From a virus: a stretch of DNA of 64,000 nt. Under the pieces are notes generated by a model. That model made no database searches and was not told where the DNA came from. It saw only the letters and a list, made by a program, of their open reading frames with translations. A program made the translations under genes and the position numbers. The DNA lies in the IMG/VR virus record IMGVR_UViG_3300029957_000005, positions 99,359 to 163,358 of that record, one strand, 5' to 3'. Below, in pieces: positions 1 to 64,000 of this stretch. Positions within the stretch are counted from its first letter, which is position 1. Every line of letters starts with the position of its first letter.

Positions 1-114
1 TCAGCCTTCGACGGCGATCCATCCAACCTTCCACCGGACTCCCAGGTCGTGGTAGAAGCAACTGCCCAAGAGATCTTCAATTATGACAAGTACGGCACCC
101 TCCCTACTGACTGA
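1..114 (+). CDS. C-terminus of a gene cut by the window edge
   Basis: An open frame runs from base 1 to a TGA at 112-114 and gives 37 residues ending GTLPTD. It lies on the strand and in the position where T4-like phages carry tail-completion genes before gp16, but this fragment is too short to assign. The next gene may start inside it (ATG at 83), a 32-base overlap. No function is claimed. Confidence 0.5.
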   Translation, partial: SAFDGDPSNLPPDSQVVVEATAQEIFNYDKYGTLPTD

Positions 115-526
115 AGAAGTTTCCGTCGTTGAGATGGACGGTCTTGTGAATTCCCTCAACAAGGTCTTCGCCCGCTACGGAGTAGTCGTGAAGTTCATGT
201 CCCACTTCAGGGATCGACTAAACGATGCCAGAAACAAGAACCCGATCACTCGTCAGACCATGATCGAAATGTTCAACAAGCTCCTCCTCGCAGCTAATCT
301 CAAGAAGCTTGGAGCCATGAAGAACGGCCAAGAAGGCGTAATGGTGTACAAAAGCACCAATTTTGTGTATACTCTAGATAAGCCTTCTGGGTCAAAGTTT
401 GCCCAGCTAAGGTTCATCACAGCTATGGACAAGGATCGCTTTCAGTCTAATTCGTCTTCGGACTTCTATTTGAAGCTTGAGTCCTTCTCAGATTTCTACA
501 GGAGGCTCGATGCCAACAGGACGTAA
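83..526 (+). CDS. Conserved T4-like phage protein, function unknown
   Basis: The 147-residue product has a segment near residues 35-60 (KFMSHFRDRLNDARNKNPIT) that I recall from uncharacterised proteins of marine T4-like phages, where a similar 'F..HF.dRvNd.RN.kPIT' stretch occurs. No catalytic motif is evident. The ATG at 83 has a poor ribosome site and overlaps the upstream frame. An in-frame ATG at 134 is an alternative start. The gene overlaps the next one (ATG 510), which suggests translational coupling in the late head and tail operon. Confidence 0.6.
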   Translation: MTSTAPSLLTEEVSVVEMDGLVNSLNKVFARYGVVVKFMSHFRDRLNDARNKNPITRQTMIEMFNKLLLAANLKKLGAMKNGQEGVMVYKSTNFVYTLDKPSGSKFAQLRFITAMDKDRFQSNSSSDFYLKLESFSDFYRRLDANRT

Positions 527-974
527 GATTGCTTTCCTTCTCCCGACCGACAGAACACAACGTCGTCTGGAAGGTGTAGCCAAGAGATTTGGACTCAACA
601 TCGGCAGAGACTTCGATGGACGTCCAGTCACCCACTTCGAATTCCACATGACTCTCCTCTATTCGGTAGAGGACAATCTCGACTACCCGAACGTGACCAT
701 GCCTCTCGGCCACATCCTGAATGTGAACGGAGCCGTGATCACCACACTCGGGAATGCAGTAGTTCTCAAGACCACCAAGAACCCGAAGCTCCTCCAGGTG
801 CGAGACAATCTGATGAAGAACATCGGAGGAACGAGCCCGTATGATGGCTTCATTCCTCACGTCTCTCTATCCTACGATCCGGTCGACATAGATAGGTTCG
901 AAGAGCCTGTTCCCTTCTGGTACAAAAGACTCCAGTTCGACAGGATCGTAGTAAAGAACTCAGACTCGTCATGA
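510..974 (+). CDS. 2H phosphoesterase-like protein (T4 gp57B-type)
   Basis: The 154-residue product carries the two H-x-T/S-x motifs of the 2H phosphoesterase (LigT/CPDase) superfamily: HMTL near residue 47 and HVSL near residue 115. Family members hydrolyse or ligate 2',3'-cyclic or 2'-5' phosphodiesters, and T4 gp57B belongs to the same superfamily. I chose the ATG at 510 because AGGAGG lies just upstream (500-505); a longer frame from 477 lacks such a site. The substrate is unknown. RNA repair, or removal of a cyclic nucleotide used in host defence, are both possible and are inference only. Confidence 0.7.
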   Translation: MPTGRKIAFLLPTDRTQRRLEGVAKRFGLNIGRDFDGRPVTHFEFHMTLLYSVEDNLDYPNVTMPLGHILNVNGAVITTLGNAVVLKTTKNPKLLQVRDNLMKNIGGTSPYDGFIPHVSLSYDPVDIDRFEEPVPFWYKRLQFDRIVVKNSDSS

Positions 975-1462
975 ACAACATCGTAGATGCAGATCCCTCA
1001 ATAATCGAGATCCTGAAGGAAGGGGACGGGAGAGACAAACCGTCCTCTATTGTTGAGGCAAACTATTCGTCCTCGGCCCTTGTCGATAGAGAGCTTGAAG
1101 TCCCTTCGGAAGCCGAAGAGAGAGTCAAGGTCGAAGTCGAAGGCAATCTTCGTAAGATCATCGAGTACGGAAGCGAGGCCATCAAGGATCTCGCTGATCT
1201 GGCATCGTCATCCGAACATCCCCGTCCGTACGAAGCATTCTCCTCCCTCCTCAAGTCGGTGGTCGATGCTAACATGGCCCTCCTTGACGTAAGGAAGACG
1301 ACTGGGTCGATCCTCCAAAAGGGGAAGAGAACCAGTGAAGAAACTCCTGTGGAGACCAAGGAGGACGTCATGAAGGCCACCGTCGGCGAGTTCATGAAGG
1401 AGATCAACCGCCACAAGAGGACTCAAGGCGGGAACATAATCGACGTGGAGCCAAATGCTTAG
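971..1462 (+). CDS. 16: Terminase small subunit (gp16-like)
   Basis: The 163-residue product is close to T4 gp16 in length (about 164) and sits directly before the large terminase, overlapping it by eight bases and overlapping the upstream gene by four (ATGA). The sequence is acidic and helical, with a central segment (about residues 45-115) that could form the coiled-coil oligomerisation core. The small subunit recognises DNA and stimulates the packaging ATPase and nuclease. The call rests mainly on synteny, length and helical character. Confidence 0.8.
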   Translation: MNNIVDADPSIIEILKEGDGRDKPSSIVEANYSSSALVDRELEVPSEAEERVKVEVEGNLRKIIEYGSEAIKDLADLASSSEHPRPYEAFSSLLKSVVDANMALLDVRKTTGSILQKGKRTSEETPVETKEDVMKATVGEFMKEINRHKRTQGGNIIDVEPNA

Positions 1463-3143
1463 AGAATGGACTCAGGAAGACGTCGATCGAGTCATCGTTG
1501 ATCCTACACCCTATACCGTCTTCGACAAGCTAGGCCGCAATCCAAAGATCAAGAGGAACGGAGTCACCACTCACTGGACTCCTGAGATGCGAAGAGAGTA
1601 TCTCCTCTGTGCGACCGACATCGAGTACTTTGCCAAGAAGTACGTGAAGATCATCAACCTGGACAAGGGTAAGATGAACATCGATCCGTATCCTTACCAG
1701 GTCAACATGTGGAACACCTTCCAGAGGCAGAGATTCTCGGTCGTGCTCGCTGCTCGTCAGAGCGGTAAGTCTATCGGCTACGTCGTCTTCCTCCTACATC
1801 AGATCATCTTCAACCAAGAATACAAGATCGCCCTCCTGGCCAACAAGGGCGCCACTGCGAGACAGATCCTAGGGCGTGTGACTCTCTCACTCGAGAACCT
1901 CCCATTCTTCCTCCAGCCAGGCACAAAGATCCTGAACAAGGGATCCATCGAGTTCGAAACCGACTCCATCATCTATGCTGCCTCCACCGGTAAGGACGCC
2001 ATCCGCGGTGACTCCGTGAACATGGTTGTTCTGGACGAGTTTGCATTTGTGGACAACGACACCGAGTTCATGACCTCAACCTATCCGGTCATCTCGGCTG
2101 GTACGACAACCAAGATCATCATCGTCTCCACCGCCAACGGCATCGGCAACCAGTTCTACAAGATCTGGAATGGGGCCATCGACAAGCGCAATGCTTACTT
2201 CCCGATTCGAGTCGATTGGTGGGAAGTTCCTGGTCGTGATGAGGCCTGGAAGAAGGAAACCATTGCGAACACCTCCGAGCTCCAGTTCGCCCAGGAGTTT
2301 GAGAACAACTTCATCGGTGCTTCCAACACCCTGATCTCGCCAAATGCGATCGTCAACATCGTCAAGAAGCCACCGATTTTTGTCCTGGAAGATCGAAGCC
2401 TCAATGTCTACGAGAAGCCAGAAGAAGAGCACAAGTACATCATCACCGTGGACGTGGCAAAAGGAAGAGGACAAGATTATTCGACCTTCAACGTCATCGA
2501 CATCTCTACCAATCCGTTCAAGCAGGTGGCGGTCTTCAGGAACAACAAGATCTCTCCACTCCTGTTCCCGACTATCATTCTCAAGTATGCTCAGGCATAC
2601 AATGAAGCTTTGGTCATCATCGAAGCAAACGACCAGGGAGCACTTGTCTGCTCTGGTCTTCTTTACGATCTAGAGTATGATCACGTCTTCGTAGAGAACA
2701 GAGGCAAGAATACTCTCGGCGTCGAGATGACCAAGAGGGTCAAGGCCATCGGCTGCACCAACTTCAAGGATCTTGTGGAGCAGTCTAAGCTCGAGATCGT
2801 TGATGAAGAGACAGCCTTCGAGATCTCCTGCTTCGTCGAGATCAAGAACTCCTACGGTGCGTCCAACAACAACCACGACGACTTGGTCATGAACTTCGTC
2901 CTGTTCTCCTGGTTCATCTCGACGGACTTCTTTACCCAGTACCACGAAGAGGCCAAGAAGCTCTATGACTTCCTTTACGTCGAGACCAAGAGCGACATCG
3001 AGTTCTCGGTTCCGCCTTTTGCTATCTTCGACGACGGTGTGATCATCAAAACCTTCGATCGATACACCGAGGAGGAAGTGGATTTCTTCGACAACAGCTT
3101 CCTGAATCATTCGGCTATTCTTGGATTCACCGATCCCTGGTGA
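1455..3143 (+). CDS. 17: Terminase large subunit, DNA packaging motor (gp17)
   Basis: The 562-residue product has the two gp17 domains. The N-terminal ATPase shows Walker A ARQSGKS near residues 100-106, Walker B VVLDEF near 191-196 with the catalytic glutamate, and a coupling motif STANG near 225. The C-terminal RNase H-fold nuclease shows TVDVAKG with Asp near 333, an EAND acidic motif near 397, and HDD near 475. It pumps DNA into the prohead through the portal and cuts concatemers. T4 gp17 is about 610 residues, so this copy is slightly short but complete. Confidence 0.97.
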   Translation: MLREWTQEDVDRVIVDPTPYTVFDKLGRNPKIKRNGVTTHWTPEMRREYLLCATDIEYFAKKYVKIINLDKGKMNIDPYPYQVNMWNTFQRQRFSVVLAARQSGKSIGYVVFLLHQIIFNQEYKIALLANKGATARQILGRVTLSLENLPFFLQPGTKILNKGSIEFETDSIIYAASTGKDAIRGDSVNMVVLDEFAFVDNDTEFMTSTYPVISAGTTTKIIIVSTANGIGNQFYKIWNGAIDKRNAYFPIRVDWWEVPGRDEAWKKETIANTSELQFAQEFENNFIGASNTLISPNAIVNIVKKPPIFVLEDRSLNVYEKPEEEHKYIITVDVAKGRGQDYSTFNVIDISTNPFKQVAVFRNNKISPLLFPTIILKYAQAYNEALVIIEANDQGALVCSGLLYDLEYDHVFVENRGKNTLGVEMTKRVKAIGCTNFKDLVEQSKLEIVDEETAFEISCFVEIKNSYGASNNNHDDLVMNFVLFSWFISTDFFTQYHEEAKKLYDFLYVETKSDIEFSVPPFAIFDDGVIIKTFDRYTEEEVDFFDNSFLNHSAILGFTDPW

Positions 3144-3193
3144 AAAGAAGACCTGAATAGATACTTCAGAAAAGTTCTAAGGAGAAAGCTTTA

Positions 3194-5692
3194 ATGGCAT
3201 CGTTCCACGTATCCCCAGGCGTCATCGTAGTTGAGAACGACTACTCGAACATCGTACCTGGCATCTCAACTTCAGCAGGTGCAATCGCAGGATCCTTCCA
3301 GTGGGGTCCAGCAAACCAGGTCGTGACCGTCTCTGACGAGAAGGGACTTGCTAACGTATTCGGACCGCCGGATGACGACACCTACAAGACCTTCCTCGTT
3401 GCATCCGACTTCCTCACCTACTCCACTCGCCTCGAAACCGTTCGTGTCGTCGGAAATGACGCTCGTAACGCCGTCTCTGGTGGAACGGGTTCTGGTCTGA
3501 CCGTCGACGTCACGACTGTCAACGGCGATATCTCCTCGGTTTCCATCAACGTAGGTGGAGCGGACTACCGTCTCGGTGACCTGGTCATCGTCGCTGGTGG
3601 TATCTCCTCCGGCATCTACAAGGTCATCAACGTCGACGAAACCGGCGCAGTCACCGGCCTCGATGTAGAAACCGTTGGTGAAGGCTATGCTCCAGGAACT
3701 GCAGTTGCGACCACCGTCCAGCCGGCAGTTCTCGTCCGCAACCTCGAAGAATTCGAACACTACGGAACCCTTCCAGAAGTCCTCGGCAAGTACCCAGGCG
3801 CCCTCGGAAACTCCTTGGTCTTCAGCTCCGTCAAGGCATCTCAGTTCGACAACTGGGCGTTCGCAAACCGCTTCGTAGTTGCTCCTGCAGCAGACGTCAA
3901 GGTCTTTGCAGCAGACGGTAAGACCCAGTCCTTCGCATACGGTGGAGCAATCCCAGACGACACCGAAGTCGCCGTCAACGGAACCAAGCTCGAACTCGGA
4001 ACCGATCCGGGACGTTGGTCCATCAACGGAACCAACATCGCTATCGTCACCGACAGTGAAGTCTTCACTCCTACCGTTCCAACGAATGAATGGGTTCTCG
4101 ACAACGAGTTCGGGATCTCGACCGAAGGATACAAGGTCGAAGTCGCTTCCGTCGAACAGACTCTCTACGCAGGTGAAGGCGATGTTCCAGTCGGCCAGTA
4201 CCGTCTCGTAGGAAACAACCTCAAGTACGGTGTCAACACCGTCAACCTCAACGGTAACTCTGTCACCACGATCTTCACTCTCACCGGAGTCACCGGAGTT
4301 ATTGCCGGATCTCCGATCGGAGCAAATGCTCGCATCTCGGTCGATGGCGTCACCAAGACTATCATCGCCGGTGTCCCAGCAAACAACACCCAGGTCAAGG
4401 TCACTGAGACTGGTGGAAACACCGTTGTCACCTTCTTCTCTGCCCCAGGCATCGGAAGAGGAAACATCAAGGTCGAGTGGGGCTTCGGTCAGGCTGCAAT
4501 CACGGTCACCTACGGATATCCGAAGGCTGGTCCTGACTCGGTCAAGGTCTTCAACAACCAGACCGAAGTTCATGCAGTCGTCTACGATGCCGACGGTAAG
4601 TGGACTGGTGAAGCAGGTTCCCTCATGGAGCGCTTTGAGTTCTTGTCCCTGACCCCAGGAGCAGTCTCATTCGATGGATCGACTGCCTACTACGTTGACG
4701 CAATCAACCGTAGGTCCCAGTACGTTCGTATCGGACAGCCGTTCTTCGCACACGGAACCAAGGTTCTCAGCGGAGGCATCAACGACAACAAGTTCGGAGC
4801 AGCATCCGGAGTCACCCCCGGCATCTACCAGACTGGCCTCAAGCTGTTCCAGAATGCAGAACAGCTCGAGATCTATCACCTGATCATTCAGGACCAGACT
4901 CCTGCCTCCTGCTTGTTCGCTCTCCAGAACATCGCTGAGTTCCGTCACGACTGCGTTGCTTACTTCTCGCCTCCGATGGATGCAGTTGTCAACAACAAGA
5001 ACCGTGAAGCCGACGACTCAATCATCTTCAGAAACTTGCTCGGCTCTTCGTCCTACTACCACATGGACGGAAACTGGTCCTACAAGTACGACACCTACAA
5101 CGACAAGTTCCGTTGGATCCCATGCGCAGGTGCTTCAGCAGGTTGCTACGCCCAGACTCACTATCTGTTCGATGCCTGGATCTCCGGAGCAGGACTCAAC
5201 AGAGGACGTATCAAGAACGCTGTCAAGCTTGCCTGGAACCCAGACAAGACGAACAGAGACAAGCTCTACACGAACAACATCAACCCGATCACCACGTTCC
5301 TCGGTGAAGGACCTGTTCTGTACGGAGACAAGACTGGACAGACCAAGGCATCTGCATTCGACAGAATGAACGTCAGATTCCTCTTCATTGTCCTTGAAAA
5401 GTCGATTGCAAATGCATCTCGTTACTTCCTGTTCGAACAGAACGACGAGTTCACCCGTAATCGCTTCAAGAACATGGTCATCCCGTTCCTCAGAACCGTC
5501 CAGGGTCGTAGAGGTATCGATGAGTACGAAGTTGTCTGCGACACCCGCAACAACACTCCGGACGTAACGTCTCGTAATGAGTTCATTGCAGACATCTACA
5601 TTCGTCCGGTCTACTCGATCAACGGCATCACCCTGAACTTCAATGCGGTTTCTGGTAACGTCACGTTCAACGAGCTTATCAGCCAGGTCTAA
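3194..5692 (+). CDS. 18: Contractile tail sheath protein (gp18), enlarged
   Basis: The 832-residue product begins with the sheath N-terminus (FHVSPGVIVVEND, residues 4-16) and ends with a typical sheath C-terminus (FLRTVQGRRGIDEYEV followed by the beta-rich IYIRPVYSINGI). These segments form the contractile core and inter-subunit handshake. T4 gp18 is about 659 residues. The extra length lies in the middle (about residues 95-460) and is Gly/Thr/Val-rich with repeated beta-strand patterns, which suggests an additional surface domain. AAGGAG precedes the ATG. Confidence 0.95.
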   Translation: MASFHVSPGVIVVENDYSNIVPGISTSAGAIAGSFQWGPANQVVTVSDEKGLANVFGPPDDDTYKTFLVASDFLTYSTRLETVRVVGNDARNAVSGGTGSGLTVDVTTVNGDISSVSINVGGADYRLGDLVIVAGGISSGIYKVINVDETGAVTGLDVETVGEGYAPGTAVATTVQPAVLVRNLEEFEHYGTLPEVLGKYPGALGNSLVFSSVKASQFDNWAFANRFVVAPAADVKVFAADGKTQSFAYGGAIPDDTEVAVNGTKLELGTDPGRWSINGTNIAIVTDSEVFTPTVPTNEWVLDNEFGISTEGYKVEVASVEQTLYAGEGDVPVGQYRLVGNNLKYGVNTVNLNGNSVTTIFTLTGVTGVIAGSPIGANARISVDGVTKTIIAGVPANNTQVKVTETGGNTVVTFFSAPGIGRGNIKVEWGFGQAAITVTYGYPKAGPDSVKVFNNQTEVHAVVYDADGKWTGEAGSLMERFEFLSLTPGAVSFDGSTAYYVDAINRRSQYVRIGQPFFAHGTKVLSGGINDNKFGAASGVTPGIYQTGLKLFQNAEQLEIYHLIIQDQTPASCLFALQNIAEFRHDCVAYFSPPMDAVVNNKNREADDSIIFRNLLGSSSYYHMDGNWSYKYDTYNDKFRWIPCAGASAGCYAQTHYLFDAWISGAGLNRGRIKNAVKLAWNPDKTNRDKLYTNNINPITTFLGEGPVLYGDKTGQTKASAFDRMNVRFLFIVLEKSIANASRYFLFEQNDEFTRNRFKNMVIPFLRTVQGRRGIDEYEVVCDTRNNTPDVTSRNEFIADIYIRPVYSINGITLNFNAVSGNVTFNELISQV

Positions 5693-5714
5693 TAGAGAAG
5701 GATAGGAAACTAAC

Positions 5715-6311
5715 ATGGTTCAGAATTTTCACCTAAAGAACTTCATGGCCGTAATGAAGGATGGGGCTCGTCCCAACCAGTTCTACGTGGACTTGTCCCT
5801 CCCGGCTGCTCTTATCGGAGCCATTCCGAATGCGTCCCTCGCAGAAAGCAGAATGAAGTTCTTCATCAAGGCTACTTCGATCCCGGCCATGACGATCGGG
5901 AACGTCGACCTCAACTTCAGAGGCGGACAGTACAAGCTTCCTGGAGACAAGACTTTTGCTGATTGGCAGATTACGGTCATCAACGATACTGACTATCTGA
6001 TCAGAGATGCTTTCGAGCGTTGGAACGATCTGATCGTCGGCAACGTCGATCGTGACTCGGCAGTTGAAGACGACCCGTCGGCCTACATGTCCAACGGAAC
6101 CGTTGCTCAGCTCTCGAGAAACGGCAACACCCTCAAGACCTATCTCATGACGGGTGTGTGGCCTGCTGAAATCGGAGACATTGCTCTCTCGACTGATTCC
6201 GAAAATCAGATCGAAGAGTTCACCGTCACGATGAAGCTTCAGTGGTGGGAGTCTTCGACCTCCAGAAACAATACTTCTGGAGAAGTCTTCGGACTGACCC
6301 AGGGACTCTAA
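5715..6311 (+). CDS. 19: Tail tube protein (gp19)
   Basis: The 198-residue product follows the sheath gene, as in T4. It has the expected pattern: an N-terminal segment with PNQFYVDLSLP, a central beta region, and the C-terminal signature LMTGVWPAEIGDIALS followed by acidic strands (EFTVTMKLQWWE). gp19 polymerises as hexameric rings into the tube through which DNA exits. Length is slightly above T4's 163. A purine-rich site (GGATAGGAAAC) precedes the ATG. Confidence 0.93.
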   Translation: MVQNFHLKNFMAVMKDGARPNQFYVDLSLPAALIGAIPNASLAESRMKFFIKATSIPAMTIGNVDLNFRGGQYKLPGDKTFADWQITVINDTDYLIRDAFERWNDLIVGNVDRDSAVEDDPSAYMSNGTVAQLSRNGNTLKTYLMTGVWPAEIGDIALSTDSENQIEEFTVTMKLQWWESSTSRNNTSGEVFGLTQGL

Positions 6312-6333
6312 TCTTCATCTTCCCTGATCAGGG

Positions 6334-6341
6334 CATAGATA
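6334..6341 (+). promoter_or_regulatory. Late promoter-like box CATAGATA before gp20
   Basis: It ends four bases before the ATG of gp20 at 6346, where no Shine-Dalgarno site is visible. The predicted start would lie on the ATG. Confidence 0.5.
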
Positions 6342-6345
6342 AGAT

Positions 6346-8028
6346 ATGAAGCAGCCCAACACATTCTCTTTCAATCGTCTTCTTGATCGATTTGGAATTG
6401 CAATCAACAGAAAAAGAGAATTTGCGGATGAGAAAGCTCTTCCGCAATTTTCCCAGCCTGAGAACGATGATGGCTCTGTCATCATCCCGTTCCAGGACGG
6501 CAACGAAGGCGTATTCAATTACCAGCTGGCGATCGATCCAAAGATCTCGTCCGAAGCCGCCCTCATCAATCACTATCGCCAGGTAGCACTATTCAATGAG
6601 CCGGATATGGCCATCCAGGAAATCGTCCAGGATGCTATCGTCCAGGACGATGTGCGCCCGGCCGTCGAAATCAATCTCGATCAGATCGACAACAAGGACC
6701 TTCCGAAGGCGACCAAGGTCGAAATCGTTGAAGAGTTCCATGAGATCCTCAGGATGCTCAAGTTCAACATCAAGGGAGGAGACATCTTCCAGAGATGGTA
6801 CGTAGACTCCCGCATTGTTTATCACAAGATGGTTGACCCGAACAAGCTTTCTGAGGGTGTTCAGAAGCTAAAATTCTTGGATCCTAGAAAGATCCGTAAG
6901 ATCAAGGAAGTGGAACAGAAAGTTGACGAAAACAGAATCATTCGCTACGAGACTAAGGATGAGTATTTCCTATACTTTGATACGCCTTTTGGGTACGACT
7001 CCACTTACGGAGGCTACTCTAACGTCACTCTCAATGCTCTCGATCGCAACTCTTTCGTAAACAATAACAACACGGCCGTCAGGATCAACAAGGATTCGAT
7101 CGCCTATATTACGTCAGGTCTGACCGATCCTTCGACCGGAGTGACATACGGATATCTTCAGAAGGCACTACGTCCTTTCAACCAGCTCCGCTGGGCAGAG
7201 GACTCCATGATCGTCAATCGTATCGCCAACTCCGGTGAAAAGCGCATCATCTACGTTGACGTCGGCCGCATGTCTCCTAAGAACGCTGAACGTTACATGA
7301 ACAACATTCAGCAGAAGTACAAGAACAAGATGACTTACGACGCCGTCACCGGTGGAATGAAGTCTGACCCTCGTGTCATTTCTGTTCAGGAGAACATCTG
7401 GCTTCCTCGTATCGATGGCAACAAGACTACCGAGATCCAGCCGATCAATTCGACTACCAACTTCTCGGACATCGATGACGTCGAATACTTCAAGGACAAG
7501 CTCTACAACTCCCTTCGTGTTCCGCCGGCTCGCTTCAAGACCGATGGCATTCAGATGGTTCTGGGACAGCAGACCAACGTTTCCCAGGAGGAGCTGAAGT
7601 TCTCCAAGTTCATCAACAAGCTTCGTAAGCAGTTCTCCTTCTTGTTCCTGGACGTCCTCAGAACCCAGGTCGTCCTCAAGGGGATCATGACCGAGGACGA
7701 GTTCGATGAAATCGTTGATGAGATCGACTTCAACTTCATCGAGGACTCCTACTACACCGAGGCCAAGGATCAGGAACTTCTCCTGTCCCGTATTGCTGCG
7801 GCCAAGGAAGTCTCAGAGTTCGTCGGCAAGTGGATGTCCAATCTGGACGTTCGTAGAAACATCCTCAAGCAGACCGACGAAGAGATCGACGAGATCGACA
7901 AGCAGATCAAGATCGAATCCACAATGGCCCAGTATCAGGATCCTGATGAGGACGACGAGAATGGATCCGACGGAGGCGACAAGGACTCCTTCGGTGACTC
8001 GGCTCTTCCGAAGCCCAAAACACCTTAA
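6346..8028 (+). CDS. 20: Portal vertex protein (gp20)
   Basis: The 560-residue product matches the gp20 layout. An N-terminal region contains the wing (ISSEAALINHYR and EPDMAIQEIVQDAIV, about residues 65-105). The stem and clip follow, and the C-terminal half holds ERYMNNIQQKYKNK and PPARF near residue 393. T4 gp20 is about 524 residues. The dodecamer is the DNA entry and exit gate and initiates prohead assembly. A late-promoter-like CATAGATA ends four bases before the ATG and no Shine-Dalgarno site is evident. Confidence 0.95.
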   Translation: MKQPNTFSFNRLLDRFGIAINRKREFADEKALPQFSQPENDDGSVIIPFQDGNEGVFNYQLAIDPKISSEAALINHYRQVALFNEPDMAIQEIVQDAIVQDDVRPAVEINLDQIDNKDLPKATKVEIVEEFHEILRMLKFNIKGGDIFQRWYVDSRIVYHKMVDPNKLSEGVQKLKFLDPRKIRKIKEVEQKVDENRIIRYETKDEYFLYFDTPFGYDSTYGGYSNVTLNALDRNSFVNNNNTAVRINKDSIAYITSGLTDPSTGVTYGYLQKALRPFNQLRWAEDSMIVNRIANSGEKRIIYVDVGRMSPKNAERYMNNIQQKYKNKMTYDAVTGGMKSDPRVISVQENIWLPRIDGNKTTEIQPINSTTNFSDIDDVEYFKDKLYNSLRVPPARFKTDGIQMVLGQQTNVSQEELKFSKFINKLRKQFSFLFLDVLRTQVVLKGIMTEDEFDEIVDEIDFNFIEDSYYTEAKDQELLLSRIAAAKEVSEFVGKWMSNLDVRRNILKQTDEEIDEIDKQIKIESTMAQYQDPDEDDENGSDGGDKDSFGDSALPKPKTP

Positions 8029-8030
8029 AC

Positions 8031-8038
8031 TATAGATA
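8031..8038 (+). promoter_or_regulatory. Late promoter-like box TATAGATA
   Basis: 26 bases before the ATG at 8064. It differs from the T4 late consensus TATAAATA by one base and recurs before gp22. Confidence 0.7.
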
Positions 8039-8063
8039 GCAACGAATAAGGATCCATTCCAGC

Positions 8064-8522
8064 ATGAAGATCAGTCAGAAGAACTTTTCCACTTTCCTCG
8101 CCGGCAAGCTCGATGAAGCTGCTTCCACGAAGACCAAGAAGAATCAGATCATCAAGGAGTCCTCGGACTCCTATCCGCCGGAGCTATCAAAGATCCCAGA
8201 CTCTCTGAGCAATGCTTGTAAGACAGCTCGAGTCATGATTGCTGGCTATGCCTCCATGATTAAGGACGCAGTTGCGAACAAGTCCGGAACAAAGGTAGAA
8301 GTTCGCGACGGTGAATCTCTCTCGTTTGGTTGGAACAACATGGGTGAAACCATCGTGACCACTGAGCTGACCTTTTACGTTCCACTTGGAACCCACACGG
8401 CCCAGGAAATCGAGTCCTACATTCCTCCGAAGATCGCCAAGATCATCAATTTCAGAAATCCAAATGTCAACGGGAACTACGTTTTCTCGGTTTCATTCAA
8501 GGCTTCGATCTACAGAAAGTAA
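8064..8522 (+). CDS. Candidate prohead core or internal head protein between gp20 and gp21
   Basis: The 152-residue product occupies the slot where T4 encodes core proteins gp67 and gp68, but I see no clear sequence match to either. The N-terminus contains KLDEAA near residues 15-20, fitting the T4 prohead-protease cleavage rule (hydrophobic-x-E, then Ala), which would support packaging in the head. The rest is a mixed alpha/beta protein ending with basic ASIYRK. A TATAGATA box lies 26 bases upstream. The role is inferred from position and the cleavage-like motif. Confidence 0.6.
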   Translation: MKISQKNFSTFLAGKLDEAASTKTKKNQIIKESSDSYPPELSKIPDSLSNACKTARVMIAGYASMIKDAVANKSGTKVEVRDGESLSFGWNNMGETIVTTELTFYVPLGTHTAQEIESYIPPKIAKIINFRNPNVNGNYVFSVSFKASIYRK

Positions 8523-8529
8523 TTTTCGA

Positions 8530-9156
8530 ATGATGAAGCTCCTCTCAGAAGACGTTAACTCACGGGTTGAACTGCTCACCGAGCAGACTGACCAGGGTAA
8601 GCAATTCTACATCGAGGGCATCTTCGCCCAGGCAGATCTGGTCAACGGCAACGGACGCATCTATCCATCCAGCGTCCTGATGCCGGAGGTAGAAGCCTAC
8701 ATCGCATCACACGTCAACACCGGCAGAGCACTTGGTGAGATCGAACATCCGGAACGTCCGAACGTCGACCTCAAGGAAGCCTCCCACATGATCACCGAAC
8801 TTCGCATTGAAGGTTCGAACGTCATCGGTAAGGCAAAGCTCCTCAAGACCGATCGTGGCGTTCTCGCTTCCAAGCTCCTCGAGTCCGGAGTCAATCTTGG
8901 TGTCTCTACCAGAGCACTCGGATCGGTGACCACCAGGGACGACGGGATCGACGAGGTGGACAATGACTTCAGACTGTTCGCAGTCGACATCGTACATACC
9001 CCTTCCGCCCCGGACGCGTACGTCAAGGGCCTTCTTGAATCAGTTGATTGGATGATCGATAAAGCCTCAGGCAAGATCACCAAAATCGATCGCAAGAGAC
9101 TAGAAAAGATCATCCTAGAGCGTAAGCTTCATCTACTGAAGAAAATTTTGCTCTAA
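8530..9156 (+). CDS. 21: Prohead core maturation protease (gp21)
   Basis: The 208-residue product has the T4 gp21 protease core: GEIEHPE with catalytic His near residue 73, and GVSTRALG with nucleophile Ser near residue 127, followed by FAVDIVHTPSAP. It digests the scaffold and trims head proteins before DNA packaging. I chose the ATG at 8530 (a second ATG is at 8533); a longer frame from 8386 would overlap the preceding gene extensively. The N-terminal LLTEQ may be an autoprocessing site. Confidence 0.93.
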   Translation: MMKLLSEDVNSRVELLTEQTDQGKQFYIEGIFAQADLVNGNGRIYPSSVLMPEVEAYIASHVNTGRALGEIEHPERPNVDLKEASHMITELRIEGSNVIGKAKLLKTDRGVLASKLLESGVNLGVSTRALGSVTTRDDGIDEVDNDFRLFAVDIVHTPSAPDAYVKGLLESVDWMIDKASGKITKIDRKRLEKIILERKLHLLKKILL

Positions 9157-9164
9157 TATAGATA
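9157..9164 (+). promoter_or_regulatory. Late promoter-like box TATAGATA before gp22
   Basis: It begins one base after the gp21 stop codon and 26 bases before the gp22 ATG, with AGGAG between. Confidence 0.72.
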
Positions 9165-9189
9165 GAACGAATTAGGAGAAAAATTCACA

Positions 9190-10572
9190 ATGGCAAAGAA
9201 GCTGAAGTCCGTAATGGAAGCTGACAACGAGATCAATGACATCGAGGATCTCCTCAAGGGCCAGGAGCCTACGACCGTCCGTGACGGCAAGGACATCTTT
9301 GGTGAGTCTGAAGACGACGACAAGAAGGACGATGACGTAGAAGTCAATGAGTCCGACGATGACGACGATGAAGACAAGAACGATGTGAACGAAGCAGAGA
9401 TCGAAGACGTCATCGACGCTTCGGACAAGGTCCTCAATGCCATTGGGAAGAAGGACTCCAACGAAGGTACCTCCGGTGGAGATGAAACCATCGATGAAGG
9501 CGACGAGTTCTGCGTCGGTGACGACAACTCAGACGAGATCTTCGAAGACGAAGAGGCTGATGCTGAGAACGCAAGAAACAAGAAGGTCTCTGAAGCCAAG
9601 AAGCTGAAGGAAGCCAAGGACGCGAAGGCAGCCAAGAAGCTCAAGGAAGCTAAGGCAGCCAAGAAGGCAGCCAAGCTCAAGGAAGCTGAAGACGACGATG
9701 ACGACAAGGATGACCTTGACGAATCTGAAGACGATGACGACGATGACGACAAGGTCAACGAGTCAGACGACGATGAAGATGACGACAAGGACATGAACGA
9801 GTCCGACGATGATGACGACGACAAGGATGATGACAAGGTCAACGAGTCGACGCTGTCTCCGAAGGAGCTTAAGATCGTCATGGAAGCTCTCAAGATCCCG
9901 GCTTCTGCGAAGAAGGAAATCAAGACCATCTTCGAAGCTATGGTCAAGAACAAGATCAAGGCTCAGAAGTCTCTGATCGAAGCGAAGTCTGAAAAGAAGG
10001 TCGCTAAGATCCGTGAAGAGCTGATCGAAGGCGTCGACCTTTATGCCAAGGAAGTTGTGACCAAGTGGAAGGCAGCTAACAAGCCAGTCTTCGAAAACCA
10101 GGTCAAGCTTGCTCGTCTCGAGGAAGGCTTCCACAAGCTCGGTGAGATCTTCAAGGCCCTCGGTCTTGAGTCCAGCCTCAATGAGTCCGCAGTTGCTGCA
10201 AAGTACTCGACTCTGACCACCAAGTACAACGCACTTCTCGAGCGCAATCAGAAGCTCGAGTCCTACGTCGAAAAGATCCACGTTCGTGAGCTCTATGAGG
10301 CATGTGTCTCTGGTCTGTCCAAGAACCAGAAGCGCAAGTTCATCTCTCTCGCAGAGACGCTGGAATACGATACCGTCAAGGATCTCAAGGAGAAGCTTGA
10401 CGCAATTAAGAAGCTCTTTGTAGAGAAGAAGGTCTACGAAGATGACGAACTTGAAGACAAGACTGTGAACGAGGAGTCCTTCGACGACGAAGGCGTTCTT
10501 TCACCAGATGAGAACGACATCGGCGACAACGATGCCCTCGTATCTGAATCAGTCAAGCTTTTGATGATTTAA
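9190..10572 (+). CDS. 22: Major prohead scaffold protein (gp22-like) with long acidic repeats
   Basis: The 460-residue product lies between gp21 and gp23, like T4 gp22, but is much longer than T4's 269. Residues about 40-225 are an Asp/Glu-rich low-complexity stretch with runs such as DDDDDK and repeated VNESD units, plus a Lys/Ala section (KKLKEAK repeats). The C-terminal half (about 225-440) is the helical scaffold core. VMEA near residue 10 fits the gp21 cleavage rule. The acidic inserts probably arose by repeat expansion. The scaffold is degraded and lost on maturation. Confidence 0.87.
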   Translation: MAKKLKSVMEADNEINDIEDLLKGQEPTTVRDGKDIFGESEDDDKKDDDVEVNESDDDDDEDKNDVNEAEIEDVIDASDKVLNAIGKKDSNEGTSGGDETIDEGDEFCVGDDNSDEIFEDEEADAENARNKKVSEAKKLKEAKDAKAAKKLKEAKAAKKAAKLKEAEDDDDDKDDLDESEDDDDDDDKVNESDDDEDDDKDMNESDDDDDDKDDDKVNESTLSPKELKIVMEALKIPASAKKEIKTIFEAMVKNKIKAQKSLIEAKSEKKVAKIREELIEGVDLYAKEVVTKWKAANKPVFENQVKLARLEEGFHKLGEIFKALGLESSLNESAVAAKYSTLTTKYNALLERNQKLESYVEKIHVRELYEACVSGLSKNQKRKFISLAETLEYDTVKDLKEKLDAIKKLFVEKKVYEDDELEDKTVNEESFDDEGVLSPDENDIGDNDALVSESVKLLMI

Positions 10573-10580
10573 TATATAGC
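10573..10580 (+). promoter_or_regulatory. Late promoter-like box TATATAGC before gp23
   Basis: Same spacing to the ATG (24 bases) as the TATAGATA boxes before the two preceding genes. The match to the consensus is weaker. Confidence 0.5.
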
Positions 10581-10603
10581 CGAGAAGACAGGAGAAAATA
10601 AAA

Positions 10604-11893
10604 ATGTCAGGCAAGAACGCAAACCGTATCCTTCAGGAAAACTTGATCAAGAAGTGGAAGCCAGTTCTTGAGTCTTCGAACGCTCCCAAGTTCAAGAACC
10701 GCCAGCGCATGGTCGAAACGGCTATTCTCCTCGAGAATCAGCTGAAGGCGATCAAGTCCGACAAGGCGATGCTCTCTGAAGCAACTCCTACCAACGTCAC
10801 CGCCGGCGTTGCAAAGTGGGACCCGGTACTGATCGCAATGGTTCGCCGTTCCGCTCCGTCCCTGATCCACAACGAGATCCTCGGTGTTCAGCCGATGACT
10901 GGACCAACCGGTCTGGCCTTCGCTCTCCGTGCTCGCTACACCAGCCAGTCTGGTGCTGAAGCTCTCGGACTCTCTGAGCCGAACTCCGCATTCTCCGGAA
11001 CCGGAACCCAGGCCGTCAACGACATCTTTGCTCAGGCAGGCTCCCCGCTTGCTGACACCATCGATCGTGGTCAGGGTGTTGTAACTGCAACCGGCGAAGG
11101 TGACATCTCTGCAAAGATGGCGTTCACCGTCGACAAGATCTCGGTTGAAGCGAAGACCCGCTCGCTCATGACCAGCTGGTCCGACGAAACGACTCAGGAC
11201 ATGCAGGCGATCCACTCCATGGATCCTGAGACGATCCTCGCCGACATCCTGTCAACCGAACTCGTCGCTGAAATGAACCGTGAACTCGTCCGTACCATCT
11301 ACACGGTCGGCAAGTACGGTGCACAGACCCACACCGCTACCCCAGGTGTCATCGACATCAACACCGACTCCGACGGCCGTTGGTTCGTCGAGAAGTACAA
11401 GGGCTTGATGCTCCACCTGAACTTCGACGCCAACCAGATCTTCACCGAGACCCGTCGTGGTCGTGGTAACTTCCTGATCGTCTCCCAGGACGTCGCAACC
11501 GCACTCGGTGAGTCCGGTAACCTGGACTACGCATCGGCCATCTCTGATGGAACCGGCGTCCAGAACGACATCGCTAACTCGACCTTCGCAGGTATTCTCA
11601 ACGGCCAGTTCCGTGTTTATATCGACCCGTACATGGTCGGCCAGTTCGCGATCATCGGATACAAGGGAGCAACTGAGCTCGACGCAGGTCTGTTCTATTG
11701 CCCATACGTTCCGTTCTACGTCCGCAAGACGATCGACGAGACGTCCTTCCAGCCGAAGATGATGTTCAAGACCCGCTACGGTGTCGTCGCGAATCCATTC
11801 GTCCTGAAGAACGACGGAACCCCAGACGGTGCGACGATGACTCGCAACCTGAACCCATACTACCGCAAGGTAAAGATCACCAACCTGATCTAA
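10604..11893 (+). CDS. 23: Major capsid protein (gp23)
   Basis: The 429-residue product is an HK97-fold major head protein of the T4 type, with motifs such as PMTGPTGLAFALRARY near residue 105 and KTRYGVVANPF near the C-terminus. A prohead-protease site MLSE-A near residues 56-60 would remove an N-terminal propeptide, comparable to T4 gp23. T4 gp23 is 521 residues, so this version has less insertion-domain sequence. It is preceded by TATATAGC and AGGAG and followed by a strong hairpin terminator. Confidence 0.97.
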   Translation: MSGKNANRILQENLIKKWKPVLESSNAPKFKNRQRMVETAILLENQLKAIKSDKAMLSEATPTNVTAGVAKWDPVLIAMVRRSAPSLIHNEILGVQPMTGPTGLAFALRARYTSQSGAEALGLSEPNSAFSGTGTQAVNDIFAQAGSPLADTIDRGQGVVTATGEGDISAKMAFTVDKISVEAKTRSLMTSWSDETTQDMQAIHSMDPETILADILSTELVAEMNRELVRTIYTVGKYGAQTHTATPGVIDINTDSDGRWFVEKYKGLMLHLNFDANQIFTETRRGRGNFLIVSQDVATALGESGNLDYASAISDGTGVQNDIANSTFAGILNGQFRVYIDPYMVGQFAIIGYKGATELDAGLFYCPYVPFYVRKTIDETSFQPKMMFKTRYGVVANPFVLKNDGTPDGATMTRNLNPYYRKVKITNLI

Positions 11894-11914
11894 TCCATCA
11901 GGAAGTGTTCAAAG

Positions 11915-11940
11915 AAAAGGCCGGAGAAATCCGGCCTTTT
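11915..11940. terminator. Bidirectional rho-independent terminator after gp23
   Basis: A ten-base perfect stem (AAAAGGCCGG with CCGGCCTTTT) encloses a six-base loop. The T-rich arm ends gp23 transcription on the + strand. The mirrored arm can end the converging minus-strand operon at 11949. Confidence 0.9.
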
Positions 11941-11948
11941 CTGCATTC

Positions 11949-12317
11949 TCAATCTGATAGGCTCTCGTAGTCCAGAGGAGTCTTCCAGACGTTCCGTCCG
12001 TGATATCTCGAAGCGAGCTGCTTGAGCTTCCTGAGGGACGTCATTCGGTTGAAGAGATGAGCAGGGCGCTGGAACTTGACTCGACTGAAGTCAGGCCATC
12101 CATCCTTGTCTCGGTGGTAGTAGGTCTTCATCCCGTCCGTGGACCATTCAGGCGATCCGACGTAATCCGTGACGTGCTCAAGATCCTTGAGAGGGGTGAG
12201 ATGAATGTGGAGCCCACAGCAGATCCAGAGGGCCTTGTCGTCGATGATCCGGACGATGCGACCGTAGAACCGGTACATGTCGACCTTGTTGGTCATCACA
12301 ATGCTATTTCGCTTCAT
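11949..12317 (-). CDS. Hypothetical protein
   Basis: The 122-residue basic protein has no motif I recognise. It is the last gene of a minus-strand operon (13592 to 11949) and ends at the convergent terminator shared with gp23. The ATG at 12317 has AGGTGG just upstream and overlaps the preceding gene by 14 bases, indicating coupling. Aromatic and histidine content is high (HIHL, TYYHRDKDGW). Confidence 0.65.
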   Translation of the reverse strand: MKRNSIVMTNKVDMYRFYGRIVRIIDDKALWICCGLHIHLTPLKDLEHVTDYVGSPEWSTDGMKTYYHRDKDGWPDFSRVKFQRPAHLFNRMTSLRKLKQLASRYHGRNVWKTPLDYESLSD

Positions 12318-12513
12318 GGACCACCTTGGTTGCAGGATGCAGGCCTCGAGCGACTTCGTCCATCACTCCGAGGCTCGGGAAAGCAAGCCATATCTCCAGT
12401 GCTGTACAACCTATCACCCTGGACGTCAGGATCGCCGCCTGGATGTACTCGAGCTGGAAGCCTGAGTCTCTACACACCCTGATGTAAAGCTGCTGAATCT
12501 GCTCCTTCGTCAT
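12304..12513 (-). CDS. Small hypothetical protein
   Basis: The 69-residue product contains a helical segment (about 20-50) of moderate hydrophobicity but no clear membrane span. Its ATG overlaps the stop of the upstream gene (ATGA), and its own stop lies within the next gene, so it is embedded in an operon. I do not recognise a family. Confidence 0.55.
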   Translation of the reverse strand: MTKEQIQQLYIRVCRDSGFQLEYIQAAILTSRVIGCTALEIWLAFPSLGVMDEVARGLHPATKVVHEAK

Positions 12514-13001
12514 GAGTTCATGAAGGCTGTGTGCAGCTCTTCAGCTTTCTTTTTGACGTCGGTTTCGGTGTAGAGAGGTTCGTAGTTCCTGAACCGAAGG
12601 TCCTGTTCGTTCGGAGGAGTGGTGGTCGTGTACCATTCATGCTTGGCATTGTCTCCGTGACGATGCTCCGGCTTGTACTCCCACCTCCAGGCGAATGGAC
12701 GCTTGTTCTTTTCTCCGTAGAGATCTCTGGTCACGATCTTGGCGTGGATGACCTCGGCTCCGGTCCGAATGACCTTCGGAGGTTCTGGATCTACACACCA
12801 CTTGCCGACCTGATGATCGTACGAGAGATAGATGTCCTCCACCTTGGCTTCACGGGCGATCTCCAGCTCGAGGTCCCGACGGAGCACATTGATCGGCTCC
12901 CACCACTTGTCTCCGTAGACGTACTTGAGATTGACGTCGGAGTCGTGGCCGGTGAGGATCCGGAGGGCGTTGGAGGCTCGGGACAGGAGGGACTCGGTCA
13001 T
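12510..13001 (-). CDS. Hypothetical protein
   Basis: The 163-residue product is charged and tryptophan-rich (YGDKWWEPINVL, FAWRWEYKPEHRHG), has no signal peptide and no recognisable motif. It overlaps both neighbours by four bases. Soluble and probably cytoplasmic; function unknown. Confidence 0.65.
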   Translation of the reverse strand: MTESLLSRASNALRILTGHDSDVNLKYVYGDKWWEPINVLRRDLELEIAREAKVEDIYLSYDHQVGKWCVDPEPPKVIRTGAEVIHAKIVTRDLYGEKNKRPFAWRWEYKPEHRHGDNAKHEWYTTTTPPNEQDLRFRNYEPLYTETDVKKKAEELHTAFMNS

Positions 13002-13300
13002 TTCGTCAGTTCCTGGGCAACTTTGAGGGCTCTGGAAGCTAGTTTCCTAGCTCGTCCGAAATTCACATCATCGTGATTCCTGTGCAGGGAGATCTCGTCG
13101 AAGTACTGGTCCTCGATCGTCCGGATCCAGGAAGGAACGGCATCGACCGTGCAGACGATGATGTCCACGATGGAGCGACAGTCCACATCCGGACCCTTCT
13201 CGACCTCGAAAACGATCAGTCGGACTTCGTATCCTTCAGCAAAGAAGGACTCCCTCTCCATGATCTTCTCGAGCATGATTTCTTTGGTGTAGACGAACAT
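12998..13300 (-). CDS. Small hypothetical protein
   Basis: The 100-residue acidic/mixed protein has an alternating beta pattern in the middle (YEVRLIVFEVEK, IVDIIVCTVDAV) and a basic helical end (RARKLASRALKVAQEL). It is the second gene after the promoter at 13618-13645. No family recognised. Confidence 0.6.
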   Translation of the reverse strand: MFVYTKEIMLEKIMERESFFAEGYEVRLIVFEVEKGPDVDCRSIVDIIVCTVDAVPSWIRTIEDQYFDEISLHRNHDDVNFGRARKLASRALKVAQELTK

Positions 13301-13304
13301 CGGA

Positions 13305-13592
13305 TCACCCTATGAAGATGCAGTTGGAATGGATGGAGACTCGGATCTTGACACCCTTCTCTTCGAAGATGTCGCCGATCAGCTTGTGAACTGAAGCGAC
13401 GGCGACATCAATAGAGACGGGAACGTAGGCGGACATGTCCGAATATCCACGGAAGGAACCTTCACCGTCCGGGATCACCGTATAGAGATCGGTGGCAAAC
13501 CGGAGGTAGGACCGACGACCCTTCCGATGCTTCTTGATGCAAGCGATCGTTTCCTTCTTGGTCAGGTAGAGGGTCTGGATTTCTTCGGACAT
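13305..13592 (-). CDS. Small hypothetical protein, first gene after an early promoter
   Basis: The 95-residue protein starts at ATG 13592, which has GAGGAA upstream. The longer frame from 13619 would begin inside the promoter -10 box and is unlikely. The N-terminal half is Lys/Arg-rich (KKETIACIKKHRKGRR), the C-terminal half beta-like and hydrophobic. Function unknown. Confidence 0.65.
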   Translation of the reverse strand: MSEEIQTLYLTKKETIACIKKHRKGRRSYLRFATDLYTVIPDGEGSFRGYSDMSAYVPVSIDVAVASVHKLIGDIFEEKGVKIRVSIHSNCIFIG

Positions 13593-13617
13593 CGTCAGTT
13601 CCTCAGTTGATAGGAAC

Positions 13618-13645
13618 ACTCTACACTATTCGAAGGCTTTGTAAA
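13618..13645 (-). promoter_or_regulatory. Early promoter copy (TTTACA-16-TAGAGT)
   Basis: Read on the minus strand: -35 TTTACA at 13645-13640, 16-base spacer, -10 TAGAGT at 13623-13618. It lies over the last codons of the gene at 13626-14075 and gives a leader of about 20 bases to the ATG at 13592. Confidence 0.8.
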
Positions 13646-14075
13646 CCGGCTTGTACTGGGTTTTCCGCTGGCTCTTCCAATTCTTTTCGTTTCCGCGGTT
13701 TTTGGATTCCCAGCGATCGTAGACCGAAGACTCGATCTCCACTCCACGGAGGAACTCCTTGTTGATCAGGAGGAACTTGTGGCGAGGAGGACGCTGTCTA
13801 CGGCCACCACGGCGCCAACGACCGGTGATGTTCGGAACGGGACCACAACGGAAGACGTAGTCCTTCTTCTTGCGGAAGCGATAGTGGAGGCGAGAACGGT
13901 ACTCCTGGAAGGCCTTCTCGACGATCTCGGTCTCGACGCGCTGGTGGGAGTAGGTGTAGTAGACGCGGAGATTGTGGGCACGACCAGTGATGTAGTGGTA
14001 GTGATAGTAGGACGCGACGTCCTCGAGGGACTCGAAGGTCCGACGATCTCCGAAGAAAAAGATGGTGTGGTACAT
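13626..14075 (-). CDS. Basic hypothetical protein ending in KPVYKAFE
   Basis: The 149-residue protein is strongly basic (RFRKKKDYVFR, RWRRGGRRQR), which suggests nucleic-acid binding, but no known fold is recognisable. The ATG at 14075 follows AGGAGA. Its last codons, for KPVYKAFE, overlap the promoter of the next operon, so the tail may be constrained by DNA rather than protein function. Confidence 0.65.
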   Translation of the reverse strand: MYHTIFFFGDRRTFESLEDVASYYHYHYITGRAHNLRVYYTYSHQRVETEIVEKAFQEYRSRLHYRFRKKKDYVFRCGPVPNITGRWRRGGRRQRPPRHKFLLINKEFLRGVEIESSVYDRWESKNRGNEKNWKSQRKTQYKPVYKAFE

Positions 14076-14149
14076 TTGGCTCTCCTAGGTTAGTTACCTA
14101 AAAGAACTGATCTCCGTCGTACATAGTACTTCATCTCCATTGCTGGATC

Positions 14150-14178
14150 TATCTACTCTTTCTCGAAGGGTTTGTAAA
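14150..14178 (-). promoter_or_regulatory. Early promoter copy (TTTACA-17-TAGATA)
   Basis: Minus strand: TTTACA at 14178-14173, 17-base spacer, TAGATA at 14155-14150. The element overlaps the 3' codons of the 55-residue gene at 14153-14320. It would give a leader of roughly 70 bases before the ATG at 14075. Confidence 0.65.
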
Positions 14179-14320
14179 CCGGCTTCTCGTTGATTTCTCG
14201 GATTTTTTCGAAGAGGGTCTTGATGCCTTCGACCAGGTACTTCTCGGAGACATCGGTCTCGATAGTCAGGCCTGGACGGAGGAGAGGGCTTCCGACGATG
14301 ATGCGATAGGTGTTGTTCAT
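14153..14320 (-). CDS. 55-residue hypothetical protein ending in KPVYKPFEKE
   Basis: A small frame from ATG 14320 to TAG 14153 encodes MNNTYRII...KPVYKPFEKE. Its start overlaps the upstream gene's end. The C-terminal KPVYK-x-FE matches the end of the gene at 13626, because both ends encode an embedded promoter. No function recognised. Confidence 0.6.
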   Translation of the reverse strand: MNNTYRIIVGSPLLRPGLTIETDVSEKYLVEGIKTLFEKIREINEKPVYKPFEKE

Positions 14321-14550
14321 TTGACTTGTCCTTGGAAGTCCTCGGTGCTCTCACGGTCCCATCCGAAGACCTTGTACTTGAGGTGATTGCCGATGGAGCC
14401 AGCAGCTGCACAGTGAGCCTTGTCCACTCCGTAGGTGGTCACGTGCTCGATCCCGTCGTCTCCGACCTTGCGAGCATAGATGATCACCTGATCGTAGCCG
14501 TAGGTCTTGGCGATGTCCTTGCCGGCTGAGATTGGGATTGGTTTAGTCAT
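14317..14550 (-). CDS. Conserved small phage/bacterial protein, function unknown
   Basis: The 77-residue product (MTKPIPISAGKDIAKTYGYDQ...) belongs to a family I recall from phages and proteobacteria with the pattern 'AKDIAKkYGYDQViI.ARK.G..G.EHvTTYG', never given a firm function. ATG 14550 was chosen over an upstream frame at 14607 because the family begins here. Confidence 0.7.
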   Translation of the reverse strand: MTKPIPISAGKDIAKTYGYDQVIIYARKVGDDGIEHVTTYGVDKAHCAAAGSIGNHLKYKVFGWDRESTEDFQGQVK

Positions 14551-14741
14551 GCTGCGTCCTTCCATCTTACGAAGTTTCCGTAGAGAGCTGGAAAATTCGG
14601 ATACCACTGCTCGAGTCTTTGAATGATCTCGGTCTGATAGTTCCGGAGGTGGTGATGTCCGTGGTCCCGATTGTATCTCAGGAGGGCTCGCCTCTTGATG
14701 TATTCTCCAAAGCAGGCCTCTTCGTCGCGTCTGTTGTTCAA
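14547..14741 (-). CDS. Small hypothetical protein, paralogue of its upstream neighbour
   Basis: The 64-residue protein shares with the adjacent upstream gene the pattern EYI+++AL.+YN ... YP.FP....FVRWK. I prefer the TTG at 14741, which forms a TTGA overlap with the upstream stop; other operons in this window use the same arrangement. A GTG at 14765 is an alternative. Function unknown. Confidence 0.6.
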   Translation of the reverse strand: MNNRRDEEACFGEYIKRRALLRYNRDHGHHHLRNYQTEIIQRLEQWYPNFPALYGNFVRWKDAA

Positions 14742-14953
14742 TCGATGTCCTCTCCGAGCTTCCACCTCAGGAACTTGATGTGAGCATCGGGGAAATCCGG
14801 AAACTCGCGTTCGAGACAGGCTGCAGCTTTATGATGGTAGCGCTCGAAGTATTCCATTCGGCGCTCGAAGTTGTACTTCTCTAGAGCCTTGTGACGAATG
14901 TACTCGTTGAAGGCAAGGGACTTCTGGTAATTCTTGATCTCTTCTTCAGTCAC
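14738..14953 (-). CDS. Small hypothetical protein, paralogue of its downstream neighbour
   Basis: The 71-residue protein starts at GTG 14953, overlapping the upstream stop as GTGA, with GGAG upstream. The segment NEYIRHKALEKYN...FPDFPDAHIKFLRWK aligns by eye with the downstream neighbour, indicating a tandem duplication. Function unknown. Confidence 0.6.
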   Translation of the reverse strand: MTEEEIKNYQKSLAFNEYIRHKALEKYNFERRMEYFERYHHKAAACLEREFPDFPDAHIKFLRWKLGEDID

Positions 14954-15195
14954 GCTTCGATCTCCTTGTACCGGACTGCTCCGTACATGTCCACTGCGAA
15001 GTCGGTCTGAAGATAGGCCCTGGCTCCGCACTTGAGAGGTGGACCATCCATGAACCTTGCGGGCCCGAGGGTCACGACTTCCTGACAGTACCAGATGTCT
15101 CCGCCAGGGAATTCGACTCGATACATCGGACGGTTCTTTCCGTCCTTCCGATTCTTGGCGATGATGTTCTTGTTGACGTTGATTCTGATCGTCAC
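14950..15195 (-). CDS. Small hypothetical protein
   Basis: The 81-residue protein has a GTG start overlapping the previous stop and a beta-rich appearance (MTIRINVNKNIIAKNR, YRVEFPGGDIWYCQEV). Similar short 'I...+dG..+p...v......y...V.i.GP....' proteins are common in large phages, but I cannot name a family. It is coupled at both ends by four-base overlaps. Confidence 0.6.
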   Translation of the reverse strand: MTIRINVNKNIIAKNRKDGKNRPMYRVEFPGGDIWYCQEVVTLGPARFMDGPPLKCGARAYLQTDFAVDMYGAVRYKEIEA

Positions 15196-15359
15196 AGCTT
15201 TCGGATCTCCTCGGAGACCACGTCGTCGATCAGGCAGATCGATTGATGAAGCGTCTTGCCGACCCAGGTATTTCCATCCATGAGCAGTCGACGAACCACG
15301 GACAACGCCCGGTTCTTTTCAAGACGACGATCTAGCTTCTTTTGTTCTTCTTCGGTCAT
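15192..15359 (-). CDS. 55-residue hypothetical protein, first in operon
   Basis: The frame ATG 15359 to TGA 15192 encodes a charged helical N-terminus (MTEEEQKKLDRRLEKNRAL) and a mixed C-terminus. It lies just after an early promoter. Function unknown. Confidence 0.55.
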   Translation of the reverse strand: MTEEEQKKLDRRLEKNRALSVVRRLLMDGNTWVGKTLHQSICLIDDVVSEEIRKL

Positions 15360-15365
15360 GAGCGT

Positions 15366-15394
15366 ACTCTACTCCTTTTTTGATTTCGTGTAAA
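15366..15394 (-). promoter_or_regulatory. Early promoter copy (TTTACA-17-TAGAGT)
   Basis: Minus strand: TTTACA 15394-15389, TAGAGT 15371-15366, spacer 17. It precedes the operon running from 15359 toward 14153. Confidence 0.75.
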
Positions 15395-15404
15395 CAGGGA
15401 AAGG

Positions 15405-15412
15405 CATAAATA
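15405..15412 (+). promoter_or_regulatory. Late promoter-like box CATAAATA
   Basis: It differs by one base from the T4 late consensus TATAAATA and lies 20 bases before the ATG at 15433, with AGGAG between them. It drives the head-fibre-like pair on the + strand, divergent from the early promoter at 15366. Confidence 0.7.
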
Positions 15413-15432
15413 TCTCTGATTCAGGAGAAACC

Positions 15433-15717
15433 ATGGACAGATTTAAAGCACAAAGAGGAGCCATCGACTCCGTTGCATTCGACGCATTCACTATCACAAG
15501 AGTGGACGCAACTCCTCTTGCCCAGCCGACCAGAGCAATCTACGTCGGGACCGCAGGAAACCTTTCGGTCAAGATGGTCGGATACGATGGAGATGATCCG
15601 TCGGACAATCCGGTAGTTCTGTTCAAGAACCTCCAGGCAGGTCAGATCCTCCCAATTCGAGCAGCATACGTCATGCTCACCGGAACTACTGCGGACGACC
15701 TGGTCGGACTGTTCTAA
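15433..15717 (+). CDS. Small phage structural-type protein
   Basis: The 94-residue protein has the pattern of a widespread phage family with RAIYVGTAGNLSV in the middle and a C-terminal LPIRAAYVMLTGTTADDLVGLF. It is usually found beside head-fibre or spike genes and is probably a virion protein. A late-type promoter and AGGAGA precede it. Three bases separate it from the next gene. Confidence 0.7.
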   Translation: MDRFKAQRGAIDSVAFDAFTITRVDATPLAQPTRAIYVGTAGNLSVKMVGYDGDDPSDNPVVLFKNLQAGQILPIRAAYVMLTGTTADDLVGLF

Positions 15718-15720
15718 ACC

Positions 15721-16836
15721 ATGAACCTGACTCTCGGCCTTTCGCTCACGTCTTCGACGATCCTTAGGGCCGGGACACCGGATCCTCTCAAGTATTCTCT
15801 GGACTTCCAGAATGCGGTCTACAAGGGGGATACACTGACTAACATGCTCGGTGAGGCAGGAAACTATGTTGGAGGTCTCTATGAGAGAGAAGACAACGGA
15901 AATCTAGTCTCAGTCGCTGCAAATCAGGTTCAGATCACTTCCAATGGACTTGAGGTCTGGCAGAACAGAACCAACGCTGCATTCCAGTCCAGGGATCTTA
16001 CCAACGCCACTTGGACGAAGACCGGAGTCACGGTTGCTAGATCCACAGGTCGAAATGGTTCCGCGAACCAGGGCTCACGAGTCACAGTGGTCAGCGCCGA
16101 CGGAACGGCTGAATTGCCAGTCACCACAGAGACCATCAATAACTTCATCGGAGCCGTGGACATCAAGAGAGTCTCAGGAACCGGTGGAGCTTCGATGACC
16201 GTGGACGGAGGCGCTACCTGGGTCGCCTTGACCGGAGTTTCGACCTCATGGCAGAGACTCAGAATTCCGACTCAGAACCTCGCAACGCCGAAGGTCATGT
16301 TCAAGTTCGACACAGCCGGCGACGTCTTCGATATGGACTATGTCACCTGCCAGTCCGGAACAATCCTCGGACCTCGTATTGCGACCACAACGGCCAGAGT
16401 CAATTGCCCTCAGAACCGTGCCACCTGCTTGAACAAGCCACCGCTTCGCGACTTCATCAAGGGTGGAGCCTACACGGCCTTCTGGAAGGGCAAGATGGAC
16501 GCAAACGGAGGAAGAGGTATCTTCGTCTCCGATGCGAACTTCAACTGCTCGGTCCAGGCTGATGGATCTATCTCCTGGGGAACTGCATCAAAGCCTGCAG
16601 GCACCTTTGCCTTCGGTGTGGATCAGACCGTCTGCATTTCCAGGGACGCCGCAGGAGTGTCTCGCATCTCTGTGAACGGTGGAGCTATTGCTACCGGGAC
16701 GGTCGGCTCCCCTGCAGCCCTGACCCACTTTGATATTTCAACCAATGGCGCCGGAGCATTCAACATCGCAGGAGTGGTCAGAAAGATCGCTTTCTACACG
16801 CCTCTGACCGACTCCCAGATGATGACTCTAGCCTAA
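15721..16836 (+). CDS. Putative head-fibre or adhesin protein with carbohydrate-binding-like domains
   Basis: The 371-residue protein is Gly/Ser/Thr-rich and beta-predicted. Residues about 75-210 look like a jelly-roll carbohydrate-binding module (NATWTKTGVTV ... WQRLRIPTQNLATPKVMF). Residues about 235-365 look like a LamG/concanavalin-type sandwich (YTAFWKGKMD, IFVSDANFNCSV). Proteins of this architecture decorate phage heads or tails and bind glycans. Assignment is by overall pattern. It converges with the RlpA-like gene and overlaps its 3' end by nine bases. Confidence 0.6.
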   Translation: MNLTLGLSLTSSTILRAGTPDPLKYSLDFQNAVYKGDTLTNMLGEAGNYVGGLYEREDNGNLVSVAANQVQITSNGLEVWQNRTNAAFQSRDLTNATWTKTGVTVARSTGRNGSANQGSRVTVVSADGTAELPVTTETINNFIGAVDIKRVSGTGGASMTVDGGATWVALTGVSTSWQRLRIPTQNLATPKVMFKFDTAGDVFDMDYVTCQSGTILGPRIATTTARVNCPQNRATCLNKPPLRDFIKGGAYTAFWKGKMDANGGRGIFVSDANFNCSVQADGSISWGTASKPAGTFAFGVDQTVCISRDAAGVSRISVNGGAIATGTVGSPAALTHFDISTNGAGAFNIAGVVRKIAFYTPLTDSQMMTLA

Positions 16837-17193
16837 TCTTTCGATGTGGACTCGGGCAGTTCCGGACTGAACCATCCCGATCTTCTTCGCAGCACCGTAA
16901 GAGAGATCGATGATCCTCCCTCGGACGTGCGGCCCACGATCGGTGACGACAACAACCACAGACTTTCCATTCGTTGCATTGGTGACACGTAGTTTCGTCC
17001 CGAAAGGGTAGGTCCGATGGGCCGCAGTGAGTCCATTCGGATTGAACCGACTTCCGGAAGCGGTCTTACGACCTGCAAGTTCGTGCCCATAGTATGAGGC
17101 AACTCCAATATTTGATCCAGTGTGATGGATCGGTTTCTTCGCCTGGGCTTGGTTCACAAGACTCAGCGTAAGTAGGCCTAGGAAGCCTAACAC
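16828..17193 (-). CDS. Secreted RlpA-like double-psi beta-barrel protein
   Basis: The 121-residue product (GTG 17193) begins with a hydrophobic signal peptide ending NQAQA and continues as an RlpA DPBB domain: GVASYYGHELAGRKTASG, AAHRTYPFGTKLRVTN and VVVVTDRGPHVRGRIIDLS with the conserved Asp pair. RlpA proteins bind or cleave denuded peptidoglycan at septa. A phage copy could act on the host wall from the periplasm. A GTG at 17208 is possible but lies inside the promoter -10 box, whereas GTG 17193 has GAAGGA upstream. Confidence 0.88.
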   Translation of the reverse strand: MLGFLGLLTLSLVNQAQAKKPIHHTGSNIGVASYYGHELAGRKTASGSRFNPNGLTAAHRTYPFGTKLRVTNATNGKSVVVVVTDRGPHVRGRIIDLSYGAAKKIGMVQSGTARVHIERLG

Positions 17194-17654
17194 TTTCCTT
17201 CTCTGCACTCTATTCCTTCTCTTAGGTTTGTCAACAATCGGCAGAACTCTCGTTCCGTTAGGACGGTCTGAGAGACGTCGGAGTTGCCTATGGAATGAGT
17301 CAGGACGGCGTCGCGCGTAGCCAGGAGGGCTCGCTTGAAGGAGTCATTAGTTCCTAGTGCGTCGAACGCTCGCTCTAACAGAGCTCCATAGGCAACCGAT
17401 CGACGCATCATCGGTTCGCCCTTCCACCACAAGGTCTGAACTTTCTTCCAGGCCTTGTTTCTCTTCTGTCCGCGACGCTTGGCCATCAGGCCTGTGAGCT
17501 TGCAGACTTCTTCTTGAATGTGCACCTTGTCGAACTTCAGGCTCTGAAGGAAGCCCTCCATGCTGGCGCACTGAACTCCATCGATCACGAACGGATGGGG
17601 AGAGAAGTTCGATAGGGCTCCGGCAGGCCACCCGGCTTTCGATCCGATGTCCAT
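17187..17654 (-). CDS. NADAR / YbiA-like N-glycosidase
   Basis: The 155-residue protein fits the NADAR (DUF1768, YbiA) superfamily: ALSNFSPHPFVIDGVQCASMEGFLQSLKF (about 13-41), then helical WWKGEPMMRRSVAYGALLERAF (about 76-97) and a C-terminal helix. Length is typical. Family members cleave N-glycosidic bonds of ADP-ribose-type molecules, and some remove ADP-ribose from guanine in DNA or RNA. In a phage this could counter a DarT-like defence; that role is inference. Its last codons contain the promoter of the RlpA-like gene. Confidence 0.85.
   Translation of the reverse strand: MDIGSKAGWPAGALSNFSPHPFVIDGVQCASMEGFLQSLKFDKVHIQEEVCKLTGLMAKRRGQKRNKAWKKVQTLWWKGEPMMRRSVAYGALLERAFDALGTNDSFKRALLATRDAVLTHSIGNSDVSQTVLTEREFCRLLTNLREGIECREGKC
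17207..17234 (-). promoter_or_regulatory. Early promoter copy with perfect -35 (TTGACA-16-TAGAGT)
   Basis: Minus strand: TTGACA 17234-17229, TAGAGT 17212-17207, spacer 16. It lies inside the 3' coding end of the NADAR gene and reads into the RlpA-like gene. Confidence 0.8.
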
Positions 17655-17655
17655 G

Positions 17656-18009
17656 TCAGGCTGCCATCTTGTCTACGAAGGCTTCCAGATTTTCGACGAG
17701 GGCTTTTTCTTCCTCTTTCATGATCTCGTCGAAGGTCGGACCCTCGAACAGGTAGACCGTGGCGTGTCCGTTGAAGAAGGACGGATGACCGATCTCTCCA
17801 CGAACGTGCTTGAAGGTCTCGAGATCGAACTCGAACCAGTCTTCGGAGTAGTATTCGATCCTGGTTCCGAGGGCGATGAACACCGCCATTCCCTGGAGGA
17901 TGACATCAGACTCGGACGGGGACTTCGGGTGATCAGGAATCACGATCAAGTTCGGGAACACGAAGCAGTTTCCCTTGTCGTCCTTGAATGCTTTGGTCTT
18001 GACGATCAT
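17656..18009 (-). CDS. Hypothetical protein
   Basis: The 117-residue protein has a beta-rich body (GNCFVFPNLIVIPDHP, ATVYLFEGPTFDEI) and an acidic helical C-terminus. Its ATG overlaps the upstream stop (ATGA). No family recognised. Confidence 0.6.
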   Translation of the reverse strand: MIVKTKAFKDDKGNCFVFPNLIVIPDHPKSPSESDVILQGMAVFIALGTRIEYYSEDWFEFDLETFKHVRGEIGHPSFFNGHATVYLFEGPTFDEIMKEEEKALVENLEAFVDKMAA

Positions 18010-18407
18010 GCTGCTTCTTTCTTGATGTGGCGATAGCGATACTTGATGACGATACCGAGGAGTGTATCTCTTTCCACCTCGGTTGTAAACCCTTCAGGCG
18101 CTTCCGGAGGATCCACGAAATCGTTGAGGTGGACCCAGTCCGTGAATGGATCAGGAGCCGGAGGTTCGATCAGATCCTTGAGAAGATAGGCGACCGGATA
18201 GCCTCCCCAGAACGGACCTTCTTCCTCTGGAACGAGGGCATCGAGCTTGTCCATGGCGTCCGAAAGAGCATCGAGATTCTCGCGTTCCACGGTGATCACC
18301 GGCTCCGGTCCGAGGGTGTGGTCCTCACAGGAGTCGTCCATCAGGATCCAGGCTTGATGAACCACGAGCCACAGGGCGTCGTACTGTTCTTTGGTCAGCT
18401 TCTTCAA
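18006..18407 (-). CDS. Hypothetical acidic protein
   Basis: The 133-residue acidic protein (many Glu, Asp, Pro) starts at TTG 18407 in a TTGA overlap with the upstream stop. A promoter-like element covers codons for GFTTEVERDT near residue 104, so the downstream gene may also be transcribed from inside this gene. Function unknown. Confidence 0.6.
   Translation of the reverse strand: MKKLTKEQYDALWLVVHQAWILMDDSCEDHTLGPEPVITVERENLDALSDAMDKLDALVPEEEGPFWGGYPVAYLLKDLIEPPAPDPFTDWVHLNDFVDPPEAPEGFTTEVERDTLLGIVIKYRYRHIKKEAA
18061..18089 (-). promoter_or_regulatory. Intragenic early promoter copy (TTTACA-17-TACACT)
   Basis: Minus strand: TTTACA 18089-18084, TACACT 18066-18061, spacer 17, inside the gene 18006-18407. 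It is less similar in the -10 than other copies and could be coincidental. Confidence 0.45.
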
Positions 18408-18574
18408 TCTCGTGGGACCTTCTTCTTTTGGGATGCGAACGACTTGGCTCGCGAGTTGACTTCTTCTGGACTCAACTTGGAGTCAGAGAGATACTTCTTC
18501 CAGTTTCGGTAGGCAGCCTTCTCCTTACGAGTCGGCTGCCTCTTCCGATCGACTGAGGACCAATCGATCTCCAT
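18404..18574 (-). CDS. 56-residue basic hypothetical protein
   Basis: The frame ATG 18574 to TGA 18404 encodes a Lys/Arg-rich protein (DRKRQPTRKEKAAYRNWKKYL). Its stop overlaps the TTG start of the next gene. It could bind nucleic acid, but no motif is recognised. Confidence 0.6.
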   Translation of the reverse strand: MEIDWSSVDRKRQPTRKEKAAYRNWKKYLSDSKLSPEEVNSRAKSFASQKKKVPRD

Positions 18575-18576
18575 CG

Positions 18577-19107
18577 TTAGGCCGCGAGTGCAGCTTTGAT
18601 GTCGGCAAGACGGGCGTTGACCTTATCGTCGACCATCTTGTCGATGGCTTCGTTGGTCAGACGGGTGATGCGCTTCTCGATCCGATCCTCGACCGAGTAG
18701 TCCGCGACGATCTTGTCGACGGCGTTCTGGATCGTGGTGGCGAAGGCGATCGAGAGTTCTGCTGCAGCATTGGCCATCAGCTTGTTCTTCTCGGTGGCGA
18801 CGGCTTGATTGAGCTTCTCGCGAACCTCGGTCTTGAGGGTCGGGTTGTAGTACGGACCTGGATCCACGATCGAGGAGTTCAGGGCCTTCTGGATCAGGTT
18901 GGAGAAGTTGGCATTTGCTTGGGTGGCAGCGACTGCTTCACGGAAGAGCTCCGGACCGCATTCGGCGATGACCTTCTTGAAGTCCTTCTCGAAGATGCGA
19001 CGAGCGACCTCGGCGAGGACCGCTTGCTTGAGTTCGAGGGAGAACTCTGGATCCTTGTCGATCAGGTCGTGGAGGGCTTGGCGATTGAGGGAAATGGAAA
19101 CAGTCAC
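18577..19107 (-). CDS. Helical hypothetical protein
   Basis: The 176-residue Ala/Glu/Lys-rich protein is predicted almost entirely helical, with several amphipathic stretches (DPEFSLELKQAVLAEVARRI, ATEKNKLMANAAAELS). Coiled-coil or structural roles are possible. The first residues MTVSISLNRQALHDLI are preceded by a good purine-rich site. No family recognised. Confidence 0.65.
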   Translation of the reverse strand: MTVSISLNRQALHDLIDKDPEFSLELKQAVLAEVARRIFEKDFKKVIAECGPELFREAVAATQANANFSNLIQKALNSSIVDPGPYYNPTLKTEVREKLNQAVATEKNKLMANAAAELSIAFATTIQNAVDKIVADYSVEDRIEKRITRLTNEAIDKMVDDKVNARLADIKAALAA

Positions 19108-19118
19108 TTGGGTTCCTT

Positions 19119-19439
19119 TCAGAGGATCTGAGTTTTCTTGTTCTTCGGCTTGTCGTAGACCGGAATTCCGAACGACTGTCCGACCATAGCATATGCGCCG
19201 TGGTGCTGAACTCCAGAGATGTAGTCCGGCGAGTATTCGGTCGGCCAGAGGCAGACCACCGGAACGAACTTACCTGGCTCGGGTGAGACGACGAACATCT
19301 GCATCCCACCAGGAATCTTGGCGAGAACGTCGTTGGCTGCTTCCCAGGTTGGATACCAAGGAGCACCTTTCATGTCGATGAGGTGCCTCTGGCGGGTCAT
19401 GTCCGGGACGAATTCCTGATGCTTCGGTTTCCTGATCAT
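19119..19439 (-). CDS. Hypothetical protein
   Basis: The 106-residue protein is expressed from its own early promoter (19465-19492). ATG 19439 was chosen because the longer frame begins upstream of that promoter. Pro/Gly-rich with no recognised motif. Confidence 0.6.
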   Translation of the reverse strand: MIRKPKHQEFVPDMTRQRHLIDMKGAPWYPTWEAANDVLAKIPGGMQMFVVSPEPGKFVPVVCLWPTEYSPDYISGVQHHGAYAMVGQSFGIPVYDKPKNKKTQIL

Positions 19440-19464
19440 GGTCGTTCTCCGTTTGGATTGGCCT

Positions 19465-19492
19465 ATTCTACACAGGCCTGCGGAGAAGTAAA
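19465..19492 (-). promoter_or_regulatory. Early promoter copy (TTTACT-16-TAGAAT)
   Basis: Minus strand: TTTACT 19492-19487, TAGAAT 19470-19465, spacer 16. It starts just before the stop codon of the gene at 19496-19693. Confidence 0.7.
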
Positions 19493-19495
19493 CAC

Positions 19496-19693
19496 CTATT
19501 TCCCAGGTTCCATCCAATCCTGCCATTTTGGGTATTTCTTCTTCCCACAGGTGCAGATGCCGTAGCTTGTTCCGATCTTCTCATCCCAAGCGACCGTGGA
19601 GAAGGAGTGACCTCCGAACCAACAGAGGATCTTCATCCATCCTCGGTTCCGGCCGTACCAGGTGTGTCTCCACGGTCCCCAGGGGTTCATCAC
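19496..19693 (-). CDS. Small Trp/Cys-containing hypothetical protein
   Basis: The 65-residue protein is rich in Trp and Gly with CW and CTC cysteines that might bind metal (ILCWFGGH, YGICTCGKKKYP). Its ATG overlaps the upstream stop (TGATG). Function unknown. Confidence 0.55.
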   Translation of the reverse strand: MMNPWGPWRHTWYGRNRGWMKILCWFGGHSFSTVAWDEKIGTSYGICTCGKKKYPKWQDWMEPGK

Positions 19694-20094
19694 TTGAGCA
19701 GCTCTTCCTTGAGTTCCGGATGTTCTTCCAGAAGTTTCTTGAGCGCGTCCTTCTTTTCGAAGAGGACCTTGGCGTCTCGCTTGATCTTGGCTTCGGCCTT
19801 CTTCAGACGCTCGTCCTCTCGACGCTTCTCGATGGCGTCCACTTCCTTCTGGAGCTCGGCCCGGAGGGACAGGATCGTTTGCTTGACCGGAACCTCGTCC
19901 TCGATCACGATGTATGGAGTCTGTCCATTCCCGTATTTGGCAGGATCCATCCTGGCGAGCCGGAAGATGTTGTCCCGGAGGAAGAAATACTCCTGCTCCG
20001 TGACCTCCTCCCAGTCGGTGATGCCGATCGAGGTTGATCTCTCGTCGTAGTCTCCGTAGGAGGCCAGGAGAATCTTGACTTTGAAGGTCCGCAT
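19690..20094 (-). CDS. Hypothetical protein with C-terminal coiled coil
   Basis: The 134-residue protein has a beta-like N-terminal half (FKVKILLASYGDYDERS, TPYIVIEDEVPV) and a long charged helix from about residue 80, strongly coiled-coil in character. It overlaps its neighbours. Function unknown. Confidence 0.6.
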   Translation of the reverse strand: MRTFKVKILLASYGDYDERSTSIGITDWEEVTEQEYFFLRDNIFRLARMDPAKYGNGQTPYIVIEDEVPVKQTILSLRAELQKEVDAIEKRREDERLKKAEAKIKRDAKVLFEKKDALKKLLEEHPELKEELLK

Positions 20095-20339
20095 CAGATC
20101 TTGCTCTCGATCAGGCGAGCGAGGAGCTTCGGCGTCACGACTCCGGTTTGTTTCCTGGTCGGGACATCATAGATGTCGTGGAGGGTCATGTTGCAGCCGC
20201 AGTGGCAGTAGTCGTGGACTTCCACGGTCTCGCCGATCTCCTGGTTCAAGAAGGCGCCGATGCCCTTGATCTTGGTGTGGGTCCGGCCGACGGTGTATTC
20301 GTAGGTCTTTCCCTTGACTTCAATCTTTCTGTACGACAC
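20094..20339 (-). CDS. Small hypothetical protein with CxCxC cluster
   Basis: The 81-residue protein starts at GTG 20339, inside the end of the upstream gene. YCHCGC (residues about 44-49) could hold a metal. No family recognised. Confidence 0.55.
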   Translation of the reverse strand: MSYRKIEVKGKTYEYTVGRTHTKIKGIGAFLNQEIGETVEVHDYCHCGCNMTLHDIYDVPTRKQTGVVTPKLLARLIESKI

Positions 20340-20487
20340 TGACTTTTACTCCTGGATGGTCCTTCTGGACGATGATCTCGATCTGTTCTCGGGTCAGAAA
20401 AGACCCCATGTATCCGTAGCAGTCTTGATACTGCTCCCAGTCCCCATCGAACATGTCGTCGACGAGGATGTGAAACTTATGATGCAT
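20320..20487 (-). CDS. 55-residue hypothetical protein
   Basis: The frame ATG 20487 to TGA 20320 encodes an acidic N-terminus (HILVDDMFDGDWEQYQ) followed by a helix (LTREQIEIIVQKD). It overlaps both neighbours by 20 and 11 bases. Function unknown. Confidence 0.55.
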   Translation of the reverse strand: MHHKFHILVDDMFDGDWEQYQDCYGYMGSFLTREQIEIIVQKDHPGVKVSVVQKD

Positions 20488-21259
20488 TCTGTTCTCCAAT
20501 CAGGACCGGGCGATTGATGTAGGTCTTCTTGACCTTGTCCTCTCCGGTCTCGTAGTGAAACTTGACGGTGAACTTGATCCGGCACTTTCCTTCCGGAAGA
20601 TCCGTCTTTCCCTTGTGGGTCAGGATCTGATCACTGAGCTTGATGGTGTACTTGAAACCCATGAAGAAACCCTGTTCCTCCATCCGGTTCCGATAGAGAA
20701 CTTCCACGTCCTCCTCGTAGCGCTTACCGATCTCACCGAAGTGAGCAGACTTCAGATCCTCCTGACGACGCTCCTCACGACGGACCTCCCGCTTGGCGAG
20801 AAGATCACGGGACTGGGCGATACCGGAGGCGATCGAACACAGGGTGCTGAAGACCGGATCCAGTTCCTTGGCGAGCTGATCAGTCAACCAGAGGATGTAG
20901 GAGTCCGGGAGTTCCTCGATCTTCATCCCTTTGTTCTTCCCGAAGGGGATGATTCCTTCTTCGATCGACTCGATGTTCTGAGTGTCACGAACCGAAAGCT
21001 TCCCACGACGCTTGAAGACCTCATCGACATCGCATCCGGAAAAGACGACGGAGCAGGTGTCACCACCGATCCGGCTCTGGAGATTGTCGGCGTATTCCTG
21101 GGCGAGGCGCTCAGCTTTGTCGAAGTCCGTCGAGAGGTTCTTGATGTAGCTCTCGATGGAGTAACCATTCACTGTCCTCCAGGTCCGGAGGGTGAACATG
21201 GCTTGAAGATCACCGGTCGAAATGAATACGCTGATGTGCATCTTGTAGTCGGCGGTCAT
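20477..21259 (-). CDS. Hypothetical protein with a DUF3820-like motif
   Basis: The 260-residue protein contains IPFGKNKGMKIEELPDSYILWL near residues 105-125. This resembles the short DUF3820 family (PFGK..G..i.dlP..YL.WL), found alone or fused to nucleases and phage proteins. The rest includes a charged coiled-coil (KREVRREERRQ) and a beta-rich C-terminus. ATG 21259 has GGAGAA upstream and lies after the early promoter. The motif's biochemical role is not established. Confidence 0.6.
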   Translation of the reverse strand: MTADYKMHISVFISTGDLQAMFTLRTWRTVNGYSIESYIKNLSTDFDKAERLAQEYADNLQSRIGGDTCSVVFSGCDVDEVFKRRGKLSVRDTQNIESIEEGIIPFGKNKGMKIEELPDSYILWLTDQLAKELDPVFSTLCSIASGIAQSRDLLAKREVRREERRQEDLKSAHFGEIGKRYEEDVEVLYRNRMEEQGFFMGFKYTIKLSDQILTHKGKTDLPEGKCRIKFTVKFHYETGEDKVKKTYINRPVLIGEQNAS

Positions 21260-21284
21260 CGGAACGTTCTCCAATTGTGAGAAC

Positions 21285-21313
21285 ACTCTAAACCAGATCG
21301 GAAGACTTGTAAA
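21285..21313 (-). promoter_or_regulatory. Early promoter copy (TTTACA-17-TAGAGT)
   Basis: Minus strand: TTTACA 21313-21308, TAGAGT 21290-21285, spacer 17. It precedes the operon starting at 21259. Confidence 0.78.
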
Positions 21314-21322
21314 TACGGAAAA

Positions 21323-21526
21323 TTAGGACTGGAAGAAGATTCCGTCGATTTTGTGTGGACCTTCGGATTTCGTGTAATTTGAAGGCCATATCTCTCGGCC
21401 TTCGGCGTCCGTGACGCAGATGTCTCGGAGAGGACGATCGTCCATCATGGATCCTCCGGTCACTGCGATGTCTCCGAACTTGGCCTCGATCTTATCGAGG
21501 ACTTCTCTGAGTTTCGATATCTTCAT
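21323..21526 (-). CDS. Small hypothetical protein
   Basis: The 67-residue protein (MKISKLREVLDKIEAKFGD...) has AGGAGC upstream of ATG 21526. It resembles short phage proteins in which a helical 'L.+iLd.i..++GD..V' N-terminus is followed by strands, but I cannot name a function. Confidence 0.6.
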   Translation of the reverse strand: MKISKLREVLDKIEAKFGDIAVTGGSMMDDRPLRDICVTDAEGREIWPSNYTKSEGPHKIDGIFFQS

Positions 21527-21543
21527 GATTGCTCCTTTAGAGT

Positions 21544-21720
21544 TCAAACATCGGCCAGGTGAGCTTCCTCACTGAAGCACTTCATGGCCTGTTCTCCGAT
21601 GTCCTCGTAGATCTCGTCCCAGATGTCGTCATCAAGATCCATGTCGAAGCCTTTACGATCTCCGAGAGCCTGGTCATAGATGAACTTACCGACTTTCCAT
21701 TCTTCACTGCGCTTAGACAT
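21544..21720 (-). CDS. Small acidic hypothetical protein
   Basis: The 58-residue protein starts at ATG 21720, overlapping the end of the upstream gene, and has a very acidic middle (GFDMDLDDDIWDEIYEDIGE). Acidic small phage proteins often mimic DNA or bind host enzymes, but nothing here proves that. Confidence 0.5.
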   Translation of the reverse strand: MSKRSEEWKVGKFIYDQALGDRKGFDMDLDDDIWDEIYEDIGEQAMKCFSEEAHLADV

Positions 21721-21904
21721 CAACGAATTTCCATCCTTTTTCTTTTGCCCATGCAGCTGCCTGCTTTCGGGCGTCCTTCTTGTGTTCCCATCGATCCAAG
21801 GATTCCCATGGGACACTAATTCCGATCGTCAGGGACTTGAGCATCCGAACCGGGACCCAGGCATTCCCATCCAGAACCACGAACACCGAGTCCGAGTAGA
21901 TCAT
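21713..21904 (-). CDS. Small hypothetical protein
   Basis: The 63-residue protein ends with a helix and strand (ARKQAAAWAKEKGWKFV). A similar end (GRDWARAEGIRYV) occurs in the gene at 22137-22490, so the two may share a small domain. Function unknown. Confidence 0.55.
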   Translation of the reverse strand: MIYSDSVFVVLDGNAWVPVRMLKSLTIGISVPWESLDRWEHKKDARKQAAAWAKEKGWKFVDV

Positions 21905-22140
21905 CGACGCTGTTCAGCCCAACGGACGACCAGGGCAATGTTTCGACTCACGGCTTCACGGTTCTTGTGGAAGGCTGAGTAGATCGTATCCCGGTTCGAA
22001 GGCCGGGTCGGATAGCTGTAGACGTGGATGGCGCAGTCGTTGTGAGTGGCAAACCACTTGGACTTCTGCTCGAAGTCGACTCCATAGGGAAGGAGGTCCT
22101 TGTCCAGGGAGATGCGTTCAAAGGTGCTGTGATACTTCAT
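21901..22140 (-). CDS. Small hypothetical protein
   Basis: The 79-residue protein starts at ATG 22140 (MKYHSTFERISLDKD), overlapping the upstream stop. The C-terminus is basic (RWAEQRR). No family recognised. Confidence 0.5.
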   Translation of the reverse strand: MKYHSTFERISLDKDLLPYGVDFEQKSKWFATHNDCAIHVYSYPTRPSNRDTIYSAFHKNREAVSRNIALVVRWAEQRR

Positions 22141-22490
22141 GCTGCACTCTTCGGATGAACATAGCGGATGCCTTCGGCTCGAGCCCAATCACGACCTTCG
22201 TTCTCGGCGCCTTTCGAGGTCTCGTACTTCCCGAACCCTGTCTGCCAAGGCTCCCAGAAGCCGTCGGTGTTCCAGTAGATGTGGACGGCAGTCCATCCGG
22301 AGATCGACTCATAGATCGTGATGTACTCGGACTTGTCGTTCGCGTTCAGGAACTCGCGGATCGCCAGGACGGTCTCGTCCTTGTCGGCGAAGTTGCTCCC
22401 ACCTTGGTGGACGCTCCCAGGAGCGATGGCCGAATAGAGTCCGATCAGCTTTTCTTCCGCTTGACGCAGAAGGGCAATTGCTTCTTTCAT
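22137..22490 (-). CDS. Hypothetical protein
   Basis: The 117-residue protein has a helical N-terminus (MKEAIALLRQAEEKL), a beta-like middle, and the shared C-terminal GRDWARAEGIRYV element. It overlaps the ATP-grasp gene upstream by four bases. Function unknown. Confidence 0.55.
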   Translation of the reverse strand: MKEAIALLRQAEEKLIGLYSAIAPGSVHQGGSNFADKDETVLAIREFLNANDKSEYITIYESISGWTAVHIYWNTDGFWEPWQTGFGKYETSKGAENEGRDWARAEGIRYVHPKSAA

Positions 22491-23266
22491 TGAATGTCCT
22501 CGATTGCTTCTATGAGTTTGAACAAGTCCGCGGCGTAGAAGCCGGCGGCGTTCATGCAGTTGGTCTCGATGATCTTGAGTCCCTCGTCCGTCCTGCAGAC
22601 GTCAAGGACGTAGGCCTGGGCGTACCCTGGATTCAGGGCTATCATCCACTCCACGAATTCGCGAGCGTCCTGGTCGATCTCCTCCCGATAGAGGACACGA
22701 CCACCCATCTTGTAGAGGGACGAAGTGATCAGTCGATCCTCGACGATCCAGTTCCTCCACTCCTTCTGGATGTGGTGAGGTTCTCCGATCATCATGAGGG
22801 TGTCCGGCTTCAGGGAGCCTTGGATGTATTCTCCGGGCAGGAGGTTGTTCACGTTCCGAGCCATCTCTGTCAGCTCGTCCGAGGTCATCACGGTCCCGGC
22901 GATCTCCTTGGAGTCCTCCACCGGACGAACGAACCAGAGATCATCTCCGTCCAGGGCCAGGAAGCCGAGTTCTCGAACGGTGAGGGTCTTGCATTCGGCT
23001 CCATTCAGGAGGAAAGGAATCCACGGCTTCTCGTAGAGGAACGGTCGAAGCTCGAAGACGCCTGGCTTGAGATCGTGATCCCGGGCGTAGTGCCTCAGGG
23101 AATAGGAGCCGAACATGACCACTCGGTCCGGGTCTTGAATGATAGGCTCTGGGAGGAGGTCACCGACGAATGGGACCACCTTGTGGGTCGAGTATGGGAG
23201 GCCGACTCTCTCAAGGATGTCGGCCAGCTTGTCGGTGTCCTCATAGGACTGTAGGATCCACTGCAT
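22487..23266 (-). CDS. ATP-grasp (R2K-type) domain protein
   Basis: The 259-residue protein matches the R2K ATP-grasp group. Its C-terminal half has EWRNWIVEDRLITSSLYKMGG (about 168-188), then VLDVCRTDEGLKIIETNCMNAAGFYAADLFKLI, which carries the Asp/Glu/Asn metal-ATP ligands. Such enzymes ligate amines to carboxylates via acyl phosphates and occur in phages and in predicted peptide-modifying or conflict systems. The substrate is unknown. It is the largest gene of its operon, whose neighbours are tiny unknown proteins. Confidence 0.75.
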   Translation of the reverse strand: MQWILQSYEDTDKLADILERVGLPYSTHKVVPFVGDLLPEPIIQDPDRVVMFGSYSLRHYARDHDLKPGVFELRPFLYEKPWIPFLLNGAECKTLTVRELGFLALDGDDLWFVRPVEDSKEIAGTVMTSDELTEMARNVNNLLPGEYIQGSLKPDTLMMIGEPHHIQKEWRNWIVEDRLITSSLYKMGGRVLYREEIDQDAREFVEWMIALNPGYAQAYVLDVCRTDEGLKIIETNCMNAAGFYAADLFKLIEAIEDIQ

Positions 23267-23275
23267 CAGAAGCTT

Positions 23276-23620
23276 TCAGAATGAGAAGTCGAAGAAGTGA
23301 TTTCGGTGGTTGATCCCGAGCTTCGGGCTCTGGGTTTCGTTGAGGTTCCAGCGCTTGGTCTTCTCGTTGAAGTGGACCAGCTCCCAGGCTTCCTTGGTCT
23401 CGTTCCGACGGTAGACGAACTTGCGTCCTTCCGGATCCGGAGTGCAGTCCCAGGTCTGGGAGTCGGACATTCCATTGGAGTCGACTCGGACTGCACTGTC
23501 CTCCTGGACGATGACGAAGGTGGTCTTGTCCGTGGTCACTTCGACCACGGTGGCTGCGTGACGATCGGTCCACCAGTAGAGGGTGGCTCCGGATCCGACT
23601 GCTGGGATCACTGTGGTCAT
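23276..23620 (-). CDS. Hypothetical protein, paralogue of the gene at 25205
   Basis: The 114-residue protein shares GATLYWWTDRHAATVVEV, VQED-A, D-NG-S and a terminal FFDF with the gene at 25205-25663. The two are paralogues of a phage family whose pattern 'GATl..y.DRhAaTiv.V' I recall only as hypothetical. Beta-rich and probably small and soluble. Confidence 0.65.
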   Translation of the reverse strand: MTTVIPAVGSGATLYWWTDRHAATVVEVTTDKTTFVIVQEDSAVRVDSNGMSDSQTWDCTPDPEGRKFVYRRNETKEAWELVHFNEKTKRWNLNETQSPKLGINHRNHFFDFSF

Positions 23621-23624
23621 GTTC

Positions 23625-23999
23625 TCAGACCTCCGTGAGTTTGACGTTCTGGTTCGGAGCAGGATCGAGACGGAACTTCTTTCCTTCGAAAGAGATCACG
23701 TCACCGAAGGCGAGACCGAGCTTGGTGGTCTTGACCTTGGGACCGTTGTGGAGGACCACTCCGAGACCGAAGGCATAGTAGAGCTCGTGACCGAGGCTCT
23801 TGGCACGTTCGACTCGGGCGACCGGATCGTCACCGCGCTTCTTGGCGTAACCTTCGACCGAACCGATCTGGAAGAAGTGATAGAGATCACCGTAACGGGC
23901 GGACTTGAAGGCGATACCGAATTCTTCACCATCCACGAACTCGTGGTCCTTACCTTCGATGATGGTGTAGGCTGGGTAGTCGGCGAGGATCTTGGTCAT
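23625..23999 (-). CDS. Hypothetical protein, first in operon
   Basis: The 124-residue protein follows the promoter at 24031-24058. It is mixed alpha/beta (HEFVDGEEFGIAFKSARYGD, GVVLHNGPKVKTTKLG) with no recognised catalytic motif. It heads a co-directional string including the ATP-grasp gene. Confidence 0.6.
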   Translation of the reverse strand: MTKILADYPAYTIIEGKDHEFVDGEEFGIAFKSARYGDLYHFFQIGSVEGYAKKRGDDPVARVERAKSLGHELYYAFGLGVVLHNGPKVKTTKLGLAFGDVISFEGKKFRLDPAPNQNVKLTEV

Positions 24000-24030
24000 T
24001 TCAGTATCTCCGTTCCAGTTGATAGATCAG

Positions 24031-24058
24031 AGTATAAACTGATTCCTGCAGGAGTAAA
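24031..24058 (-). promoter_or_regulatory. Early promoter copy (TTTACT-16-TATACT)
   Basis: Minus strand: TTTACT 24058-24053, TATACT 24036-24031, spacer 16. It heads the operon 23999 to 21544. Confidence 0.75.
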
Positions 24059-24174
24059 TACGGAATTTGCGCATTCCCGCACTTTTCTGATAGGAACCAT
24101 TTTCCTGAGGAAAAGAGAGATCCTACTCCGCCTATCCGCCGCCTGTCATACTTCCTGTCGGAGGTGTAGCTCTC

Positions 24175-24540
24175 TCAACCGAAGATCCGATAGACCTCTT
24201 CCTTGGGAACTCCGGTCAGACGACAGGCGGACTCGATTGCGTCCTCGATCCGATGACCTCCCCAGATGTCTCCGGGAACCTGCTTCTGGCGGTTGACCAG
24301 AAAATTGAAGAGAGTCGTGATGTCGTCGACGCGATCGATCTTGGCGATCTGGGTCTGATCGAGAATGGTGAAATAGGACTTCATCCATCCATTCGGAAGT
24401 CCGCGGTCATCCTTTTCGACCCAATAGCTCTTCGGATGCTCTGGATCGTCTTCTAGATTGTAGATCTTTCCGACTGTCCAGGCACCCTCGGTACCTCCCT
24501 TCGGCATCTTTCCGTCGATACCCATGAACACAGCGTACAT
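24175..24540 (-). CDS. Hypothetical protein
   Basis: The 121-residue protein (MYAVFMGIDGKMPKGG...) starts at ATG 24540, just after the upstream stop. The C-terminal part is helical (EDAIESACRLTGVPKEEVYRIFG). It is the last gene of the operon from the promoter at 25119. The 110 bases after it hold no gene I can see. Confidence 0.55.
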   Translation of the reverse strand: MYAVFMGIDGKMPKGGTEGAWTVGKIYNLEDDPEHPKSYWVEKDDRGLPNGWMKSYFTILDQTQIAKIDRVDDITTLFNFLVNRQKQVPGDIWGGHRIEDAIESACRLTGVPKEEVYRIFG

Positions 24541-24541
24541 C

Positions 24542-24880
24542 TCAGTCTTCCTTCTTTTCGTTTGAAACCAGGCACATCGGGCGATAGCGCTTGCGATCTC
24601 CCATACCCAACCAGCTCGGCATCTCGTCGATGGCTTTCTGGCACTCGTCCTCGGTGCGATAGAACTTGTCACCGTGGGAAACGTGGGCGATGCTTCCGGC
24701 TGAGTTGTTCATCGAGAGGTACATCACCCAGATCTCGTCCGGGAGAGGAGCGAGCTTCGGAGGCTTGGGCTTCTTGATCCTCGGAGTCCTCTGTCTCTTG
24801 GGCTCCTCGCGGTGCGGGCAGTAGGTCATTCCACACGACGAGGGGTCAGGCTCTCTCAAACACCAGGCGCACTGTTTCAT
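24542..24880 (-). CDS. Small zinc-ribbon-like hypothetical protein
   Basis: The 112-residue protein begins MKQCAWCLREPDPSSCGMTYCPH, a CxxC...C...CxH arrangement that could bind zinc, then a Lys/Pro-rich linker and a C-terminal domain. ATG 24880 was chosen because the cysteine motif is N-terminal in such proteins. Function unknown. Confidence 0.6.
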   Translation of the reverse strand: MKQCAWCLREPDPSSCGMTYCPHREEPKRQRTPRIKKPKPPKLAPLPDEIWVMYLSMNNSAGSIAHVSHGDKFYRTEDECQKAIDEMPSWLGMGDRKRYRPMCLVSNEKKED

Positions 24881-24890
24881 TTTCGGCTCC

Positions 24891-25085
24891 TTAGCGGTTC
24901 TGCATCCAGACGGCTGCTTCGAACTTCGACATCTCGCGGTTGACCCACTTCTTGAAGGGATGCCGCTGACCAGGTCCGGGTTCGTTGTCGTTCTCACACA
25001 TGGCTTCACCGGACTGGCGGAACTGGCAGTGCATTCCCTTACGCTCGGCTTCCGTGCGATTTGAAAAGTGCTGCTGGTTTCTCAT
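24891..25085 (-). CDS. Small hypothetical protein, first in operon
   Basis: The 64-residue protein follows the promoter at 25119-25146. It is hydrophilic with two cysteines and a helical C-terminal segment (HPFKKWVNREMSKFEAAVW). No family recognised. Confidence 0.55.
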   Translation of the reverse strand: MRNQQHFSNRTEAERKGMHCQFRQSGEAMCENDNEPGPGQRHPFKKWVNREMSKFEAAVWMQNR

Positions 25086-25118
25086 TTCCGTAACTCCAGT
25101 GCATTTCTTATGTTTTCC

Positions 25119-25146
25119 ACTCTATACTGATTCCTCGGGATGTAAA
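25119..25146 (-). promoter_or_regulatory. Early promoter copy (TTTACA-16-TAGAGT)
   Basis: Minus strand: TTTACA 25146-25141, TAGAGT 25124-25119, spacer 16. This is one of the best copies and lies immediately after a terminator. Confidence 0.85.
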
Positions 25147-25153
25147 CAGCAAA

Positions 25154-25184
25154 AAGGAGAGAACCGAAAGGTTCTCTCCTTTGA
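25154..25184 (-). terminator. Rho-independent terminator
   Basis: A ten-base stem (GGAGAGAACC with GGTTCTCTCC) with a four-base loop, followed on the minus strand by a T run, ends the gene at 25205-25663 before the next promoter. Confidence 0.88.
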
Positions 25185-25204
25185 AGGGACTTCTCCGCTT
25201 CCCG

Positions 25205-25663
25205 TTACCTGGCGGAGAAGTCGTAGAATTGATCTCGAACACCGATGACCAGGGCGGGGAAGTTCCGGGCGGTGACGACTCGACCGTTTTCGTTGATCTG
25301 GGCTCCGACCCAGCGACCGTTCTTGAAGCGGTAGGTGTAGGCTCGACCGTTCGGGTTCGCTTGATAGTCGTAGTGCTGGTCGAAGCTCGGACCGTTCTTG
25401 TCCGTTCGCTTGGCGACGTCTTCCTGGACCCGGATCATCGAGACGTTCTTGAACTCGGTGACCTCGACGATGGTCGCGGCATGTCGGTCCTTGTAGTAGC
25501 AGAGGGTGGCACCCATTCCGACGAGGGGTTCGACTCCATGGACCGAGAGAAGCATGGCATTCGAGACCGTGTTCTTGGTCGGCTCGAAGACGAACTTCCG
25601 GGCAGGCTCCTTCTGAGAGCGAGAGGTCTTGCGGTTCGAATTGTGCTGAGTCAGTGCGTTCAT
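25205..25663 (-). CDS. Hypothetical protein, paralogue of the gene at 23276
   Basis: The 152-residue protein has a basic N-terminal extension (about 1-45) and then the GATLCYYKDRHAATIVEV...VQED-A...FYDFSAR pattern shared with the gene at 23276. ATG 25663 is favoured because AAGGAG lies eight bases upstream. It has its own promoter and terminator, so it is a single-gene unit. Function unknown. Confidence 0.65.
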   Translation of the reverse strand: MNALTQHNSNRKTSRSQKEPARKFVFEPTKNTVSNAMLLSVHGVEPLVGMGATLCYYKDRHAATIVEVTEFKNVSMIRVQEDVAKRTDKNGPSFDQHYDYQANPNGRAYTYRFKNGRWVGAQINENGRVVTARNFPALVIGVRDQFYDFSAR

Positions 25664-25719
25664 GATCATTACTCCTTACTGGTTGATGATGATAGGCTAC
25701 TCACATATTCACAATTCAT

Positions 25720-25747
25720 AATATAATGCGTCCCCCGGGATTGTAAA
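25720..25747 (-). promoter_or_regulatory. Early promoter copy (TTTACA-16-TATATT)
   Basis: Minus strand: TTTACA 25747-25742, TATATT 25725-25720, spacer 16. It gives a leader of about 50 bases for the gene at 25663. Confidence 0.75.
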
Positions 25748-25782
25748 CCCCGGAGGTGCAAAAAATTTTGGAAGGTTAATTT

Positions 25783-26031
25783 TCAGTGAAGGGTCGGCTT
25801 GTCCGGAAGCAGGGCAGTCCGGATGAAGTTCCGACCGAGGGAGATCCAATTTGCTGAGGAGATGGAATCAAAGGAGTCTATGAAGACCCGTGTGCGCACG
25901 CAGCGCCCCTCGTCGTCGTCGTAGGTCATCTCGTAGAAGCCGATAGGATTGTAGTCAAGGAAGAAGTGAGGGCAGTCAACGCCCTCTATAACAGCCGCAG
26001 AAGTATGCATCCAAGTCCCCGTAAAGCCCAT
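25783..26031 (-). CDS. Small hypothetical protein after the tmRNA gene
   Basis: The 82-residue protein has no recognised motif. It lies directly downstream of the tmRNA coding piece, and I see no separate promoter, so it may share that transcript. Confidence 0.5.
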   Translation of the reverse strand: MGFTGTWMHTSAAVIEGVDCPHFFLDYNPIGFYEMTYDDDEGRCVRTRVFIDSFDSISSANWISLGRNFIRTALLPDKPTLH

Positions 26032-26059
26032 TTTGATGTGATGGTTGGTAACAGAATGT

Positions 26060-26269
26060 TTCTACCTTTTTTCCAAGGTTACGTACACTGGAAAAGTGGG
26101 CCCGTTGGGTAAAAAGGTGGAGCCCATACCCCTGAAGGTTACGCCGCTAGGGCTACGCCTTCGTATGAAACGTTGTCGTTTGCATTTACAGTTTTGGCCG
26201 TGATGAAGGTACTTGCCATGCCTAGTCGCGTTCTTCTCTACCTGTGCCAATCGAGCCTAGTTCACCCCC
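26060..26269 (-). ncRNA. ssrA: Coding piece of a two-piece (permuted) tmRNA
   Basis: The minus strand begins GGGGGTG at 26269, the 5' strand of the tRNA-like acceptor stem. It pairs with CACCTCC of the acceptor piece and includes a G3-U70 wobble, the alanine identity element. A D-loop-like segment (GGCTCGATTGG) follows. TTGGCAC then pairs with GTGTCAA of the acceptor piece to form helix P2. The tag frame lies at 26183-26139. Pseudoknot-like G/C-rich segments follow to about 26060; the 3' end is an estimate. It rescues stalled ribosomes and tags their products. Confidence 0.9.
26139..26183 (-). other. tmRNA proteolysis-tag reading frame
   Basis: From the resume codon GCA the frame reads ANDNVSYEGVALAA and then TAA. 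The ANDN start and the A-L-A-A end match alphaproteobacterial SsrA tags, which are recognised by ClpXP through the C-terminal hydrophobic residues. With the charged alanine, the full tag would be AANDNVSYEGVALAA. Confidence 0.93.
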
Positions 26270-26343
26270 ATCAGAAACAGTGTTCAGAGGACCAGTTCCC
26301 TACATCCGTCGATATAGACCTACCGTGGTCATGACACTGCTTT
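26270..26343 (-). other. Intervening segment of the permuted tmRNA precursor
   Basis: The 74 bases between the CCA end of the acceptor piece and the first G of the coding piece correspond to the internal transcribed spacer that is removed in alphaproteobacterial two-piece tmRNAs. It is framed by tRNA-like ends that RNase P and 3' processing enzymes could cut. Confidence 0.75.
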
Positions 26344-26419
26344 TGGTGGAGGTGGCGGGAGTTGCACCCGCGTCTTGACACCTCTCAAGTCGACATTATA
26401 CGACTATCGAACTTTATCT
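26344..26419 (-). ncRNA. ssrA: Acceptor piece of the two-piece tmRNA
   Basis: The minus-strand 3' end reads GACGCGGGTGCAACTCCCGC followed by the acceptor strand CACCTCC and ACCA. This is nearly identical to the conserved 3' end of bacterial tmRNAs. The T-stem is GCGGG/CCCGC with a seven-base loop. GTGTCAA upstream pairs with the coding piece (P2). The 5' boundary is an estimate, set at the end of the inverted repeat. Confidence 0.9.
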
Positions 26420-26578
26420 ATTCCACGACTCCTCTGGAGGACCTTCTTTCAATTCATCACCGCTTTTTGCTAGCATTTACGGATCAGAACCGGCCGTCCA
26501 CCTCCACTCCTGCAGGAGCTTCATAGGCAGGCATCACACCCGCGGTGCATTGAAGGCCCACCAGAGGAGTCGTGGAAT
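26420..26578 (-). repeat. 18-bp perfect inverted repeat enclosing 123 bases upstream of the tmRNA
   Basis: ATTCCACGACTCCTCTGG at 26420-26437 is the exact reverse complement of 26561-26578. The enclosed segment includes a CTCCTGCAGGAG palindrome and, on the minus strand, GGAGGTG at 26505-26499. That GGAGGTG could pair perfectly with the tmRNA acceptor 3' strand. It may be a processing hairpin, a degenerate second tmRNA half or an independent small RNA. Confidence 0.7.
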
Positions 26579-26585
26579 TAAACGA

Positions 26586-26777
26586 TCACCAGCCTACGCT
26601 GGTGTCGTACTTCTCGACGAGACCGTCGATCTCCGGCTTGCGGGTCAGAGGACCTTCAATCCGGACTGCATCACCCTGCTTGGTCGCACGAATCACGACT
26701 TCGGTCCCACGGTACATTTCGATGAGGGCATGAAAATTGGCTTCCGAAGTCTCGATGTAGCGAACGTAGTTAGTCAT
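26586..26777 (-). CDS. Small hypothetical protein co-transcribed with the tmRNA
   Basis: The 63-residue protein (MTNYVRYIETSEANFHALIEMYRG...) is mixed alpha/beta with no recognised motif. It lies between an early promoter and the tmRNA locus, so they probably share a primary transcript. Confidence 0.6.
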   Translation of the reverse strand: MTNYVRYIETSEANFHALIEMYRGTEVVIRATKQGDAVRIEGPLTRKPEIDGLVEKYDTSVGW

Positions 26778-26810
26778 TGATCTGCATCCCTCACTGATTT
26801 GATAAGAAGC

Positions 26811-26838
26811 ACTCTAAACTGATTCTAGGAAATGTAAA
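26811..26838 (-). promoter_or_regulatory. Early promoter copy (TTTACA-16-TAGAGT) upstream of the tmRNA
   Basis: Minus strand: TTTACA 26838-26833, TAGAGT 26816-26811, spacer 16. It drives the 63-residue gene and, in all likelihood, the tmRNA precursor. Confidence 0.85.
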
Positions 26839-26846
26839 CTGAAAAA

Positions 26847-27071
26847 TCACCAGGAATGGACGGGATCCGACTCATTCACATTTTCAGGCCCCATATCTCC
26901 GAATTGGGCCGGAGGAGTCAGGATCTGATCGAGAGTCATGATTCTGTAGAGGCCGCCTGGACCGAGCATCGAGTGATAGACTGTTCCATCTTTCTCACGA
27001 CGGGAGCCCACCAGGCTCCATCCCTCGGTCTTCCAGGCAGTCAGTATTTCGTTTGGGATAAAGTCAGACAT
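26847..27071 (-). CDS. Small hypothetical protein
   Basis: The 74-residue protein starts at ATG 27071, overlapping the stop of the membrane peptide upstream. It has the look of a short DUF1653-like or beta domain (GWSLVGSRREKDGTVYHSM), but I do not assign it. Confidence 0.55.
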   Translation of the reverse strand: MSDFIPNEILTAWKTEGWSLVGSRREKDGTVYHSMLGPGGLYRIMTLDQILTPPAQFGDMGPENVNESDPVHSW

Positions 27072-27177
27072 CGAGGTACGAAAGCTCTCTATCAAGCTGG
27101 TGGAGGTAGTTGGTCACCTGAACCGCGAGGAGTCCCCAGGCGATGATGGCGATGACGATGAGGATCTTCTTGAACAT
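27064..27177 (-). CDS. 37-residue single-span membrane peptide
   Basis: The frame ATG 27177 to TGA 27064 encodes MFKKILIVIAIIAWGLLAVQV and then a short polar tail. Two lysines before one hydrophobic span predict an inner-membrane peptide. It overlaps the next gene by eight bases. Function unknown. Confidence 0.6.
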   Translation of the reverse strand: MFKKILIVIAIIAWGLLAVQVTNYLHQLDRELSYLDV

Positions 27178-27230
27178 GGTCTTGATCTCCGTTGATGAGA
27201 CCAGTATAATTTGAACGGGTTAACTAAAGG

Positions 27231-27929
27231 TTAATTCAGGTTTCGGACGATGAATTCTTTCGAACCGAGGTTGTTGGTGATCCAGATGATCTGGGAGGTC
27301 TTGACGATCTTATCGAGGATCACGGCCTGGTCGGTCTTGGTTTTGTTGATGTGAGTGATCCATTCTTGGTCCTGCTTCAGGGAGTGGACTAGATCGTCTC
27401 CATCCGTGACGTATGACCTGTTGAGAGAATAGATGTCGTAGTAGTCTGGGTTCTTGAGCTCCGGATGCTTGTCGTTCTTCTTGTAGATCTTGCTTCGAAA
27501 CTTGACGAAGCCGAATTTCTGATAGTCCTTATAGGCCTTGGCGATTTCGGCGTCCGTGATCGGGGTGTGGATCAGATCCTTCTCACCGTTCGCGGTTCTC
27601 AGACCTGCAAAACCTTCGGCAACTTTTCGATCGTCCGTCCACGAGGACAGGAACTTATTGGCCGCGTTGAACTTGGATCCTACTGTCTCGCCTCGATACA
27701 GACGAATGGTCGAACCTAGAGTCTTTCGAATAGGAGCAAAGACCGACTCTATCTCCTTGGCTATCGCATCGTTGTTCCGAATGGAGTTCTCTAGAGCACC
27801 TCCGACCCACTGAGATCTTTCCCAGGAGGAGATTGCATCCTTAGCCTCGTCGGACAGGGAGTTCCAAGCCTTCTTGGCCTGTCCGATGTAGGCCATCTCA
27901 TTCATGAACCTCGCGAATGAGCCAGGCAT
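27231..27929 (-). CDS. Putative ADP-ribosyltransferase with capsid-targeting-like N-terminus (Alt-like)
   Basis: The 232-residue protein shows an ART R-S-E-type arrangement: IRLYRGE near 74-80, FLSSWTDDRKVAEGFAG near 93-109, and a C-terminal strand with GSKEFIV where the catalytic Glu is expected. The second acidic residue of the usual ExE/QxE is not obvious. The N-terminus SFARFMNEMA resembles T4 internal-protein targeting peptides cut by the prohead protease after Glu. A TATAGATA late box precedes its operon. By analogy to T4 Alt it could be packaged, injected and modify host proteins. This is an inference from motifs. Confidence 0.55.
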   Translation of the reverse strand: MPGSFARFMNEMAYIGQAKKAWNSLSDEAKDAISSWERSQWVGGALENSIRNNDAIAKEIESVFAPIRKTLGSTIRLYRGETVGSKFNAANKFLSSWTDDRKVAEGFAGLRTANGEKDLIHTPITDAEIAKAYKDYQKFGFVKFRSKIYKKNDKHPELKNPDYYDIYSLNRSYVTDGDDLVHSLKQDQEWITHINKTKTDQAVILDKIVKTSQIIWITNNLGSKEFIVRNLN

Positions 27930-28097
27930 TTAGTACTTCGTGAATTTGGAACGGAGGAATGCAGAGAAAGACTCGTCATACTTCCCTTCACCTATCTTGA
28001 TTGACGGATTGATCGCCATGTGGGCTGGCTTCTTCTCGTTTCTCTCGAGGCCTGTCGGGGACTTGCGGAGCTTCTGCTCCTTGAGATTCTTCTTCAT
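27930..28097 (-). CDS. 55-residue basic hypothetical protein before the ART-like gene
   Basis: The frame ATG 28097 to TAA 27930 encodes a Lys-rich protein (MKKNLKEQKLRKSPTGLERN...). Its stop abuts the ATG of the ART-like gene (TAAATG). A TATAGATA box ends five bases before its ATG. It might be a partner or chaperone of the ART, but only position suggests this. Confidence 0.55.
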   Translation of the reverse strand: MKKNLKEQKLRKSPTGLERNEKKPAHMAINPSIKIGEGKYDESFSAFLRSKFTKY

Positions 28098-28102
28098 GCG
28101 GA

Positions 28103-28110
28103 TATCTATA
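28103..28110 (-). promoter_or_regulatory. Late promoter-like box TATAGATA
   Basis: On the minus strand TATAGATA ends six bases before the A of ATG 28097. This puts the predicted transcription start on the ATG itself, so the mRNA would be leaderless. Confidence 0.6.
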
Positions 28111-28163
28111 GACCGGACGATTCAAGGCCCGAGTAATGATCTCGAGCAAGTTCGGTACGATAA

Positions 28164-28238
28164 TGGTGCGGGTGGAGGGACTCGAACCCTCGTCCCTGGA
28201 GTGGCGCTCCAAGATAATAACCTCTATACTACACACGC
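28164..28238 (-). tRNA. tRNA-Gly (GCC)
   Basis: 75 bases with encoded CCA. The anticodon loop GCGCCAC holds GCC with C33 instead of T33. The T-loop is canonical. Acceptor position 4 is mismatched, as in the Gly(TCC) copy at 31143. Confidence 0.8.
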
Positions 28239-28266
28239 AGTTGTTGACGATTGTCCTTTACGAGAA

Positions 28267-28358
28267 TGGCGGAAGGCATCGGTCTCGATCCGAACACCTC
28301 TTCCCGAGGTGCGATACGCTTAGCAGGCGGTCCCGGAGCCCCGTCCGGTTTACCTTCC
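28267..28358 (-). tRNA. tRNA-Ser (GCT)
   Basis: 92 bases, long variable arm typical of Ser, loop CTGCTAA, discriminator G and encoded CCA. Its 5' nine bases overlap the end of the coding gene at 28350. Confidence 0.85.
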
Positions 28359-28640
28359 TTTTGTCTTCTTGGTCACAGCCTTGGCACGATACACGGGCTT
28401 CCTGACCATCACGGTCTCACGTCTGATGGTTCCATCTCCACAGGAGCAGGGAACCCAACCCTCGGAACGATGCGCATCAGCGGACTCCAGATATGATCCG
28501 GTTCCTCCGCAGACTCCGCAGGATCTCCACTTGGATTTCGGGAGTTCGCGTGTCTCATAGAGGGCAGGCTTTATCATCACTGGTCTTTCGTAGACCGATC
28601 TCTTCACCATGGTGGCGAATATCTTCCAATCCTGCTTCAT
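28350..28640 (-). CDS. DnaJ-type zinc-finger hypothetical protein
   Basis: The 96-residue protein contains CGVCGGTGSYLES and PCSCGDGT (residues about 42-72), a CxxCxGxG plus CxCxxG pair like one DnaJ zinc module. Similar basic segments flank it (VYERPVMIKPALYETRE and RETVMVRKPVYRAKAV). Its stop codon lies inside tRNA-Ser(GCT), so tRNA maturation would cut this message. Function unknown. Confidence 0.65.
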   Translation of the reverse strand: MKQDWKIFATMVKRSVYERPVMIKPALYETRELPKSKWRSCGVCGGTGSYLESADAHRSEGWVPCSCGDGTIRRETVMVRKPVYRAKAVTKKTKGR

Positions 28641-28659
28641 AACGATCCTTTGTTAGTAC

Positions 28660-28757
28660 TTGAGTGGGAACCATCCCCGATCGGCACAATGTGGATCGAT
28701 CTTTCAGATTTTACCCAGGGAACCTAAGCTCCACAGTTGACGCTACGAACCACTCAA
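28660..28757 (-). ncRNA. Unidentified structured element N1 in the tRNA cluster
   Basis: An eight-base perfect closing stem (TTGAGTGG with CCACTCAA) encloses 82 bases that contain a second six-base stem (TGTGGA with TCCACA). No anticodon or T-arm is visible. The minus strand continues as TACTAACA, as it does after element N2. Confidence 0.45.
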
Positions 28758-28760
28758 ATT

Positions 28761-28836
28761 TGGATCTCCGAGTAGGTCTCGAACCTACGTTGACCTGGTT
28801 CAATGCCAGGGGTCCTGCCAATTAGACGATCGGAGA
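28761..28836 (-). tRNA. tRNA-Gln (TTG)
   Basis: 76 bases, acceptor TCTCCGA/TCGGAGA, loop CATTGAA (A33), canonical TTCGAGA T-loop, discriminator T, encoded CCA. Confidence 0.85.
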
Positions 28837-29040
28837 ATGTTTCTTGTCTTCGAGAAGCTTCTGGATCTTATCCCAGACTGCGGCTGGAGCTTTCCAGACC
28901 TGCCCATTCGGGAGTCCGGTCTTCGGATCCACCAAAGCCACGAAGTGATACTTCGGAAAGTAGGTTTCCATCAGAACCGTCTCGGCTGAGAAGGTGTCTT
29001 CGAATTTCTGCTTTGGCTGGCCTAGATCTGAGTTGATCAT
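28822..29040 (-). CDS. Small hypothetical protein ending inside tRNA-Gln
   Basis: The 72-residue protein is mixed (YHFVALVDPKTGLPNGQVW), followed by a helix (AAVWDKIQKLLEDKK). Its last five codons and stop lie within tRNA-Gln(TTG). No family recognised. Confidence 0.6.
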   Translation of the reverse strand: MINSDLGQPKQKFEDTFSAETVLMETYFPKYHFVALVDPKTGLPNGQVWKAPAAVWDKIQKLLEDKKHSPIV

Positions 29041-29056
29041 TTGCTTCCTTTGAAAT

Positions 29057-29143
29057 TGGAGTACCGGGCGAGATTCGAACTCGCGGTGTCCTTTCGGAAT
29101 CGGATTAAAAGTCCGACGTCGTCGACCGCTTGACTACCGGTAC
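29057..29143 (-). tRNA. tRNA with Lys anticodon (TTT) and long variable arm
   Basis: 87 bases, acceptor GTACCGG/CCGGTAC, loop CTTTTAA, three-pair D-stem, and a 15-base variable region with a TTCC/GGA stem. Lys tRNAs normally have a short variable loop. Discriminator T, CCA encoded. Confidence 0.75.
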
Positions 29144-29146
29144 ATG

Positions 29147-29515
29147 TTACTTGGAGTGAGCCCTGCAGAAGGCGAGTGACTCACTCAAATTCGTGGAGAT
29201 GATGTCCGTCTCCGTGAAGATCTTGTGCCTCAGTTCCCGGACTCCTTCCGGTTCATCGAAGGCAGTTCTGAAGTCGACCTGAGCCAGCTTTCCCAGTCTC
29301 GAGAGTCTTCCTTCGAGCTGAGCGATCTCAGCCCTGAGTTGGAGCTCGATTGGATAGGAATGCAACTCGTCGAACTGAGACTGAACACCGAGAAGATTTT
29401 CGCGAAGGACTTGAGGGTCCACGCCTGGAACGTAGTCAACATGGACCTTCGTAGCTCCAATCAGCTTTCTGTATTCCTCGACTACGGCTTCGCAGTCCAA
29501 TTCATTCTGAGTCAT
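29147..29515 (-). CDS. Hypothetical protein
   Basis: The 122-residue protein (ATG 29515, MTQNELDCEAVVEEYRKLIG...) is largely helical with a possible coiled coil (LRAEIAQLEGRLSRLGKLAQV). It is flanked by tRNA genes on both sides in the same transcript direction. Function unknown. Confidence 0.6.
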   Translation of the reverse strand: MTQNELDCEAVVEEYRKLIGATKVHVDYVPGVDPQVLRENLLGVQSQFDELHSYPIELQLRAEIAQLEGRLSRLGKLAQVDFRTAFDEPEGVRELRHKIFTETDIISTNLSESLAFCRAHSK

Positions 29516-29530
29516 TTCACTTCTTCCATA

Positions 29531-29620
29531 TGGCGCGCTCGGAGGGAGTCGAACCCCCATTGATGCAATCTCCTCCGATTACGGTTACTGCGGGGTAGAA
29601 ACCCGGACCGGTACGAGCGC
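29531..29620 (-). tRNA. tRNA-like, probable Arg anticodon (TCT), no normal D-arm
   Basis: Perfect acceptor GCGCTCG/CGAGCGC, canonical T-arm and CCA. Only seven bases separate the acceptor from a CGGG-TTTCTAC-CCCG hairpin whose loop holds TCT with T33 and A37. About 30 bases with a TAATC/GATTG stem follow before the T-arm. The same layout occurs in the Arg(ACG) gene at 35400. Confidence 0.55.
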
Positions 29621-29627
29621 TTGTCGA

Positions 29628-29768
29628 TTAGGACGCAGAACGAGCAATTGCCGAAATGTCAGCTCTTGCAATTCCGATGTCCGATAGTTCTCTGTTGGAT
29701 AGGCTTGCAAGTTCGCTGACGGTGTGTCTGTAAACTTTCCAGGCCCTATACTTACGCATCAAATTCAT
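29628..29768 (-). CDS. DUF1127 family small basic protein
   Basis: The frame ATG 29768 to TAA 29628 encodes 46 residues with the DUF1127 pattern (W+.YR.TV.EL..LS.REL.DIGI.R.DI..IAR): AWKVYRHTVSELASLSNREL then SDIGIARADISAIAR. AGGAAG precedes the ATG. Small DUF1127 proteins are abundant in Rhizobiales, where some bind RNA and influence RNA turnover and phosphate or carbon metabolism. A phage copy inside a tRNA cluster was probably acquired from a host. Confidence 0.85.
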   Translation of the reverse strand: MNLMRKYRAWKVYRHTVSELASLSNRELSDIGIARADISAIARSAS

Positions 29769-29947
29769 GTTTCTTCCTTTCGATTTGGTACTGTCTTATA
29801 CTATACCAAAGAGGTAGAAATTAGAATTGATGATTTGGAATACCTAGTATTCCGAAATTCGATCGACTCCGTTTGCCGTTCCTTTCTTAGGGCCCGACTG
29901 CCTGTTTTCTAGAATGAACCAGATGACCACGGAGTCCGAGTACGGTC

Positions 29948-30026
29948 ACAATGCGTTGCGTGGCGCATTGTTTTCTGGTAGGTCACACCTTAAAGCCACC
30001 TAGCTGATGCATCTCCCGAGCTAGGT
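29948..30026 (-). ncRNA. Two adjacent perfect hairpins, unidentified
   Basis: ACAATGCG/CGCATTGT (29948-29971) and ACCTAGCT/AGCTAGGT (29998-30026) are eight-base perfect stems in a gene-free stretch between tRNAs. No tRNA features are visible. On the minus strand the second hairpin resembles a D-arm (TAGCTCGGGAGATGCATCAGCTA-like), so this may be a decayed tRNA. Confidence 0.4.
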
Positions 30027-30040
30027 AGGACAGGTGGATA

Positions 30041-30126
30041 TGGAGGCGTGGGTGAGAATTGAACTCACTCTCATTGCTGAGACCTTGGCTTTGCAGGCCA
30101 GTTCGTTGCCGGTCCGACACCACGCC
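30041..30126 (-). tRNA. tRNA with Cys anticodon (GCA) and long variable arm
   Basis: 86 bases, acceptor GGCGTGG/CCACGCC, discriminator T (the Cys identity base), loop CTGCAAA, three-pair D-stem and a TCTCA/TGAGA variable arm. A long arm is abnormal for Cys. Confidence 0.75.
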
Positions 30127-30133
30127 TATAATT

Positions 30134-30223
30134 TGGAGTACCTGGAAGGATTCGAACCTTCGACGTCCTTACGGATCCGGATTAAGAGTCCGGCGCCTTC
30201 GACCAACTCGGCTACACAGGTAC
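30134..30223 (-). tRNA. tRNA with Lys anticodon (CTT) and long variable arm
   Basis: 90 bases, acceptor GTACCTG/CAGGTAC, loop CTCTTAA, a Ser/Leu-like D-arm (GCCGAGTTGGTCGAAGGC) and a variable arm with ATCC/GGA pairing. CCA encoded. Confidence 0.75.
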
Positions 30224-30242
30224 ATTTAGAGATTGATTGTCC

Positions 30243-30404
30243 TCAGAGCGTTTCGAGCTTCTTGTTCGGAAGGATCTTGCACCAGTTGAGGAGCGCACCA
30301 CCTTCGACGAGAGCGCGAGACATCAGCATCTTTCCACGATAGACTCCACCAACTTGAAGATGGGAGAAATTCCTGGAACGAACTTCTGAGGTAATCTTCA
30401 GCAT
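30243..30404 (-). CDS. 53-residue hypothetical protein
   Basis: The frame ATG 30404 to TGA 30243 (MLKITSEVRSRNFSHLQVGG...) has GGAG upstream and follows the early promoter at 30428-30455. It resembles the start of several small phage proteins but is not assigned. Confidence 0.6.
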   Translation of the reverse strand: MLKITSEVRSRNFSHLQVGGVYRGKMLMSRALVEGGALLNWCKILPNKKLETL

Positions 30405-30427
30405 ATCTATCTCCATTTGTTAGAAGC

Positions 30428-30455
30428 ATACTAACACATCAGGAGGAGATGTAAA
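30428..30455 (-). promoter_or_regulatory. Early promoter copy (TTTACA-16-TAGTAT) inside the tRNA cluster
   Basis: Minus strand: TTTACA 30455-30450, TAGTAT 30433-30428, spacer 16. It re-initiates transcription of the downstream third of the tRNA cluster. Confidence 0.78.
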
Positions 30456-30464
30456 CTGAAAAAT

Positions 30465-30540
30465 TGGATCATCCACTAGGATTCGAACCTAGATTCTCCG
30501 ACTTCAGAGGACGGCGTTCTACCAGTTAAACTACGGATGA
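30465..30540 (-). tRNA. tRNA-Gln (CTG)
   Basis: 76 bases, acceptor TCATCCG/TGGATGA, loop CTCTGAA, canonical TTCGAAT T-loop, discriminator T, CCA encoded. One T-T mismatch in the anticodon stem. Confidence 0.8.
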
Positions 30541-30548
30541 ATATGACC

Positions 30549-31043
30549 TTACTTCAGGTCTTTCGCCTTGACCCACTTGTCGTCGATGAAGACTTCAGAG
30601 AGGGACTCAGCTTGGTTTTCTGCCACGATCACGGACTCGTGGGGTCTTGGATTGGCCGAAACGTTCTTCGAAACGACCTTGACTTGAGACACAGTGCGAG
30701 AGATCCTGATGAAGGACCTATCGTCTGGATGGATCTTCCGAAATTCAGCCAGCTGTCTGTTGTACTCTTCGTAGTACTTCTCGCGGTTCTCACCGTATGG
30801 ACGGAAGGAGATGTCTGCTTCGAATTCGATGTAGTCCGGATTCTTATAGGAGACTTCGGCAAATCGATCCATCTGGACGACCTCGAGAACCTCTCTCCAG
30901 TAGGCCGATCCCTTGTTGGATCTCGAACCGGCAAAGCGGACTCGCATTCCTGGACGAAGGTTTTGAAGAACCCAGGTGGTTATCCGATCTTCACGATCTA
31001 TGGTTCTCTGGGCCTGAGCCTGTGTTTCGTTATACCATGCCAT
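30549..31043 (-). CDS. Hypothetical protein
   Basis: The 164-residue protein is charged. Its N-terminal half (RPGMRVRFAGSRSNKGSAYWREVLEV) looks like a small beta-barrel RNA/DNA-binding or SH3-like domain, and the rest is hydrophilic and helical. It lies within the tRNA cluster in the same direction. No family recognised. Confidence 0.6.
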   Translation of the reverse strand: MAWYNETQAQAQRTIDREDRITTWVLQNLRPGMRVRFAGSRSNKGSAYWREVLEVVQMDRFAEVSYKNPDYIEFEADISFRPYGENREKYYEEYNRQLAEFRKIHPDDRSFIRISRTVSQVKVVSKNVSANPRPHESVIVAENQAESLSEVFIDDKWVKAKDLK

Positions 31044-31064
31044 TCTATGTTCCTTATTTCAAAT

Positions 31065-31136
31065 TGGTCCCTCTGCCGGGTAACGCTCCTGGAGAATCAG
31101 CCTTATGAGAGCCGTTCGACCACTTGATCCAGAGGG
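31065..31136 (-). tRNA. tRNA-Met/Ile2 (CAT) with variant T-loop
   Basis: 72 bases, acceptor CCCTCTG/CAGAGGG, loop CTCATAA, discriminator A, CCA. The T-loop is AGCGTTA instead of TTCRANT. CAT could be elongator Met, or Ile if C34 is lysidinylated. Confidence 0.78.
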
Positions 31137-31142
31137 ATGTTT

Positions 31143-31216
31143 TGGTGCGGGTACAGAGACTCGAACTCTGGACTCCTGGTTGGAAGCCAGGCACGTTTCC
31201 TCTACGCCATACACGC
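31143..31216 (-). tRNA. tRNA-Gly (TCC)
   Basis: 74 bases, loop CTTCCAA in a perfect CCTGG/CCAGG stem, canonical T-loop, CCA. Acceptor position 4 mismatched, as in Gly(GCC). Confidence 0.85.
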
Positions 31217-31223
31217 GTTGTTT

Positions 31224-31299
31224 TGGTGCGACTTCTTGGTTTCGATCCAAGCTCCCTGGTTTTTCAAACCAGCGCTTTCACCAGATTAGCTTAAGCCGC
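31224..31299 (-). tRNA. tRNA-Phe (GAA)
   Basis: 76 bases, acceptor GCGGCTT/AAGTCGC, loop TTGAAAA in a perfect CTGGT/ACCAG stem, T-loop ATCGAAA (A54), CCA. Confidence 0.85.
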
Positions 31300-31307
31300 A
31301 TGTTAGT

Positions 31308-31414
31308 ATTCGACCTCTTAGTCCTGCACGTCTCGGGAGAGAATTTATCGGTTTTACCAGCAGTCCATGTTAAGTTAGTCCACGTTGTCCCGTTGCTCGT
31401 GGATTAGGTCGAAT
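31308..31414 (-). ncRNA. Unidentified structured element N2 in the tRNA cluster
   Basis: A nine-base perfect closing stem (ATTCGACCT with AGGTCGAAT) encloses about 89 bases, including a CCACG/CGTGG hairpin. No tRNA features. Like N1, its minus-strand end runs into TACTAACA, and both contain GGTAAAA internally. Confidence 0.45.
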
Positions 31415-31416
31415 TA

Positions 31417-31510
31417 TGGCGGAAGACGGAGAGCCCGAGTCCCATACGTGGTCTTAGCACGTACGCATCGCTTTCCAAGCGAGCCCAGCACCCTGTCTGG
31501 TTCATCTTCC
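31417..31510 (-). tRNA. tRNA-Ser (GGA)
   Basis: 94 bases, acceptor GGAAGAT/GTCTTCC, loop TTGGAAA, long variable arm, discriminator G, CCA. Weak T-stem with loop CTCGGGC. Confidence 0.78.
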
Positions 31511-31515
31511 ATATT

Positions 31516-31615
31516 TGGCGGACACTGTGAGGTTCTCACTCACCATAGAGGTCGACAGCTTCTATCCATTAAGTTTCATCACGACCCGGACTGGGCAGGA
31601 TGAAACTCCGTGTCC
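31516..31615 (-). tRNA. tRNA-like with oversized D-arm (possible Asp anticodon GTC)
   Basis: 100 bases ending in CCA. Acceptor GGACACG/AGTGTCC. The D position holds an eight-pair hairpin (GTTTCATC/GATGAAAC) with an 18-base loop. The next arm (ATAGAAG/CCTCTAT) shows a CTGTCGA loop with GTC at 34-36. T-stem GTGAG/CTCAC. Confidence 0.45.
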
Positions 31616-31623
31616 ATATTCAA

Positions 31624-31712
31624 TGGCGGAAGGCAGAGGTCTCGATCCCCACACCCGTGAGGGTGCTCACTGCTTTCGAAGCAGGTCCAGAACCCCGTCT
31701 GGTTTACCTTCC
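31624..31712 (-). tRNA. tRNA-Ser (CGA)
   Basis: 89 bases, acceptor GGAAGGT/GCCTTCC, loop TTCGAAA, long variable arm (CACCC/GGGTG), discriminator G, CCA. Confidence 0.83.
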
Positions 31713-31715
31713 AAT

Positions 31716-31808
31716 TGGCGGAAGACTGAGGTCACGCTCCCCACACGTGGTACTAGCACGTGCCCACTGCTTTCAAGGCAGGTCCGATCCTCGACCGGTT
31801 AGTCTTCC
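31716..31808 (-). tRNA. tRNA-Ser (TGA) with variant T-loop
   Basis: 93 bases, acceptor GGAAGAC/GTCTTCC, loop CTTGAAA, long variable arm (GCACGTG/CACGTGT), T-loop AGCGTGA, discriminator G, CCA. Confidence 0.82.
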
Positions 31809-31814
31809 ATGTTT

Positions 31815-31891
31815 TGGTCCCGCCATCGGGATTTGAACCCGAGTCGCCTACCTTGAGAGGGTAGCATTCTTGACCACTAAACTACAGCGGG
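31815..31891 (-). tRNA. tRNA-Glu (CTC)
   Basis: 77 bases, acceptor CCCGCTG/TGGCGGG, loop CTCTCAA in a CTACC/GGTAG stem, canonical T-loop, CCA. Confidence 0.83.
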
Positions 31892-31897
31892 TAATCT

Positions 31898-31974
31898 TGG
31901 TCCTCTTGAAAGGATTCGAACCTTCAACCTTGGCGTTAGGAGTGCCGAGCTCTGTCCGGTTGAGCTACAAGAGG
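31898..31974 (-). tRNA. tRNA-Arg (CCT)
   Basis: 77 bases, perfect acceptor CCTCTTG/CAAGAGG, normal D-arm, loop CTCCTAA, canonical TTCGAAT T-loop, CCA. The anticodon stem has terminal mismatches. Confidence 0.82.
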
Positions 31975-31979
31975 ATAAT

Positions 31980-32056
31980 TGGTCCGGCTGATGGGATTCG
32001 AACCCACATTGGACTCCTTGAAAGGGAGGCTTCCTAGGCCATTAGAAGACAGCCGG
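31980..32056 (-). tRNA. tRNA-Glu (TTC)
   Basis: 77 bases, perfect acceptor CCGGCTG/CAGCCGG, loop CTTTCAA, canonical T-loop, CCA. Confidence 0.85.
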
Positions 32057-32140
32057 TTAATAAAGAGAGGCTCAGGAGTGTATGCCTGACTTACGCTGTC
32101 ACCTCCGCTTGGTGACAGACCTAGGCTCCGAGGAGCAAAT

Positions 32141-32215
32141 TGGCTGCAGAGGCTGGGTGTGAGCCAGCACCTCCGTCCCACAACGGGACGGCGCTCTCCA
32201 TTAAGCTACTCCACA
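32141..32215 (-). tRNA. tRNA, anticodon ambiguous (TTG, or GTG if shifted)
   Basis: 75 bases with CCA and discriminator G. The anticodon arm is a seven-pair stem CCGTCCC/GGGACGG. Taken as a normal five-pair stem, the loop is CGTTGTG with TTG at 34-36. A shifted reading gives GTG (His), but with poor pairing. T-loop CTCACAC is non-canonical. Confidence 0.55.
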
Positions 32216-32216
32216 A

Positions 32217-32292
32217 TGGCGAGGATGACGGTATTCGAAACCGCAACTATTCCGCAGACAACGGAGCACCCTTCCCAGAGGGTCCCATCCCC
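32217..32292 (-). tRNA. tRNA-Asp (GTC)
   Basis: 76 bases, acceptor GGGGATG/CATCCTC with one G-U pair, loop TTGTCTG, canonical TTCGAAT T-loop, discriminator G, CCA. It is the first tRNA after structured element N3. Confidence 0.8.
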
Positions 32293-32294
32293 AT

Positions 32295-32445
32295 TAAGCT
32301 CTGTTCAAACCTCTCTCTTCGAGATACCGGATGGAGGGTGAGGACCTACATCTTTCCCCTCCCTCACGAAGAGCGGCAGCCATATTGGACCGCAGCCACA
32401 TTGGACCGTAGCCGTCTTGAAGAGAAGAAGTTAGAACAGAGCTTA
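32295..32445 (-). ncRNA. Structured leader N3 of the middle tRNA unit
   Basis: A 12-base perfect closing stem (TAAGCTCTGTTC with GAACAGAGCTTA) spans 151 bases between the promoter at 32453 and tRNA-Asp. Inside is a tandem imperfect repeat of the unit ATTGGACCGYAGCC (near 32380-32415). No tRNA or coding feature. It may be a processing or regulatory leader. Confidence 0.5.
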
Positions 32446-32452
32446 CTGTGTT

Positions 32453-32481
32453 AGTCTATCATGCTTGTGAAGGCATGTAAA
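32453..32481 (-). promoter_or_regulatory. Early promoter copy (TTTACA-17-TAGACT) inside the tRNA cluster
   Basis: Minus strand: TTTACA 32481-32476, TAGACT 32458-32453, spacer 17. It heads the unit N3, Asp, and onward. Confidence 0.78.
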
Positions 32482-32489
32482 CTGAAAAA

Positions 32490-32514
32490 GTGGAGAAATG
32501 ACCATGTTTCTCCG
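32490..32514 (-). terminator. Terminator of the upstream tRNA unit
   Basis: On the minus strand GGAGAAA and TTTCTCC form a stem followed by ACTTTTT, just before the next promoter. It ends the unit that starts at the promoter at 35557. Confidence 0.75.
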
Positions 32515-32616
32515 CGAAGCAATTAAGAGCTTAACCTTTTGCAGACCGACAGACTTTCGTCTGACCTTATGTTTATCCACCGTGGGTCTATAGCGCAATC
32601 ACGGTGCGTTGGAATA

Positions 32617-32708
32617 TGGTGGGCCCCGGGACGTATCGCACGCCTTGCCGCATAGGGACCTGGTTTACAGCCAGGCAACCGGACTTCCGATTCTTACTTG
32701 CGGGGCCC
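32617..32708 (-). tRNA. tRNA-Tyr (GTA)
   Basis: 92 bases, perfect acceptor GGGCCCC/GGGGCCC, loop CTGTAAA in a CCTGG/CCAGG stem, long variable arm as usual for bacterial Tyr, CCA. T-arm short, with loop TGCGATA. Confidence 0.83.
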
Positions 32709-32728
32709 ATATGAAGGATTTTGCATTC

Positions 32729-32790
32729 TGCACGAATGAGAGTCGAACTCAATCGTTCCGGGACTTACACCCGTCTGCATCCTACTGGGA
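32729..32790 (-). tRNA. Degenerate tRNA-like element (possible TAA loop), no CCA
   Basis: A canonical T-arm (TGAG-TTCGACT-CTCA) and an arm ACGGG-TGTAAGT-CCCGG are present, but no acceptor stem with CCA can be drawn. Adjacent sequence forms GGGAGA/TCTCCC and TGCCC/GGGCA hairpins. Probably a pseudo-tRNA. Confidence 0.35.
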
Positions 32791-32827
32791 GAACCCATCT
32801 CCCTGCCCTTGTCGGGCATCTCTGATT

Positions 32828-32903
32828 TGGCACGGGAAGCCAGATTCGAACTGACTCTAAACGTTTTGGAGACGTTTGTGCTAGGCCATTACACCATACC
32901 CGT
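32828..32903 (-). tRNA. tRNA-Trp (CCA)
   Basis: 76 bases, acceptor ACGGGTA/TTCCCGT, loop CTCCAAA in a perfect AACGT/ACGTT stem, canonical T-loop, discriminator G, CCA. Confidence 0.87.
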
Positions 32904-32907
32904 ATGT

Positions 32908-33144
32908 TCACTTCACGAAGTGAGGCTGACCTTCCTTGGCCTTCCACTTCAATCCCTTCCAACCAGACGGGATGTAGTGAGAGATGCCAAAGGCATCGAA
33001 GAGACGATGACCACCTGACTTGGAGACGTTGAGCCAGAGAGGCTCCTCGATCCTGATAGTTTCGCCTACGAACTTGTATTCGCGCCATTCCTCCGAAGAG
33101 ATATCCACGAATTCCAATCCCGACTTATTGTTGAAGTCTGACAT
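32908..33144 (-). CDS. Conserved small phage protein
   Basis: The 78-residue protein (EFVDISSEEWREYKF ... IEEPLWLNVSKSGGHRLFDA ... KWKAKEGQPHFVK) matches a pattern I recall from hypothetical proteins of large phages, in which a ligand-like 'W+.Y.F' start leads to LNVSKSGGHR. No function is known to me. ATG 33144 fits the family start. It lies between tRNA-Trp and tRNA-Ile. Confidence 0.65.
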   Translation of the reverse strand: MSDFNNKSGLEFVDISSEEWREYKFVGETIRIEEPLWLNVSKSGGHRLFDAFGISHYIPSGWKGLKWKAKEGQPHFVK

Positions 33145-33170
33145 GATTGAATTTCCTTTCTCTGTCAAAT

Positions 33171-33246
33171 TGGTACCAGTACTAGGTTACGCTCCTAGCT
33201 ATACACGGTTATCGGCCGCGCCTCGTCACTAGCTGAGTCTACTGGC
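33171..33246 (-). tRNA. tRNA-Ile (GAT) with variant T-loop
   Basis: 76 bases, acceptor GCCAGTA/TACTGGT, loop CCGATAA (C33), T-loop AGCGTAA in a CTAGG/CCTAG stem, CCA. Confidence 0.8.
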
Positions 33247-33252
33247 ATATTA

Positions 33253-33328
33253 TGGTGCTCTATCCAGGTATCGCGCCTGGTGCCTCCTGGATGTCGACCA
33301 GGCGTCTTTACTAACTGACCCATAGAGC
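33253..33328 (-). tRNA. tRNA-Val (GAC)
   Basis: 76 bases, perfect acceptor GCTCTAT/ATAGAGC, loop TCGACAT in a CCTGG/CCAGG stem, T-loop CGCGATA, CCA. Confidence 0.82.
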
Positions 33329-33334
33329 ATTAAT

Positions 33335-33409
33335 TGGAACTAGAGGAGAGGCTCGAACTCTCAATTCCGGGGACACAACCCAGCCGGTTACCATTACCGT
33401 CACTCTAGC
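33335..33409 (-). tRNA. tRNA-His (GTG)
   Basis: 75 bases, acceptor GCTAGAG/CTCTAGT, loop TTGTGTC, canonical T-loop, discriminator T rather than the usual C of His, CCA. Confidence 0.75.
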
Positions 33410-33419
33410 ATGTTCGTTT

Positions 33420-33511
33420 TGGTACGCGATCTGGGTTTCGATCCCAGTCAAGAACGGTCATCTACCGCTAAAGGCTTTATAAGGGCCTCTCATGTCCCAA
33501 CATCATCGCGT
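33420..33511 (-). tRNA. tRNA with Ile anticodon (TAT) and long variable arm
   Basis: 92 bases, perfect acceptor ACGCGAT/ATCGCGT, loop CTTATAA with TAT, variable arm CGGT/ACCG, T-loop ATCGAAA, CCA. A long arm is unusual for Ile. Confidence 0.65.
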
Positions 33512-33519
33512 ATTCTAAT

Positions 33520-33596
33520 TGGTAGGCCTAGAGGGAGTTGAACCCACAACCACTACGTTCTAAGCGTAGCCGCTTTGCCAATTTGCGTATAAGCCC
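33520..33596 (-). tRNA. tRNA with Leu anticodon (TAG) and short variable loop
   Basis: 77 bases, acceptor GGGCTTA/TAGGCCT, loop CTTAGAA in a perfect CTACG/CGTAG stem, T-loop TTCAACT, CCA. Leu tRNAs normally have a long variable arm. Confidence 0.8.
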
Positions 33597-33602
33597 ATAT
33601 TT

Positions 33603-33679
33603 TGGTGCTCTGAGAGGGAGTCGAACCCTCACTGTACGGCATCTCAGTCCGCTTCCTCTACCAATTGGGATATCAGAGC
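33603..33679 (-). tRNA. tRNA with Leu anticodon (GAG) and short variable loop
   Basis: 77 bases, perfect acceptor GCTCTGA/TCAGAGC, loop CTGAGAT, canonical T-loop, CCA. Five-base variable loop. Confidence 0.78.
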
Positions 33680-33687
33680 AATTCGTT

Positions 33688-33763
33688 TGGAGCCCACATC
33701 GGGTAACGCTCCCGCTTCACCGGTTTACAGGACCGGACCTCATCTAATAAAGGCGTTGTGGGC
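33688..33763 (-). tRNA. tRNA-Thr (TGT) with variant T-loop
   Basis: 76 bases, perfect acceptor GCCCACA/TGTGGGC, loop CCTGTAA in a CCGGT/ACCGG stem, T-loop AGCGTTA, discriminator T, CCA. Confidence 0.83.
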
Positions 33764-33769
33764 AGATAG

Positions 33770-33823
33770 GAAGGAGAGGCTCCGTCTTGATCACCGATCA
33801 GACCACCGAGTAGTTCCTCTCCT
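33770..33823 (-). ncRNA. Unassigned hairpin between Thr tRNAs
   Basis: A nine-base perfect stem (AAGGAGAGG with CCTCTCCTT) encloses about 36 bases. No tRNA features; may be a spacer or processing element. Confidence 0.35.
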
Positions 33824-33827
33824 TGAT

Positions 33828-33902
33828 TGGAGCTTCCTGTCAGTAACGCTCTGACTTCTCACCCTTACGAAAGGCGCACATCGCTTTTAATGCTTAGGAA
33901 GC
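33828..33902 (-). tRNA. tRNA-Thr (CGT) with variant T-loop
   Basis: 75 bases, perfect acceptor GCTTCCT/AGGAAGC, loop TTCGTAA, T-loop AGCGTTA in a GTCAG/CTGAC stem, discriminator T, CCA. Confidence 0.82.
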
Positions 33903-33974
33903 ATGAATTGATCGAGGCCTTGCACCTCGCCAGCCGTAGCATTGTTAGAGACCTATGACGCGGCTCAGGTCTTT

Positions 33975-34050
33975 TGGTTGCGGGGGCTGGGTTTGAACCA
34001 GCGTCTCCGGCTTATGAGGCCAGCAAGGAACCGGGCTCCTCTACCCCGCA
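33975..34050 (-). tRNA. tRNA-Met (CAT), initiator-like
   Basis: 76 bases, acceptor TGCGGGG/CCCCGCA. The D-arm (GAGGAGCCCGGTTCC) and the loop CTCATAA resemble bacterial initiator tRNA. Position 1-72 is T-A rather than the C-A mismatch, and the three G-C pairs of the anticodon stem are incomplete. Canonical T-loop, CCA. Confidence 0.75.
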
Positions 34051-34063
34051 ATATTCCGGTTGT

Positions 34064-34120
34064 TGGTATCAGGGCGAATCACCTCATGAAAGCGATTCCG
34101 TCGGCCGACTGACCCTGAGA
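34064..34120 (-). tRNA. Mini tRNA-like element ending in CCA, no T-arm
   Basis: 57 bases: acceptor-like stem (TCAGGG/CCCTGA), a GTCGGCCGAC hairpin, and an arm GAATC/GATTC with a 13-base loop containing CAT, then TACCA. No T-arm. May be a decayed Met tRNA. Confidence 0.4.
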
Positions 34121-34121
34121 A

Positions 34122-34196
34122 TGGTGGCCCCTCTCCCTTGCAAGGAAAGATCCTCTCCCTCAACGGGAGCGCTTTGTGCCTTTAAGCTAAAGGGCC
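34122..34196 (-). tRNA. tRNA, anticodon ambiguous (TTG in a normal loop)
   Basis: 75 bases with CCA. Acceptor GGCCCTT/AGGGGCC. The anticodon arm CTCCC/GGGAG has a tight GTTGA loop, like the gene at 32141. T-loop TTGCAAG. Gln is the simplest reading, GAG (Leu) if shifted. Confidence 0.5.
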
Positions 34197-34201
34197 AAAC
34201 T

Positions 34202-34275
34202 TGGTGCTCTCAATAGGTTACGCTCCTATCTCTGCTCCTTACCAAAGAGCTATTCTACTAATGAAATATGAGAGC
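34202..34275 (-). tRNA. tRNA-Thr (GGT) with variant T-loop
   Basis: 74 bases, perfect acceptor GCTCTCA/TGAGAGC, loop TTGGTAA, T-loop AGCGTAA in an ATAGG/CCTAT stem, CCA. Confidence 0.83.
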
Positions 34276-34280
34276 AAATA

Positions 34281-34355
34281 TGGTACTTCCTGAGAATTCC
34301 GAGATCTCGACCTTCGGTATGTAACACCGCTGCTCTGCCTCTGAGCTAAGGAAGT
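34281..34355 (-). tRNA. tRNA-Val (TAC)
   Basis: 75 bases, perfect acceptor ACTTCCT/AGGAAGT, classic D-arm, loop GTTACAT, T-loop CTCGGAA (non-canonical), CCA. Confidence 0.78.
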
Positions 34356-34370
34356 ATGAATTCTTCTCGA

Positions 34371-34440
34371 CGAACCTGCAAGGAATCGAACCCTGTGTTT
34401 CCCTCTGCACGAGAGCGTCCTATCCACTAGACGAAGGTTC
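34371..34440 (-). tRNA. tRNA-like with TGC loop, CCA not encoded
   Basis: Acceptor GAACCTT/CAGGTTC (one mismatch), D-arm, loop CGTGCAG (G33), canonical T-arm. The 3' end reads GTCG, not CCA, and there is no G3-U70 pair. Possibly a pseudogene of Ala. Confidence 0.45.
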
Positions 34441-34552
34441 TCAGACAAAGACCGATCCGGCAAGACCGGCATAATCGTCTGCGAGTCAACAAGGCCCGAG
34501 TGGATTGCCGTCCAACCTTCCTTGTTCGAAGAGGGTAACAATCTCTTCTTAA

Positions 34553-34629
34553 TGGTGCCTAAGGAGGTATTCGAAACCTCATACACCTCTTTTTGAGGGA
34601 GGCCGCTTTGCCTCTTTGCGTACTCAGGC
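34553..34629 (-). tRNA. tRNA with Leu anticodon (CAA) and short variable loop
   Basis: 77 bases, acceptor GCCTGAG/CTTAGGC, loop CTCAAAA, canonical T-loop, CCA. Short variable loop like the other two Leu genes here. Confidence 0.77.
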
Positions 34630-34634
34630 TTATT

Positions 34635-34709
34635 TGGTGGAGAAGGTGGGTAACGCTCCCACTAGGCTGGAATCTTGCAAGGATTCCCCGGGTATCTCAC
34701 CCCATCCCC
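34635..34709 (-). tRNA. tRNA-Ala (TGC) with variant T-loop
   Basis: 75 bases, acceptor GGGGATG/CTTCTCC with a G3-U70 pair (Ala identity), loop CTTGCAA in a GAATC/GATTC stem, T-loop AGCGTTA, CCA. Confidence 0.85.
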
Positions 34710-34720
34710 AATTCTTGAAT

Positions 34721-34768
34721 TGGTGCCACCGATAGCCGAAGAGACAACAATGATTACCGCTCGGTGGC
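34721..34768 (-). tRNA. Minihelix-like element ending in ACCA
   Basis: 48 bases: a perfect seven-pair acceptor-like stem (GCCACCG/CGGTGGC), 30 unpaired bases and ACCA. No D-, anticodon or T-arm. A CCA-ended minihelix or tRNA relic. Confidence 0.4.
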
Positions 34769-34786
34769 AACACGGGTCATTGTATT

Positions 34787-34860
34787 TGGAGCGGATAGTG
34801 GGGATCAAACCCACCTCAACGGCTTGGAAGGCCGAGGCACAGTCACTATACCATATCCGC
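34787..34860 (-). tRNA. tRNA-Gly (TCC), second copy
   Basis: 74 bases, perfect acceptor GCGGATA/TATCCGC, loop CTTCCAA, T-loop TTTGATC, discriminator T, CCA. Different body from the copy at 31143. Confidence 0.85.
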
Positions 34861-34866
34861 AGTAAT

Positions 34867-34956
34867 TGGCTCCTATCGCAGGTACCGCCCCTGCCCCACC
34901 TTTCGATGGCCTTCCGGTTAACAGCCGGAGACTTTCACTATGCCAGTCCGATAGGA
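34867..34956 (-). tRNA. tRNA with Asn anticodon (GTT) and long variable arm
   Basis: 90 bases, perfect acceptor TCCTATC/GATAGGA, loop CTGTTAA in a perfect TCCGG/CCGGA stem, variable arm with CCA/TGG pairing, T-loop GGCGGTA, discriminator G, CCA. Confidence 0.75.
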
Positions 34957-35250
34957 ATATTGCTCTTTCGAGCAAAACGACTAAACCGATATTTGGTCAG
35001 AATGGCCTCGGTTAAAGGGCAGCAGAAAATTCGATGGGTCCACGTTTTGAAAGGACCGGACCCTTTACGCTTGGAGTTAAGTGGGTAAGTCCACCTCCAG
35101 AACGACTCGTATACCTTCTTTGGAGTCCGACTCTTACTGCCGGATACCTGTAAAGGACAATCTTCAATTGTCTAAGAACCCGAGCTTTCTTAGGCTCGTA
35201 CCTTCCGGAGAAGGATTTCTGACCGAGCCCAGTTGGTCTCAAGGTCGTAT
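34957..35250 (-). other. Gene-free stretch with several hairpins
   Basis: No complete tRNA can be folded here. It holds a GGGTCC/GGACCC stem near 35040-35065, a possible CCA-ended relic reading GGACTCCA at about 35120, and a CGAGC/GCTCG hairpin near 35180. Probably decayed tRNA sequence. Confidence 0.4.
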
Positions 35251-35325
35251 TGGTCAGGATGGTTGGTAACGCTCCAACTTTGCGGACTTCCAAGGTCCAC
35301 CGATGATCTTATCTCTTACACCCTG
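35251..35325 (-). tRNA. tRNA-Pro (TGG) with variant T-loop
   Basis: 75 bases, acceptor CAGGGTG/CATCCTG, loop CTTGGAA, T-loop AGCGTTA in a GTTGG/CCAAC stem, discriminator A, CCA. Confidence 0.8.
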
Positions 35326-35399
35326 TTTATGCACTCGGATCTTTATCCTATCACGTTTTTCGGTCGTCTGAAACTCTTTTTTCGGTTTCAGTTAAAATT

Positions 35400-35482
35400 T
35401 GGAGCTCACGACAGGCTTCGAACCTGCATCTACCTATCCAGTTACCTTTGTCCTCGTTCGTAGCGAGGGGGGATACGTGAGC
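35400..35482 (-). tRNA. tRNA-like, Arg anticodon (ACG), no normal D-arm
   Basis: 83 bases, perfect acceptor GCTCACG/CGTGAGC, canonical T-arm and CCA. Only eight bases precede a perfect CCTCG-CTACGAA-CGAGG anticodon arm, and 24 bases follow it before the T-arm. Same layout as Arg(TCT) at 29531. Confidence 0.65.
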
Positions 35483-35556
35483 ATGTGGTCTATATATGAC
35501 GATCTTCAGATTTCCAGGAGGATTTTTTCGGATCGTTTCAACTTTTCGATAATGAC

Positions 35557-35585
35557 ACTCTACTCTAAGATGGAAAGCTTGTAAA
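35557..35585 (-). promoter_or_regulatory. Early promoter copy (TTTACA-17-TAGAGT) heading the tRNA cluster
   Basis: Minus strand: TTTACA 35585-35580, TAGAGT 35562-35557, spacer 17. First of three promoters that transcribe the tRNA cluster. Confidence 0.8.
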
Positions 35586-35613
35586 CAGAAAAATTGAAGA
35601 ATGTCGAATTTTT

Positions 35614-35778
35614 TTAGAGATCGGGAATTTCGATGACTTCGTAGTAAATCGGGTTCTCTCTATAATAGACGAGATGGCGATAGGTCGGATCGAACTTCAT
35701 CGCCTTCTCGATTGAGAAACCCCAGGTCCCATTCTCTTGACGATACTTCTGGGTGTGGACACTCTTGACGATGATCAT
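35614..35778 (-). CDS. 54-residue hypothetical protein
   Basis: The frame ATG 35778 to TAA 35614 (MIIVKSVHTQKYRQENGTWG...) overlaps the phosphoesterase stop (ATGA) and so is the last gene of that operon. Mixed charge, aromatic-rich. Function unknown. Confidence 0.6.
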   Translation of the reverse strand: MIIVKSVHTQKYRQENGTWGFSIEKAMKFDPTYRHLVYYRENPIYYEVIEIPDL

Positions 35779-36482
35779 AGGTCGATGAACTTCGCGTGGT
35801 AGCCTGAGTAGTTGTCTTCACGCGGATAGCCTCGCGGATGACAGAGGATCCTGGTCGAGCCGATCATGTAGTCGAATGACTGATGAACGTGACCGTGGAT
35901 TGCGACTTCGATGTTCGGACACTGAAGGATCCAATCGTCCAGATCGTTGACGAAGGAGCCGTTCAGGGGACCACCAGCGAATCTTGGAGAGATAGATTGC
36001 TTGGACAGACCGTGGTGCGTCAGGAGGATGATCCTCTTGTTCCAGTTGGTGCTGACAATTCTACGAATTTCAGTGAACTGGGTCTTGAAGCAGTTCAGGG
36101 CTCTCTGGGCGTTCCAGTCCTTGATGTAGTTCTTGTCGTTCAGGAACTTGTACTCGTCGATCTCCTTGGGAGTCTCTCCGAAGTAGTTCGTCCAGAGGGT
36201 GGCCGAGACGACAAGGAAATCTCCGATCGTCGTCTCTTCGACACCCCAGTCCTCTGGAGTCGTATGCCAATTCTGATAGAAGTCGTGATTGCCCATGACC
36301 TTGACATACGGACCGAGGTCCTCCAAGGCCAGGATGAAGTCCGGGTTGTAGATGTTCGAGAAGTCCCCGGCATTCAGAATCAGATCTGGCTTTTCGTCAG
36401 CTGCCTGTTTGAAGAGGCGAGCTTGAAGGACCTGCTGCTCCAGTCCGGAGACATGCAGGTCCGAGAAGTACATGACTTTCAA
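35775..36482 (-). CDS. Calcineurin-like metallophosphoesterase
   Basis: The 235-residue protein has all metallophosphoesterase motifs in order: FSDLHVS near residue 7 (D, H), NAGDFS near 39, GNHDFY near 66, LTHHG near 153, and HGHVHQS near 197. It binds two metal ions and hydrolyses phosphoesters. It is smaller than the SbcD-like T4 gp47, so it is probably a separate phosphatase or nuclease, perhaps 2',3'-cyclic-nucleotide- or DNA-directed. Its neighbours are replication genes. Confidence 0.88.
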   Translation of the reverse strand: MKVMYFSDLHVSGLEQQVLQARLFKQAADEKPDLILNAGDFSNIYNPDFILALEDLGPYVKVMGNHDFYQNWHTTPEDWGVEETTIGDFLVVSATLWTNYFGETPKEIDEYKFLNDKNYIKDWNAQRALNCFKTQFTEIRRIVSTNWNKRIILLTHHGLSKQSISPRFAGGPLNGSFVNDLDDWILQCPNIEVAIHGHVHQSFDYMIGSTRILCHPRGYPREDNYSGYHAKFIDL

Positions 36483-36487
36483 GGTGA

Positions 36488-37186
36488 TTAGCCCTTTTTG
36501 GCTGAAGCTTTCTTGGCCGGCTTCTTGAATTCTTCTTCGGCCTTTTCGATGATGGCTGCCGTCTCTTCATCCACATTCGGGATGGAGATAACGACCTCAG
36601 ACTTCACGTCCTCGTCGCCGAAGGTTTCGGTCTCGTCGATCTTGGCGACCTTGACCACATCAGCTTCTGGATCGTAGTCACCAGGCTTGATCACACGTGG
36701 TTTAGCAGGTACGGATCCCTGATCGTCCACTCCAGCCTTGGAAGAGGCTTTGCCCTTCTTCTGAAGAGCTTCAATATCCTCTGCAGAAAGTTCGGGGAAG
36801 AGAGCCGGAAAGATCTTCTGGACGTCGGCGAAAGTGAGGCCGATTTCCAGATCCTTGTCCTTCAGAGCAGTGATGAGGATGACCTCTTCCTTGGACAGCG
36901 GCTGGAGAATACGGAGCCAGGACTTCTCGAGCTTCGGGCCGGCTTCGAGGGTGACCAGCGGTGGAATTGAACGGATCATCTTCTCGAGCGAACCGTACGG
37001 GTGGGTGTTGAACTTGTAGTCCACCGGAAGGCCGGCCGGGAGTTCGAACTTGATGGATGGGTCGAAGAGCATCTTCAGGCATCCGGCGAGGGACACCGAG
37101 TATTCCTCATTGATGATCTTGGTCTTTTCCTGGATCGTCTCTGCCTTAGCGATGGCATCGAAAACTTCTGGTAGTGATTTCTTCAC
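36488..37186 (-). CDS. DUF6433-like conserved T4-like phage protein
   Basis: The 232-residue protein matches a family common in T4-like and marine myophages: LPEVFDAIAKAETIQEK at the N-terminus, FDPSIKFELPAGLPVDY near 42-58, and ALKDKDLEIGLTFADVQKIFP near 108-128. The last third is acidic and Lys-rich low complexity. Function is unknown. It lies between rnh and a phosphoesterase, as related genes often do. Confidence 0.75.
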   Translation of the reverse strand: MKKSLPEVFDAIAKAETIQEKTKIINEEYSVSLAGCLKMLFDPSIKFELPAGLPVDYKFNTHPYGSLEKMIRSIPPLVTLEAGPKLEKSWLRILQPLSKEEVILITALKDKDLEIGLTFADVQKIFPALFPELSAEDIEALQKKGKASSKAGVDDQGSVPAKPRVIKPGDYDPEADVVKVAKIDETETFGDEDVKSEVVISIPNVDEETAAIIEKAEEEFKKPAKKASAKKG

Positions 37187-37197
37187 GTATCTTCCTT

Positions 37198-38139
37198 TTA
37201 CTTGTTTCTAAAGTCCCCAATCACATCGAGCATGTTCTTCATTCTGTTTGCGATGAAGGCTTGACGCAGGGTTTCGAGGTTGCCCCTCGGAGTTTCGGTC
37301 TCTCTTATATACACCTCTTCGATGGAGGCTTCCACGTCCTTCGGAATTCCGTGGATCAGATCGATCAGCTTCTTGTTTCGATCGAACCTCTGAAGGAAGA
37401 GTTCCTTGGAGATCTTCTTGACCTCGATGGTCTCCGGGTTCTCGAAGCCGGCCTTGAACTCGGTGACGAATTTCTCCATGATCGGAGTCTGACGGATCTT
37501 GTCGATCAGGCAGTTGTCGGCAGAGAGGACATTCGGGACTCCATCTCCGGCGTCTCCACGAGCGATGTGCTCCATGAAGAATCCACGAGGGTCTTTGCAC
37601 TTCAGGTTCTTCTTGAGGGTCGGAGAGTACTGATCCACGTTCGGAAGGATCTGGAGCTGCTGGAAGTCCTTGTCTCCGGAGAGGATCAGGACCTTCTCAG
37701 GCTTTGCTGTCTCCTGACCGAAACCACCGAAGTCGTCATCGGCGGAGTCAGGAGCGGCAAACTTGCGAGTCAGCCAGGCGATGATGTCGTCTGCTTCTGC
37801 TCCAGGCACCCGGATCACCGGATACGGAGAGAACTCGTCCAGCAGGTCCGCGGTCTCCTTGACCGTCTGATAGACCAGCTTCCAGAACTCCTCGTCGTCC
37901 TTCCTGTCCTCGGCCCTTCGAGCCTTGTAGAGAGGAAAGTAGGACTTCCTCCAGGAGGTGGAGTCCACACAGAGGTAGACCTTACCGTATTGTCCCTTGA
38001 ACTTCATGGTGTTCATTCGAAGGGAGTTGATGATGAAGTGCTTGGCGAGCGCCGGTTCCAGAGGAACGTTCGGGTTCGCAGCTTTCTCGGCAGCGATGCC
38101 GGCGAGAGAGATTTGTGAGAAGTCGACTAGAATTGGCAT
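37198..38139 (-). CDS. rnh: RNase H / 5'-3' flap exonuclease (T4 rnh-type)
   Basis: The 313-residue protein is close to T4 RNase H in length (305) and layout: MPILVDFSQI (first Asp), VYLCVDSTSWRKSYFP, GAEADDIIAWL near 118-129 with the acidic metal cluster, LILSGDKDFQQL near 152-163, and a DAGDGVPN helix-hairpin loop near 193-200. It removes RNA primers and short flaps during lagging-strand synthesis. Confidence 0.93.
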   Translation of the reverse strand: MPILVDFSQISLAGIAAEKAANPNVPLEPALAKHFIINSLRMNTMKFKGQYGKVYLCVDSTSWRKSYFPLYKARRAEDRKDDEEFWKLVYQTVKETADLLDEFSPYPVIRVPGAEADDIIAWLTRKFAAPDSADDDFGGFGQETAKPEKVLILSGDKDFQQLQILPNVDQYSPTLKKNLKCKDPRGFFMEHIARGDAGDGVPNVLSADNCLIDKIRQTPIMEKFVTEFKAGFENPETIEVKKISKELFLQRFDRNKKLIDLIHGIPKDVEASIEEVYIRETETPRGNLETLRQAFIANRMKNMLDVIGDFRNK

Positions 38140-38183
38140 GATCTGATACTATCTCTTCTTGAGAGGAAAGGACACTGAAAAGT

Positions 38184-39236
38184 TCAGAAGACCTTCATGA
38201 GGAGAGTCTCCTCGTTGATCCGGCAGTTGTGAACGCTCGGAGTGGTCTTGATCTCTTCAAACAGTCGGTCCATGGCTGCTTTGGTCGTTCCGAAGAAGTT
38301 CTTCATGATTTCCGGCTTTCGGATCCTCTTGCGCTCGGACTTGTCCACATTCTGGAGGGTGGTTCCCTTGAGGTCGAACCCTGCCTTGGACTCGAACCTG
38401 GTCAGCTCACGATACTTGGAGTTGAAGGTCCAGAGCACATTGGCTCCGAGCATCTTCTCCGGATCGATCGAGGCGAGGGACAGGTCTTGATCGGTCTTCT
38501 TGAAGCGGAGGTGCTTGAGTTTCTTGTCGACCGGAACCGCTTTCTTCTTCCTCGGAGACAGGATCTTCTTGGCCGCGTGGATGAAGTCCAGGGTGTTCAG
38601 ACAGGACTCGTAGAAATCGATCATGGCTCTCTTGTCCTTGACCGTCATGTGAGAGAAGGCTTCCTTGACGTCCCGATCTCGGCTCTTGAGTTCCTCGAGA
38701 CGCGGTCCGATCAGGTCCTTGAGTTCCTGAGCAGCATACTTCGGGATCGAGGCAGAGAAGGTGGCGAAGGTCGCTTCCGCTGCTTTGTAGTCCCCGTTCC
38801 GGAAGATCATGTCCTCGATGTCGTCGAAGTCAGCGACGTGCTTGCGCTCCTTATAGAGAGGAACGATCTCCTCGACCACGGCCGCAACCACCGGCTCCGG
38901 CTTCTTCTTGGACTTCGGAAAGTCCCGCTCGAGCTCGGCGAAGTACTTCCGCATCTTCTTGAGGATGAAGTCCGGGAAAATGCAGTTCACATCGATCATC
39001 ATCCCGATCCAGGCGTAGGTCAGGTTCTGTCGGCTGTGGGGTACTTCGGTCCATTCAATCTTGCGATTGTTCTTCTCGAGATAGGTCCGGGCATCCTTTT
39101 GGGAGTAGACATAATTGTACCAATTGTAGGCTTTAGCGATTTCCGCACCCGTTGATTCGGTGAAATCCAGATCGGCCGGAGCTTCACCCATCCCAAGCAT
39201 CTTGACGCTTGCGGGTCTCGTTTTCTTCTTTGACAT
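38184..39236 (-). CDS. Conserved T4-like phage protein, function unknown
   Basis: The 350-residue basic protein contains AKAYNWYNYVYSQKDARTYL (about 35-54), which I recall from uncharacterised proteins of T4-like cyano- and pelagiphages, where 'A..WYny........k.yl' is followed by a basic C-terminal half. The C-terminal half is rich in Lys, consistent with nucleic-acid contact. It lies beside rnh and uvsW. An early promoter inside the upstream gene (39388-39416) could drive it. Confidence 0.65.
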   Translation of the reverse strand: MSKKKTRPASVKMLGMGEAPADLDFTESTGAEIAKAYNWYNYVYSQKDARTYLEKNNRKIEWTEVPHSRQNLTYAWIGMMIDVNCIFPDFILKKMRKYFAELERDFPKSKKKPEPVVAAVVEEIVPLYKERKHVADFDDIEDMIFRNGDYKAAEATFATFSASIPKYAAQELKDLIGPRLEELKSRDRDVKEAFSHMTVKDKRAMIDFYESCLNTLDFIHAAKKILSPRKKKAVPVDKKLKHLRFKKTDQDLSLASIDPEKMLGANVLWTFNSKYRELTRFESKAGFDLKGTTLQNVDKSERKRIRKPEIMKNFFGTTKAAMDRLFEEIKTTPSVHNCRINEETLLMKVF

Positions 39237-39242
39237 GTCAGC

Positions 39243-39605
39243 TCAATTCTTTGGTTCGAAGAGGTGATTATTCTCAAAGTACGGGAGTTCCTTGGCCTTT
39301 GCGAAATTCGTGGTTCTGTTGAGATAGTCCATAAAGGCCACTGCATGAGTCGTGCTCAGTTGAGCGACTCCAATCACTCGGTTTTTCTGAATACTCTGAT
39401 TTTCTTCGGATGTAAACAGAAAAATGTCATAGTACCCCATTTGTGAACCATTCGTCTGAAGTCCACGGAAGAAGGAGACATCGAGAGCCAGGACGTTTGG
39501 ATCATTCATGTCTTTCTGGAGATCCGATCCGTAGGCAATTCCCTTGACGATTCCAGAGACTCCCATATCGATCAGGATCATATAGGCGGTGGCGTTCTGC
39601 TTCAT
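39243..39605 (-). CDS. Hypothetical protein containing an internal promoter
   Basis: The 120-residue protein starts at ATG 39605, overlapping the end of uvsW. It is mixed alpha/beta with no recognised motif. Codons for FLFTSEENQSIQ contain an early promoter copy. Confidence 0.6.
   Translation of the reverse strand: MKQNATAYMILIDMGVSGIVKGIAYGSDLQKDMNDPNVLALDVSFFRGLQTNGSQMGYYDIFLFTSEENQSIQKNRVIGVAQLSTTHAVAFMDYLNRTTNFAKAKELPYFENNHLFEPKN
39388..39416 (-). promoter_or_regulatory. Intragenic early promoter copy (TTTACA-17-TATTCA)
   Basis: Minus strand: TTTACA 39416-39411 in the usual TTTTTCTG context, then 17 bases and TATTCA 39393-39388. It lies inside the gene 39243-39605 and would transcribe 39236 onward. 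Confidence 0.6.
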
Positions 39606-41176
39606 AGTGAGACCTTCTTGTAAATTATCTTGAGTTTTTCTTCGGTGTAGTACTTGAGACGCATCAGACCGTGAGTCCACGTGTGATTAGCATTCTCTCC
39701 AACCTTTATATCATCGATCAGATCGAAAAGGTAACCTGATTTTCCATCTCTCGAAGGACGAAGTAGTCTTCCGAGGGACTGAAGAATTCTGATGCGTCCT
39801 TTTGCCGGAGCAGCCAGGATCCCGTTGTGCAGGTTCCTGATGTTGATGCCGAGCTGAAAGAGCTGATAGGTCGACAGAACGACGACGCCTGAGTGTGACT
39901 CCACATAGGCCCTGATCGCATCTCTCTCCTCGGCGCTCATGGTCGAGGACATCCTCTGGACGTCGATGCCGGCCTGAGTCAGGATCTTCTCGATCTTGTC
40001 GATGTGCTCAATGTTCCTGAAGAGGATCAGGGTGTTGGTGGTCTTGAGCTTCTGACAGAGCTTGATGATGACCTGATTTCTGCGACGATGCATGATCAGG
40101 AACTTGAGTTCGAGGGCGAAGACCTTCTGGTTCTGCTGCTTCTTCTTGAGTTCCTTGACTGCCTGCCAGAACGTCTTCCGATCGCCTTCCGGGTATCCGA
40201 GAATCATGGCCACGATCGGAGTGTTGGACAGGAGTCCTTCCTCCATGAGCTCATGAGTCCTTTTGGTGTAGATCAACTCACCGAACAGGCCGACCAAGGC
40301 CAGAGGGTTCATCTTGGATTCCTTGAGAGTCCCGGTGGTGCCGATCTTATAGAGAGCGTTCACGGACCCTTCGACGATCCTGGTGATTCCCTTGGACTCG
40401 GCCAGATGGACCTCATCGACGAAAGTTCCGTCGAACTGCTCAAAGAACTTGAGGCCTTTGATCTGGTCCATGGACTGCCAGGTGGTGATGTTGATCTTCT
40501 TGACCGCGTCCTTGTCCTTGCCGCCGTAGATCTGATGGCACATCTTGTCCACGTCGAAGCCAGGATCCTTGGCCGAGTACTCTCCGAAGTCCTTGTACAT
40601 CTGAGTGACCAGGTTGATGGTCGGAACCACAAGAAGAGTCTTGCGAAACAGGGCCCTGGACAGCCCGTACCTCAGGATCAGGTAGAGAATGAAGGACTTG
40701 CCGGAACCAGTAGGAGATATTACGATCGCTCTCCTCGTCCTCAGGGACTCTAGGACCGCCGCCTTCTGATAATCCCTGAGCTCTATCTCCGGTGGGAGAA
40801 CTAGCCCAGAATAGAAGCGATCGAAATCTGCTTCGAGAGACACAGGATCTACATCGTCCGGGAACCCGGTCTTCTCTATCTCACATCCGGCTTCGTTCAG
40901 GAGTTCTTCAAGCTGAGGAGCAAGGCCGAGTGGAAGGGTGTTGAAGCGTGAGTTGAACAGCCGAATACGGCCGTCCCACATCCGGGACTTGACCTTTGGA
41001 TGCCACTTGTATCCTTCTGCGAAGAATGAGAAATGCTCGGAGATCGTCTGACACAGGGAGGACGAGGCATTCACGTACACATAAGTCTCATTCAACTTCT
41101 TGAGTTGAACCTGTTCCACCTCATATGTATCGTCCTCTAGGTCAGCCGTTTCCAGAGGTGAACCTATCCCACTCAA
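39602..41176 (-). CDS. uvsW: UvsW-type recombination DNA helicase
   Basis: The 524-residue SF2 helicase has the UvsW N-terminal DNA-binding domain (about 1-110) and helicase motifs: SPTGSGKS (I) near 154-161, LLVVPTINLVTQMYKDF (Ia), VDEVHLA (II) near 252, GTTGTL (III) and QSLGRLLRPS (VI) near 470. It unwinds branched DNA and R-loops and switches replication mode. T4 UvsW is 587 residues. The start overlaps uvsY by 35 bases. Confidence 0.94.
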   Translation of the reverse strand: MSGIGSPLETADLEDDTYEVEQVQLKKLNETYVYVNASSSLCQTISEHFSFFAEGYKWHPKVKSRMWDGRIRLFNSRFNTLPLGLAPQLEELLNEAGCEIEKTGFPDDVDPVSLEADFDRFYSGLVLPPEIELRDYQKAAVLESLRTRRAIVISPTGSGKSFILYLILRYGLSRALFRKTLLVVPTINLVTQMYKDFGEYSAKDPGFDVDKMCHQIYGGKDKDAVKKINITTWQSMDQIKGLKFFEQFDGTFVDEVHLAESKGITRIVEGSVNALYKIGTTGTLKESKMNPLALVGLFGELIYTKRTHELMEEGLLSNTPIVAMILGYPEGDRKTFWQAVKELKKKQQNQKVFALELKFLIMHRRRNQVIIKLCQKLKTTNTLILFRNIEHIDKIEKILTQAGIDVQRMSSTMSAEERDAIRAYVESHSGVVVLSTYQLFQLGINIRNLHNGILAAPAKGRIRILQSLGRLLRPSRDGKSGYLFDLIDDIKVGENANHTWTHGLMRLKYYTEEKLKIIYKKVSL

Positions 41177-41588
41177 TGGCTGACTTGATGTGATCCTTCC
41201 TGTCTCGGATCATCCAGAGTATCGAGGTCAAGAGTTCCTTGAGGGAGTCGTACTCCGAGATCTTTTCCAGGACCTTGGCGTAGTCGTCATCCGCTTTGAT
41301 GTAGACATCCAGATCGGACTTCTGAACCTTGAGGTGGAAGTTCTTCTCGCGATACTCGTCCGGGTCACCCTTCCCATTATAGAAGAGAGACTTCTCGAGG
41401 AACATCTTGTCCTTGCGCCTCTTGAGCTTGGCCAACTGGGCGTTGGTCTGCTTCATGAGGTTTAGGTATTTGAAGTGAAGCTTGGAGATGTTCACGGCTT
41501 CTTGACTGAGATTGTACCGATCCAGCTTGGAGTCGGCTTCCCAGAAGACCATGATCTTATCGGTGATGGACTGTTCTTCTTCTGACAT
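41142..41588 (-). CDS. uvsY: UvsY-type recombination mediator
   Basis: The 148-residue protein is the length of T4 UvsY (137) and lies next to uvsW as in T4. The pattern KVQKSDLDVYIKADDDYAKV ... SILWMIRDRKDHIKSAIEWDRF is typical of the family's C-terminal half. It loads the recombinase UvsX on gp32-coated ssDNA. Confidence 0.88.
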   Translation of the reverse strand: MSEEEQSITDKIMVFWEADSKLDRYNLSQEAVNISKLHFKYLNLMKQTNAQLAKLKRRKDKMFLEKSLFYNGKGDPDEYREKNFHLKVQKSDLDVYIKADDDYAKVLEKISEYDSLKELLTSILWMIRDRKDHIKSAIEWDRFTSGNG

Positions 41589-41624
41589 GGTTACATTCTA
41601 CCATCCCAGACGAGGATCTGCTAC

Positions 41625-42161
41625 TTAAATGTCGCAGACCGTCTTCTTGGTGAAGTCAGGCTTGTAGGTCGAATAGTCGAAGTTCGCATTGAACTTGAGG
41701 TTGCCTGGATTCGGATCGTTGTTCGCATAGGACAGGGACCCCATGGAGATCGGATAGCAGTGAGCGAAGTTGAAGGTTCCTACCTCCTCGGTCTTCTCAT
41801 TGTTCAGGATTACAATCCTGGCGTCCGAGGTGATCTGCTCGAAATCTCGATTTGGATCGATCTCCGGATCGGCAATGAGCGACAGCCAGTTCCAGATTTC
41901 CTGGAGGGCCCGATAGTTCTCGTCCAGGATGATCTCGAGAGCGAGCGGCTTCTCGAACTCCAGGTTCTCTCCGGGCCTGGAGAAGCTTCCGGTCCTTCCC
42001 TTGAGTCCGACAGTCCCGAGGCCTACCGCTGGAAGAGTGAACCTTTGGATCTGAAACTCAAATGTCGGGATGCGGGCGAAGACCAGCTTGGCATTATCGG
42101 ATCTGGTGAATGTTCCGAATTGCTGCGGCTTATCGTAAAAAAGTGTGGTTGAGGTGTCCAT
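41625..42161 (-). CDS. Tail tube-like or baseplate tube protein
   Basis: The 178-residue protein resembles the gp19/gp54/gp48 tube fold: an early FTLPAVGLGTVGLKGRTGSF, a central LEIILDENYRALQEIWNWLSLI, and a C-terminal strand pair SMGSLSYANNDPNPGNLKFNANFDYSTYKPDF. It is probably a baseplate or tube-initiation protein. ATG 42161 follows an ATAAATA box with no Shine-Dalgarno site. A longer frame from 42311 is unlikely. Confidence 0.65.
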   Translation of the reverse strand: MDTSTTLFYDKPQQFGTFTRSDNAKLVFARIPTFEFQIQRFTLPAVGLGTVGLKGRTGSFSRPGENLEFEKPLALEIILDENYRALQEIWNWLSLIADPEIDPNRDFEQITSDARIVILNNEKTEEVGTFNFAHCYPISMGSLSYANNDPNPGNLKFNANFDYSTYKPDFTKKTVCDI

Positions 42162-42165
42162 GAGG

Positions 42166-42172
42166 TATTTAT
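42166..42172 (-). promoter_or_regulatory. Late promoter-like box ATAAATA
   Basis: On the minus strand ATAAATA ends five bases before the ATG at 42161, which implies a leaderless or nearly leaderless late transcript. Confidence 0.6.
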
Positions 42173-42231
42173 TTGTTCCGAAGGATGGTGTATATAAGAG
42201 TGAGAAATGAGTTTTTGAGGGAATCCTTGAA

Positions 42232-42753
42232 ATGAACAAGATCGCGAAAGCCATAGTCGCTCTTCTAGTAGCCGGTGCAGTTTCCGGTTGCTCGACCACG
42301 TCTGGAACCACGGACGTTGGTTACGTCTACGTTCCTCTCAAGAACGACAAGGTCATCGCCGGTGATTATGGTGGGGTCCTGACCACCTACAAGGAACGTG
42401 CCGCAGAATATCGTCGGAACGGAACCCGAGTCGTGATCGATGGAGTATGCTACTCCGCCTGCATGTACTTGGTCTCTTCTCTCTCCTCGAGCAACGTTTG
42501 TGCCACTCCGAGTGCCGATCTTGGGTTCCATGCTCCGTACAGGATCAAGACCGCAGGTCAGGAGGTGGTCTATTCCGAGGACGCCAAAGCGGAGTCCAGG
42601 AAGAACACAGCCGAATTTTTGAGCCTGCTTCCTTCGAAGATTCGCTCAAAAATCTTGTCCAGAGGTTATCCGTCTGTGTATAAGGGAGACTCCCCACAGA
42701 AGATGACCCACATCCAGGGACAGGAAGCAATGAACATACTAGGAAAGTGCTAA
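42232..42753 (+). CDS. Predicted lipoprotein with ClpP/SDH-like serine protease signature
   Basis: The 173-residue protein begins with a lipoprotein signal peptide (positive MNKIAK, a hydrophobic stretch, and lipobox VSGC with Cys20). The body shows RVVIDGVCYSACMYLVSSL and SADLGFHAPYR. This matches small periplasmic proteins of Rhizobiales resembling ClpP-fold serine proteases, where the Ser of SAC would be the nucleophile and the His of FHAP a partner. It is probably anchored in the host envelope; substrate unknown. Confidence 0.7.
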   Translation: MNKIAKAIVALLVAGAVSGCSTTSGTTDVGYVYVPLKNDKVIAGDYGGVLTTYKERAAEYRRNGTRVVIDGVCYSACMYLVSSLSSSNVCATPSADLGFHAPYRIKTAGQEVVYSEDAKAESRKNTAEFLSLLPSKIRSKILSRGYPSVYKGDSPQKMTHIQGQEAMNILGKC

Positions 42754-42755
42754 TC

Positions 42756-43301
42756 ATGACCGACAAAGAAAAGTACAGGATAGACCCACACGAGATCAAG
42801 GACTTCGTCGACAAGTACTCCGACGGAACCAAGCTCTACATCGGGTGCGACTCCCTCAAGTTCAAGAAGGGTGGAGCCTGGTTCGCCGAATACGCCCTGG
42901 TCGTGGTTGTTCATCTGAACGGTCGGAATGGCTGCAAGGTCTTCGCCGAGATCCAGGTCGAGCGCGACTACGATCAGCAGAAGAGCAAGCCTCGCATGCG
43001 TCTGATGAACGAAGTCTACAAGACTGCCGAGCTCTACCTCAAGCTCGCCGAGGTCATGCCGAAGATCGAGATCGAGGTCCACCTGGACATCAATCCCGAT
43101 AAGAAGCACAACTCCTCGATCGTGGTCAATGAGGCCATCGGCTACATCCGTGGCGTCTGCTCCACTGATCCTCTGGTCAAGCCGGACGGTTGGGCAGCAA
43201 CTCACTGCTCCGACCACATCCTCAGGAACCGAGACCAGTTCAAGGTCAAGAGGCTCTGGGAGAACGACAACGAAGGTGACGGTGGACAAAAGGCGGCGTA
43301 A
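42756..43301 (+). CDS. RNase H-like YkuK (DUF458) family protein
   Basis: The 181-residue protein has the DUF458/YkuK pattern: LYIGCDSLKFK near 27-37 (Asp), a central strand region, EIEVHLDINPDKKHNSS near 107-123 (Asp), and IGYIRGVCSTDPLVKPDGWAATHCSDHILRN near 129-159. The fold is RNase H-like with acidic residues in catalytic positions. The cellular function of YkuK is unclear. ATG 42756 has AGGAAAG upstream. The gene ends at a terminator. Confidence 0.8.
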   Translation: MTDKEKYRIDPHEIKDFVDKYSDGTKLYIGCDSLKFKKGGAWFAEYALVVVVHLNGRNGCKVFAEIQVERDYDQQKSKPRMRLMNEVYKTAELYLKLAEVMPKIEIEVHLDINPDKKHNSSIVVNEAIGYIRGVCSTDPLVKPDGWAATHCSDHILRNRDQFKVKRLWENDNEGDGGQKAA

Positions 43302-43312
43302 GTCGCCTTTTT
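43289..43312 (+). terminator. Rho-independent terminator
   Basis: AAAGGCG and CGCCTTT form a seven-base stem with an eight-base loop, followed by TT. It overlaps the stop codon of the YkuK-like gene and precedes an early promoter. Confidence 0.8.
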
Positions 43313-43325
43313 CTCATTTTCCGTA

Positions 43326-43353
43326 TTTACATCCCCTCCTGAAGGTTTAGAGT
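43326..43353 (+). promoter_or_regulatory. Early promoter copy on the + strand (TTTACA-16-TAGAGT)
   Basis: TTTACA 43326-43331, TAGAGT 43348-43353, spacer 16. The same motif as on the minus strand, here upstream of the + strand gene at 43383. Confidence 0.82.
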
Positions 43354-43382
43354 AACTCCAACATCCACGGAGTTTCTTCGAC

Positions 43383-43730
43383 ATGACCATCAAGATCGTT
43401 GCCGGTGAAGATACCTACAACCTCATCCAGCATCTGAAGCAGAACGCGATCCCGAAGAAGGACGGAAACTTCGACTCCGAGTCCCTCTCCAAGTTCCAGG
43501 AGAAGGTTGCCAGGAACGGGTTCCTCGGAGCCCAAATCGTCAAGTCCAACTACGGATACTCAGTCCGCTACGACTCCGGTCTCCAGAACTGGGGACTCCT
43601 CGCCTCATCCCGAGCCGGAACCTTGGACGGTTCCATCACCGCCGCCATCAAGTTCTGTGAGGCTTGGGTCGCCCAGAGCCCGTCCACCCGGTACGCCTGG
43701 GTCATGGACTACGAAGCCCTCGGAGTCTAA
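43383..43730 (+). CDS. Hypothetical protein
   Basis: The 115-residue protein (MTIKIVAGEDTYNLIQHL...) has a beta pattern in the middle (GYSVRYDSGLQNWGLLASSRAG) and a helical C-terminus. It has its own early promoter. No family recognised. Confidence 0.6.
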   Translation: MTIKIVAGEDTYNLIQHLKQNAIPKKDGNFDSESLSKFQEKVARNGFLGAQIVKSNYGYSVRYDSGLQNWGLLASSRAGTLDGSITAAIKFCEAWVAQSPSTRYAWVMDYEALGV

Positions 43731-43738
43731 AAGCCCAG

Positions 43739-43767
43739 TTTACACCAGCCCAGAAATGTGTTAGACC
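43739..43767 (+). promoter_or_regulatory. Early promoter copy on the + strand (TTTACA-17-TAGACC)
   Basis: TTTACA 43739-43744, TAGACC 43762-43767, spacer 17, upstream of the ATG at 43787. Confidence 0.7.
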
Positions 43768-43786
43768 AGACCTGAGAGGGAATACC

Positions 43787-43981
43787 ATGAAAGAGCTCGT
43801 CCTGACCACCAAGGAAATTCGGATCCTGATGACCCTCCTGGGTGGACCGGTGATCCCCATAATCGAGCAGTTCAAAGCTGCCGGGATCAAAGTGGACGTC
43901 ACCGAAATCACCAATCTTTTTCTGACGCTTGGTGATGCATACGATCTCGTAAGGGATCGAGAAGAGAAAGCAGCTCGGTAA
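43787..43981 (+). CDS. Small hypothetical protein
   Basis: The 64-residue protein (MKELVLTTKEIRILMTLLGG...) is predicted helical with a wing-like strand and might be a small DNA-binding or anti-sigma-type protein, but no motif is firm. GAGAGGG precedes ATG 43787. Confidence 0.6.
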   Translation: MKELVLTTKEIRILMTLLGGPVIPIIEQFKAAGIKVDVTEITNLFLTLGDAYDLVRDREEKAAR

Positions 43982-43999
43982 ACCAAGAGGAGGACGTTA

Positions 44000-44374
44000 A
44001 TGGAAATTCGATACCACACGAATCCTTTCACCCTTGAGACCAATCAAGTCGAGATGGTCGAGATGCCCTGGACATCCAAGTGGGAGGGGAAGGTCGTCGG
44101 AACTCAGAACATCATCCAGGATGATTCCTTCAATTTCGCCAAGGACGCTCCGTCTCCTATCATCGAACAGCTGGAGCACGCTATCCGATCTCATGATCTG
44201 ACCTTCTCCTTCTCGGACTACGGTCCGACCTGGAAGCGAGGGATGGATCAGCTCGATCGGATCAAGAAGCTCGCCAAGTTCTTTCCAGCGGATGCGACGC
44301 GTCTCTGGAAGGACAAGGTCGACAAGACCCTTCGACCACAGGATCGGGAGCAGTTCTACCGGGACTTCTTCTGA
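44000..44374 (+). CDS. Hypothetical protein
   Basis: The 124-residue protein has a good site (GAGGACG) before the ATG. It is mixed, with a helical Lys-rich C-terminal half (RIKKLAKFFPADATRLWKDKVDK). No family recognised. Confidence 0.6.
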   Translation: MEIRYHTNPFTLETNQVEMVEMPWTSKWEGKVVGTQNIIQDDSFNFAKDAPSPIIEQLEHAIRSHDLTFSFSDYGPTWKRGMDQLDRIKKLAKFFPADATRLWKDKVDKTLRPQDREQFYRDFF

Positions 44375-44375
44375 G

Positions 44376-44516
44376 ATGGACGCCCGGATCAACATCCTGA
44401 TCTGGTTCATTATCGCCCTCATAGCTCTCACGCTCGGAGCTGAGGTCTACATCATCTCGACATCCGGAATTCCGGAAGATTCATCAGGTTATCAGTTGGT
44501 CTTCCCGAATCAGTGA
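44376..44516 (+). CDS. 46-residue single-span membrane protein
   Basis: MDARINILIWFIIALIALTL begins a single hydrophobic span (about 6-26) followed by a short polar tail. It lies two bases after the preceding stop and ends at a terminator. Function unknown. Confidence 0.6.
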   Translation: MDARINILIWFIIALIALTLGAEVYIISTSGIPEDSSGYQLVFPNQ

Positions 44517-44540
44517 AGGGACCGTAAGGTCCCTTCACTG
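44515..44540. terminator. Strong hairpin terminator
   Basis: GTGAAGGGACC and GGTCCCTTCAC form an 11-base perfect stem with a four-base loop. The following bases are moderately T-rich. Confidence 0.8.
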
Positions 44541-44589
44541 TCTTTAGTGCATACTCGAAACTAGAAAAATAAAAATGGAGAACTTGATT

Positions 44590-44709
44590 ATGAAGTATGT
44601 GCGTATAATTACAGCCGTGCTGATCTTGTTCGTTGTTGGGGTCGGACAAGTTCAGGCCGAATGCAATCCTGGAGTAAATGATTGCGTTGGGAATAACGGC
44701 GGACACTGA
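44590..44709 (+). CDS. 39-residue secreted peptide
   Basis: The frame ATG 44590 to TGA 44707-44709 encodes a signal peptide (MKYVRIITAVLILFVVGVGQ ending VQA) and a mature part ECNPGVNDCVGNNGGH with two cysteines. GGAG lies upstream. It resembles very small periplasmic proteins of Rhizobiales with Cys/Asn/Gly-rich tails. Function unknown. Confidence 0.65.
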   Translation: MKYVRIITAVLILFVVGVGQVQAECNPGVNDCVGNNGGH

Positions 44710-44747
44710 ACCGTTCGGCAACATCGAGTAGCATAAAGTGAAAATAG

Positions 44748-44776
44748 TCGCCGGATTCTTGATTGAGTCCGGCGAC
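44748..44776 (+). terminator. Hairpin terminator
   Basis: GTCGCCGGA and TCCGGCGAC form a nine-base perfect stem followed by CATTTTG. It ends the secreted-peptide transcript. Confidence 0.75.
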
Positions 44777-44830
44777 CATTTTGTATAACAGGTTAGTCAT
44801 AAAGTCACTTAAGGACTTACGAAGTGAACA

Positions 44831-45322
44831 TTAGTCTGTCCAGACGGCCTTGAGAGCGCCGTCGTACCACTTGGCATATCCTTCGATCAGCTCGGCCTTG
44901 TCCATGATATTGATGATGCGACGAGCGTGGAGGAAGTCCGACCCGTTGAGGTCGATATAGTCCGAGAGCTTCTTTCCAGAGAACCAGCCTTCCTTCATTC
45001 CGATCACCGCAATGTCGGCTGCGATCACGGGATCCAGGGCGAGAGCCGGGTTCTGATGGATCGGCTTGCCTAGTTCCTTTTCAGCCTTGGCATAGTTGGC
45101 TTCCCAGGTCAGCTGGACGAAGCCACGACCATACCATGGGTAGTAGCGAAGGTGATGCTTTCGCCAGTCTTCAGAAAGCCAGTTGGCTTCGATGACCGGC
45201 TTCATGGTGGCGCCGGTCTCGTGGTAGGTAGTTGCAAGAACATAGGCACACTGGTTCCTGAGGAGTCCGTGTGCCTTGCTCGAGTCGATGAGGGCTTGCG
45301 TATAGCCTGCTGTGAGGTTCAT
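44831..45322 (-). CDS. Endolysin, GH19 chitinase/lysozyme-like
   Basis: The 163-residue protein shows VLATTYHETGATMKPV (catalytic Glu of HETG near residue 35) and RYYPWYGRGFVQLTWEANYAKA (about 59-80), the signature of GH19-type phage endolysins that cut peptidoglycan glycan strands. No signal peptide, so release would need a holin. The TAAATG overlap with the upstream gene suggests co-expression with late proteins. Confidence 0.88.
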   Translation of the reverse strand: MNLTAGYTQALIDSSKAHGLLRNQCAYVLATTYHETGATMKPVIEANWLSEDWRKHHLRYYPWYGRGFVQLTWEANYAKAEKELGKPIHQNPALALDPVIAADIAVIGMKEGWFSGKKLSDYIDLNGSDFLHARRIINIMDKAELIEGYAKWYDGALKAVWTD

Positions 45323-45639
45323 TTACTTACTTGCTTCAGATAGTCCAAGGCCTTTTGATTGGCCTGGATCAAGTTGACATCGGCGGATATGGTCACGTAG
45401 TAATCATAGCCGTTTAGTCTGTAGTGGATGTTCTTTTCAGCATAGCTTACTGAGGATCCAGACTTCTGCTGACTAGAAACTACTTGACCCTCTTTGTATA
45501 GAAGGTCAATAGCCTTTTTGTGAACCTTATCGTCCCCAGGAAATCCAGCATTCTTCCAGACAATAGTGCCAGGAATTGCAGCGGCCTCCTGGATATTTTC
45601 TAGGATGCTTAGGGACTTGCTTATTAGTTTTTCTGACAT
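45319..45639 (-). CDS. Hypothetical protein with prohead-protease-like N-terminal site
   Basis: The 106-residue protein has SILENIQEAAA near residues 11-21. IQE-A fits the T4 gp21 cleavage rule, so it may be a packaged internal protein. The C-terminal part is mixed (YYVTISADVNLIQANQKALDYL). It lies directly after the AAA+ gene, which has a stronger site of the same type. Confidence 0.55.
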   Translation of the reverse strand: MSEKLISKSLSILENIQEAAAIPGTIVWKNAGFPGDDKVHKKAIDLLYKEGQVVSSQQKSGSSVSYAEKNIHYRLNGYDYYVTISADVNLIQANQKALDYLKQVSK

Positions 45640-47244
45640 TTAGATGTACTTAATCAATCGCTTCCAGTTAGGATTACCGGACGAGCGAATGTCCATTCCG
45701 GCGATCAGGGTTCTCATGTTGACTTCGCCGAAGGATGAGGTGTTACCGCTCATGACTTCGTCCTTGAAGAAGTTGAAGACTTCGAGCTTCTCGTCCATGG
45801 ACTGGTTCGGAGATCCCAGATTGGAAAGGATCGAGGCCATTCTGTCCAGGACCTGCTGCTGAGTCAGGGTCATGTCGATGGTCAGAGAACGAGACATGAC
45901 GGCCGTGTCCAGCTTGCTCTTCGGAAGGTTCGAGATGAAGATGACCTGTCCGGTGAACGAGAACTCATTCGGGAGCTTGACGGTCGAAGTCGGATCGTCC
46001 ATCAGAGCCAATCTGGTTCTCAGGACGTAGGAGTCCGCATCGTCCTTGGAGAAGGCAGAGAGGTTGGTCGTCGAGGACGAGAACCAGGACACCGTACGAA
46101 CGGCATAAGAGTCCAGAGCAGCCTTGAGAATGTTGACCGCATCTTCGTCTCTCCAGATGGAGTCTGTATCATCGAACACGATCAGCTTGTCGTAGTTGAT
46201 GAACAGGGTACGATAGAGGGCAGCAGGAGTGACCTTGCCCTTGGCGATCACATAGTCAGATCTCGGCTGGAGTCCGCAGCTCTTAATCGTCTCCAGGACG
46301 GTGTGAGTCTTACCGATGCCAGGTCCACCGACGATCATCAGGGACGGACGCTTGCCGGAGGCAACGAGGGTGACGAGATCCTCAAGGTCCTGGAACAGGA
46401 GGTGAGTCGGCTGGATGTCTCCCTTGGCCTGGGTCGATGCCATCACGGATGTGATCTGACGAGCAATCTCCTTGCCCTGAGAAGAATTCGGAAGATCGGC
46501 TGGAGTCATCTTGTAGAACTTGCCGTCTTCGCCTCTGGTGATCAGGAGAAGGTCAGTGGCCTTGTTGGAAGGGATCTTTGATCCATCGTCCGTGGTCACA
46601 GTGGATCCCTGTGGAACTTCTCCAAGCAGGTTCCAGGTGCCTCGACCAGCCTTCATTCCCCAGATGATCGAAGGGATCGTGACATCATACTTGTCGGAGA
46701 TGGCCTTGATGTCTGCGAGAGTCATGGCCGAAAGCTTGCTTGGGAAGTCCTTGCGAGCCAGGTCGATGAAGGCCGGAAGTTCGACTCTCTGCTTTTCGGT
46801 CAGAAGCTGATCGTAGATGATGGTGTCTTTGGACTCAACGATGATCACTTCAGAACCAACTCCTGGGGAGCCAAGGATGGAGCCTAGGGCATCGGCAATC
46901 TGCACGATGTTGATCTCTTCAGGAATCTGAACTTGATAGTCCGGAGAAACTGCCTTGATGAAGTTCTTGAGACCGAACTTGTTCCAAATGTCCACCGAGG
47001 CGAAACGGAAGGCCGAACCATCACGAACGTAGTTCAATCTGAATGCAGACTGAGCCTTGTAGGTGTAGAGCACTCCCATACCTGTTCCGGAGGTCGACTG
47101 AAGGATCACCGATCCTTGGTCGCCACCATATCGGTAGATTGGACCCACTCTACGGGCTATGACCTTCTCAAGAAGACCAAGGACCTTGGAGAATTTGGAG
47201 ACGTCGAAAACTGCTTCTGTTAGGAGAAATTGCTTGAATGACAT
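45640..47244 (-). CDS. AAA+ ATPase with capsid-targeting-like N-terminus
   Basis: The 534-residue protein has an AAA+ module in the second half: MIVGGPGIGKTHTV (Walker A) near 300, KLIVFDDTDS (Walker B) near 355, and a sensor region around IFISNLPKSK near 443. The N-terminus MSFKQFLLTEA closely resembles T4 internal-protein capsid-targeting peptides, cut after Glu by the prohead protease. It could be packaged and ejected with the DNA. A CATAAATA late box abuts the ATG. The biochemical target is unknown. Confidence 0.72.
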   Translation of the reverse strand: MSFKQFLLTEAVFDVSKFSKVLGLLEKVIARRVGPIYRYGGDQGSVILQSTSGTGMGVLYTYKAQSAFRLNYVRDGSAFRFASVDIWNKFGLKNFIKAVSPDYQVQIPEEINIVQIADALGSILGSPGVGSEVIIVESKDTIIYDQLLTEKQRVELPAFIDLARKDFPSKLSAMTLADIKAISDKYDVTIPSIIWGMKAGRGTWNLLGEVPQGSTVTTDDGSKIPSNKATDLLLITRGEDGKFYKMTPADLPNSSQGKEIARQITSVMASTQAKGDIQPTHLLFQDLEDLVTLVASGKRPSLMIVGGPGIGKTHTVLETIKSCGLQPRSDYVIAKGKVTPAALYRTLFINYDKLIVFDDTDSIWRDEDAVNILKAALDSYAVRTVSWFSSSTTNLSAFSKDDADSYVLRTRLALMDDPTSTVKLPNEFSFTGQVIFISNLPKSKLDTAVMSRSLTIDMTLTQQQVLDRMASILSNLGSPNQSMDEKLEVFNFFKDEVMSGNTSSFGEVNMRTLIAGMDIRSSGNPNWKRLIKYI

Positions 47245-47249
47245 AAACC

Positions 47250-47257
47250 TATTTATG
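47250..47257 (-). promoter_or_regulatory. Late promoter-like box CATAAATA
   Basis: On the minus strand the box ends at 47250, six bases before the A of ATG 47244. Initiation would therefore fall on the start codon, and no Shine-Dalgarno site is present. Confidence 0.65.
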
Positions 47258-47501
47258 CCAAATGCTTCTCTAGTCCTAGGAAACCACCGGGGATGTAGCC
47301 GTCCGGACCCCAGATCTGAGGTAGGGTCCAGGGCTTAGGAATTCCCATGTATTCGAGCTGATAGAAGAGATCGTCTCGATATTCCGGATGCTTGGTGTTG
47401 ATGATCTCAAAGTCCTCACCGAGGAAGTCGAGAAGGTCCTTTGCCTTCTCGCAGTGAGGACATCCGTCCTTGGTGTAGACTGTATATCCGATGTTGCTCA
47501 T
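47253..47501 (-). CDS. Glutaredoxin / NrdC-like redox protein
   Basis: The 82-residue protein has the glutaredoxin fold pattern: YTVYTKDGCPHCEKAKDLL with active-site CPHC near residues 14-17, and TLPQIWGPDGYIPGG with the cis-proline near 60. It reduces ribonucleotide reductase, which is encoded immediately upstream. Confidence 0.9.
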   Translation of the reverse strand: MSNIGYTVYTKDGCPHCEKAKDLLDFLGEDFEIINTKHPEYRDDLFYQLEYMGIPKPWTLPQIWGPDGYIPGGFLGLEKHLA

Positions 47502-49156
47502 GCTTCACACGCCTTGCAGGAAAGTAGATCTCTCGAGAGCTCCTGGGCCGGGTTGGTTGACCTCTGATAGTAGAGGGACTTGCATCCGAGCTTCCAGGCT
47601 TCGACGAGGAGTTTGGACACGTCGTTCAGAGGGGTGTCCGGATGGATCATAAGATTGGTCGACTGACCTTGATCGATTGACCTCTGACGCTGTGCTGCCT
47701 GGGTGATGATCTCGATCTGAGGAATTTCACCGAAGGTCTTGAAGACGTCCTTCTCGTGTTCGTCCAGGAAGTCAAGGCCTTGGACGGAACCACCGGCAAC
47801 AAGGATCTGATCCCATACGTCTCTGGTGTCCTTACCCTTGGACTCAAGGAGTTCCTCGAGGTGAGGGTTCCGGTAGGTGGACTTGCTCTTTGCCAGATCC
47901 TTGACGAAGTAGTTCGAGTTCAGAGGCTCGATGGATGGAGACACCTGACCAAGGATGAAGGACGAGCTGGTGGTTGGAGCGATGGCGATCCTCAGGGTGT
48001 TTCTGACTCCATAGCCCTTACAGACTTCCGGTTCACCGAAGCGAACTGCTAGGTCCTGGGAGGCCTTGAGGGACTCTTCGTCCAGGTGTCTGAAGATGAT
48101 CGCATTCTCGATCTTGGCTGCGAGGGAGGCGAAAGGAATCATCTTGGACTGGAGATAGGAGTGCCAGCCGAGGATGCCGAGACCGAGAGCACGATGGCGT
48201 CGAGCGAAGCGATTTGCCCTCTCCATGAACAGCTTCCCGGTTGTCTTGATGATGTACTCTTCCATCACAGCATCCAGGAACTGGGTTGCCGTCTGGACGA
48301 GGTCAGTATGCTTCCACTCTTCGTAGTGAAGAGCATTCAAGGACGAGAGGCAGCAGGCGAAGGACTCTTCTTCGGACGAAGGCTGGAAGATCTCGGTGCA
48401 GAGATTGGACGCATGGATTTTGAGGCCCTTGTCCATATAGCCCTGGAAGGTGTTCTTGTTGGCCGTGTCCAGGAAGATGATGTACGGGAAGCCAGTCTCA
48501 AAGCGACGCTGGATGATACGAACCCAGATCTTTCTCTTGTCCTTGTCTCCGGCCATCATGTCTTCCATCCACTGATCGGTGATGGTCACACCAAAGGACA
48601 GGTGATGGATCGGAGAGAACTCCTCCCTGAGGTTCAAGAACTCCTTGACGTCCGGATGTTCGACCGAGAGGTAGACAGCGCAATTCCCACGACGAGCCGA
48701 ACCTTGAGAGATGTTCTGGACGATGGATTGGATCGGCTCGAAGTAGTGAACCGGTCCATCTGCAGTTCCACCAGTCGAGATCTCGGAACCCCTCCTGCGG
48801 ACGTCGCTCGCAACCAGGGAAGTACCTGCACCGAGCTTGGTCATCTGACCGATTTCGGCAATAGCCTTGAGGATCGAGTCTACCGAGTCCCCCATGTAGG
48901 TTCCGTTGCAGGAGATAGGAAGCCCGCGATCGTTGCCGTAGTTGATCCAGACCGGGGTGGCCAGAGAGATCCAGCCCTTGGCCATGTAGCCTACGAACTT
49001 GTCGGCCCATCCGTCGATCTTGAGGTATTTCTCGGCTGCCCTGGCGATCTCCCAGATTCTTTCCTCTGCGGACTGACCCTCCTTGAGGTAGCCATTTGCA
49101 AGAAACTTCCGTGAGTCCTTATTGAGCCAATACCAGTCTTTGTATTTTGTAGTCAT
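47498..49156 (-). CDS. nrdA: Ribonucleotide reductase, class I large subunit
   Basis: The 552-residue protein contains PISCNG (first active-site Cys), NLCTEI (Asn-Cys-Glu catalytic centre) near 252, the paired Cys in FACCLSSLN near 267, LYYQRSTN (radical-transfer tyrosines) near 533, and a C-terminal SCKACEA redox pair. It is much shorter than E. coli NrdA (761), without the ATP-cone domain, so allosteric activity control is probably absent. It makes dNDPs with NrdB. Confidence 0.93.
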   Translation of the reverse strand: MTTKYKDWYWLNKDSRKFLANGYLKEGQSAEERIWEIARAAEKYLKIDGWADKFVGYMAKGWISLATPVWINYGNDRGLPISCNGTYMGDSVDSILKAIAEIGQMTKLGAGTSLVASDVRRRGSEISTGGTADGPVHYFEPIQSIVQNISQGSARRGNCAVYLSVEHPDVKEFLNLREEFSPIHHLSFGVTITDQWMEDMMAGDKDKRKIWVRIIQRRFETGFPYIIFLDTANKNTFQGYMDKGLKIHASNLCTEIFQPSSEEESFACCLSSLNALHYEEWKHTDLVQTATQFLDAVMEEYIIKTTGKLFMERANRFARRHRALGLGILGWHSYLQSKMIPFASLAAKIENAIIFRHLDEESLKASQDLAVRFGEPEVCKGYGVRNTLRIAIAPTTSSSFILGQVSPSIEPLNSNYFVKDLAKSKSTYRNPHLEELLESKGKDTRDVWDQILVAGGSVQGLDFLDEHEKDVFKTFGEIPQIEIITQAAQRQRSIDQGQSTNLMIHPDTPLNDVSKLLVEAWKLGCKSLYYQRSTNPAQELSRDLLSCKACEA

Positions 49157-50133
49157 TAGAACTCCAGATCGTCTTCGGAAAAGCCCTTGCCCTTCGAAGT
49201 ATAGTTGACGTCTTCCTTGAAGAAGAAGTCTGTCATGTTGTAGCCGAGGAGCTCCTCACGGAACCACTGGGCATCGTTTGATAGATTGTCGTTGGTCTTG
49301 ATGAGCGGCTGGAACCCAATGCCGACCAGGCTCTCGTTGATACGATCGCCGATGAAGTTTTTGAGAACTTCTGCATTGAGGCCTTCTTCGCTGAAGTCTC
49401 CAAGGATCCAGTCCACGATGGCTGACTCGGCCTTGAATGCTTCCCAGGCCTCATGAGCAACTTTGGACTCCAGGTCCTCGTCGAACAGCTCAGGCAGTTC
49501 CGAACGAATGGTGTTGATGATCCTCATTCCGGCCAGAGCATGAAGCTGCTCTTCATTCCGGGTGTACTGGACCTGGTTCGCTGTATCCTTGAGGATGTTC
49601 TTGCGATTGCGATGGTACCAGAGGATGATGTAGAATTGGGAAAACAGCGAAACGTTTTCTACGAAGAGGGTGAACAGGATCAGGGCGTAGATGAACTGCT
49701 TGCGATCGTTCTTGTAGACCTTGGTGATGTGCTTGCGGAGGTACTTGACTCGGTCTCCGAATACCGGAACGTTCAGGTTTTCTTCGAATGCCTTGCCGAG
49801 ATTGAGGACTTCCAGGAGCTTTTCGTATGCTCGATTGTGGATCGACTCCACGTGGGCAAAGGTATATCCTAGATCGTAGATGGATGGGTGAGGGAGAACG
49901 TCTCCGATCTTGGCCCAGAACTTCTTGACGTCCACTTCAACCTGACCAATTGCGGTGAGGGCTCGGACGATCATCTGCTTTTCTTTTTCCGGCATCTTCT
50001 TGAATTGAGAGAAGTCGGATTTGAAGGTGAACTTCTTGGGAGTCCAGAAGGTATCTTCGATGGCCTCAATAAGCTGTTGAGTCCAGGGGTAGTTGTCCGG
50101 TTTACGGGACACTTGTTCGTCAAATATTGTCAT
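49156..50133 (-). CDS. nrdB: Ribonucleotide reductase, class I small subunit
   Basis: The 325-residue protein has the di-metal ligands of NrdB: FAHVESIHNRAY with E-xx-H and the radical Tyr four residues after the His, FTLFVENVSLF, and RNEEQLH. The first acidic ligand is in QVEVDV. The C-terminal tail ends ...DLEF for docking to NrdA. The stop overlaps the nrdA start. Confidence 0.93.
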   Translation of the reverse strand: MTIFDEQVSRKPDNYPWTQQLIEAIEDTFWTPKKFTFKSDFSQFKKMPEKEKQMIVRALTAIGQVEVDVKKFWAKIGDVLPHPSIYDLGYTFAHVESIHNRAYEKLLEVLNLGKAFEENLNVPVFGDRVKYLRKHITKVYKNDRKQFIYALILFTLFVENVSLFSQFYIILWYHRNRKNILKDTANQVQYTRNEEQLHALAGMRIINTIRSELPELFDEDLESKVAHEAWEAFKAESAIVDWILGDFSEEGLNAEVLKNFIGDRINESLVGIGFQPLIKTNDNLSNDAQWFREELLGYNMTDFFFKEDVNYTSKGKGFSEDDLEF

Positions 50134-50157
50134 CAGATTCCTTGTTACAGAGACAGA

Positions 50158-50201
50158 AAGAGGCCGCAGAGAACTCTAGACACAGAGTTTCCCGCGGCCT
50201 C
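50158..50201 (-). terminator. Terminator after the kinase gene
   Basis: GAGGCCGC and GCGGCCTC form an eight-base stem with an additional inner stem (AACTC/GAGTT). The minus strand continues TTTCTGTCT. It separates the modification operon from nrdB. Confidence 0.75.
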
Positions 50202-50227
50202 AAATTGGGGTCGCGTTGTTGTTCTTC

Positions 50228-50785
50228 TTATATGGACAGCATAATGCTATTTATGAGTTGTTCTTGCTTCAGGTTGTCAAAAACACCATCATAAACGAGC
50301 CGTGTGCGGAATATTTTTTCGCCGGAAAGCCAATCGGATTTTCCGTAATCACGATAGGCCTGGATGACACCGTTGAAGCGATCCTTCTTCATGGCGAGGT
50401 TGTCGTCCTCGAAGTCCACTGCCACAAAGTCTCGATCCAGGAGGTAGAGACGAATGTCGAAAATGTTGTTCATTTGACTGATGGCATCATAGGTCAGCTG
50501 AATGTCCTTGCACCCGTAGATCAGGTTCGAGTGGATCGAACGATCCATGACCCAGACTTCACCGTCCACCTTCGGGAGGACTTCCAGGATCTTGAGGAAC
50601 AGAGTCAGACTCTGAGGATCGTCGATGACCATCTTCTGCCTCTTCTTGGTGGCATCCAGGAAAATGGTCTTCTTCGGAAGATCGATCAAGCGAAATGGAT
50701 CGTTCTTGCAGAGTTCACGAGCGGTGGAGGTCTTTCCGGAGGCATCGGCGCCTTCGAAGATAATGAGAATTGGCTTTGTTGTCAT
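50228..50785 (-). CDS. dNMP / thymidylate kinase-like protein
   Basis: The 185-residue P-loop kinase shows FEGADASGKTS near residues 10-20 and VMDRSIHSNLIYG near 79-91 (the DR-x motif of thymidylate kinases). It probably phosphorylates deoxynucleoside monophosphates. As the last gene of the modification operon it may act on the modified pyrimidine nucleotide made by the hydroxymethylase two genes upstream. Confidence 0.8.
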   Translation of the reverse strand: MTTKPILIIFEGADASGKTSTARELCKNDPFRLIDLPKKTIFLDATKKRQKMVIDDPQSLTLFLKILEVLPKVDGEVWVMDRSIHSNLIYGCKDIQLTYDAISQMNNIFDIRLYLLDRDFVAVDFEDDNLAMKKDRFNGVIQAYRDYGKSDWLSGEKIFRTRLVYDGVFDNLKQEQLINSIMLSI

Positions 50786-51672
50786 GAGAACAGTATATCA
50801 CTTATGGTTGGAATGTTGAACGGAGAAACGATGTCGCAGCCAAAAAATATCAGTTCGCCGAGACCTGGATGGAAGCAGAATTCCGGGTCCTCGAGGTAGA
50901 TGATGGTCGGACGAGACATGAGGATGGCATAGTACTCATACTTGGACGGCTTGATCTTCCGGACGAAGCGATCGTCAGCCAGGCTCTCATTCGGGTCGGT
51001 GACCACCAGCTTCTTGCCCATACGGACTGCGAGGCTCTGGGCCTTCTCGAAACGGTAGCACGGATCTGAAATCCGAAATGGGAAGAAGATCTCATTCGAT
51101 GCAAGTCTCTGGATCTGAAGAGTCCTTGGAACAAGGCTCGATAGGACTTCGGTGTTGACCACCTTCTGATTGACCACGATCTTCTCAGGATCAGCTCCTA
51201 TGTGAGTCAGTCTGTCTTTCTGCCAGGTGTTGAAGACTTGCGCCTGCTCCGTCCTTCCGCTGTTGATGGACGCTACATCTCGAGCCAGGAACTCGTCTAC
51301 GTACGGACGAGAGATCAGAGGATGGGAGGTGATCTCGAGGTAGTAGACGATCGGAAGATCGATTGGACAACCAGTCATATTGGTCACGATCCGATCCACA
51401 CCTTCCGGGATCTGGAGTCCCGGGTTCAGGTCCCAGAAGCTCTTCCGATTCTCATAGGCGTTCAGACCGTACTTGGCCTTGATGATCCGATCCCACCTGA
51501 TCAGGCCAAAGGCTACGAACACATCGATGCCGATGGAGTTCTCCGGGATGACGATGAAATCATCCCTCTTCATCCGATGAAGGTGGACTTGAAAATTGCC
51601 GTCCTTTGAGACGTCGTAGAGATTCGTCTCATAGGAACGCATAGAGTATATCGGAACGTGTAGGGTGCTCAC
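50782..51672 (-). CDS. GT-B-type glycosyltransferase candidate
   Basis: The 296-residue protein lacks a named family match. The C-terminal half has a GT-B-like donor-site pattern: EIFFPFRISDPCYRFEKAQSLA near 190-211, then LVVTDPNE, IKPSKYEYYAILMSRPTIIYLEDPE and FHPGLGE. It starts at GTG 51672 in a GTGA overlap. Its position between a pyrimidine hydroxymethylase and a kinase, with NDP-sugar genes upstream, suggests it transfers a sugar to modified DNA. Confidence 0.62.
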   Translation of the reverse strand: MSTLHVPIYSMRSYETNLYDVSKDGNFQVHLHRMKRDDFIVIPENSIGIDVFVAFGLIRWDRIIKAKYGLNAYENRKSFWDLNPGLQIPEGVDRIVTNMTGCPIDLPIVYYLEITSHPLISRPYVDEFLARDVASINSGRTEQAQVFNTWQKDRLTHIGADPEKIVVNQKVVNTEVLSSLVPRTLQIQRLASNEIFFPFRISDPCYRFEKAQSLAVRMGKKLVVTDPNESLADDRFVRKIKPSKYEYYAILMSRPTIIYLEDPEFCFHPGLGELIFFGCDIVSPFNIPTISDILFS

Positions 51673-52412
51673 AGGCGGAGTCCTAGCGGCTCTGAGGCTG
51701 GTCTAAAGGTGTTGACGTATGCTTCATCTCTCTCGAAGACGTGAGCGTTCTGAAGGAAGCCAGTCCAGTGTGTCCTCTCGATCTCGACTCCAGCCTCGTC
51801 CAGTTCGTCGGCCAGCTTTTTGAGGAGCTTGCCTTGAAGGTAGATGTCGAGCTGGAATACGGTCGCCAGATTTTGGGATCGCATCACAGTGGACATGAAC
51901 AGAGTCTTGTTTCTGATCTGGAAGGAATACGAGATCGTGCACGGGTATTCGAGAGTCTCATCCTTGTCCAGGAGGGCTGCGTCGCCTCCATCCAGAATTG
52001 TGATCACAGCACGTCTGGTGTTCGGAGAACGAACCATCTCATCGAACATCATCGGGTACTGCTCCGCAATCCTCGGCCCGTAGAAGGTGTTGAAGTTTGC
52101 CGGGAGCTCAGTGGACTTCGGCTTATCCAGGAACTTGGAGACCTGCGGATAGGCCTTGAATGCCTCCTGGGCATCGGTTCCGCCGGAAATCATGAAGCTC
52201 CAGAAATCCTCTGCATACTTGTACGAGATGCGATTGATCTCCGGATCCTGATTGAACACGAACGTTCTCGGATCGTTGACCACAATGCCGAGGTTCAGGA
52301 TCTCATAGGCCTTTCCGATCCTGGTCTCTGAGACAAAGTCCGGAGTCAGGATGGCGTGGGTGTTCGCCATCTTGAAGGCATTTGCAAAGGTGGATGCGTA
52401 TATGGTTCTCAT
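51669..52412 (-). CDS. Thymidylate synthase family protein, probable pyrimidine hydroxymethylase
   Basis: The 247-residue protein has the TS-family core: EYPCTISYSFQIRNKTLFMSTVMRSQNL with catalytic Cys near 153, then a QLDIYLQGKLLKKLADEL helix. T4 dCMP hydroxymethylase (gp42) is a relative. The segment that in thymidylate synthases binds dUMP with Asn is divergent here. Embedded among sugar-nucleotide genes, a dCMP or dUMP hydroxymethylase is more likely than plain dTMP synthesis. That step is inference. Confidence 0.72.
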   Translation of the reverse strand: MRTIYASTFANAFKMANTHAILTPDFVSETRIGKAYEILNLGIVVNDPRTFVFNQDPEINRISYKYAEDFWSFMISGGTDAQEAFKAYPQVSKFLDKPKSTELPANFNTFYGPRIAEQYPMMFDEMVRSPNTRRAVITILDGGDAALLDKDETLEYPCTISYSFQIRNKTLFMSTVMRSQNLATVFQLDIYLQGKLLKKLADELDEAGVEIERTHWTGFLQNAHVFERDEAYVNTFRPASEPLGLRL

Positions 52413-52786
52413 CTATTTGGTTTCTCACTTTCGATTTCTTCAATTATAACATCAAGCTCGCCTCGATGGTACAGTTCTTTGAACGCCCATGGGTCCATAG
52501 CCTTGTCGTCGATGATCATATCGTAGGTCGGCTTGTGGGTCAGGAGCTCGTGGTACTTGAGTCCGATCTTGGCCAGGTTCTCGAGGAGCGGAGGGATGAT
52601 CGCCTCCTTGATTCCGTCCGGACCCACCGAGTTCATGCCTCTGGCAGTGAAGAGCTTAATGTAGTGCCCGTCCTCATAGAGGCCATTGATGATCCGAACC
52701 ATCTCCTTGTCAGGAGCGAAGTTGGCGTAGTCTCGGTTTGGGTTCCAATGGACGATGGTGTCATCCACATCAAAGCAAAAGATCAC
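52409..52786 (-). CDS. HAD-family phosphatase
   Basis: The 125-residue protein begins at GTG 52786 (VIFCFDVDDTIVHWN) in a GTGA overlap with the upstream stop. FDVDDT is HAD motif I, TARG is motif II (IKLFTARGMN) and IIDDKAM is the motif IV acidic pair. It matches the short HAD type used in sugar-nucleotide pathways. A larger frame to 52930 is a reading-frame artefact. Confidence 0.8.
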   Translation of the reverse strand: MIFCFDVDDTIVHWNPNRDYANFAPDKEMVRIINGLYEDGHYIKLFTARGMNSVGPDGIKEAIIPPLLENLAKIGLKYHELLTHKPTYDMIIDDKAMDPWAFKELYHRGELDVIIEEIESEKPNR

Positions 52787-54315
52787 AGATTCTTCCTCAT
52801 CAGGTAGGTGCCGTACATGTAGGCTGCAAGGCTCTTGTATGGGTTGTTCTTGAAGTAGCCGGCAAGGGCCATCCAGATCACTCCGACCATGAGCTTGTGC
52901 TGACGATCGAAGAACAAGGACGTGTCCCAATTGGGCAGCTTCGGCTCGATGTCCACAAAGGCATATTCACCTTCGACTCTGAACCCTGCCCAGTCCGGCT
53001 GACTATTGAACTTGTCGTATCCGGAACAAGCATACATGTACTTGGCGATGTCGTAGTCCTTGGGACCGAAGAGCTTGGTCGAACCGAAGTAGCCTCTTGG
53101 ATCGATCAGAGCCAGGGTCTCGTCCGGCTGGACGATGATGTTTGAGAAGTTCGGATCTCCGTGGATCAGATGATACTCGGTCGGGAGGAACTTGGAGATC
53201 TGTTCGAACGTCTCGCAGATGAGACCCATCTCGGTCATGTCGATCCGAAGGCCGTTGATGACCTTGATGTGCTCGAACTGGTCGATCAGATATCGGATCG
53301 AGTGATTGCGGACGATGACCTTGTCCACGAACTCCTTCTGATAATCCCTCTGAATCTGGTCCAAGTCCATCTCTATGGAGAGCGAATTGTTCCGAGTGTA
53401 TGTCAAGAGGTCGTGGACATAGGACTTGATCATTGGCTCGCTCTGGAAGGAGGCCAGCGGGCGTCCTTCTATCTTCTCGAGAGCGATGACGTTGTCTTCT
53501 CCGTAGACGCCGAGGAGCTTGGCCGGTCGAACTATGTTCGAGAGAGTTTGGTACTTGGCCATTTCTTCGTACCAGGCGACCTCGTTCTTCTGGAGTTCGA
53601 TGGCCGGTTCGGTTAGAGCAGTCTTGACCACATAGTCCGCGTGGATCTCGACCGTATTGAAGCTCCTCGAGACCTGTTCATGGTTGTGGACCTTCTTGAG
53701 CTTGACCATGTCTCCGATGTCGACCACCATTCCGAGAGGCTCTTCGATGTGTTTGTCTAGATCATAGACCTCGACGAGATCGCCTTCAGAGTCGATGCAC
53801 TTGAAGTTCTTGAACTGGAAGACGCCGATGACGTTGCCTCCGGTCTTTCCTACGTTGTGCATCTCGCCTTCCTTGAAGAAGTATCGAGACTCATTGCCGT
53901 GGGTGTAGACCGCATTCTTCTTCCAGAACGTCTTGTCAGTGAAGAGCTTTGTCTGCCCTGAAGGGAAGGCGATCACATCGGACCAGTTGAAGACAACGTT
54001 CTCGCCGTCCAGGTTCCTGACTCGATTGAGCTCATTGATCGCATAGGCCGAGCCGAGTGGCTTGTCCACGCCGATGGCATAGACTCCCTGATCCACGAAG
54101 CCATTGTCCTCGAGGTATCCTTCGACCATGGCCAGCTGATGCTTTGGTACAACGACCCAGACCTCATTGGCCTTGAGGACGCTTTTGTATATTGAAATCT
54201 GATACTTAAGTGCTGGGTCGTTGTACCAATTGACCAGGACTTTTGGAATGACCGAAGAGATTGGGTGGAGGCGTGTTGCCAAGCCTGCCCCGACGATGAC
54301 TGCTATTCTGCTCAA
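52783..54315 (-). CDS. Bifunctional sugar nucleotidyltransferase and APH/choline-kinase-like kinase
   Basis: The 510-residue protein joins an N-terminal nucleotidyltransferase (GAGLATRLHPISSVIPKVLVN, residues about 9-29, like the GxGTRL...PK motif) to a C-terminal APH-type kinase (HLIHGDPNFSNIIV near 382-395 and LIDPRG near 405). It could phosphorylate a sugar and attach a nucleotide, forming an NDP-sugar. TTG start in a TTGA overlap with the isomerase stop. Confidence 0.8.
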   Translation of the reverse strand: MSRIAVIVGAGLATRLHPISSVIPKVLVNWYNDPALKYQISIYKSVLKANEVWVVVPKHQLAMVEGYLEDNGFVDQGVYAIGVDKPLGSAYAINELNRVRNLDGENVVFNWSDVIAFPSGQTKLFTDKTFWKKNAVYTHGNESRYFFKEGEMHNVGKTGGNVIGVFQFKNFKCIDSEGDLVEVYDLDKHIEEPLGMVVDIGDMVKLKKVHNHEQVSRSFNTVEIHADYVVKTALTEPAIELQKNEVAWYEEMAKYQTLSNIVRPAKLLGVYGEDNVIALEKIEGRPLASFQSEPMIKSYVHDLLTYTRNNSLSIEMDLDQIQRDYQKEFVDKVIVRNHSIRYLIDQFEHIKVINGLRIDMTEMGLICETFEQISKFLPTEYHLIHGDPNFSNIIVQPDETLALIDPRGYFGSTKLFGPKDYDIAKYMYACSGYDKFNSQPDWAGFRVEGEYAFVDIEPKLPNWDTSLFFDRQHKLMVGVIWMALAGYFKNNPYKSLAAYMYGTYLMRKNL

Positions 54316-54941
54316 GCTGCTTCCTCTCTGAGCATTGCTCCCAATGCTCCACCTGGATGATACTTCAGAAAGTCTTCTCGTGTAAACCCAATTTTTTCAG
54401 AAAGTTGGGTTCCGATCAAATCCAGAAGAGTCAAGAGAATTGTGGTGGATGTGGTCGGGGCCAGGGCATGGAGATCGATCTCGGTGACCTTGCCGGTGTA
54501 GATGATCCAATCGAAGATGCGATGGTTGAAGGAGTTCAGAAAGAATTCGATCGGCTGACAGGTCAGGAGTACCTGAACCACATTCGGCTTGATCTTGTCC
54601 AGGTGGGCAGCAGCCGAGAGCATCTCGATGGTCTGCCCGGATCTGGACAGATGGATAACGATGTCCTCGTCTCCGATGAAGCCGAAGTCTCCGTGGGAGA
54701 GGTGGCTCGTATTCAGATACGCCGATCGGAGACCGAGAGATGCAAAGGTTTCTGACGCCTTCATGGCCAAGGAAGCGTTCTTCCCGACGCCCGTGATGCA
54801 GATCTTGCCTCCAGGATACTGAAGGTGTCGATTGTGAATTCGGGTGATGAGGGTTCGGAACTCTTCCTCTTGGAAGCCTAGAAATCCGGAAAGTTGTGTG
54901 AGATAGGCCTGGACGAGAGAGATCTGATTTTCATAATTCAT
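54312..54941 (-). CDS. SIS-domain sugar-phosphate isomerase, arabinose-5-phosphate isomerase type
   Basis: The 209-residue protein matches the KdsD/GutQ SIS domain: CITGVGKNASLAMKASETFASLGL near 48-71, NTSHLSHGDFGFIGDEDIVIHLSRSGQT near 77-104, ALAPTTSTT near 159-167 and HPGGALG near 194-200. KdsD converts ribulose-5-phosphate to arabinose-5-phosphate. The CBS domains of KdsD are absent. It is the first gene of the six-gene operon. Confidence 0.87.
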   Translation of the reverse strand: MNYENQISLVQAYLTQLSGFLGFQEEEFRTLITRIHNRHLQYPGGKICITGVGKNASLAMKASETFASLGLRSAYLNTSHLSHGDFGFIGDEDIVIHLSRSGQTIEMLSAAAHLDKIKPNVVQVLLTCQPIEFFLNSFNHRIFDWIIYTGKVTEIDLHALAPTTSTTILLTLLDLIGTQLSEKIGFTREDFLKYHPGGALGAMLREEAA

Positions 54942-54958
54942 CTAGCGATCTTATCATA

Positions 54959-54987
54959 TTTACATCCTCCGTGTACATCGATAAATA
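54959..54987 (+). promoter_or_regulatory. Combined early -35 and late box upstream of the gene at 54997
   Basis: TTTACA (54959-54964) is 17 bases from TAAATA (54982-54987), which is also the end of GATAAATA (54980-54987), a T4-late-like box. One site could serve both early and late transcription. Confidence 0.5.
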
Positions 54988-54996
54988 CGCTAGATC

Positions 54997-55605
54997 ATGG
55001 CAAAAAGAATAGCATCCGTCAATACCCGAAGGGAACGATTCCGTGAGAAGGAAGTCCAGAGAGACGCCATCAAGTGGTTCATCGGGACTCTTCGTGGAAC
55101 CCAGCAGAACAACGTCGGATCCGGAGATCTCGATCCCAACCTGCTCCTCCAGAACAGGCGCTCCACAGTCAATCTGATCCCCGGTCAGATCTACTTCATG
55201 AGGTACGATCCGAAGCACAAGGATACCCTTCCTTACTACGACACGGCACCTCTCTTCATCCTTCTGGACATTCGAGAGAACGGTCTGTTCGGGATCAACA
55301 CCCACTACCTTCCGTACCGTCTACGCATCCAGTTGATCAATGCCCTCCTGGACACGATCACCGCAAAGAAGTGGGATCACAAGACCAAGGCTCAGATCAA
55401 CTACCAGATGGTCAAGAGCATGTCGAAGTACGGCATCTGCAAGCCGGCCCTCAAGTCCTATCTGTTCGACCACATGCGATCCAAGCTGGTTCGTGTTCCA
55501 GCTGAGAACTGGAAGAGGGTTGCATACCTACCAATCGAAACCTTCGTCAAGGCCAGCAAACAGCGTGTGTGGCGCGAAACAGAGCGAGCAACAAAGAGAA
55601 GTTAA
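54997..55605 (+). CDS. Conserved T4-like phage protein (LPYYD...HYLP family)
   Basis: The 202-residue basic protein has PGQIYFMRYDPKHKDTLPYYDTAPLFIL (about 62-89) and FGINTHYLPYRLRIQL (about 97-112). This pattern is common in T4-like marine phages. I recall such proteins being annotated as virion or DNA-end-protector (gp2-like) proteins but cannot confirm it. It precedes a homing endonuclease with a TAATG overlap. Confidence 0.65.
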   Translation: MAKRIASVNTRRERFREKEVQRDAIKWFIGTLRGTQQNNVGSGDLDPNLLLQNRRSTVNLIPGQIYFMRYDPKHKDTLPYYDTAPLFILLDIRENGLFGINTHYLPYRLRIQLINALLDTITAKKWDHKTKAQINYQMVKSMSKYGICKPALKSYLFDHMRSKLVRVPAENWKRVAYLPIETFVKASKQRVWRETERATKRS

Positions 55606-56147
55606 TGTTTCATTTTGTGTACAAGACCACCAATCTAGAGAACGGTCGTTACTACATTGGCAAGTGTACTACGAAGTATCTCAACAAGAAGTATCTGGGC
55701 TCTGGTAAAATTCTTTTGGAAGCGATCAAGAAGTATGGAGAAGAGAATTTCAAAAGAGAAATTCTAGCCTTCACTGATTCTCCAGAAGCCAATGCAGAAA
55801 AGGAAAAGGAGTTGATAGGAGATTTGTGGGAAACAGATCTTCTTTGCTACAACCTCAAAGCTGGCGGACTAGGAGGCAGGCCAAAAGGAATGCCTTTGAC
55901 TCGAATCGCAAGATACAAAATCTCCATGGCTCTAAAAGGCAAAGCTAAGAGTCCAGAACATGTTGCTAATCTCAAGAAACGAGTCTTTTCAGAAGAGACC
56001 AGACGACGCATATCAGAAGCAGCGAAGAATAGAGCTCCTATGACTGAAGAGCATAAAAGAAAGCTCGGTATGATTCACAAAGGAAAGCCTTTGTCTGAAG
56101 AACACAAGCGTAAAGTTTCTGAAGGGGTCAAGAGGGCGTTGGCATGA
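55605..56147 (+). CDS. GIY-YIG homing endonuclease (Seg-like) with NUMOD3 repeats
   Basis: The 180-residue protein has a GIY-YIG domain (FVYKTTNLENGRYYIGKC, residues 4-21; the canonical GIY is replaced by FVY) with EKELIGDLW later, and C-terminal NUMOD3-like repeats (SEETRRRISEAAKNR, TEEHKRKLG, SEEHKRKVSEG). It cuts phage DNA lacking the gene and so spreads itself. Base composition is visibly A/T-richer than its neighbours. It starts in the TAA of the previous gene and its stop overlaps the next ATG. Confidence 0.9.
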   Translation: MFHFVYKTTNLENGRYYIGKCTTKYLNKKYLGSGKILLEAIKKYGEENFKREILAFTDSPEANAEKEKELIGDLWETDLLCYNLKAGGLGGRPKGMPLTRIARYKISMALKGKAKSPEHVANLKKRVFSEETRRRISEAAKNRAPMTEEHKRKLGMIHKGKPLSEEHKRKVSEGVKRALA

Positions 56148-56737
56148 AGCTCTACCACGGTTCCCCACTAGACTTCGATCACTTTCGACAAGAGTTGTCT
56201 CGCTCTCCAAACGATTACTACGGAGGCGGTCTCGCGTATCTGACCACTTCCTTTGATGTGGCTGTAACCTATGCCAAGGCCGGAATGAAGAGACAAACTG
56301 GAGCTGGTCTCGAACCCACGGTCTATACGATCGATGCGAACTTCAAGAAAACCTTCGACGTGGACATGGAGATCACCGGAGACGATCTAGTGGACTTCAT
56401 CCCTTCCCAGAAGGTGGACGAGTTCGCCCGTGGTGCTGGCCTCATCAAGTTCTCTGATTCTCCGTATGAGGTCAAAGCCAAGCTGACCTCCGGACGACTC
56501 AAGATCTCAGGAGACCAGATCTTCAAGGGACTGGACAAGGCCCTCGGTGGATCCGCAAAAGCCAGAGACTACCTGATCAAGATGGGATACGATTCCCTAC
56601 GCTACAACGGAGGAGCCAACATGAGCATGGCCACTCGTCACGACGTCTACATTGCCTATAAGGCATCGACCCTGAGGATTGTTGACAAGACACCTCTCGA
56701 AACAACTTTCAAGAATATCATGAAGAGAGCAGCATAA
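56144..56737 (+). CDS. ADP-ribosyltransferase-like protein (H-Y type)
   Basis: The 197-residue protein shows KLYHGSPLDFDHF (residues 2-14, the His motif), YGGGLAYLTTSFDVAVTYAK (about 25-46, the Tyr motif) and a C-terminal strand DVYIAYKASTLRIVD. This order resembles PARP-like ARTs of phage and polyvalent proteins. The usual third-motif Glu is not clear, so activity is uncertain. No capsid-targeting peptide. Lies between the homing endonuclease and late tail genes. Confidence 0.62.
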   Translation: MKLYHGSPLDFDHFRQELSRSPNDYYGGGLAYLTTSFDVAVTYAKAGMKRQTGAGLEPTVYTIDANFKKTFDVDMEITGDDLVDFIPSQKVDEFARGAGLIKFSDSPYEVKAKLTSGRLKISGDQIFKGLDKALGGSAKARDYLIKMGYDSLRYNGGANMSMATRHDVYIAYKASTLRIVDKTPLETTFKNIMKRAA

Positions 56738-56738
56738 A

Positions 56739-57275
56739 ATGACTAAAACCCTCGTAATCGGATCAGCCGGTAATGTCCTCCAGGACATGGCTCGAGTGGA
56801 CATCAAGGACTTCGATTACGTCATCGCGGTGAACAAAGCCATCCTGATGTATCCGTCCGCAACCCACTGGGTAACCCTACATCCGGAGCGCCTGCCTGAA
56901 TGGGAGACTGAACTGCGTGAGCCTCTTCCGGAGGAGTGCGTGGTTGTCTCATTCGATCGAAAGGTCAATCTCCTAGGAAACGAGATCCGTTACCAGGTGG
57001 ATGACACTCTGGACTATCTGTTCCCGAACACAGCCAACTCCGGATCCTCTGGTCTCTTCGCCGTCAAGTACGCCCTTGAGAGATTGAACTCGGACTCGGT
57101 AGTTCTGGCCGGAGTTCCGATGGATCCTGTTCTGTGTCACTATTCGGACTCGGAGTTCTGGTCAGAAGGCGAAACCTTCTGGGATTCCTGGATGCAGGTC
57201 AAGAACCTACTGATAGATAAGGGTGTGAGATCGCTCTCAGGTCGCACGTCAAAACTCCTCGGACTCCCTGATTGA
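56739..57275 (+). CDS. Hypothetical Rossmann-like protein
   Basis: The 178-residue protein begins TLVIGSAGNV, a nucleotide-binding-like strand-loop, with FDYVIAVNKAILMYPSATHWVTLHPE next and SSGLFAVKYALERLNSDSVVLAGVPM later. Similar 'vI.vN.a...y...Hwvt.Hpe' proteins occur in phages near glycan or ART genes. I cannot name the function. Confidence 0.6.
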   Translation: MTKTLVIGSAGNVLQDMARVDIKDFDYVIAVNKAILMYPSATHWVTLHPERLPEWETELREPLPEECVVVSFDRKVNLLGNEIRYQVDDTLDYLFPNTANSGSSGLFAVKYALERLNSDSVVLAGVPMDPVLCHYSDSEFWSEGETFWDSWMQVKNLLIDKGVRSLSGRTSKLLGLPD

Positions 57276-57802
57276 TCAAGCCATCCCAGTTCCTCGAAAC
57301 TCTCGTTAAGTCCAAGGGCTTCGCTCGTCCGAACCTCTTTGCTCTGGAGATCTTTCCTCCGGAAGGACTTCAGATTGGCTCGACGACCCTCGAACAACTC
57401 TGCAATAACGTCCTGTCTACCGAACTGCCTGGGAGAGCCATCGACGCACAACAGAATGTGAACGGTGGCTATATCCCAACTCAGCTCCCATTCAATACTT
57501 CCTATCAGCCTCTCCCTGTTACCTTCAGATGCTCCGGAGACCTTCGGGAGAAGCGCTTCTTCGAGGAGTGGCAGAAGCTGATATATAATGAGACTACGAA
57601 TACCCTCGGCTGGTACGAAGACTTCATCGGATCGGCTGAAGTCTCTCAGTTGAACAGAAACGGAAAAGTACTAGCCACGTACCATATGTACGAAGTATGG
57701 CCGGGACCTATCAATTCTATCACAGTGAGTCACGATACTACGGACTCGATCTCCGAGATCCAGGTGTCACTGTACTACCGAAACTATAGATTGGTGAAGT
57801 GA
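57272..57802 (+). CDS. Tail tube-like / baseplate tube-cap protein (gp54- or gp19-like)
   Basis: The 176-residue protein shares the gp19-like pattern: RPNLFALEIFPPEG, LPGRAID, a Pro/Phe-rich centre, and VLATYHMYEVWPGPINSITVSHDTTDSISEIQVSLYYRNY. In this context, next to gp26-like and tape-measure genes, it is probably the baseplate tube initiator or cap. TTG start in a TTGA overlap. Confidence 0.72.
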   Translation: MIKPSQFLETLVKSKGFARPNLFALEIFPPEGLQIGSTTLEQLCNNVLSTELPGRAIDAQQNVNGGYIPTQLPFNTSYQPLPVTFRCSGDLREKRFFEEWQKLIYNETTNTLGWYEDFIGSAEVSQLNRNGKVLATYHMYEVWPGPINSITVSHDTTDSISEIQVSLYYRNYRLVK

Positions 57803-57809
57803 GAACAAT

Positions 57810-58508
57810 ATGATGAACCTACCTAAGATTACGTCGACCATCCACACCTATACGACTCTGGAAGGACAGAAGATCCTGTTTGCCCAGTTCACCGGAGGTC
57901 AGGAGAAGGTCCTCCTGGAGGCCAAGGAATCAGGTGATGATGATCTCATCGTCCAGACGGTCATTGAGGTCCTGAAGTCCATCGTTCGAAAGGGTGATGT
58001 CGAGAAGCTTCCGACCTTCGAAGTCGAGAACCTGCTTCTCCGCTCTCGCATCGTCTCGGTTGGATCGGACGTCGAAGTGGTCATCAAGGATCCTGAGACA
58101 GAAGAGAAGATCAACATCCACATCGATCTGTCCAAGGCCGAGTTGACCAAGAGTCGTCCGGACAAGAGAGTCCTGCTAGGTCAGTCCGAAGACGGATCCG
58201 GGGAGGTCTTCCTCAATCTCAAGTATCCGACCTTTTCCGATCTGGCCGACTACAAGAAGGTCTCGGATGATGCCAAGATTCGTCTCTGCCTGGACAACAT
58301 TCAGGTCGGAGACAAGTACACCGACATCTCAGAAGTTCCGGACAAAGAACTCACCGCCTGGCTCCTGACTCTCGAGAAGAGCACCCTCAAGAAGCTCGGT
58401 GAATTCATCCAGAACATTCCGAGACTCGAATTGCCACTCACCTACCATCTCAAAGATGGAACTGAAAAGACCATTATCTTGAAGGATTTCAAGGATTTTT
58501 TTATGTAA
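57810..58508 (+). CDS. 26: Baseplate hub protein, T4 gp26-like
   Basis: The 232-residue protein matches the T4 baseplate hub gp26 family in layout: LPKITSTIHTYTTLEGQKILFAQFTGGQEKVLLEAKESGDD (about 4-44), FEVENLLLRSRIVSVGSDVEV (about 70-90) and a C-terminal region ending FKDFF. It takes part in hub assembly. Length is close to T4 (208). The stop overlaps the next gene's ATG. Confidence 0.8.
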   Translation: MMNLPKITSTIHTYTTLEGQKILFAQFTGGQEKVLLEAKESGDDDLIVQTVIEVLKSIVRKGDVEKLPTFEVENLLLRSRIVSVGSDVEVVIKDPETEEKINIHIDLSKAELTKSRPDKRVLLGQSEDGSGEVFLNLKYPTFSDLADYKKVSDDAKIRLCLDNIQVGDKYTDISEVPDKELTAWLLTLEKSTLKKLGEFIQNIPRLELPLTYHLKDGTEKTIILKDFKDFFM

Positions 58509-58687
58509 TGCTGGGGCACAGCTCCCTGGCAACATTCATCAAGCTTCGATTTCTGATGAACGCTGAATATTCTTGGTCATACGATCACTACGAAAGCCTA
58601 AGACCATGGGAGCTCGAAGCCCATCTGATCCTACTGCAGCAGCATCTGCAAGAAAAAGAGGCCGCAAGGGCCAAACAGAAAAGGTGA
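58508..58687 (+). CDS. Small conserved baseplate-region protein
   Basis: The 59-residue protein (MLGHSSLATFIKLRFLMNAEYSWSYD...) is of a type that follows gp26 in many T4-like phages, with the pattern 'f..f+..y.m....ws...l..l.p.E.......'. It has TAATG and GTGA overlaps with both neighbours. Function unknown, presumably hub assembly. Confidence 0.65.
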   Translation: MLGHSSLATFIKLRFLMNAEYSWSYDHYESLRPWELEAHLILLQQHLQEKEAARAKQKR

Positions 58688-58992
58688 GTGACATTGCCCG
58701 TCGATGGAAGAACCGTCGATGGATGGCATGGATCACTTTCGTATTTGATCACCTGATGATCATGTACATCGTCCTCTATACTCCTTCTGTCCAGGCCTAT
58801 GAAGGCATCATCAATACTTTCTTCATGCTCTCAGGCGCCGTCCTTGGCGCCTACATTGGCTTCTCTACGTGGGACGACGTGTCCGCCAAAAGGTCCGGTG
58901 TAGGGATAGATACGGAAGAAGATACGATAGAACCCGATGGACCTCACATGGCACCTCCGCCTGAGGCCCAAGCGGATACAGACGAGAGATAA
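58684..58992 (+). CDS. Two-span membrane protein, holin-like
   Basis: The 102-residue protein starts at GTG 58684 (GTGA overlap) and has two hydrophobic spans (about 13-33 and 43-63) with a charged N-terminus and an acidic, Pro-rich C-terminus. This is the topology of class II holins. It could be a holin or a membrane protein tied to tail assembly. Frames from 58573 run out of register with the upstream gene. Confidence 0.55.
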   Translation: MSDIARRWKNRRWMAWITFVFDHLMIMYIVLYTPSVQAYEGIINTFFMLSGAVLGAYIGFSTWDDVSAKRSGVGIDTEEDTIEPDGPHMAPPPEAQADTDER

Positions 58993-61014
58993 GTGGTAAC
59001 ATTCGCCCCACCAGTATTGAAGGCCCCGGAAGGGGAAGACGTCAAGACGGTCGTCGCATACACGCCTCAGGAACAGATTGAGGCGCAGAACGCCCGCGAC
59101 GATCAGCAGCGAAAAGAAGACATCAAGACCCGCAAGGAAGAAAAGATCCTTGCCAAGCAGCAGGCCGATAAGCAGAGAGCCAAGGACAAGGTCGACCGCC
59201 GTAAGGAACAGGGTCAGATCGTCAAGGCCATTCGTCAGGACAAGGAAGACGCCAAGAAGCAGGAGAAGCTCAAGGTCCTCAATGAACAGTCTGCCTTGTT
59301 CTCCGATCAGTTCAGATCCGGCATCCTCGGTAAGTTCTTGGCCTTCACAAAGAACCGTGAAGAGATGCTCAAGAACGCCATCGAGGTCGTCAAGGACTCT
59401 GCGAAGGACAAGTTCCTCGGCAAGACCCTAGCAGACCAAAAGATGGAAGTCGAAGGCTACTTCAAGAACTCGTTTTTGAAGAGAGTCCTCGGTGCCGAAA
59501 AGTATTCCGAAGGAGAGGAGAAATCAAGAGTTGACAACCCGGAAGATAGAAAGCCGGAAATTGAGGACGCTCCTAAGAGCGATACTCCTGATATCACTGC
59601 TAAGATGGAAGGCCTCTTTGAGAAGCTCGGAGGTTTCCTCAATACTTTCATTGGTGGAAAGACCGGCGATAATCCAGAAGGTGGCGGTGGCCTAGTATCC
59701 TTCCCGAACAAGATCAATGTCGGAGAGGACGAGACTGCAATCACCAAGCAGATCCCTCTCTTGGAGCGCATCTCGGAGGCCATCTCTAGTCTCTATGAGG
59801 CCTTCCAGAAGTTCACTGAAAGCAATAAGGATAATAGAGAAGAGGACCTCCGAAAGGAGAACTCAAGCAATATTGCCTCCAAGCTCGGTGGAGCCAAGGA
59901 TAGAGTGGTGGAGCTGTCCAAGAAGGCTGGCGGATGGATCTCTGGACTCATCAACGATTTCGGCGTCTGGACCTTGGTCGGGATGAACAGCCTGATCGGC
60001 ATCCTCAAGTCAACGGTTCTCGGAGCGCTTGGAACTGTCGGTAATCTCATTGCAAAGGCATTCCCGATTGCAGCCCTGGCGACTGGACTCTATCTGGCAG
60101 TCAAGGACGCAATCGGTGGCTGGTTCTCAGCAGATGCCTGGGGTGTAGGCAACATCGCCGGAATGCTCGGTGGTCTCCTCGGAGGCCTGAACAGCGGCGT
60201 CATGGGAATGCTTCAGAACGCAGGCAAGTGGGCTCTCATCGGAGCTGGTATTGGTTCTGTCGTACCGGTGGTCGGCACCCTCCTCGGAGGCCTGATCGGT
60301 GCAGTCTTCGGAGGTCTTTTGGGATACTTCGGAGGCGAGAAGATCGCCCAGGTCATTCAGAACGTGACGGACTGGGCATGGAACAAGTTCAATCAGGTCG
60401 TAGACGCAGTCAAGTGGTTCTTCACGGAGCTCCCGGTCAAGATCGGTGAGTTCATCAAGGCCACGTTCGATGCTGTGGTCAAGTGGGGCCAGGAGAAGAT
60501 CGACTCCATCCGCAATACGATCAAGGACTTCATGGACTCTGTCGAAGCTTACTTCAAGAAGTTCTTCACCCTTGACTACTGGCTCGGAAAGGAGGGTGTG
60601 GCTCAGCCTAATCCTCCGAGAGTCGAGTCCTCAATGGACGACGTCAAGATCCTGGATGGAGAGACAGCGGCCGGAGCTCCGGTCAAGGTAGAGATTCAGC
60701 CTTCTCACGACTTCGACGATATGCTCAAGTCCATGGACAACTTCTCACAGAACATCGAGTCCGAACCTCGTGCCATTGCTAAGGAAGCTGCGGCAATGAG
60801 GATCTACGAGAAGTCCATCGAGAACTCGACCACGAACAACAATACGTCCAATGCCGACTACTCGAGAACCACCAATCAGAGCGTGGTCTCCGGATCCTAC
60901 AACAAGGCATCCATCAATCTGGCTGGATCACCTAATCCAAGAAACCAGGAAGGCTCCTCATTTGGAACAAGGAGCCTTCTGAATGGTGGGTTTGGTAACC
61001 CGTCTAGGTTCTAA
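58993..61014 (+). CDS. 29: Tail tape-measure / baseplate hub protein (gp29-like)
   Basis: The 673-residue protein has a charged coiled-coil N-terminal third (about 25-100, Lys/Glu/Gln-rich), a hydrophobic Gly/Ala-rich middle with several membrane-like segments (about 325-465), and a Ser/Asn-rich end. This is typical of tape-measure proteins that set tail length and pass into the cell membrane on injection. T4 gp29 is 590 residues. GTG start immediately after the preceding stop. Confidence 0.8.
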   Translation: MVTFAPPVLKAPEGEDVKTVVAYTPQEQIEAQNARDDQQRKEDIKTRKEEKILAKQQADKQRAKDKVDRRKEQGQIVKAIRQDKEDAKKQEKLKVLNEQSALFSDQFRSGILGKFLAFTKNREEMLKNAIEVVKDSAKDKFLGKTLADQKMEVEGYFKNSFLKRVLGAEKYSEGEEKSRVDNPEDRKPEIEDAPKSDTPDITAKMEGLFEKLGGFLNTFIGGKTGDNPEGGGGLVSFPNKINVGEDETAITKQIPLLERISEAISSLYEAFQKFTESNKDNREEDLRKENSSNIASKLGGAKDRVVELSKKAGGWISGLINDFGVWTLVGMNSLIGILKSTVLGALGTVGNLIAKAFPIAALATGLYLAVKDAIGGWFSADAWGVGNIAGMLGGLLGGLNSGVMGMLQNAGKWALIGAGIGSVVPVVGTLLGGLIGAVFGGLLGYFGGEKIAQVIQNVTDWAWNKFNQVVDAVKWFFTELPVKIGEFIKATFDAVVKWGQEKIDSIRNTIKDFMDSVEAYFKKFFTLDYWLGKEGVAQPNPPRVESSMDDVKILDGETAAGAPVKVEIQPSHDFDDMLKSMDNFSQNIESEPRAIAKEAAAMRIYEKSIENSTTNNNTSNADYSRTTNQSVVSGSYNKASINLAGSPNPRNQEGSSFGTRSLLNGGFGNPSRF

Positions 61015-61020
61015 GGACGA

Positions 61021-61971
61021 TCAGAACGGGATCTGATCGTCGTCATCGTCGTCCAACTTGAAGGACGACAGATCGATCCCGTCATCGTCATCATCGTCAT
61101 CCTTCTTCTTTTCCTGCTTCGGCTTGGAGACCTTGTCGTCCAGGACGTTCAGATCGTCGTCATCGTCCTTGGACGATTCGTTGATCTTGTCCTGGAGCTT
61201 CTGGTCGGCGGTCTTGCCGGAAGATTCTGAACCACTCAGAACCCAATCGAGCTTCTTCTTGAGCTCTTCGTAGGTCTTGAACTTGTTTTCGGCAACTTCT
61301 GCCTCGAGCGAGTAGCACTGGTTCCAGATCTTCTCCATCTCGGCTTCCTTGCCACCTGCGAGAGGCGACGGGTTCTCGAACTTGGAGTCGTCGTAGTTCG
61401 GGAATTCACCCTGCTTCTTGACCTTCAGACGGAAGTTGGCTCCTTCGAAGATGTTGAAGACGTCGATCGGCGTATCCTCTTCGAGTTCCGGCTGAGCCAG
61501 GTTCTTGATCTTCTCGAAGATCTTGGCACCGAAGCGGTACAGGAAGACCTTACCGTTGTTCTCCGGAGCGTTGGTGTCCTTGATGACCAGAATGTTGGCC
61601 ACGTAGTTCAGACCACGCTTGCGCTTGCGAACGATCTCACGCTTGGCCTCATCGCCGGTATCCCAGAGGATCTTGTTGGCTTCACCGAGCGGGTCGTCCT
61701 TGCCGATGGTCGTCAGGGAGCGTTCGACGTACCAACGGTTGTTGAGCGAGAAACGGTGCGAGTAGTAGGTGACATAGGAGAGTTCTTCGCCAGCTGGGGC
61801 GGGGAGGAAACGAATGACGGCAAGTGCGTTGCCATTATCGTCCTTGGTCGGTTCCCAAAAGCGTTCGTCTTTCTGGAAGCCCTTGCGTTCTGTGGACTTG
61901 AGACGTTCCTGGAGGGAGGAGACGGAATTCTTGGACTGCTTCTTGAGGTCCGCGAACGAAAACTTTGACAT
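61021..61971 (-). CDS. 32: Single-stranded DNA-binding protein (gp32)
   Basis: The 316-residue protein has the gp32 layout: a basic N-terminal cooperativity domain (FADLKKQSK, RLKSTERKG), an OB-fold core (ALAVIRFLPAPAGEELSYVTYYSHRF ... KRKRGLNYVANILVIKD), and a highly acidic C-terminal tail (DDDDDDDGIDL...DDDDDDQIPF). The Cys cluster that binds zinc in T4 gp32 is not present. It coats ssDNA and recruits replication and recombination proteins. Confidence 0.92.
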   Translation of the reverse strand: MSKFSFADLKKQSKNSVSSLQERLKSTERKGFQKDERFWEPTKDDNGNALAVIRFLPAPAGEELSYVTYYSHRFSLNNRWYVERSLTTIGKDDPLGEANKILWDTGDEAKREIVRKRKRGLNYVANILVIKDTNAPENNGKVFLYRFGAKIFEKIKNLAQPELEEDTPIDVFNIFEGANFRLKVKKQGEFPNYDDSKFENPSPLAGGKEAEMEKIWNQCYSLEAEVAENKFKTYEELKKKLDWVLSGSESSGKTADQKLQDKINESSKDDDDDLNVLDDKVSKPKQEKKKDDDDDDDGIDLSSFKLDDDDDDQIPF

Positions 61972-61985
61972 CTAGTGTACCTTTC

Positions 61986-62588
61986 TTAAGATGGCTTTAA
62001 AGTTGTTTTAATCAGTGTTTTAAGCTTGTCAAATTCAGGGATTTTCGTCACTGAATTGTACTTGCTATATATCGTGTAGTTGTCCTGAAAAAGTGGGTCG
62101 TGCTCAAATATTTTCGAGTACTTAGCCATCAGGTTGTAGGTTCGATCCAGTGCTGCGAACTGGGACGGATAGATCTTTCCGTCATAGAGACGCTCCAAGA
62201 TAGTCGGCCACGATTGTCCGTCTGTCTTCAAATCTTGAATGGAGATCTCATTTAGCATTATATCAAAATTGTACTCGAATGAGTACCTTATTTTCATCCA
62301 GACGTCCTTAAATTCGGTTTCGACGTCTCTGTTGTCGAAGCTCCGAATGTATGGGACTTTGCCGGTCCTGAAGCCGTAGAGCTTGAGGTACTCCTCGAAT
62401 GCCTCCTCGGTGCCGAAGCGTCTGACGAACCCGATGTAGATGAAACGATCTGGAGACATCTCGAACTTGTCGGCGTTCTGATTGCGCCTAAGTGGACCAT
62501 ACTTCGCATAGTCATAGGACTTGTTGAAGTGGAGGCTCAGGCCGTTGTAGATGGCCTGAAAATCGAATGCCTTCTGGAGTGAGCTCAA
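61986..62588 (-). CDS. 59: Replicative helicase loader (gp59)
   Basis: The 200-residue protein lies next to gp32 as in T4 and has the gp59 pattern: LHFNKSYDYAKYGPLRRN near 18-35, SPDRFIYIGFVRRF near 45-58, and a C-terminal helical half (WPTILERLYDGKIYPSQFAALDRTYNLM). T4 gp59 is 217 residues. It loads gp41 helicase on gp32-covered forks. Confidence 0.83.
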   Translation of the reverse strand: MSSLQKAFDFQAIYNGLSLHFNKSYDYAKYGPLRRNQNADKFEMSPDRFIYIGFVRRFGTEEAFEEYLKLYGFRTGKVPYIRSFDNRDVETEFKDVWMKIRYSFEYNFDIMLNEISIQDLKTDGQSWPTILERLYDGKIYPSQFAALDRTYNLMAKYSKIFEHDPLFQDNYTIYSKYNSVTKIPEFDKLKTLIKTTLKPS

Positions 62589-62815
62589 AGAAGATCTTCC
62601 ATGACGTAGTGGTCTTCCATGACTTCGATATGATTGAGTTTGATTGAGTCAGCCTTGATCTTCTGGAACAGGGACTCGGTCAGGAGCCTCGGAACGATTG
62701 AAGGATCGATGTTGTGCTTCTCGATGTATTCGGAGATGATCTCCACATAGGAGACGTCGCCTGATCCGATCTTGAGGTTCTCGATATCAAACGAAAATTT
62801 TGTTTTTGAATCCAC
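62585..62815 (-). CDS. 33: Late transcription coactivator (gp33)
   Basis: The 76-residue protein precedes gp59, matching the T4 33-59-32 order. KFSFDIENLKIGSGDVSYVEIISEYIEKHNIDPSIVPRLL has the shape of T4-like gp33 (a 'sYveai..yce...iEie..a.Li' pattern). gp33 bridges RNA polymerase and the sliding clamp at late promoters, consistent with the TATAAATA-like boxes in this window. Confidence 0.75.
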   Translation of the reverse strand: MDSKTKFSFDIENLKIGSGDVSYVEIISEYIEKHNIDPSIVPRLLTESLFQKIKADSIKLNHIEVMEDHYVMEDLL

Positions 62816-63446
62816 TGTTCTCTCGATAGAATTTTTTCAGAAGTTCAAGAGAGACCGGAAGATAGTCCTTGACTCTCTTTTTGAAGACCAGTGTTCTTCC
62901 GGTCTGGCAGGCCATCAAGATCACAAGTTGGAGGTGATCGAGACCCAGCCGTTCTTTGACCATTACGGAATACAGTGTAGTCTGGATGAAGTAACCTAGT
63001 ATATCATCTTCCGACTTCTGCTGGTTAGAATTTTTGAAGTCGATGATGGATGGAACGTCCTCGTAGTCTGCCACGCAGTCGGCTGTTCCGGCGAGTCGAA
63101 GCTTATCCGAGTGGAGGGACAGTTCGAGCCCTTTGATGTTGGTGATCTTGTCCAGGTGAGGCTTGAGCTGCTTGAACATCGTCTTGACCATCGGATACTT
63201 GGTCTCGACCGGCGTTCCGAGGAGATACTGCTCGCAGAGGTGATGGAGCTCTGTTCCTCGATCCGTGGACTGCTTGGTTATCCTGTTTGCTTCCGTCTCA
63301 CCAACCCATGCCCTCCAGGAGTCCAGATCGGACTTGTCCAGGACGTAGTTCAGGAAGGTGGTGACCGAGGGATAGAAGTTCTGTTCGCCGCAGTAGTAGA
63401 AACGGCCTTCCTCGTTCTCGGTCCTCTGGTAGAGCTTCTGGGTCAA
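62787..63446 (-). CDS. PD-(D/E)XK exonuclease (RecB/Cas4-like)
   Basis: The 219-residue protein shows PSVTTFL near 27, RGTELHHLCEQYLLG near 64-78, ELSLHSDKLRLAGTADCV near 108-125, and SIIDFKNS near 133-140, the E...GT-D...D-x-K nuclease core. Such nucleases are common beside gp32/gp59 in T4-like marine phages. It probably degrades or processes DNA. It overlaps gp33 by 29 bases. Confidence 0.82.
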   Translation of the reverse strand: MTQKLYQRTENEEGRFYYCGEQNFYPSVTTFLNYVLDKSDLDSWRAWVGETEANRITKQSTDRGTELHHLCEQYLLGTPVETKYPMVKTMFKQLKPHLDKITNIKGLELSLHSDKLRLAGTADCVADYEDVPSIIDFKNSNQQKSEDDILGYFIQTTLYSVMVKERLGLDHLQLVILMACQTGRTLVFKKRVKDYLPVSLELLKKFYRENSGFKNKIFV

Positions 63447-63721
63447 TCTTCCTCATCTTCCGGAGCATAGTCGATCGGGTTGAAGCCCGTGGTCAGACCG
63501 AACTGGATGAACTTCGAGATGAAGTCCTGATCCTCAGTCAGAATGTCGACGCACTCTTCATCGAAGGTGATGACCACCTCTGAGTGCTTGCCAAGAACTT
63601 CGCCGAAGTAGATCCTCTTGCCGATGAGAGCTTCAATCTCGTCCTTCTCAGCGACAAACAAGCCGCAGAGTTCACCTGATCGACCACAGTCGTATTCAAA
63701 TCTATAGAGTGCCTGAGTCAT
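63443..63721 (-). CDS. Conserved small phage protein
   Basis: The 92-residue acidic protein (YRFEYDCGRSGELCGLFVAE ... RIYFGEVLGKHSEVV) matches a pattern I recall from hypothetical proteins of T4-like phages. No function is known. Its stop overlaps the nuclease start. Confidence 0.65.
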   Translation of the reverse strand: MTQALYRFEYDCGRSGELCGLFVAEKDEIEALIGKRIYFGEVLGKHSEVVITFDEECVDILTEDQDFISKFIQFGLTTGFNPIDYAPEDEED

Positions 63722-63753
63722 GGGTTATACTCTTTTTGCAATTCTGTTATAAC

Positions 63754-63969
63754 TCACTTGAGTCCTGGATGGTATCGCTTCTTGGGTGCGATGACCTTGT
63801 CGTAGAAGTCCTGAGCCTTCTTGGTCGACAGGGATGGATCGGTCTGCTTCGGAGCAGAAAGGACCAAGATGATCTTCTTGCCGTCGACGCCGTCGAGTCT
63901 CTGATCCATGTTGCGGTACTCGGACCAGGTCTCTCCAGTCTCTGTATTCTCGTAGTTGTACGTCGGCAT
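63754..63969 (-). CDS. Small conserved phage protein (MPTY.Y..TGE type)
   Basis: The 71-residue protein begins MPTYNYENTETGETWSEYRN, like FmdB-type or related short phage proteins, but lacks the cysteines of a zinc ribbon. The C-terminus is basic (APKKRYHPGLK). Function unknown. Confidence 0.6.
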   Translation of the reverse strand: MPTYNYENTETGETWSEYRNMDQRLDGVDGKKIILVLSAPKQTDPSLSTKKAQDFYDKVIAPKKRYHPGLK

Positions 63970-64000
63970 TATGCTCCAGCCCTTTCGACGACCATCTTGG
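63969..64000 (-). CDS. C-terminus of a gene cut by the window edge
   Basis: An open minus-strand frame enters at base 64000 and ends at TAA 63971-63969 in a TAATG overlap with the next gene, giving ...KMVVERAGA. Too short to assign. Confidence 0.4.
   Translation of the reverse strand, partial: KMVVERAGA

What the first reader, a model, noticed from the sequence alone, without database searches (positions are those of the whole stretch)
45640..47244. AAA+ ATPase with a capsid-targeting peptide: candidate injected motor protein
The N-terminus MSFKQFLLTE-A has the form of T4 internal-protein capsid-targeting sequences (short, aromatic/basic, ending in hydrophobic-x-x-E, cleaved by gp21). An abutting late box fits virion expression. 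I know of no AAA+ enzyme described as packaged this way, so it may act on the host at the moment of entry. The adjacent 106-residue protein has a comparable IQE-A site.
Basis: partly seen in the sequence, partly recalled or inferred. Interest (0 to 1): 0.78.

Follow-up and report, generated by a model that had tools for sequence, protein, structure and literature searches.

The report
Capsid-tagged ATPase of T4-like phages
A T4-like phage, and a scattered set of related phages, attach what looks like a capsid-entry tag to an ATP-driven machine that T4 makes in an untagged form, so the machine is probably carried inside the virus particle and delivered with the DNA.

Summary
The frame is real (minus strand). 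It encodes an AAA+ ATPase whose core is homologous to T4 NrdC.10 (PHROG_1250, E 1.4e-36), plus a 280-residue N-terminal extension that NrdC.10 lacks, starting MSFKQFLLTE|A. A tag pattern fits 3 of 232 T4 proteins (IPII, IPIII, gp61.1) and 1 of 1,408 window start codons, this one. The peptide is the most conserved ten-residue stretch of the extension in four relatives, yet is predicted disordered. Among NrdC.10-type proteins, 13 of 19 long forms carry a gp21-type site near the start, against 2 of 27 short ones. gp21, gp22 and gp23 with a matching LSE|A site lie in the window. In two relatives the gene lies among virion genes. I judge a packaged, gp21-processed ATPase likely (about 0.7), delivery at entry plausible, its target unknown. 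The late-box argument is weak, and the 106-residue neighbour's site is of a kind found in 6 of 149 background ORFs. No virion data exist here. Tagged internal proteins are known; I found no paper describing an AAA+ member.

The parts
45640..47244 (-). AAA+ ATPase, 534 aa, long-form relative of T4 NrdC.10 with a capsid-tag-like N-terminus
   Evidence: ORF; PHROG_1250 E 1.4e-36; T4 NrdC.10 match E 7e-14
47215..47244 (-). residues 1-10 MSFKQFLLTE, candidate capsid-targeting peptide; predicted gp21-type cut after E10
   Evidence: motif tests; conservation; pLDDT about 35 for residues 1-10
46915..47211 (-). N-terminal domain about residues 12-110 (helix 15-33 plus four-strand sheet), no named family found
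   Evidence: models; no phage match with residues 1-188; no solved relative at E<0.5
45643..46407 (-). AAA+ core, residues 280-534
   Evidence: best Z 13.7 over 200 residues to CbbQ, tied with or close to other AAA+ chains
46306..46329 (-). Walker A GGPGIGKT (306-313)
   Evidence: G306, G309, G311, K312 invariant in 22 rows
46162..46185 (-). Walker B LIVFDDTD (354-361)
   Evidence: D358, D359, D361 invariant in 22 rows
47250..47257 (-). CATAAATA, proposed late box; weak
   Evidence: 13 sites with up to 1 mismatch against 8.0 expected; 5 bases from the ATG
45319..45639 (-). 106-aa neighbour with IQE-A at 16-19; tag not supported
47253..47501 (-). glutaredoxin (nrdC-like), 8 bases upstream
   Evidence: PF00462 E 1.7e-9
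8530..9156 (+). gp21-type prohead protease, the presumed processing enzyme
   Evidence: PF03420 E 1.7e-39; phrog_207 E 4.8e-68
9190..10572 (+). gp22-type scaffold, presumed binding surface for the tag
   Evidence: phrog_237 E 2.1e-17
10604..11893 (+). gp23-type major capsid protein with LSE|A at residues 57-60, same cleavage form
   Evidence: phrog_138 E 3.6e-129; site
8064..8522 (+). 152-aa protein between portal and protease genes, N-terminus MKISQKNFSTFLAGKLDE|A; candidate second tagged core protein
   Evidence: no homologue in phages
27231..27929 (-). 232-aa protein, ADP-ribosyltransferase-like by eye, N-terminus MPGSFARFMNE|M; possible second tagged cargo

Best explanation
The first 10 residues act as a T4-type capsid-targeting sequence. 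Late in infection the ATPase binds the gp22 scaffold through F3 and F6, is enclosed in the prohead, and is cut after E10 by gp21, leaving an ATPase that begins at Ala11 loose among the DNA. It leaves with the DNA at the next infection and works in the new host cell before phage genes are expressed. It does there the job that NrdC.10 does in phages that make it after entry, much as T4 pairs injected Alt with newly made ModA and ModB. Its substrate is unknown; the roughly 270-residue part between tag and ATPase core probably chooses it. Shown here: the tag-like peptide, its conservation, its association with the long form, a gp21-type protease and a matching gp23 site, and one NrdC.10-type gene per record. 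Inferred: packaging, cleavage, delivery and early action.
For: Motif rarity in window and T4. In window, L007, L008 and L036 residues 2-11 are the most conserved of 236 ten-residue windows over residues 2-281 (cross-pair identity 0.72), yet residues 1-10 have pLDDT about 35. A hydrophobic-x-E-A site within residues 4-32 occurs in 13 of 19 long forms against 2 of 27 short forms (Fisher 1.9e-5; shuffle mean 1.2 of 19, none of 20,000 reached 13) and 6 of 149 neighbouring ORFs. gp21 and gp23 LSE|A are in the window; a gp21-type protease was found in 7 of 18 other long-form records. In L008 the gene precedes tail tube and portal; in L048 it lies between portal and head-closure genes with an endonuclease gene interposed. 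One NrdC.10-type gene in each of 12 records. In T4 IPIII, residues 4 and 7 govern targeting and 8 and 10 processing, and fusions to proteins as large as beta-galactosidase were packaged (PMC9026906 passages).
Against: No virion or N-terminal peptide data. Long forms without the EA site: L017, L020, L037 (ISE|S), L054, L057, L058; L054 and L057 appear to share the N-terminal domain. Tagged members L050 (54 kb) and L051 (136 kb) lie in records without a recognised gp21-type protease, though records may be fragments. Late-promoter evidence is weak. Members are related, so counts are not independent; supported branches of the tree force at least 4 changes of the tagged label. The pattern and the residues allowed at its first position were chosen after seeing sequences.
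Confidence: 0.58

Rival explanations
1. The tag brings the ATPase into the prohead to work during assembly, for instance as a remodelling factor for scaffold or portal; any delivery is incidental.
For: Virion-gene neighbourhoods in L008 and L048. AAA+ cores of the remodelling kind (CbbQ, NorQ) are among the top fold matches, tied with others.
Against: T4 and many relatives keep an untagged NrdC.10. No counterpart is known among T4 assembly factors (recalled). Gene position varies; here it sits with nrd genes.
Confidence: 0.2
2. The N-terminal peptide is not a packaging signal. The protein is an ordinary intracellular NrdC.10-type ATPase made with the nrd operon, and the conserved peptide serves folding or a partner.
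For: nrdA, glutaredoxin and ATPase genes are adjacent here and in L007; the best box is too close to the ATG; six of 19 long forms lack the EA site.
Against: The peptide is disordered in the model yet the most conserved stretch; both the aromatic pair and the E-A site of T4 tags are present; L007 has a terminator-like hairpin and a GATAAATA between glutaredoxin and ATPase genes.
Confidence: 0.17
3. A narrower form of the best explanation: it is packaged specifically as an anti-defence effector, like T4 IPI against GmrSD.
For: IPI, the T4 internal protein with a known role, is anti-defence, and IPIII is needed on one E. coli strain (PMC3012670 and PMC9391042 passages); the long form has a patchy distribution.
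Against: No defence target is suggested; PADLOC gives only a weak AAA-type match, mad8 E 4.6e-5; NrdC.10-type cores occur in 1,215 phage records.
Confidence: 0.25

Closest known systems
T4 internal proteins IPII and IPIII (capsid-targeting sequence MKTYQEFIAE|A)
   Same: Short N-terminal peptide with an aromatic pair three apart, hydrophobic-x-E before the cut, Ala after it.
   Different: This cargo is a 534-residue AAA+ enzyme rather than a small protein; aromatics at 3 and 6 rather than 4 and 7.
T4 NrdC.10 / PHROG_1250
   Same: Homologous AAA+ core; in both genomes the gene lies downstream of a glutaredoxin/thioredoxin (nrdC) gene, at some distance in T4.
   Different: T4 NrdC.10 is 325 residues, with no tag and no homologous N-terminal domain.
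T4 Alt (packaged ADP-ribosyltransferase, against newly made ModA and ModB)
   Same: Would be the same arrangement: an enzyme delivered by the virion in place of one made after entry.
   Different: Different chemistry. Alt is noted as present in the T4 capsid (T4 record note); this one is not shown to be.
Phage P1 Dar proteins
   Same: Large internal proteins co-ejected with DNA (PMC12810830 passages).
   Different: Sequence relation not tested; a different packaging route.

Membership tests
T4-type internal (CTS-bearing) head protein | N-terminal propeptide with aromatic targeting residues and hydrophobic-x-E|A/G/S cleavage site | tested here: met
   MSFKQFLLTE|A; one-residue offset of the aromatics relative to IPIII
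T4-type internal (CTS-bearing) head protein | gp21-type prohead protease in the same phage | tested here: met
   window 8530-9156, PF03420 E 1.7e-39
T4-type internal (CTS-bearing) head protein | late expression | tested here: inconclusive
T4-type internal (CTS-bearing) head protein | presence inside the virion and cleavage after E10 | not testable with these tools
   needs virion mass spectrometry
NrdC.10 / PHROG_1250 ATPases | homologous AAA+ core | tested here: met
   E 1.4e-36; tree
NrdC.10 / PHROG_1250 ATPases | stand-alone architecture as in T4 (325 aa) | tested here: not met
   534 aa with a long N-terminal extension. Filed as a long-form relative, not as NrdC.10 itself
MoxR/CbbQ or RFC-type AAA+ clade | clade-specific structure | tested here: inconclusive
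   CbbQ/NorQ, dynein, proteasome and RFC rows within about 2 Z

The most novel reading that the evidence does not exclude
One AAA+ enzyme family has been switched several times between being made after infection and being pre-loaded in the virion by a short N-terminal tag plus a cargo-side domain. In some large phages neighbouring genes carry the same kind of tag, so a whole packaged set of proteins could be read from N-termini alone.
Probability: 0.38. Interest if true: 0.8.

Novelty: new variant of a known kind. Interest (0 to 1): 0.62.

Why it matters
If right, a power-stroke enzyme is delivered with phage DNA, and its untagged cousin NrdC.10, a T4 protein of unknown role, gains a hypothesis: it acts at the very start of infection. 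It also gives a simple, testable rule (aromatic-x-x-aromatic, then hydrophobic-x-E|A in the first 32 residues) for predicting which proteins of T4-like and larger phages are carried in the head.

Tried and rejected
Late box as support: not above chance and badly placed. 106-residue neighbour as a second cargo: no homologue, background-level site. N-terminal domain search: no phage match with residues 1-188 of this protein; residues 1-169 of the L024 protein matched only their own record; no solved relative. Its fold could not be searched alone, both prediction jobs being used. AAA+ clade: unresolved. Relatives in cellular genomes: one weak match in a Peregrinibacteria assembly. Two scans of viral contigs gave nothing new. 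A virion proteome for a relative: the abstract of the Atu_ph07 paper reports 112 additional virion-associated proteins, and the passages seen do not say whether its NrdC.10-type protein is one (PMC6102473). Tagged neighbours: aromatic-pair N-termini in 26 of 96 neighbours of tagged members against 34 of 291 neighbours of short ones; confounded by base composition and uneven, so not relied on.

Rows left out of the 46-protein count: L047, L052 and L055 (N-terminus off the contig), L015 (no Walker A match by the pattern), L009 and L023 (same contig as L007), L035 and L061-L067 (weak matches or other AAA+). L056, a broken 79-residue frame, stayed in the short set. Starts were the first ATG; those of L039 and L057 are doubtful. 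With a stricter first position [LIVM], reading the list and the window protein gives 11 of 19 long forms and still 2 of 27 short ones. The tree holds 47 rows: L056, L015 and L059 were too short or without Walker A, and the three open-ended rows were kept there.

Full report
What is there. The frame 45640-47244 is on the minus strand, 534 codons, ATG start. It follows nrdA and a glutaredoxin gene (47253-47501; PF00462) and precedes a 106-residue frame and a GH19-type endolysin-like frame. The record is a 163,358-base virus contig. The window also holds terminase, sheath, tail tube, portal, prohead protease, scaffold and major capsid genes of T4 type (family matches for five of these; sheath and tube assigned by eye). 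The capsid protein is nearest to those of Pelagibacter phage HTVC008M and Methylophilales phages, at about 50% identity.

The enzyme. Residues 283-392 give the best PHROG_1250 stretch (E 1.4e-36 for the whole protein), and tblastn finds 1,215 phage records, none over 80% of the query. The T4 counterpart is NrdC.10 (E 7e-14); the one paper in the library that names it reports only an AAA motif (PMC1524935 passage). Walker A and Walker B residues are invariant across 22 rows, and N439, R452 and R511 nearly so (one row there is truncated). The predicted fold of 280-534 is AAA+ (best Z 13.7, 3.3 A over 200 residues, CbbQ), with other AAA+ classes tied or close. Most long forms have a longer stretch between Walker B and sensor 1 (67-82 residues against 49-64 in the short forms measured; exceptions L017, L020, L053 and L058). 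Residues 1-188 had no match in phages.

The tag. Passages of a T4 review say that IPIII residues 4 and 7 govern targeting and 8 and 10 processing (PMC9026906). T4 sequences taken from the record read MKTYQEFIAE|A for IPII and IPIII. Pattern A (aromatic-x-x-aromatic, up to two residues, hydrophobic-x-E, small or polar residue) matches 3 of 232 T4 proteins: IPII, IPIII and gp61.1. In the window it matches 1 of 1,408 start codons, this gene; 0.074 are expected for 104 greedy genes, and P is 0.002 when its own residues 2-30 are shuffled. The pattern was written after seeing this sequence; T4 served as the outside check. In 60 kb taken from the rest of the record no clean further match appeared.

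Relatives with the extension. L007 (57% identity) begins MSFKQFLTE|A, L008 (33%) MISFSRFLTE|A, L036 (33%) MIGFNQYLTE|A, and the 642-kb uncultured phage LR756502 MKIKKYQAFYE|A. Across window, L007, L008 and L036 the first ten residues after Met are the most conserved of 236 ten-residue windows in residues 2-281. The model gives residues 1-10 a mean pLDDT of 35 and starts the domain at about 12-15. A conserved, unstructured, E-A-ended leader is what a removable propeptide predicts.

Association. Over 46 NrdC.10-type proteins, 13 of 19 with Walker A at residue 180 or later carry hydrophobic-x-E-A within residues 4-32, against 2 of 27 shorter ones (Fisher 1.9e-5); with E-[AGS], 14 of 19 against 4 of 27. 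Shuffling gives 1.2 of 19, with none of 20,000 reaching 13. Other ORFs on the same stretches: 6 of 149. The proteins are related: a tree puts long tagged forms in several groups, needing 6 changes of that label and at least 4 by supported branches, so the effective number of events is small. Long forms without EA are L017, L020, L037, L054, L057 and L058.

Machinery and context. gp21 (PF03420 E 1.7e-39) and the gp23 LSE|A site are in the window. A gp21-type protease was found in 7 of 18 other long-form records: those of L007, L024, L036, L037, L038, L043 and L053. Several of the others are short fragments, but L051 (136 kb) and L050 (54 kb) are not short and gave none. In L008 the ATPase gene directly precedes tail tube and portal genes; in L048 it follows a portal gene with an endonuclease gene between and precedes head closure. 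A phrog_7595 gene lies downstream in L036, L038 and L043. Each of 12 records searched has a single NrdC.10-type gene: none of the ten with a long form shows a separate short one, with the caution that records may be incomplete.

Late expression. CATAAATA at 47250-47257 is one mismatch from the T4 late box, but 13 such sites occur against 8.0 expected, and it sits 5 bases from the ATG. L007 has a hairpin and T-run, GATAAATA and AAAGGAG before its ATG, which is more convincing but in a relative only.

Reading. The simplest account is a packaged, gp21-trimmed AAA+ ATPase, delivered with the DNA in place of an NrdC.10 made after entry. That NrdC.10 is made early in T4 is my recollection and inference from its place, not a result. 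An assembly role inside the prohead fits much of the same data. The target in either case is unknown.

Literature. Passages (not whole papers) were seen of PMC9026906, PMC3012670, PMC9391042, PMC1524935, PMC5694885, PMC6102473, PMC10052503 and PMC12810830. Searches turned up, in titles and abstracts listed, no paper on an AAA+ protein with a capsid-targeting sequence; the pair 'capsid targeting sequence' and 'AAA' had no paper at all. That library lacks most subscription journals and all bioRxiv preprints.

Noticed in passing
window 27231-27929 (-): 232-aa protein starting MPGSFARFMNE|M with an ADP-ribosyltransferase-like look (LYRG, SWTDDRKVAEGFAG; recalled motif, no family match). Homologues in Sinorhizobium phage phiM9 (...HEFFE|N) and Rhizobium phage RHph_I1_18 (MISFKSHLNE|S); could be an Alt-like tagged cargo.
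   Followed up: partly
L071 830-1495: Protein annotated as a putative kinase next to the RHph_I1_18 protein, beginning LKSFSEHIAE|S, also tag-like; no Pfam match.
   Followed up: partly
L036, L038, L043, L024 neighbours: Several genes beside the ATPase in large phages start with similar peptides (MKSYKEF..., MKHLELFESF..., MKILNFNTFLNE, MSRIRKYKEFITES); possibly a packaged-protein cluster.
   Followed up: partly
records behind L024, L037, L043, L053: The gp21-type protease lies in open frames of 622-711 residues, much longer than T4 gp21, suggesting a fused extension.
   Followed up: no
window 55569-56147 (+): GIY-YIG-like homing endonuclease frame (by eye) close to genes conserved in L007, where it is absent.
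   Followed up: no
T4 gene 61.1 (L032 18966-19130): T4 gp61.1 begins MKTFKEFIKED, matching the tag pattern of IPII and IPIII; it may be an unrecognised internal protein.
   Followed up: no
window 8064-8522 (+): Orphan 152-aa protein in the gp67/gp68 position with NFSTF and LDE|A near its N-terminus; no phage homologue.
   Followed up: partly
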